Source: Halomonas sp. (lineage in GTDB: Bacteria; Pseudomonadota; Gammaproteobacteria; Pseudomonadales; Oleiphilaceae). From it: a stretch of 11,295 bases of DNA. The stretch lies in NCBI GenBank assembly GCA_007135745.1, contig SLIH01000291.1, positions 1-11,295 of the forward strand. Direction: 5' to 3'. Below, in pieces: positions 1 through 11,295 of this stretch. Below the pieces are notes generated by a model. It was given only the letters and a program-made list of their open reading frames with translations. It did no database searches and had not been told where the DNA came from. The position numbers were made by a program, and so were the translations under genes. Each line of letters opens with the position of its first letter. Position 1 is the stretch's first letter.

Positions 1-55
1 CAACTTGGCAGGGCTGGCCGTTTTTGTCGCACTGGTGATTGATTTCGGCCTGTGA
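1..55 (+). CDS. C-terminal end of an upstream gene, probable membrane protein (partial)
   Basis: Reading from base 2, an open frame of 17 codons runs into TGA at 53-55 and encodes NLAGLAVFVALVIDFGL. This is one continuous hydrophobic stretch and looks like the end of a last membrane helix. The start and most of the gene lie outside the window, so no family can be named. Assignment as coding rests on the hydrophobic pattern and on the fact that the intergenic promoter-like region begins only after this stop. Moderate to low certainty. Confidence 0.45.
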   Translation, partial: NLAGLAVFVALVIDFGL

Positions 56-63
56 CGGGCGGT

Positions 64-90
64 TTCACCCGAAAAAGACTGTGCTAGTCT
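64..90 (+). promoter_or_regulatory. possible promoter of the deacetylase gene
   Basis: An extended -10-like element, TGC followed by TAGTCT (82-90), lies 45 bases before the ATG at 136. The best -35-like hexamer, TTCACC (64-69), has only a 15-nt spacer, so the match is weak. It is placed here because it sits between the stop of the upstream gene and the ribosome binding site GGGA (125-128). Confidence 0.3.
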
Positions 91-135
91 CTCCAGATCA
101 GTGTTCCGATCAACATTAGGCGACGGGAAATCATC

Positions 136-1143
136 ATGAAGGCGTTTTTTCACCCCGACCAGAACCTGCACCACCCCAAGAGCTATTTTACCCGGGGGCA
201 GATGCGTGAACCCCAGGAAATCCCTGAGCGCACAACCAGAATCATCCAGGGGCTCAAGAATCTGGATATCCCGGTGGAAAAACCCGCGGACCATGGCATG
301 CGACCCATCGCGAACACCCACAACCTGGGTTATCTGAGGTTTCTTGAATCGGCGCACCGACGCTGGCCGGCAGACTGGGGTGAGGAGGTGCTGTCCAATA
401 TTTTCGTACAGCACCCGAACGCCCAGAAGGGAATTCTTGCCGAAGCAGGCCGGTATCTGGCCGACGGCAGCAGCCCCATAGGCGAGCACACCTGGAAGGC
501 CGCCTACGCCTCAGCCCAGAGCGCCATCGCCGCGGCTCAGGCACTGATTGACGGGGAGCGGTACGCTTACGGCCTGTCCCGACCACCCGGCCACCACGCA
601 ACCACCTCCTCGGCCGGCGGATTCTGTTTTCTGAACAACGCGGCCATCGCCGCCAATGTCCTGAAGCCACATTTCCCCCGTGTGGCCGTGCTCGACCCGG
701 ATGTGCACCACGGCCAGGGTGTTCAGCAGGTTTTCTATGACCGGGACGATGTTCTTTATATATCGATCCACGGCGACCCGACCAATTTCTACCCGGTAGC
801 CAGCGGTTATGAAGAAGAGCGTGGCGAGGGCATGGGTCTTGGCTACAACATCAACCTGCCCATGCCACAGGGCTCCCCCGAGGAGACCTTCTTCGAGAAA
901 CTTGACGAGGCCATGCGCGCCATTCACCTGTTCAGTGCCGATGTTCTGGTAATCGCACTGGGCTTCGATCTCTACAAAGACGATCCACAGGCCCAGGTCG
1001 CGGTGACCACCGAGGGATTCAGACGCCTGGGCAGCCTATTGCGCGGGAGCAACCTGCCCATTGCCGTTATTCAGGAAGGCGGCTATCACCTTGAGAGCCT
1101 GACCCAGAACACGGAAGCCTTCTTTTCAGGCCTGCTCGAATAG
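136..1143 (+). CDS. class II histone deacetylase / acetylpolyamine amidohydrolase family protein
   Basis: A Zn-dependent deacetylase of the arginase/deacetylase fold, 335 aa, close to the roughly 340 aa of bacterial acetylpolyamine amidohydrolases. The family hydrolyses N-acetyl groups from acetylated lysine, polyamines or small amides; the substrate here cannot be read from sequence. The catalytic site is complete: RPPGHH (149-154) with the paired histidines, Zn ligands D189 and H191 in DVHHG, the third ligand D278 in GFD, and the transition-state tyrosine Y317 in EGGY. Two positions in the metal loop differ from the commonest family wording: it reads LDPDVHHGQG, with Pro188 and Gln194 instead of the frequent hydrophobic/aromatic residue and Asn. 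No signal peptide is seen, so it is cytoplasmic. GGGA (125-128) lies 7 nt before the ATG. It is probably monocistronic and converges on the response regulator. AcuC-like acetoin utilisation is less likely, because no acu genes are nearby. Confidence 0.9.
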   Translation: MKAFFHPDQNLHHPKSYFTRGQMREPQEIPERTTRIIQGLKNLDIPVEKPADHGMRPIANTHNLGYLRFLESAHRRWPADWGEEVLSNIFVQHPNAQKGILAEAGRYLADGSSPIGEHTWKAAYASAQSAIAAAQALIDGERYAYGLSRPPGHHATTSSAGGFCFLNNAAIAANVLKPHFPRVAVLDPDVHHGQGVQQVFYDRDDVLYISIHGDPTNFYPVASGYEEERGEGMGLGYNINLPMPQGSPEETFFEKLDEAMRAIHLFSADVLVIALGFDLYKDDPQAQVAVTTEGFRRLGSLLRGSNLPIAVIQEGGYHLESLTQNTEAFFSGLLE

Positions 1144-1151
1144 CATCCATA

Positions 1152-1184
1152 CCCCTCGGCAGCAACATTGATTGACGCCGGGGG
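1152..1184. terminator. hairpin between convergent genes, possible terminator
   Basis: CCCC-T-CGGC (1152-1160) pairs with GCCGGGGG (1177-1184) around a 16-nt loop, with one bulged T. It occupies nearly the whole 44-base gap between two convergent genes. Neither strand has a good T-run after the stem, so it is at best a weak or factor-assisted terminator for both. Confidence 0.3.
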
Positions 1185-1187
1185 AAT

Positions 1188-2036
1188 TCAACGGAACGTG
1201 GCGATAAAGTGGCTGAGATCTTCCAGCTTCTGCGGGTCGTCATCGACGAAGCGGATCACCAGATTGATGAAATCCGTGTCCTGGCGGTATTCCGAAGCCT
1301 GCATCTGATGGACATAACCGTTCAGCCGGGCAACCTTTTCCCCGCCCAGATCAATATCCACCACCGCCTGCTCCAGTATGGCGGGAAATTGCTCCGACCG
1401 GGCGGCAGTCACCCGTATCTCCTGCAGGGTGACCCCTTTAACCACGCAGGCCAGCGTGGAACTGGCAAACCGAATTTCCGCCTTCTGGGCCGATTTGCCA
1501 GGACGCTTTGGCGGTGACGCCGCTCCGCCTTTCCCTGAGCTGTCCGCACTCTCAGCCGGTTTTTCCTGCTCTGCCTTACGCCCGCCACTCAACAGATCCG
1601 CGGACTGACGGAAAGCATCCGGGCTGGCTGAGCGGCCTTCTTTTTCGACACCATCAAGCTTATTGCCCATTACCTTTCGAATCTTCCTGGCCAGCGACTC
1701 CGGACTGAAGGGCTTGCCAAGGTATTCCGTTACGCCCTCGCGAATGGCCTCGACCACATGCTCCTTATCACCCCGGCTTGTGACCATAATGAAGGGCTTG
1801 TCTCGGTAGACGTCATGACGTCGCATCCAACGCAGGACTTCAAGGCCTGAGACTTCCGGCATTTCCCAGTCACAGAGAACCAGGTCGTAATAATTACGCG
1901 ACATCAGAGACTGCGCCTTACGGCCGTCTGCCGCCTCATCCAGTTCCATACCGGGAAACTGGGAGCGCACTGCCCGCTTTACGAGATCCCGGACAAAACT
2001 CGCATCGTCCACTATCAGGGCCCTGATTTTTGCCAT
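1188..2036 (-). CDS. CheY-type response regulator with a C-terminal PilZ-like domain
   Basis: 282 aa in three parts. Residues 1-125 form a complete receiver domain: acidic pair D10/D11, phospho-acceptor D56 in LCDWEMP, T86 in MVTS and K108 in GKPF. Residues about 128-185 are a low-complexity linker rich in Ser, Lys, Glu, Ala, Gly and Pro. Residues about 186-282 form a beta-rich domain ending in a helix (LEDLSHFI). The spacing resembles a PilZ barrel, but the RxxxR and DxSxxG motifs that bind c-di-GMP are not visible, so any PilZ relation would be a non-binding version. There is no DNA-binding helix-turn-helix, so output is probably through protein contact. No histidine kinase is adjacent, making this an orphan regulator. 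The ATG at 2036 is preceded by GGAATTGAAGA, a modest ribosome site. The gene lies upstream of, and points away from, the Csr/Rsm-type sRNA locus. Confidence 0.85.
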   Translation of the reverse strand: MAKIRALIVDDASFVRDLVKRAVRSQFPGMELDEAADGRKAQSLMSRNYYDLVLCDWEMPEVSGLEVLRWMRRHDVYRDKPFIMVTSRGDKEHVVEAIREGVTEYLGKPFSPESLARKIRKVMGNKLDGVEKEGRSASPDAFRQSADLLSGGRKAEQEKPAESADSSGKGGAASPPKRPGKSAQKAEIRFASSTLACVVKGVTLQEIRVTAARSEQFPAILEQAVVDIDLGGEKVARLNGYVHQMQASEYRQDTDFINLVIRFVDDDPQKLEDLSHFIATFR

Positions 2037-2109
2037 TCTTCAATTCCAGCCAGCAACAACAACGTAAGCGGACAGATCTTTCCAGAACTGCCCGGAGCCA
2101 TCCCTCTTC

Positions 2110-2115
2110 ACTATA
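2110..2115 (-). promoter_or_regulatory. possible -10 element of the response regulator gene
   Basis: On the minus strand the sequence reads TATAGT, 75-80 bases before the ATG at 2036. No good -35 hexamer is seen 16-18 bases upstream of it, so the site would need an activator or is fortuitous. Confidence 0.25.
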
Positions 2116-2172
2116 GCTTCTGTTGGTGCGGTTTGCGCTCCGGAGACTCTTTGTAGGAGATCGCCTCATATG

Positions 2173-2194
2173 CTTGTAAGCAATCTCTTACAAG
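2173..2194. promoter_or_regulatory. GacA-type upstream activating sequence (UAS)
   Basis: A perfect 22-bp palindrome with a 6-nt centre, CTTGTAAG-N6-CTTACAAG, contains the exact consensus TGTAAG-N6-CTTACA (2175-2192). That consensus is the known GacA/UvrY binding element upstream of rsmX, rsmY and rsmZ in pseudomonads. The centre is about 180 bp before the deduced sRNA start, similar to the spacing described for Pseudomonas rsmZ. The AT-rich stretch 2249-2300 between this box and the core promoter could accommodate a bending protein such as IHF, but no clear IHF consensus was found. The 9-bp sequence TGTAGGAGA occurs on both sides of the box (2152-2160 and 2197-2205). Confidence 0.85.
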
Positions 2195-2328
2195 CGTGTA
2201 GGAGAATGCAGAAGAAATGGCGTCGAAAACATCCTACAGCCAGCCAGATAAACCAATAAATCATTTTTATTCAATCAACTAAGAAGCCTGATCAAAAAAC
2301 ACCCCGTTCGGGACAACCGAATAACAGC

Positions 2329-2356
2329 CGGACAGACACTCTTTCGTTGATATGAT
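2329..2356 (+). promoter_or_regulatory. core promoter of the Csr/Rsm-type sRNA
   Basis: A -10 element TATGAT (2351-2356) is preceded at 16 nt by CGGACA (2329-2334), which matches four of six -35 positions (GACA). Transcription would start at about 2362-2364, so the RNA would begin with or just before a small hairpin GUCA-GCGGA-UGAC. A weak -35 fits an activator-dependent promoter served by the UAS about 180 bp upstream. Confidence 0.65.
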
Positions 2357-2362
2357 GACTGG

Positions 2363-2617
2363 GTCAGCGGATGACAGGGCAAGGACGCTACAGGGACGGT
2401 ATCCTCAAAGGATATTGAGGGGAAGCAGGGAATAAAAGGAAGTAACGCTTAAGGGAAACCCAATGCGAATACCGGCTCGGATGCCGGTTACCAGGGACTG
2501 GTAAAAGGGAAACTACGTAAGGGATTACGTGAAGGCGGGCAGGGAACGCCCCACCTTTCCGGGTGAAACAGTGTGTTTGCCAGTAGCTGGGGAATGACGC
2601 ATGTCATTCCCTTTTTT
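2363..2617 (+). ncRNA. CsrB/RsmZ-family sRNA sequestering CsrA/RsmA
   Basis: A regulatory RNA of about 255 nt expected to titrate the translational repressor CsrA/RsmA. It contains 14 GGA triplets, at 2369, 2383, 2394, 2410, 2421, 2429, 2438, 2454, 2479, 2495, 2508, 2522, 2543 and 2591; the last lies in the terminator stem. Several sit in loops of perfect hairpins: CCTCAA/TTGAGG around AGGATA (2403-2420), ACCGGC/GCCGGT around TCGGAT (2471-2488), TACCAG/CTGGTA around GGA (2489-2503), ACGTAA/TTACGT around GGGA (2515-2530), and GGGC/GCCC around AGGGAAC (2537-2551). Others (AGGGAA, AAGGAA) fall in single-stranded linkers. This alternation of loop and linker GGA motifs, the GacA box upstream and the Rho-independent end are the diagnostic traits of the family. 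Its length is nearer to CsrB than to the roughly 120-nt Pseudomonas RsmZ. No open frame with a ribosome site lies within it. Confidence 0.88.
2590..2617 (+). terminator. intrinsic terminator of the sRNA
   Basis: A perfect 9-bp stem, GGGAATGAC (2590-2598) with GTCATTCCC (2603-2611), and a GCAT loop are followed at once by six T (2612-2617). On the opposite strand no T-run follows the stem, so it serves the sRNA rather than the convergent methyltransferase gene, whose stop codon (2616-2618) overlaps the T-run. Confidence 0.9.
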
Positions 2618-3263
2618 ATTGCGCTGCATAAATGCGCACTCTGTTGAATTCCTCGAACTCATGCAGATCCGGCCAGGTGCGCGCCTCTCGCGCCTCAAGT
2701 CGCCGATAATGCTCATTTCCAAGTGTCTTCAGGCGCGAATCCGCCATCAGGACTCTGTCGGCCATGCCGCGAAAGCGTTCCAGCATCGGAAGGTTTTCCG
2801 GATCATAGAGAACATCGGCAGCCAGAAGCAGATCAATACCAGAGCAAGCCGCCGCATCCAGGGCGGTCGCCAGGCGCACGCCATTCTCACTGGCGTTGAC
2901 GCGCGCGGCGATCAGCGCATCCGGATCCAGATCCGCGGCAATCACCTCCTTCGCCCCCGCCATGGCGGCAGCAATCGCCACGACACCGGAGCCCGCTCCG
3001 AAATCAAGCACCCGCCGCCCCTCAACCACTTCCGGATGATCCAGAATCCACTGCGCCAGGACCTGGCCGCTCGCCCAGCAGAAGGACCAGTAGGCGGGCT
3101 CACCCACAACCGCCTGGGCCTCATGGTGCGACAGTGGGCCATTGAGACATTGCGGATCAAACAACCACAGGGCAATTTCGGGACACCCCCGTGGCCGGGT
3201 CAGCGCCACTCGAGCTCTCGGAAGGGTCCGCTGCAATGCCTGATTGAGTTCGTATTCCTGCAT
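2616..3263 (-). CDS. class I SAM methyltransferase, ETF-beta lysine methyltransferase-like
   Basis: 215 aa, single-domain Rossmann methyltransferase. SAM-binding motif I is VLDFGAGSG (85-93), the acidic residue after strand 2 is D111 in DLDP, and the post-motif segment ADVLYD (149-154) matches the D-x-x-Y pattern of protein lysine methyltransferases of the METTL20/ETFBKMT group. The segment before motif I (PAYWSFCWASGQVLAQWIL, 56-74) also resembles that group, whose known bacterial and mitochondrial members trimethylate the beta subunit of electron-transfer flavoprotein. The ETF substrate is therefore an inference, and no etf gene lies in the window. Its 3' end meets the sRNA terminator. The ATG at 3263 has no strong ribosome site. 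A perfect TATAAT box (3300-3305, minus) lies upstream. Confidence 0.82.
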   Translation of the reverse strand: MQEYELNQALQRTLPRARVALTRPRGCPEIALWLFDPQCLNGPLSHHEAQAVVGEPAYWSFCWASGQVLAQWILDHPEVVEGRRVLDFGAGSGVVAIAAAMAGAKEVIAADLDPDALIAARVNASENGVRLATALDAAACSGIDLLLAADVLYDPENLPMLERFRGMADRVLMADSRLKTLGNEHYRRLEAREARTWPDLHEFEEFNRVRIYAAQ

Positions 3264-3299
3264 TCGTCAGTCAGTCCAACTTAATGGTAATGGGCGCGC

Positions 3300-3305
3300 A
3301 TTATA
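3300..3305 (-). promoter_or_regulatory. -10 element of the methyltransferase promoter
   Basis: On the minus strand a perfect TATAAT, with GGG just upstream, lies 37 bases before the ATG at 3263. No good -35 hexamer is seen at 16-18 nt; a TTGACT is present but only 6 nt away. The site lies in the 164-bp divergent region shared with mnmH. Confidence 0.45.
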
Positions 3306-3377
3306 CCCTGAAGTCAATTCCGCATCCTCATTCCCATATCAGGCCCCGCAGCTGGCGTAATACCGCCCGGATTCCGT

Positions 3378-3383
3378 TACACT
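3378..3383 (+). promoter_or_regulatory. possible -10 element of the mnmH promoter
   Basis: TACACT within CCGTTACACTGAG lies 45 bases before the TTG start. The -35 region is poor. It is named because it is the best candidate in the divergent intergenic region for transcription of mnmH-mscS. Confidence 0.28.
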
Positions 3384-3427
3384 GAGCCGCAATAACCCGA
3401 GTCGGACAACGTGACACGGAGGCACTC

Positions 3428-4543
3428 TTGAGCCCTTCTTTTCCGGAAACGGACCGTTATCGCGAACTTTTTCTTGCCGATACCCCCATGCTGGACGTGC
3501 GGGCCCCTGTTGAATTTGAACAGGGCGCCTTTCCCCGGGCCCGCAATGTTCCCCTGATGAATGATATAGAACGTCATAAGACGGGAATCTGCTATCAGCA
3601 GCTGGGGCAGGAGGCCGCCATTGCGCTGGGACATCAACTGGTCAATGGCGACATCAAGGCTGCGAGAGTCGAGCGCTGGGTCGCCTTCGCCAAAGCCCAC
3701 CCCGAAGGCTGCCTGTACTGTTTCCGAGGCGGGCTACGCTCGCGCATTGCACAGCAGTGGCTGCAAGAAGCCGGCATCACCTACCCCCGAGTGACCGGGG
3801 GATACAAAAGCATGCGCCGGTTTTTGCTGGAACAGCTGGAAGAAGGCGCCGAATCTCTTGCACTGATCGTGCTCAGCGGGCGCACCGGCACCGGAAAAAC
3901 GCGTCTGCTCGAGCAATTACCCAATCCAATCGATCTGGAGGGGCTGGCGCGCCACCGCGGTTCCAGCTTCGGACGGCTGTTGACGGAACAGCCCAGCCAG
4001 ATTGACTTCGAGAACGCTCTCGCAGTGCACATGATGAAAGCGAACCAGACGCCAGAAAGATCCGTTTTCGTAGAAGATGAAGGTCGACTGATCGGACGTT
4101 GCGCCCTCCCCGTATGTCTCCGGGATCGTATGCAAAAGGCACCCCTTATGGTGCTTGAGCAGCCACTGGAAACGAGGGTGGAGATTATTCTGGAAGACTA
4201 TGTCACCGGGATGACCGCTGCCTTTCAGGCTCGCGACGGAGATGAACCCGGCTTCGCTGCCTTTCGGGAATACCTGCTGGGCGCACTGAGGCGCATCCGC
4301 AAACGCCTGGGCGGGTTGCGTCATCAACAGCTGGAGGCGCTCATGAACGCGGCACTGGATGCACAACATCATGACGGGGATCTCGACGGACATCGGGAAT
4401 GGATTCGAACCCTGCTGAGAGACTATTACGACCCGATGTATGACTATCAGTTGCAGCAGAAGGAGGGTCGCGTCATTCACCGGGGCAGCTTCGAGGAACT
4501 GCTGGATTGGTCCCACCGAAGTGAAAAACTGAATATTGCGTAA
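3428..4543 (+). CDS. mnmH: tRNA 2-selenouridine synthase (MnmH/SelU/YbbB)
   Basis: Replaces sulphur by selenium in 2-thiouridine at the wobble position of Lys, Glu and Gln tRNAs, through a geranylated intermediate, using selenophosphate. 371 aa, close to the E. coli length of about 364. The N-terminal rhodanese domain (about 1-135) carries the catalytic cysteine C98 in CFRGGLRS. The second domain begins with a Walker A loop, GRTGTGKT (151-158), followed by the family signature LEGLARHRGSSFG (170-182). The start is TTG at 3428: GGAGG (3418-3422) stands 5 nt before it, and the next in-frame ATG (residue 21) would cut into the rhodanese domain. The mscS-like gene follows after 27 bases, suggesting co-transcription. 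The partner selD, often next to this gene, is not in the window. Confidence 0.95.
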   Translation: MSPSFPETDRYRELFLADTPMLDVRAPVEFEQGAFPRARNVPLMNDIERHKTGICYQQLGQEAAIALGHQLVNGDIKAARVERWVAFAKAHPEGCLYCFRGGLRSRIAQQWLQEAGITYPRVTGGYKSMRRFLLEQLEEGAESLALIVLSGRTGTGKTRLLEQLPNPIDLEGLARHRGSSFGRLLTEQPSQIDFENALAVHMMKANQTPERSVFVEDEGRLIGRCALPVCLRDRMQKAPLMVLEQPLETRVEIILEDYVTGMTAAFQARDGDEPGFAAFREYLLGALRRIRKRLGGLRHQQLEALMNAALDAQHHDGDLDGHREWIRTLLRDYYDPMYDYQLQQKEGRVIHRGSFEELLDWSHRSEKLNIA

Positions 4544-4570
4544 AACAAACCGGACAAAGGAGCATCCTCC

Positions 4571-5407
4571 GTGAACGATTCAACCATCAGCACCGAGCAG
4601 GTGACCGAACTCGCCGGCATGGCCATGGAGATGGGTATCAGTTATGTCCCTCAGCTGGCGCTGGCAATCATCACCCTGATAGCAGGTCTCTGGCTGATCA
4701 ATCGCTTTGTCAGCGCTCTGGACACCAAGCTCACGGCCAAGGATCCCACGCTCGGGCGCTTTGTAACCGGGCTGGCCTCCATTCTCCTGAAGGTGGTGTT
4801 GTTAATTTCGGTCGCATCCATGGTCGGCATTGCCACCACCTCCTTCATCGCTGTACTCGGTGCCGCCGGTCTTGCTGTGGGTCTCGCCCTGCAGGGCAGT
4901 CTTGCGAACTTTGCCGGTGGCGTACTTATCCTGGTTTTCAAACCGTTTCGGGTGGGGGACGTCATCGAAGCCCAGGGTTTTCTGGGAAGCGTTAATGAGA
5001 TCCAGATTCTCTACACGGTGGTAAATACCTTCGATAACCGCCAGGTCGTGATTCCCAACGCCGCCCTCTCCAATTCCAGCCTTACAAACTACAGCGCCTA
5101 CCCCAACCGTCGCGTGGACATGACAATCGGCATAAGTTACGGCGCCAATATCCAGCAGGCGCGGGAGGTGATTCAGAAAACACTGGCTGCGGATGAACGG
5201 GTGCTCCAGGATCCCGCGCCAATGATCGTGGTGGGTGACCTGAGTGACAGTTCGGTGGACCTGAAAGTCAGAATCTGGGCTCACGGCGACAATCTGTGGC
5301 CTGTCTACTGGGACATGCTGGAGAAGATCAAAGTCGCCTTTGACGAAAACAACATTACCATCCCATTCCCTCAACGGGACGTCCATTTGTTCCAGCAAAG
5401 CACCTGA
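4571..5407 (+). CDS. mscS: small-conductance mechanosensitive channel, MscS family
   Basis: Inner-membrane channel that opens under membrane tension and releases solutes during hypo-osmotic shock. 278 aa against 286 in E. coli MscS, so this is the minimal type with three membrane helices: TM1 about 28-50, TM2 about 64-87, TM3 about 91-125. The pore helix TM3 is nearly identical in pattern to E. coli MscS: GAAGLAVGLALQGSL with gate leucines L101 and L105, then Q108 and the hinge G109. It is followed by FKPFRVGDVIE (123-133), the start of the cytoplasmic beta domain, and the C-terminal vestibule. The start is GTG at 4571 with AAGGAG (4557-4562) 8 nt before it. It lies 27 bases after mnmH and is followed by a clear terminator, so mnmH-mscS is probably one transcript. 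Confidence 0.95.
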   Translation: MNDSTISTEQVTELAGMAMEMGISYVPQLALAIITLIAGLWLINRFVSALDTKLTAKDPTLGRFVTGLASILLKVVLLISVASMVGIATTSFIAVLGAAGLAVGLALQGSLANFAGGVLILVFKPFRVGDVIEAQGFLGSVNEIQILYTVVNTFDNRQVVIPNAALSNSSLTNYSAYPNRRVDMTIGISYGANIQQAREVIQKTLAADERVLQDPAPMIVVGDLSDSSVDLKVRIWAHGDNLWPVYWDMLEKIKVAFDENNITIPFPQRDVHLFQQST

Positions 5408-5426
5408 ATGAATGTAAAACACTGTT

Positions 5427-5454
5427 AAAGCCGCCTTTTTCAGGCGGCTTTTTT
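5427..5454 (+). terminator. intrinsic terminator after mscS
   Basis: GCCGCCT (5430-5436) pairs perfectly with AGGCGGC (5442-5448) around TTTTC, with an A-run before the stem and six T after it (5449-5454). It ends the mnmH-mscS unit 20 bases past the stop codon. Confidence 0.92.
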
Positions 5455-5650
5455 GTGCGCTGTCTCTCCGGAGGTGCGCGACGCTCACCACGAAACGTAC
5501 AAATTTTAACCGTTGGCAGCTGCAGAGTCGGCGCAAACTGGTCTAGGCTGAAATCAGAGCGCATGCCGGGATCTGGTCCGCAGTCATGAGCTCAAAAACA
5601 GGTGTCGGCCAGTCCGGCGCGTTCCGAGAATCTGCGTGGAGGTGTATGCC

Positions 5651-6178
5651 ATGCCAGTGCGGAAACTGAAAGAGTTCCTGGACAGTCACCAGGTTGCCTA
5701 CCGATGTGTTACTCACCCACCTGGGTTCACGGCCCAGTCCCTGGCCCATCATTGCCAGGTCCCGGGAGATCAGGTCGCCAAAACCGTCATCATTGAGCTC
5801 GACGGTACCATGGCCATGCTGGTGCTCCCGGCCAGTTTCAGGATCCGCTGGGATCGGCTGATGGATGTTCTCGACACGGATTTTGTGGAGCTGGCGGACG
5901 AAGAAGACTTCAAGGACCGGTTCCCGGACTGTGAAGTGGGCGCCATGCCACCTTTCGGCAACCTGTTCGACATGCAGGTGTTCTGCAGCGAGACCCTGAC
6001 GCAGCAGCCGGAAATCACCTTTGCCGCGGGCAGCCACACCGAGGCAATGCAGCTTGCGGTAAAGGACTACCTGCGTCTGGTGAATCCCATAGAGATCAGC
6101 CAGGGATTCATACGACCAGGCACCAAAAAGCCCGCCTGGCTGACCGGCAAGGCGGCTCGTTCTCGCAAGGCCGGTTAA
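5651..6178 (+). CDS. YbaK/ProX-type aminoacyl-tRNA deacylase domain protein
   Basis: 175 aa, single YbaK/aminoacyl-tRNA-synthetase-associated domain. The family hydrolyses mischarged aminoacyl-tRNAs in trans; the amino acid specificity cannot be read here. Visible family features are the conserved lysine K44 in QVAKTVII, the loop GAMPPFG (97-103) and AGSHTEAM (126-133) near the C-terminal part of the fold. The ATG at 5651 is chosen because GGAGG (5638-5642) stands exactly 8 nt before it. An in-frame GTG at 5636 would add five residues but overlaps this ribosome site. The gene stands alone between the mscS terminator and a 61-bp inverted repeat in which its stop codon lies. The C-terminal tail after about 150 is basic and probably disordered. 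Confidence 0.85.
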   Translation: MPVRKLKEFLDSHQVAYRCVTHPPGFTAQSLAHHCQVPGDQVAKTVIIELDGTMAMLVLPASFRIRWDRLMDVLDTDFVELADEEDFKDRFPDCEVGAMPPFGNLFDMQVFCSETLTQQPEITFAAGSHTEAMQLAVKDYLRLVNPIEISQGFIRPGTKKPAWLTGKAARSRKAG

Positions 6179-6237
6179 GGAACCTCTGGACAACTCCGGA
6201 GCGCGCAGGGCAATCCTGAGTTGTTCAGAGGTTCCTT
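6177..6237. repeat. 61-bp inverted repeat, MITE-like or transcript-end hairpin
   Basis: Arms of 20 bp (6177-6196 and 6218-6237) are perfect except for one position, which in RNA would be a G-U pair. The arms start AAGGAACCTCTG and end CAGAGGTTCCTT, around a 21-nt centre. The left arm begins inside the TAA stop of the YbaK-type gene. There is no T-run after the right arm, so a classical intrinsic terminator is unlikely, although a strong stem could protect a 3' end. The length and terminal position of the arms recall the ends of a small non-autonomous insertion element. No second copy occurs in the window, and no clear target duplication was seen. Confidence 0.6.
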
Positions 6238-6304
6238 CAGGGGCTGTCCTGTCCGAACTCCGTCCATTAGACTTGGGCCTTGAATCCAGGTCAGGCGGAG
6301 ACGG

Positions 6305-7588
6305 ATGGGTAGCAGGAATTTTGACATCGCAGTGATTGGCGCCGGCATGGTTGGCGCCTCCCTCGCCTTGGCGGCAGCTCGGGCGGGCTGGTCTGTTGCC
6401 GTGGTCGAACCGGCACCGCCCGAGGCACCGGTTCCCGAAGGCGAACCGGATCTGCGGGTTTCAGCCCTCAGCTACGGCAGCGAACGCTGGCTACGGAGGC
6501 TCGGTGTATGGAGCCGAATGGCGGAACAGAGGTGGGCACCCTTTCGCGAACTGGCTGTCTGGGAAGCACCTTCCGGCCCGCTGCGCACTTTTGATGCGCT
6601 ACGCCCGCTCGCTGACGTCGCACGCACCCATTTCACAGCCGCAAGCATCAACCGCCCGCACCTGGGTCATATCGTCGAGAACCAGGTTACCCAGCACGCT
6701 CTCTGGCAGTCGCTGCAGGAGGAACCGAATCTGAGCTGTTTCAGTCCGGGGCGAGTGCGGACACTCAAACAACAGAACGACCGGGTTGAATTGACACTGG
6801 ACGATGACACCGCCATGACCAGCCGTCTTGTCGTTGGTGCCGACGGCGCGAATTCACCCACCAGAGCACTCGCCGGAATAGGCACCAGCCGACAGCAGTA
6901 CCGCCAGCAGGCCATGGTGGTCAGCGTAATCCATGATCCGCCCGAACAGTCGATTACCTGGCAGATGTTCACACCAAAAGGGCCCCGTGCCTACCTGCCA
7001 ATGCCCAGCATCAGGGGCCAATGCCGTGCCTCCCTGGTCTGGTATGACCAACCGGAACGTCTCGACCAACTCATGAGCCTGAACGAATCGGAACTCATTG
7101 AGGCAATCACCGATGCATTCCCGGATGAACTTCCAACACTCATCGCCGCGCCGGATCGTGGACGCTTCCCGATCGCCCGCCAGCATGCTCATGAATACAG
7201 CCAGGGCCGAGTGACGCTCATCGGCGACGCCGCGCACACCATCAACCCACTTGCCGGGCAGGGAGTCAACCTGGGGTTTCAGGATGCGGCCTGCCTGGCA
7301 AGACTGCTGCTTGAGGAACGACGGCTCGAGGGAGACCCGGGTTCCCGGGGGCTGCTTCAGGCTTATGAAGAGGAACGCCGTCCCCGTAACCGTCTGATGA
7401 TGGATACCATGGATCTGTTCTACACTGCCTTCAGCAACCGGCAGCCACCGGCCCACCTGATTCGCAACCTGGGTCTGGGGCTTGCCGGTCGGTTGCCCAT
7501 GGCACGGGAACGGGTGGCGCGTTATGCCATGGGCATTGACGACACCCTGCCCCGCCCATTGGAGTCATTACTGAAACGTCTGGCCTGA
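6305..7588 (+). CDS. UbiH/UbiF/COQ6-family FAD-dependent monooxygenase
   Basis: 427 aa flavoprotein hydroxylase of the type that adds ring hydroxyl groups in ubiquinone biosynthesis. The ADP-binding GAGMVG is at 12-17 in an N-terminal Rossmann motif, the ubiquinone-hydroxylase segment RVSALS at 51-56, the second FAD/NADPH motif GADGANSPTR at 178-187, and the third FAD motif GDAAHTINPLAGQG at 307-320. The stretch FTPKGPRAYLPMP (222-234) also fits the group. Which ring position (UbiH, UbiF or UbiI role) cannot be decided without comparison. The ATG at 6305 has GGAG (6297-6300) only 4 nt upstream, slightly close. hinT follows after 16 bases, so the two are probably one transcript. No other ubi genes are present here. 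Confidence 0.88.
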   Translation: MGSRNFDIAVIGAGMVGASLALAAARAGWSVAVVEPAPPEAPVPEGEPDLRVSALSYGSERWLRRLGVWSRMAEQRWAPFRELAVWEAPSGPLRTFDALRPLADVARTHFTAASINRPHLGHIVENQVTQHALWQSLQEEPNLSCFSPGRVRTLKQQNDRVELTLDDDTAMTSRLVVGADGANSPTRALAGIGTSRQQYRQQAMVVSVIHDPPEQSITWQMFTPKGPRAYLPMPSIRGQCRASLVWYDQPERLDQLMSLNESELIEAITDAFPDELPTLIAAPDRGRFPIARQHAHEYSQGRVTLIGDAAHTINPLAGQGVNLGFQDAACLARLLLEERRLEGDPGSRGLLQAYEEERRPRNRLMMDTMDLFYTAFSNRQPPAHLIRNLGLGLAGRLPMARERVARYAMGIDDTLPRPLESLLKRLA

Positions 7589-7604
7589 ATGAAAGGGAAA
7601 CATC

Positions 7605-7958
7605 ATGTCCGAGACCATTTTCGATAAGATCATCAAGCGCGAGATCCCTGCCGACATCGTCTACGAGGATGAGCAAAGCCTGGCGTTCCGGGACATTAAT
7701 CCCCAGGCGCCGGTCCATATCCTGGTGATCCCCAAGAAAGCCATCGCCACCATTAACGATCTGACTGAAAGCGATGAACAACTGGTTGGTCACCTCTACA
7801 CTGTTGCGGCCCATATCGCGCGCGCGGAAGGTATTGCCAACGACGGTTTCCGCACCGTGATGAACTGCAATGAACATGGTGGTCAATCGGTCTATCACAT
7901 CCACCTTCACGTTCTCGGTGGCAAACCGCTGGGATGGCCTCCCTACGCCGGCGACTGA
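7605..7958 (+). CDS. hinT: HinT-type histidine triad nucleotide-binding protein
   Basis: 117 aa, the usual size for HinT. These proteins hydrolyse purine nucleoside phosphoramidates and related adenylates and act as cytoplasmic dimers. The histidine triad is H98-I-H100-L-H102 within [14 protein letters not shown] (93-106), with H100 as the expected nucleophile. The upstream nucleotide-binding segments [18 protein letters not shown] (28-45) and the C-terminal WPP (111-113) are also typical. AAGGGA (7593-7598) precedes the ATG by 6 nt. It is the second gene of a probable pair with the FAD monooxygenase; the functional link between the two is not obvious. Confidence 0.95.
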
Positions 7959-8051
7959 AGACCCTGTAGTTGGTGTCACTGAAGCGCCCATCGGGAACGC
8001 CTATGGCTTGGGATCTTTGAGCAGACGACGGGCAAGACTCTGGAAAAAGTC

Positions 8052-8057
8052 TATAAT
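8052..8057 (+). promoter_or_regulatory. -10 element of the yciA promoter
   Basis: A perfect TATAAT within GTCTATAATTGCC lies 47 bases before the ATG at 8104. The -35 region at 8029-8034 (CGGGCA) keeps only the GCA end of the consensus. It lies in the 145-bp gap after hinT, which holds no terminator I can see. Confidence 0.5.
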
Positions 8058-8103
8058 TGCCGCCTGAAAGCAACGCTGACAACACATTCCAAGAGGCGCC
8101 GGC

Positions 8104-8511
8104 ATGAAACCCCAAAGCGACAAACCCCAGCCCCGCGGCGAGCTGGCCCTGCAACTGGTGACCATGGCTGCCGATACCAACGCCAACGGCGACATCTACG
8201 GCGGCTGGCTGGTCAAGCAAATGGATCTGGCCGCTTCCACCACAGCTGGCCGGATAGCCCAGGGCCGCACCGCCACCGTGGCGATCGACAAGATGGAGTT
8301 TCTCTCCCCCGTACGGGTGGGAGCACAGGTAGCTTTCCACACTTACCTTGAGGATATCGGTCGAAGCTCCATGAAGATCAACGTGGAAGTCTGGACCCGG
8401 GATCAGTTTGACCAGAGCGCACGCAAGGTGACCGAGGCGCTTTTTGTCTTCGTGGCGATTGACGAGAAAGGGCGGATTCGGGAAGTTCCGAGGCCAGCAC
8501 AGAAGCTCTGA
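8104..8511 (+). CDS. yciA: YciA-type acyl-CoA thioesterase (hotdog fold)
   Basis: 135 aa, one hotdog domain. YciA cleaves a broad range of acyl-CoA thioesters in the cytoplasm and is thought to free CoA and trim membrane-lipid precursors. The diagnostic stretch ADTNANGDIYGGWLVKQMD (23-41) is almost the same as in the E. coli and Haemophilus enzymes; D41 aligns with the catalytic Asp44 of the Haemophilus protein. SSMKINVEVW (88-97) and TEALFVFVAID (110-120) are also family-like. AGAGG (8092-8096) lies 7 nt before the ATG. It has its own -10 box and a weak hairpin after the stop, so it is probably transcribed alone. Confidence 0.93.
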   Translation: MKPQSDKPQPRGELALQLVTMAADTNANGDIYGGWLVKQMDLAASTTAGRIAQGRTATVAIDKMEFLSPVRVGAQVAFHTYLEDIGRSSMKINVEVWTRDQFDQSARKVTEALFVFVAIDEKGRIREVPRPAQKL

Positions 8512-8543
8512 TCGAAGACTTTCCACCCACGCCCGGATCGCCT

Positions 8544-8582
8544 ACCTGACCGCTCCCGCAAGCCGAAGCGTCAGGTTTCTTT
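8544..8582 (+). terminator. possible terminator after yciA
   Basis: ACCTGAC (8544-8550) pairs with GTCAGGT (8570-8576), extended inward by GCT/AGC with one bulged C, and is followed by TTCTTT. The U-run is interrupted, so efficiency is uncertain. Confidence 0.45.
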
Positions 8583-8650
8583 ACACCCAAAAAATACGTA
8601 CACCAGCTACCTGATTATACCCTAATAAATAATAAGACTATTCGCATCTT

Positions 8651-8666
8651 GGGTATCTTTATTGCT
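8651..8666 (+). promoter_or_regulatory. candidate sigma-54 (-24/-12) promoter of the PEP-CTERM gene
   Basis: GGGTAT-N5-TTGCT fits the RpoN layout TGGCAC-N5-TTGCW. The GG of -24 (8652-8653) and the GC of -12 (8664-8665) are exactly 10 nt apart, and TTGC is intact; three positions of the -24 half differ. Transcription would start at about 8676, leaving a leader of about 60 nt. No obvious upstream activator palindrome was found in the AT-rich stretch 8585-8645. Known PEP-CTERM systems often include the PrsK/PrsR sensor-regulator pair that works with RpoN, which makes the match more believable. Confidence 0.45.
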
Positions 8667-8735
8667 CACTAAAGGACAGCAGCCATTCTCACCAAAGGGT
8701 TGAAGAACGCGGCTGATTCTTAAGGAGCAAGACAA

Positions 8736-9392
8736 ATGAAGACTCAATGGCACTCGGGCATCAAGACATTATCGATGGTCGCTGGGGCCGCTTTACTGGT
8801 TGGAGCAGGAAGCGCCTTCGCCGTACCTTATACCTACGATCCGACCGTTGGCCTGACCCCGTCAGCTGAATGCAACAGTGGCAACGGGTATCTGATCAGC
8901 ACCAGCGACACCACTCTGCACGGCAACAACGCCAGCAACTGTTTTGGTGCCTACACAGGCAACAACAACTTTGGCCCGATCAAGTGGAACAACGATTATT
9001 GGTATCAGATCGACAAGCTGGACATTGCTGAAAATGGCAACAACCAGCAGTTTTCCGACTATATCAGTGTGGAATTCGGCAACGCGACCTGGTCTGATGG
9101 CAGTTGGAGCTTTAACGGAGACTTCAGTGACTGGGGCAGCTTCTTCCTGGTCACCAAGGCAGCGAATGATCCGGGTTGGGCTGCCTACCTGTTTGACGAT
9201 CTGGCCGGTCTTAACAGCCTCGAGGGAACCTTCAGCATCCCGTGGAGCGCTGGAAACAGCCTGAACCCGGCCGACCTTTCGCACCTGAGCATCTACAAAA
9301 AGGTTGCGGCTCAGGTGCCGGAACCCGGCACCATTGGACTGCTGGCTCTGGGCCTTCTCGGCCTTGCGGGCTCGCGCAGAACCAGAACCTGA
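8736..9392 (+). CDS. PEP-CTERM sorting-domain secreted protein
   Basis: 218 aa exported protein. A Sec signal peptide covers about 1-29 (basic start, hydrophobic core, AFA before the likely cut). The mature part is rich in Asn, Gly, Ser, Trp and Tyr, has two cysteines (C46, C69) and no enzyme motif; it looks like a small beta-rich extracellular protein. The C-terminus is a textbook PEP-CTERM tail: VPEPG (194-198), a hydrophobic helix about 199-212, then RRTRT. Such tails are recognised by an exosortase (EpsH/XrtA type) in species that make exopolysaccharide and biofilm or floc matrix. No exosortase lies in the window. AAGGAG (8722-8727) stands 8 nt before the ATG. The gene is transcribed alone between its candidate sigma-54 promoter and a strong terminator. 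The precise function is unknown. Confidence 0.92.
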   Translation: MKTQWHSGIKTLSMVAGAALLVGAGSAFAVPYTYDPTVGLTPSAECNSGNGYLISTSDTTLHGNNASNCFGAYTGNNNFGPIKWNNDYWYQIDKLDIAENGNNQQFSDYISVEFGNATWSDGSWSFNGDFSDWGSFFLVTKAANDPGWAAYLFDDLAGLNSLEGTFSIPWSAGNSLNPADLSHLSIYKKVAAQVPEPGTIGLLALGLLGLAGSRRTRT

Positions 9393-9407
9393 ATACAGCA
9401 ACATCAC

Positions 9408-9438
9408 CCGCGCCACCCCCGAGGTGGCGCGGCTTTTT
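9408..9438 (+). terminator. intrinsic terminator after the PEP-CTERM gene
   Basis: A perfect 10-bp GC-rich stem, CCGCGCCACC (9408-9417) with GGTGGCGCGG (9423-9432), and a CCCGA loop are followed by CTTTTT. It lies 15 bases past the stop codon. Confidence 0.93.
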
Positions 9439-9481
9439 CTCCAACCCCCGCAGAATGCTTTAATGATCATGGACGGATGGC

Positions 9482-9502
9482 TATAGTGATCTAAAACGAT
9501 CA
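9482..9502 (+). promoter_or_regulatory. -10 box and small inverted repeat before the usp gene
   Basis: TATAGT (9482-9487) is a likely -10, with a poor -35 (TTTAAT, 9459-9464) at 17 nt. Overlapping its end is an inverted repeat TGATC-N6-GATCA (9487-9502) at the expected transcription start and early leader, just before the ribosome site GGGAG (9503-9507). It could be an operator. The spacing between half-sites is too wide for an FNR/Anr box. Confidence 0.35.
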
Positions 9503-9514
9503 GGGAGTTCACCC

Positions 9515-10396
9515 ATGGCCGACCGTATCCAGTCCATCCTGACAGCCACGGATTTTTCCCCGGATGCCAATAACGCGGTACAGCGTGCAGCGCTTCTGGC
9601 TGATGCCCTGAACGCCAGTCTCCGCATTGCCCATTCACTGGAGCCCTCGGTCATTCAGGTTGTCCGGGAGACCCTGCGCCTGTCGCTTTCAACCGGTCCC
9701 GACTCACTTCTCGACAAACCCGGTGACTCTCTGAAGGCTCTGGCCAGTAACATTGCAACAGGCGCAGACCAACAACCCACAATCGAACTCCTCGAAGGGG
9801 CCGCAGCGAGCACTATTCCCAAAGCTGCCACGGACCATGACCTTCTGGTTCTTGGCGCCCAGGGCCGGCATCGATTCCGCGAATTCGCTTTGGGCACCAC
9901 GGCACAGCGAATCATAGAGAAAGTTGAATGCCCGGTACTGGCTGTGCGAAATCCCGCGGAAAAGCCCTACGCCAACGTGCTTATCGCAACGGATTTTTCT
10001 CCAGCATCTGAACGGGCCGCCGCCGTGGCAAAGACTCTGGCGCCCCAGGCCCAGTCACTGGCAGCCCACGCCTTTCAGGTTCACCATGAACTCCAGATGG
10101 CTTACGCCGAGGTGGATGACGAAACTCTCAACCTTTACCGCCAGAAAGCCCAGGAAGAAAGCGAAGGACGAATGAAAGAATTTCTTCGTAACACGGGCCT
10201 GGCCGACGCCGGGTCGGAGAGCGTTGTTCAGGCTGGTTATCCTCCGCGCGTACTCAGCGAGCTGGCCCAGGCCCGCGATGTTGATCTGATCGTGCTCGGA
10301 CGCCGGGGCCACTCACCACTGGATCGATTACTCACCGGCAGTGTTACCCAGAATCTGCTGGCCGGCGCCCCCTGTGATGTGCTGGTGGTAAGCTGA
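9515..10396 (+). CDS. universal stress protein with two UspA domains
   Basis: 293 aa tandem Usp protein of the UspE-like size class, cytoplasmic, usually induced by starvation, oxygen limitation or other stress. Domain 1 (about 1-146) and domain 2 (about 151-293) each begin with a similar ILTATDFSP / VLIATDFSP strand and Asp. Both end with an intact nucleotide-binding motif G-2x-G-9x-G-S/T: G114, G117, G127-T128 in the first, and G262, G265, G275-S276 in the second. ATP binding by both halves is therefore expected. GGGAG (9503-9507) lies 7 nt before the ATG. It is a single-gene unit after the PEP-CTERM terminator. The trigger and partner are not shown by the sequence. Confidence 0.93.
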   Translation: MADRIQSILTATDFSPDANNAVQRAALLADALNASLRIAHSLEPSVIQVVRETLRLSLSTGPDSLLDKPGDSLKALASNIATGADQQPTIELLEGAAASTIPKAATDHDLLVLGAQGRHRFREFALGTTAQRIIEKVECPVLAVRNPAEKPYANVLIATDFSPASERAAAVAKTLAPQAQSLAAHAFQVHHELQMAYAEVDDETLNLYRQKAQEESEGRMKEFLRNTGLADAGSESVVQAGYPPRVLSELAQARDVDLIVLGRRGHSPLDRLLTGSVTQNLLAGAPCDVLVVS

Positions 10397-10542
10397 ACAA
10401 ACGTGAGGCGCATCCCATCGTAACAACCCGAAGCGGCGTCAACCTGAAGAGCGGACGTGCGCCCACCGAACCACCGGTATCCATAAGGCAAAGTGCAGGC
10501 TAAAATGACCGCTGTATAAATCAGATACCGAAGAGACAGTGA
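10397..10542 (+). other. intergenic region before the MerR-type gene
   Basis: No convincing terminator for the usp gene is seen here. A TATAAA (10515-10520) preceded by TG is the best -10 candidate for the following gene, 23 bases before its ATG, with no good -35. The ribosome site is poor (GAGACAG). Confidence 0.3.
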
Positions 10543-11295
10543 ATGGCCACATCACAGGTGGAACAACCAGACGAGTTCTCCATTGATGAGCTGGCCCGGG
10601 AAACCGGGATGACGGTTAGAAACATCCGCGTCTATCAGGAACGGGGCCTGCTCCCGCCCCCTGAAAGACGTGGCCGCAAAGGCATCTATAACGATGCTCA
10701 CCTCTCCCGGCTGCGCATCATCGGTCGGTTGCTGGATCGGGGATACACGCTGAACAATATCGCCGAGCTGATCGAGAGCTGGGAACACGGCAACGGCATC
10801 GAGCATATTCTCGGACTGGAGCGGGCGGTGGTCAGCCCGTGGTCCGACGAGGTTCCCGATTATCTGTCCAAGCGGGAACTGGCACAGAAATTTGGCAGCA
10901 TCTTCACCGGCAAGGCACTGCAACGGGCCATTGACCTGGAATTGATCATTCCAGAAGGCCGCTATTATCGGATCCCCAGCCCGCGCATGCTCCATGCCGG
11001 ATCCGAGCTGGCCTCTCTGGGCATTCCCCTCGATGCCATGCTGGACCTGGTCTCTCATCTGCGCCGTAATGTGGAGGAAGCGGCGGAAGAGATGGTCAAG
11101 CTGGTAGAGACCTACATCTTCGACCGCTACGACAAGGAAATGCCTCCCCCGGATGAATCAGCCAAGCTTGCAGACCTTATCTGGCGTCTGCGTCCACTGG
11201 TGGAAATGGCTGTGCTCCCGGAGGTAGCCCGTGCCATGCAGAAGGCTGCGGATCGCCACCTCAGCGACCGTTTGGCCTATGTCCTTGAGCACATG
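10543..11295 (+). CDS. MerR-family transcriptional regulator, partial at the 3' end
   Basis: An ATG at 10543 opens a frame of 251 codons without a stop to the window end, so the C-terminus is missing. Residues 12-80 are a MerR-type winged helix: FSIDELARETGMTVRNIRVY, then ERGLLPP, the wing with YNDAHLSRLRII and the helix GYTLNNIAELI. Residues about 108-173 repeat the same order in weaker form: LSKRELAQKFG, DLELIIP, YYRIPSPRMLHAGSEL, then LGIPLDAMLDLVSHL. This suggests a second MerR-like winged helix instead of the usual short effector domain. The rest (174-251) is helical and charged. No metal-binding cysteines are present at all, so it is not a MerR/CueR/SoxR-type metal or redox sensor. The target is unknown; the next genes downstream lie outside the window. 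Confidence 0.85.
   Translation, partial: MATSQVEQPDEFSIDELARETGMTVRNIRVYQERGLLPPPERRGRKGIYNDAHLSRLRIIGRLLDRGYTLNNIAELIESWEHGNGIEHILGLERAVVSPWSDEVPDYLSKRELAQKFGSIFTGKALQRAIDLELIIPEGRYYRIPSPRMLHAGSELASLGIPLDAMLDLVSHLRRNVEEAAEEMVKLVETYIFDRYDKEMPPPDESAKLADLIWRLRPLVEMAVLPEVARAMQKAADRHLSDRLAYVLEHM

Follow-up and report, generated by a model that had tools for sequence, protein, structure and literature searches.

Positions 2363–2617 (+ strand) of the window, the 11,295-nt stretch of Halomonas sp. DNA analysed here, very probably constitute the gene of a CsrB/RsmZ-type regulatory RNA of about 255 nt, which would be transcribed as a separate molecule and bind CsrA. In the Csr/Rsm system, GacS/BarA phosphorylates GacA, GacA drives expression of the RNA, and the GGA sites of the RNA titrate CsrA dimers off their target mRNAs. 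The evidence consists of the anatomy of the stretch, its conservation together with a GacA box, covariation in the stems of its 5′ half, and the presence of CsrA and GacA genes in sister genomes. Judged from sequence, we call the RNA a new clade-specific family (Marinobacter/Halospina group) of the known CsrB/RsmZ class, because its Rfam matches lie below threshold, no description from Marinobacter was found in the papers searched, and lineage-specific sequences are normal in this class.

Anatomy of the locus

The RNA lies in an intergenic stretch flanked by genes for a receiver-domain response regulator (1188–2036, − strand) and a methyltransferase with PrmA similarity (2616–3263, −). A histone-deacetylase-domain protein is encoded at 136–1143 (+) and MnmH at 3428–4543 (+), followed by genes for an MscS-type channel, a UbiH/UbiF-type hydroxylase, a HIT-domain protein, a YciA-like thioesterase, a PEP-CTERM protein and a Usp-domain protein. 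No reading frame of at least 60 codons occurs on the + strand of 2363–2600, and an antisense frame of 65 codons spans 2525–2722 (−). The window is contig C204 of its assembly (G000), which comprises 2.56 Mb in 482 contigs and is 68% complete.

The first-pass annotation had counted 14 GGA motifs in the 255 nt, placed at least five of them in hairpin loops and described a perfect terminator, and all three descriptions hold. Our recount of 2363–2617 again gave 14 GGA, compared with a mean of 8.8 in dinucleotide shuffles (14 or more in 18 of 2000) and 7.7 in mononucleotide shuffles (12 of 2000). Outside 2300–2680, the + strand contains at most 12 GGA per 255 nt, and the − strand maximum is 10.

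When folded separately, six short hairpins on the + strand present GGA in the loop (in square brackets), G-U pairs being included among the stems of the first five: GUCA[GCGGA]UGAC at the 5′ end (2363–2375), UCCUCAA[AGGAUA]UUGAGGG (2402–2421), ACCGGC[UCGGAU]GCCGGU (2471–2488), UUACCAG[GGA]CUGGUAA (2488–2504, sharing base 2488 with the preceding hairpin), UACGUAA[GGGA]UUACGUG (2514–2531) and GGGC[AGGGAAC]GCCC (2537–2551), the last of which is weak, folding alone no better than its own shuffles (z −0.65). Conservation in relatives delineates two further elements, a module AAGC-(two GGA)-GCUU (2423–2450, +) and the AAGGGA that directly follows it (2451–2456, +). The stretch closes with a predicted intrinsic terminator (2589–2617, +; fold z −6.5), made of a perfect 10-bp stem (2589–2612) with a GCAU loop and a T-run; both ends of the RNA are predicted.

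The global minimum-free-energy fold of 2363–2617 (−89.2 kcal/mol, z −3.35) places four GGA wholly inside hairpin loops, where shuffles average 0.95 and 5 of 300 have four or more, and leaves seven wholly unpaired, compared with 2.2 in shuffles. E. coli csrB, used as a control with the same treatment, gave nine GGA in hairpin loops versus 1.8 in shuffles. Many GGA motifs with several in hairpin loops, a defining property of the class, are present in 2363–2617.

Occurrence in relatives

A DNA search of 58 genomes returned matches in 18, including the window's own, all within the window's family. At 16 of the 17 other loci the methyltransferase and/or MnmH gene lies within the fetched stretch (the exception being L011). 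A larger set was fetched with a 12-sequence methyltransferase alignment, which found 249 relatives, of which 80 were kept as named loci. These were searched with R1, a covariance model that covers the first 126 nt of the RNA and was built on 12 training sequences with a hand-set structure.

R1 matches 70 of the 80 named loci with E-values of 6.1e-16 or better, less than 2 kb from the methyltransferase gene; seven of these 70 are training genomes, and the 12 training sequences match by construction. The ten loci without such a match are L038, L067, L074, L087, L092, L097, L098 and L100–L102, and for L038 (Tamilnaduibacter) the genome (G005) carries the RNA just beyond the fetched stretch. Within the window's family, a search under strict filters found R1 matches in 150 of 163 genomes and none in 13; when the set is limited to completeness of 90% or more and contamination of 5% or less, the figure is 133 of 142. 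Misses fall in genera g3 and g4 and in six genomes of g12. Across the order, again under strict filters, R1 matched 23 of 391 genomes, 21 in the window's family and two, both weak, outside it.

In the 70 relatives and the window, the RNA has a predicted length of 195–511 nt (median 232), contains 12–31 GGA (median 15) and ends in a predicted terminator. The relatives average 4.1 GGA in hairpin loops compared with 0.84 in shuffles (20 each), and 70 of 70 exceed their own shuffle mean.

Several loci depart from the common layout. An enlarged version of about 625 nt is found in L018 (1496–2121; G010:C7), where the hairpin/GAAGC..GCTT module occurs four times at intervals of 122–125 nt, with four GGAAGCA and four AGCTT and with divergence between copies; R1 yields four matches in this genome. 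Long versions also occur in L081 (− strand from 3768; 511 nt, 31 GGA) and L014 (from 1496; more than 260 nt). Tandem Repeats Finder detected no array in L018 or L081. A GTTCCGA element lies just 5′ of the terminator in L003, L007, L009, L011, L012, L013 and L016, and is absent from L002, L004 and the 3′ end of the window RNA.

Putative upstream control region

The palindrome TGTAAGCAATCTCTTACA at 2175–2192 (+) is a predicted GacA/UvrY-binding upstream activating sequence, with no mismatch to the consensus TGTAAGN6CTTACA. A search allowing up to two mismatches would be expected to find 0.21 sites, and at least one site appeared in 37 of 200 shuffles. The palindrome starts 188 nt before 2363 and is followed, 4 bp downstream, by a TGTAGGAGA half-site (2197–2205, +). 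In the E. coli record its first base is at −191 relative to the annotated end of csrB, and the gap to TGTAGGAGA is 5 bp; the published account centres the csrB palindrome at −183/−182 with TGTAGGAGA 5 bp downstream (PMC4682653). By its sequence, the window has the GacA/UvrY-binding palindrome expected upstream of such an RNA, in a csrB-like position.

This arrangement is shared by the relatives. In 70 upstream regions (the window and 69 relatives, L066 being left out for its short upstream DNA), the GacA box was taken as the best match from −260 to −120; it has 0–3 mismatches in 69 of 70 and lies at −185 to −191 in 69 of 70, a different region failing in each case. Among 1235 control stretches, nine have a match with up to three mismatches and none with up to two. 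TGTAGGA, with at most two mismatches, follows the box in 50 of the 70 regions versus 327 of 5000 controls, and its best offset is 4 bp in 66 of 70.

Nearer the RNA, a promoter-like site search found one site, against 0.7 expected in shuffles, consisting of a weak −35-like CGGACA (2329–2334, +) and a −10-like TATGAT (2351–2356, +). The −10-like box and the predicted terminator are kept in relatives, in which TATAGT is the commonest hexamer at the −10 place (38 of 70).

A second GacA box with 0–1 mismatch is found in the window's own genome (L163; G000:C4:1638–1655, read on the − strand) and in four genomes of the same genus (L166 and L169 on −, L174 and L165 on +). A GGA-rich stretch starts about 79 nt past the first base of this box; it contains what by eye are GGA-loop-like hairpins and leads into a frame that, also by eye, looks ComEA-like (helix-hairpin-helix). 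The stretch may be another Gac/Csr RNA or else a leader rich in GGA. Separately, the − strand of L170 (G003:C3:206064–206081) carries a GacA box with one mismatch, downstream of which are GGA hairpins resembling CTCAACGGATGAG and GCACGGATGC.

Conservation and covariation

The first-pass annotation had proposed testing whether the GGA hairpins are conserved alongside the flanking genes and whether their stems covary in related genomes. The R1 matches beside the methyltransferase gene bear out the former, and the latter finds support in alignment A5 (MAFFT), composed of the window and 61 of the 70 matching loci (n = 62). A5 omits L023, L044, L045, L046, L048 and L094, which are close to kept sequences, and the divergent L081, L085 and L096. 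Sequence ends were taken from the R1 matches, and the structure was partly chosen after viewing the alignment, the third helix being set on the L095 row. Covariation was counted in the 5′ half only, because the 3′ half (after 2488) is not reliably alignable across genera.

In A5, 89.0% of cells are paired. Both sides have changed in 7 of 19 pairs (shuffled mean 3.9), amounting to 26 doubly changed cells compared with 10.2 in shuffles, a value reached by none of 500 shuffles; for further pair types, 72 of 500 shuffles attained the observed count. Sliding the structure by 1–3 columns reduces pairing to 25–60% of cells; at −3 the covariation score is equal (0.150 vs. 0.148), with 60% of cells paired. 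Because related rows count repeatedly, the covariation is support for the structure and not proof.

The individual elements differ in how they are maintained. The 5′ hairpin (2363–2375) has 87.9% of cells paired in relatives and no compensatory change. The hairpin at 2402–2421 shows both-side changes in three of four counted pairs, with stem variants CCUC/GAGG, CUUC/GAAG and CCCC/GGGG. The UCGGAU-loop hairpin (2471–2488) has 99.2% of cells paired, both-side changes in three of six pairs, and its GGA kept in 62 of 62 sequences. The pairing register of the module at 2423–2450 differs in Marinobacter, with an AU/GC exchange.

Conservation is higher in the GGA columns (mean identity 0.86) than elsewhere (0.60), and six of the nine GGA of the 5′ half are kept in 61–62 of the 62 sequences. 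Those at 2429 and 2438 occur in all 62 and that at 2454 in 61; the GGA at 2394, 2410 and 2421 are kept in place in only 8–15.

A near-invariant part of the RNA bears on what it might do besides binding CsrA. Within the GCUUnAnGGA element, none of the 62 sequences departs from GCUU, from the A two positions later or from the GG after it, which exceeds the apparent need of a sponge acting through its loops only. Such constancy could mark the seed of a GacA-controlled sRNA that also base-pairs with mRNAs, CsrA binding being an added function. The element can, however, pair with the upstream AAGC and itself carries a GGA, and presentation of a CsrA site explains its conservation too; we consider a base-pairing role very unlikely.

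CsrA also acts on mRNA leaders that bear GGA, and by eye a GGA-rich stretch between a GacA box and a ComEA-like frame seems present elsewhere in the genus, so that 2363–2617 might be read as a 5′ leader rich in GGA, or as a riboregulator, that belongs to one of the adjacent genes instead of a free-standing sponge RNA. The arrangement of the window makes this very improbable: the downstream gene (2616–3263) is encoded on the other strand, and the stretch is closed by a strong stem that resembles a terminator. The upstream receiver gene is divergent and was found at just 4 of 17 relative loci, once as a 42-residue fragment at the edge of the locus, while the box and the RNA stay together. Least credible of all, at a probability we regard as negligible, is a chance purine-rich spacer ending in a terminator for the convergent methyltransferase gene, for although the palindromic terminator stem could serve both strands and a purine bias inflates the number of GGA (8.8 on average in shuffles), the GGA loops, 5′ boundary, −10 place and fixed-spacing GacA box are conserved over about 70 loci and the stems contain compensatory changes.

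Putative partners CsrA and GacA

A free-standing sponge RNA would act with CsrA and GacA. Of 11 chosen genomes, 10 gave a CsrA (PF02599) match and likewise 10 a UvrY relative with 52–58% identity; in both cases the 10 include four genomes of the same genus. The CsrA copy of G004 is presumably close to E. coli CsrA. In G003 the UvrY relative adjoins uvrC and pgsA, as in E. coli.

The window's own assembly, at 68% completeness, gave no CsrA (PF02599) match and no UvrY match at 1e-30. It also gave no uvrC, for which the positive comparison, G003, scored 680 bits, and this absence was taken as a sign of missing assembly. One distal gene of the G003 gacA neighbourhood is present in the own assembly. 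It lies within a contig of 13.6 kb, and no pgsA, uvrC or gacA occurs in the 1.5 kb read to its left and right, so that an assembly gap is not proven as the reason for the missing gacA. The csrA neighbourhood of G003 is represented in the own assembly by a single match that runs up to the end of a contig, plus short scattered pieces. A 724-aa frame near the Halospina csrA had no match there in a search that lacked a positive control, and this result carries no weight here.

Proposed function

We infer that the RNA is transcribed, depends on GacA and binds CsrA, as well as the stoichiometry of that binding. GacA (UvrY) activated by GacS/BarA would bind the palindrome at 2175–2192 and turn on the promoter with the −10 box at 2351–2356. 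Transcription would start at about 2363 and stop at the intrinsic terminator (2589–2617). The RNA would display GGA in hairpin loops and purine-rich linkers, could bind several CsrA (RsmA) dimers in this way, and by sequestering them would relieve CsrA control of mRNA targets.

More speculatively, the core module (the AGGA hairpin, then AAGC..two GGA..GCUUnAnGGA) may be a unit of defined CsrA loading that has been copied in some lineages, with four copies in the ~625-nt RNA of L018, and the second GacA-box-led GGA-rich stretch before the comEA-like gene may add sponge capacity in the genus; we hold this proposal doubtful.

Bacteria of the genus Marinobacter and related halophiles are widespread in the sea and live in association with hydrocarbons and biofilms. 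Naming a likely CsrA-antagonist RNA makes the Gac/Csr switch testable in them, and R1 provides a covariance model for a family below Rfam thresholds.

Comparison with known systems

The first-pass annotation had suspected that automated annotation would miss the RNA, and indeed no family of Rfam release 15 attains its gathering threshold, either in the window or in the 20 named loci (of 80) that were scanned. Its CsrB/RsmZ-type reading gains, at the level of sequence, from the conservation in relatives and from the perfect GacA box at csrB-like spacing, a box that it had not cited. A permissive scan of the window gave RF00166 (PrrB_RsmZ) as the best match, at 18.2 bits (E 0.062) versus a gathering score of 44 bits. 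The corresponding scan of the window and 17 relatives (E ≤ 0.5) listed only RF00018 (CsrB) in L014, at 23.9 bits, and did not list the window's RF00166 match. Permissive matches to JA04, P31 and sR3 were far below thresholds and were dropped.

RF00018 has no match in the window at its gathering score of 71 bits and is unlisted to E 10, in a listing that would not show a match overlapping another of its clan. It has none at E ≤ 0.001 in the own genome or the four same-genus genomes, and none over cut-off in 38 genomes, E. coli being matched as a control. RF00166 was likewise over cut-off in 0 of 38 genomes, in a search without a Pseudomonas positive control. Subthreshold CsrB matches of 30–55 bits, possibly further Csr RNAs, were seen in L149/L152 (G017:C302:8148–8347), away from the R1 match, and in L151/L154 (G043:C77), from another family of the order.

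Kulkarni 2006 reportedly predicted CsrA-regulating RNAs. Within the literature searched, parts of which were available, we found no description of a Marinobacter Csr RNA, though that study may hold an earlier prediction; the word "Marinobacter" is absent from the main text of PMC2375449 and PMC5568370.

Among known marine RNAs, the Pf1 sRNA of Pseudoalteromonas is described as having little sequence similarity to E. coli CsrB, as carrying a GacA box and AGGA/UGGA/AGGGA loops, and as acting on CsrA-controlled glycogen in E. coli (PMC9927453). Aln1a–c are presented as lineage-specific CsrB-type RNAs of the marine Alteromonas (PMC5864184). Going by these descriptions, the window RNA resembles both as a candidate lineage-specific marine CsrB-type RNA. 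Pf1 and Aln1a–c have, by the same accounts, been shown to be expressed or active, a difference from the window RNA, whose expression is predicted. Since Pf1 and Aln1a–c are also lineage-specific, such sequence appears normal for the CsrB class.

The Pseudomonas RsmZ/PrrB RNAs are GacA-box-led, GGA-loop RNAs with a terminator. The window RNA is predicted from its sequence to have the same three features, and RF00166 is its best subthreshold Rfam match, but it is nearly twice the length of that model (133 positions). E. coli CsrB (RF00018) likewise has GGA-loop hairpins and a UvrY palindrome (at −191 vs. −188 in the window) followed by TGTAGGAGA; both RNAs start with GTC and have GACAGGG near the 5′ end. 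They differ in size, CsrB being annotated at 369 nt with 22 GGA and the window RNA predicted at 255 nt with 14, and in gene neighbours. The clade has the csrB promoter layout of E. coli, a palindrome near −180 followed by TGTAGGAGA, whereas divergence has taken the RNA body out of reach of the Rfam models.
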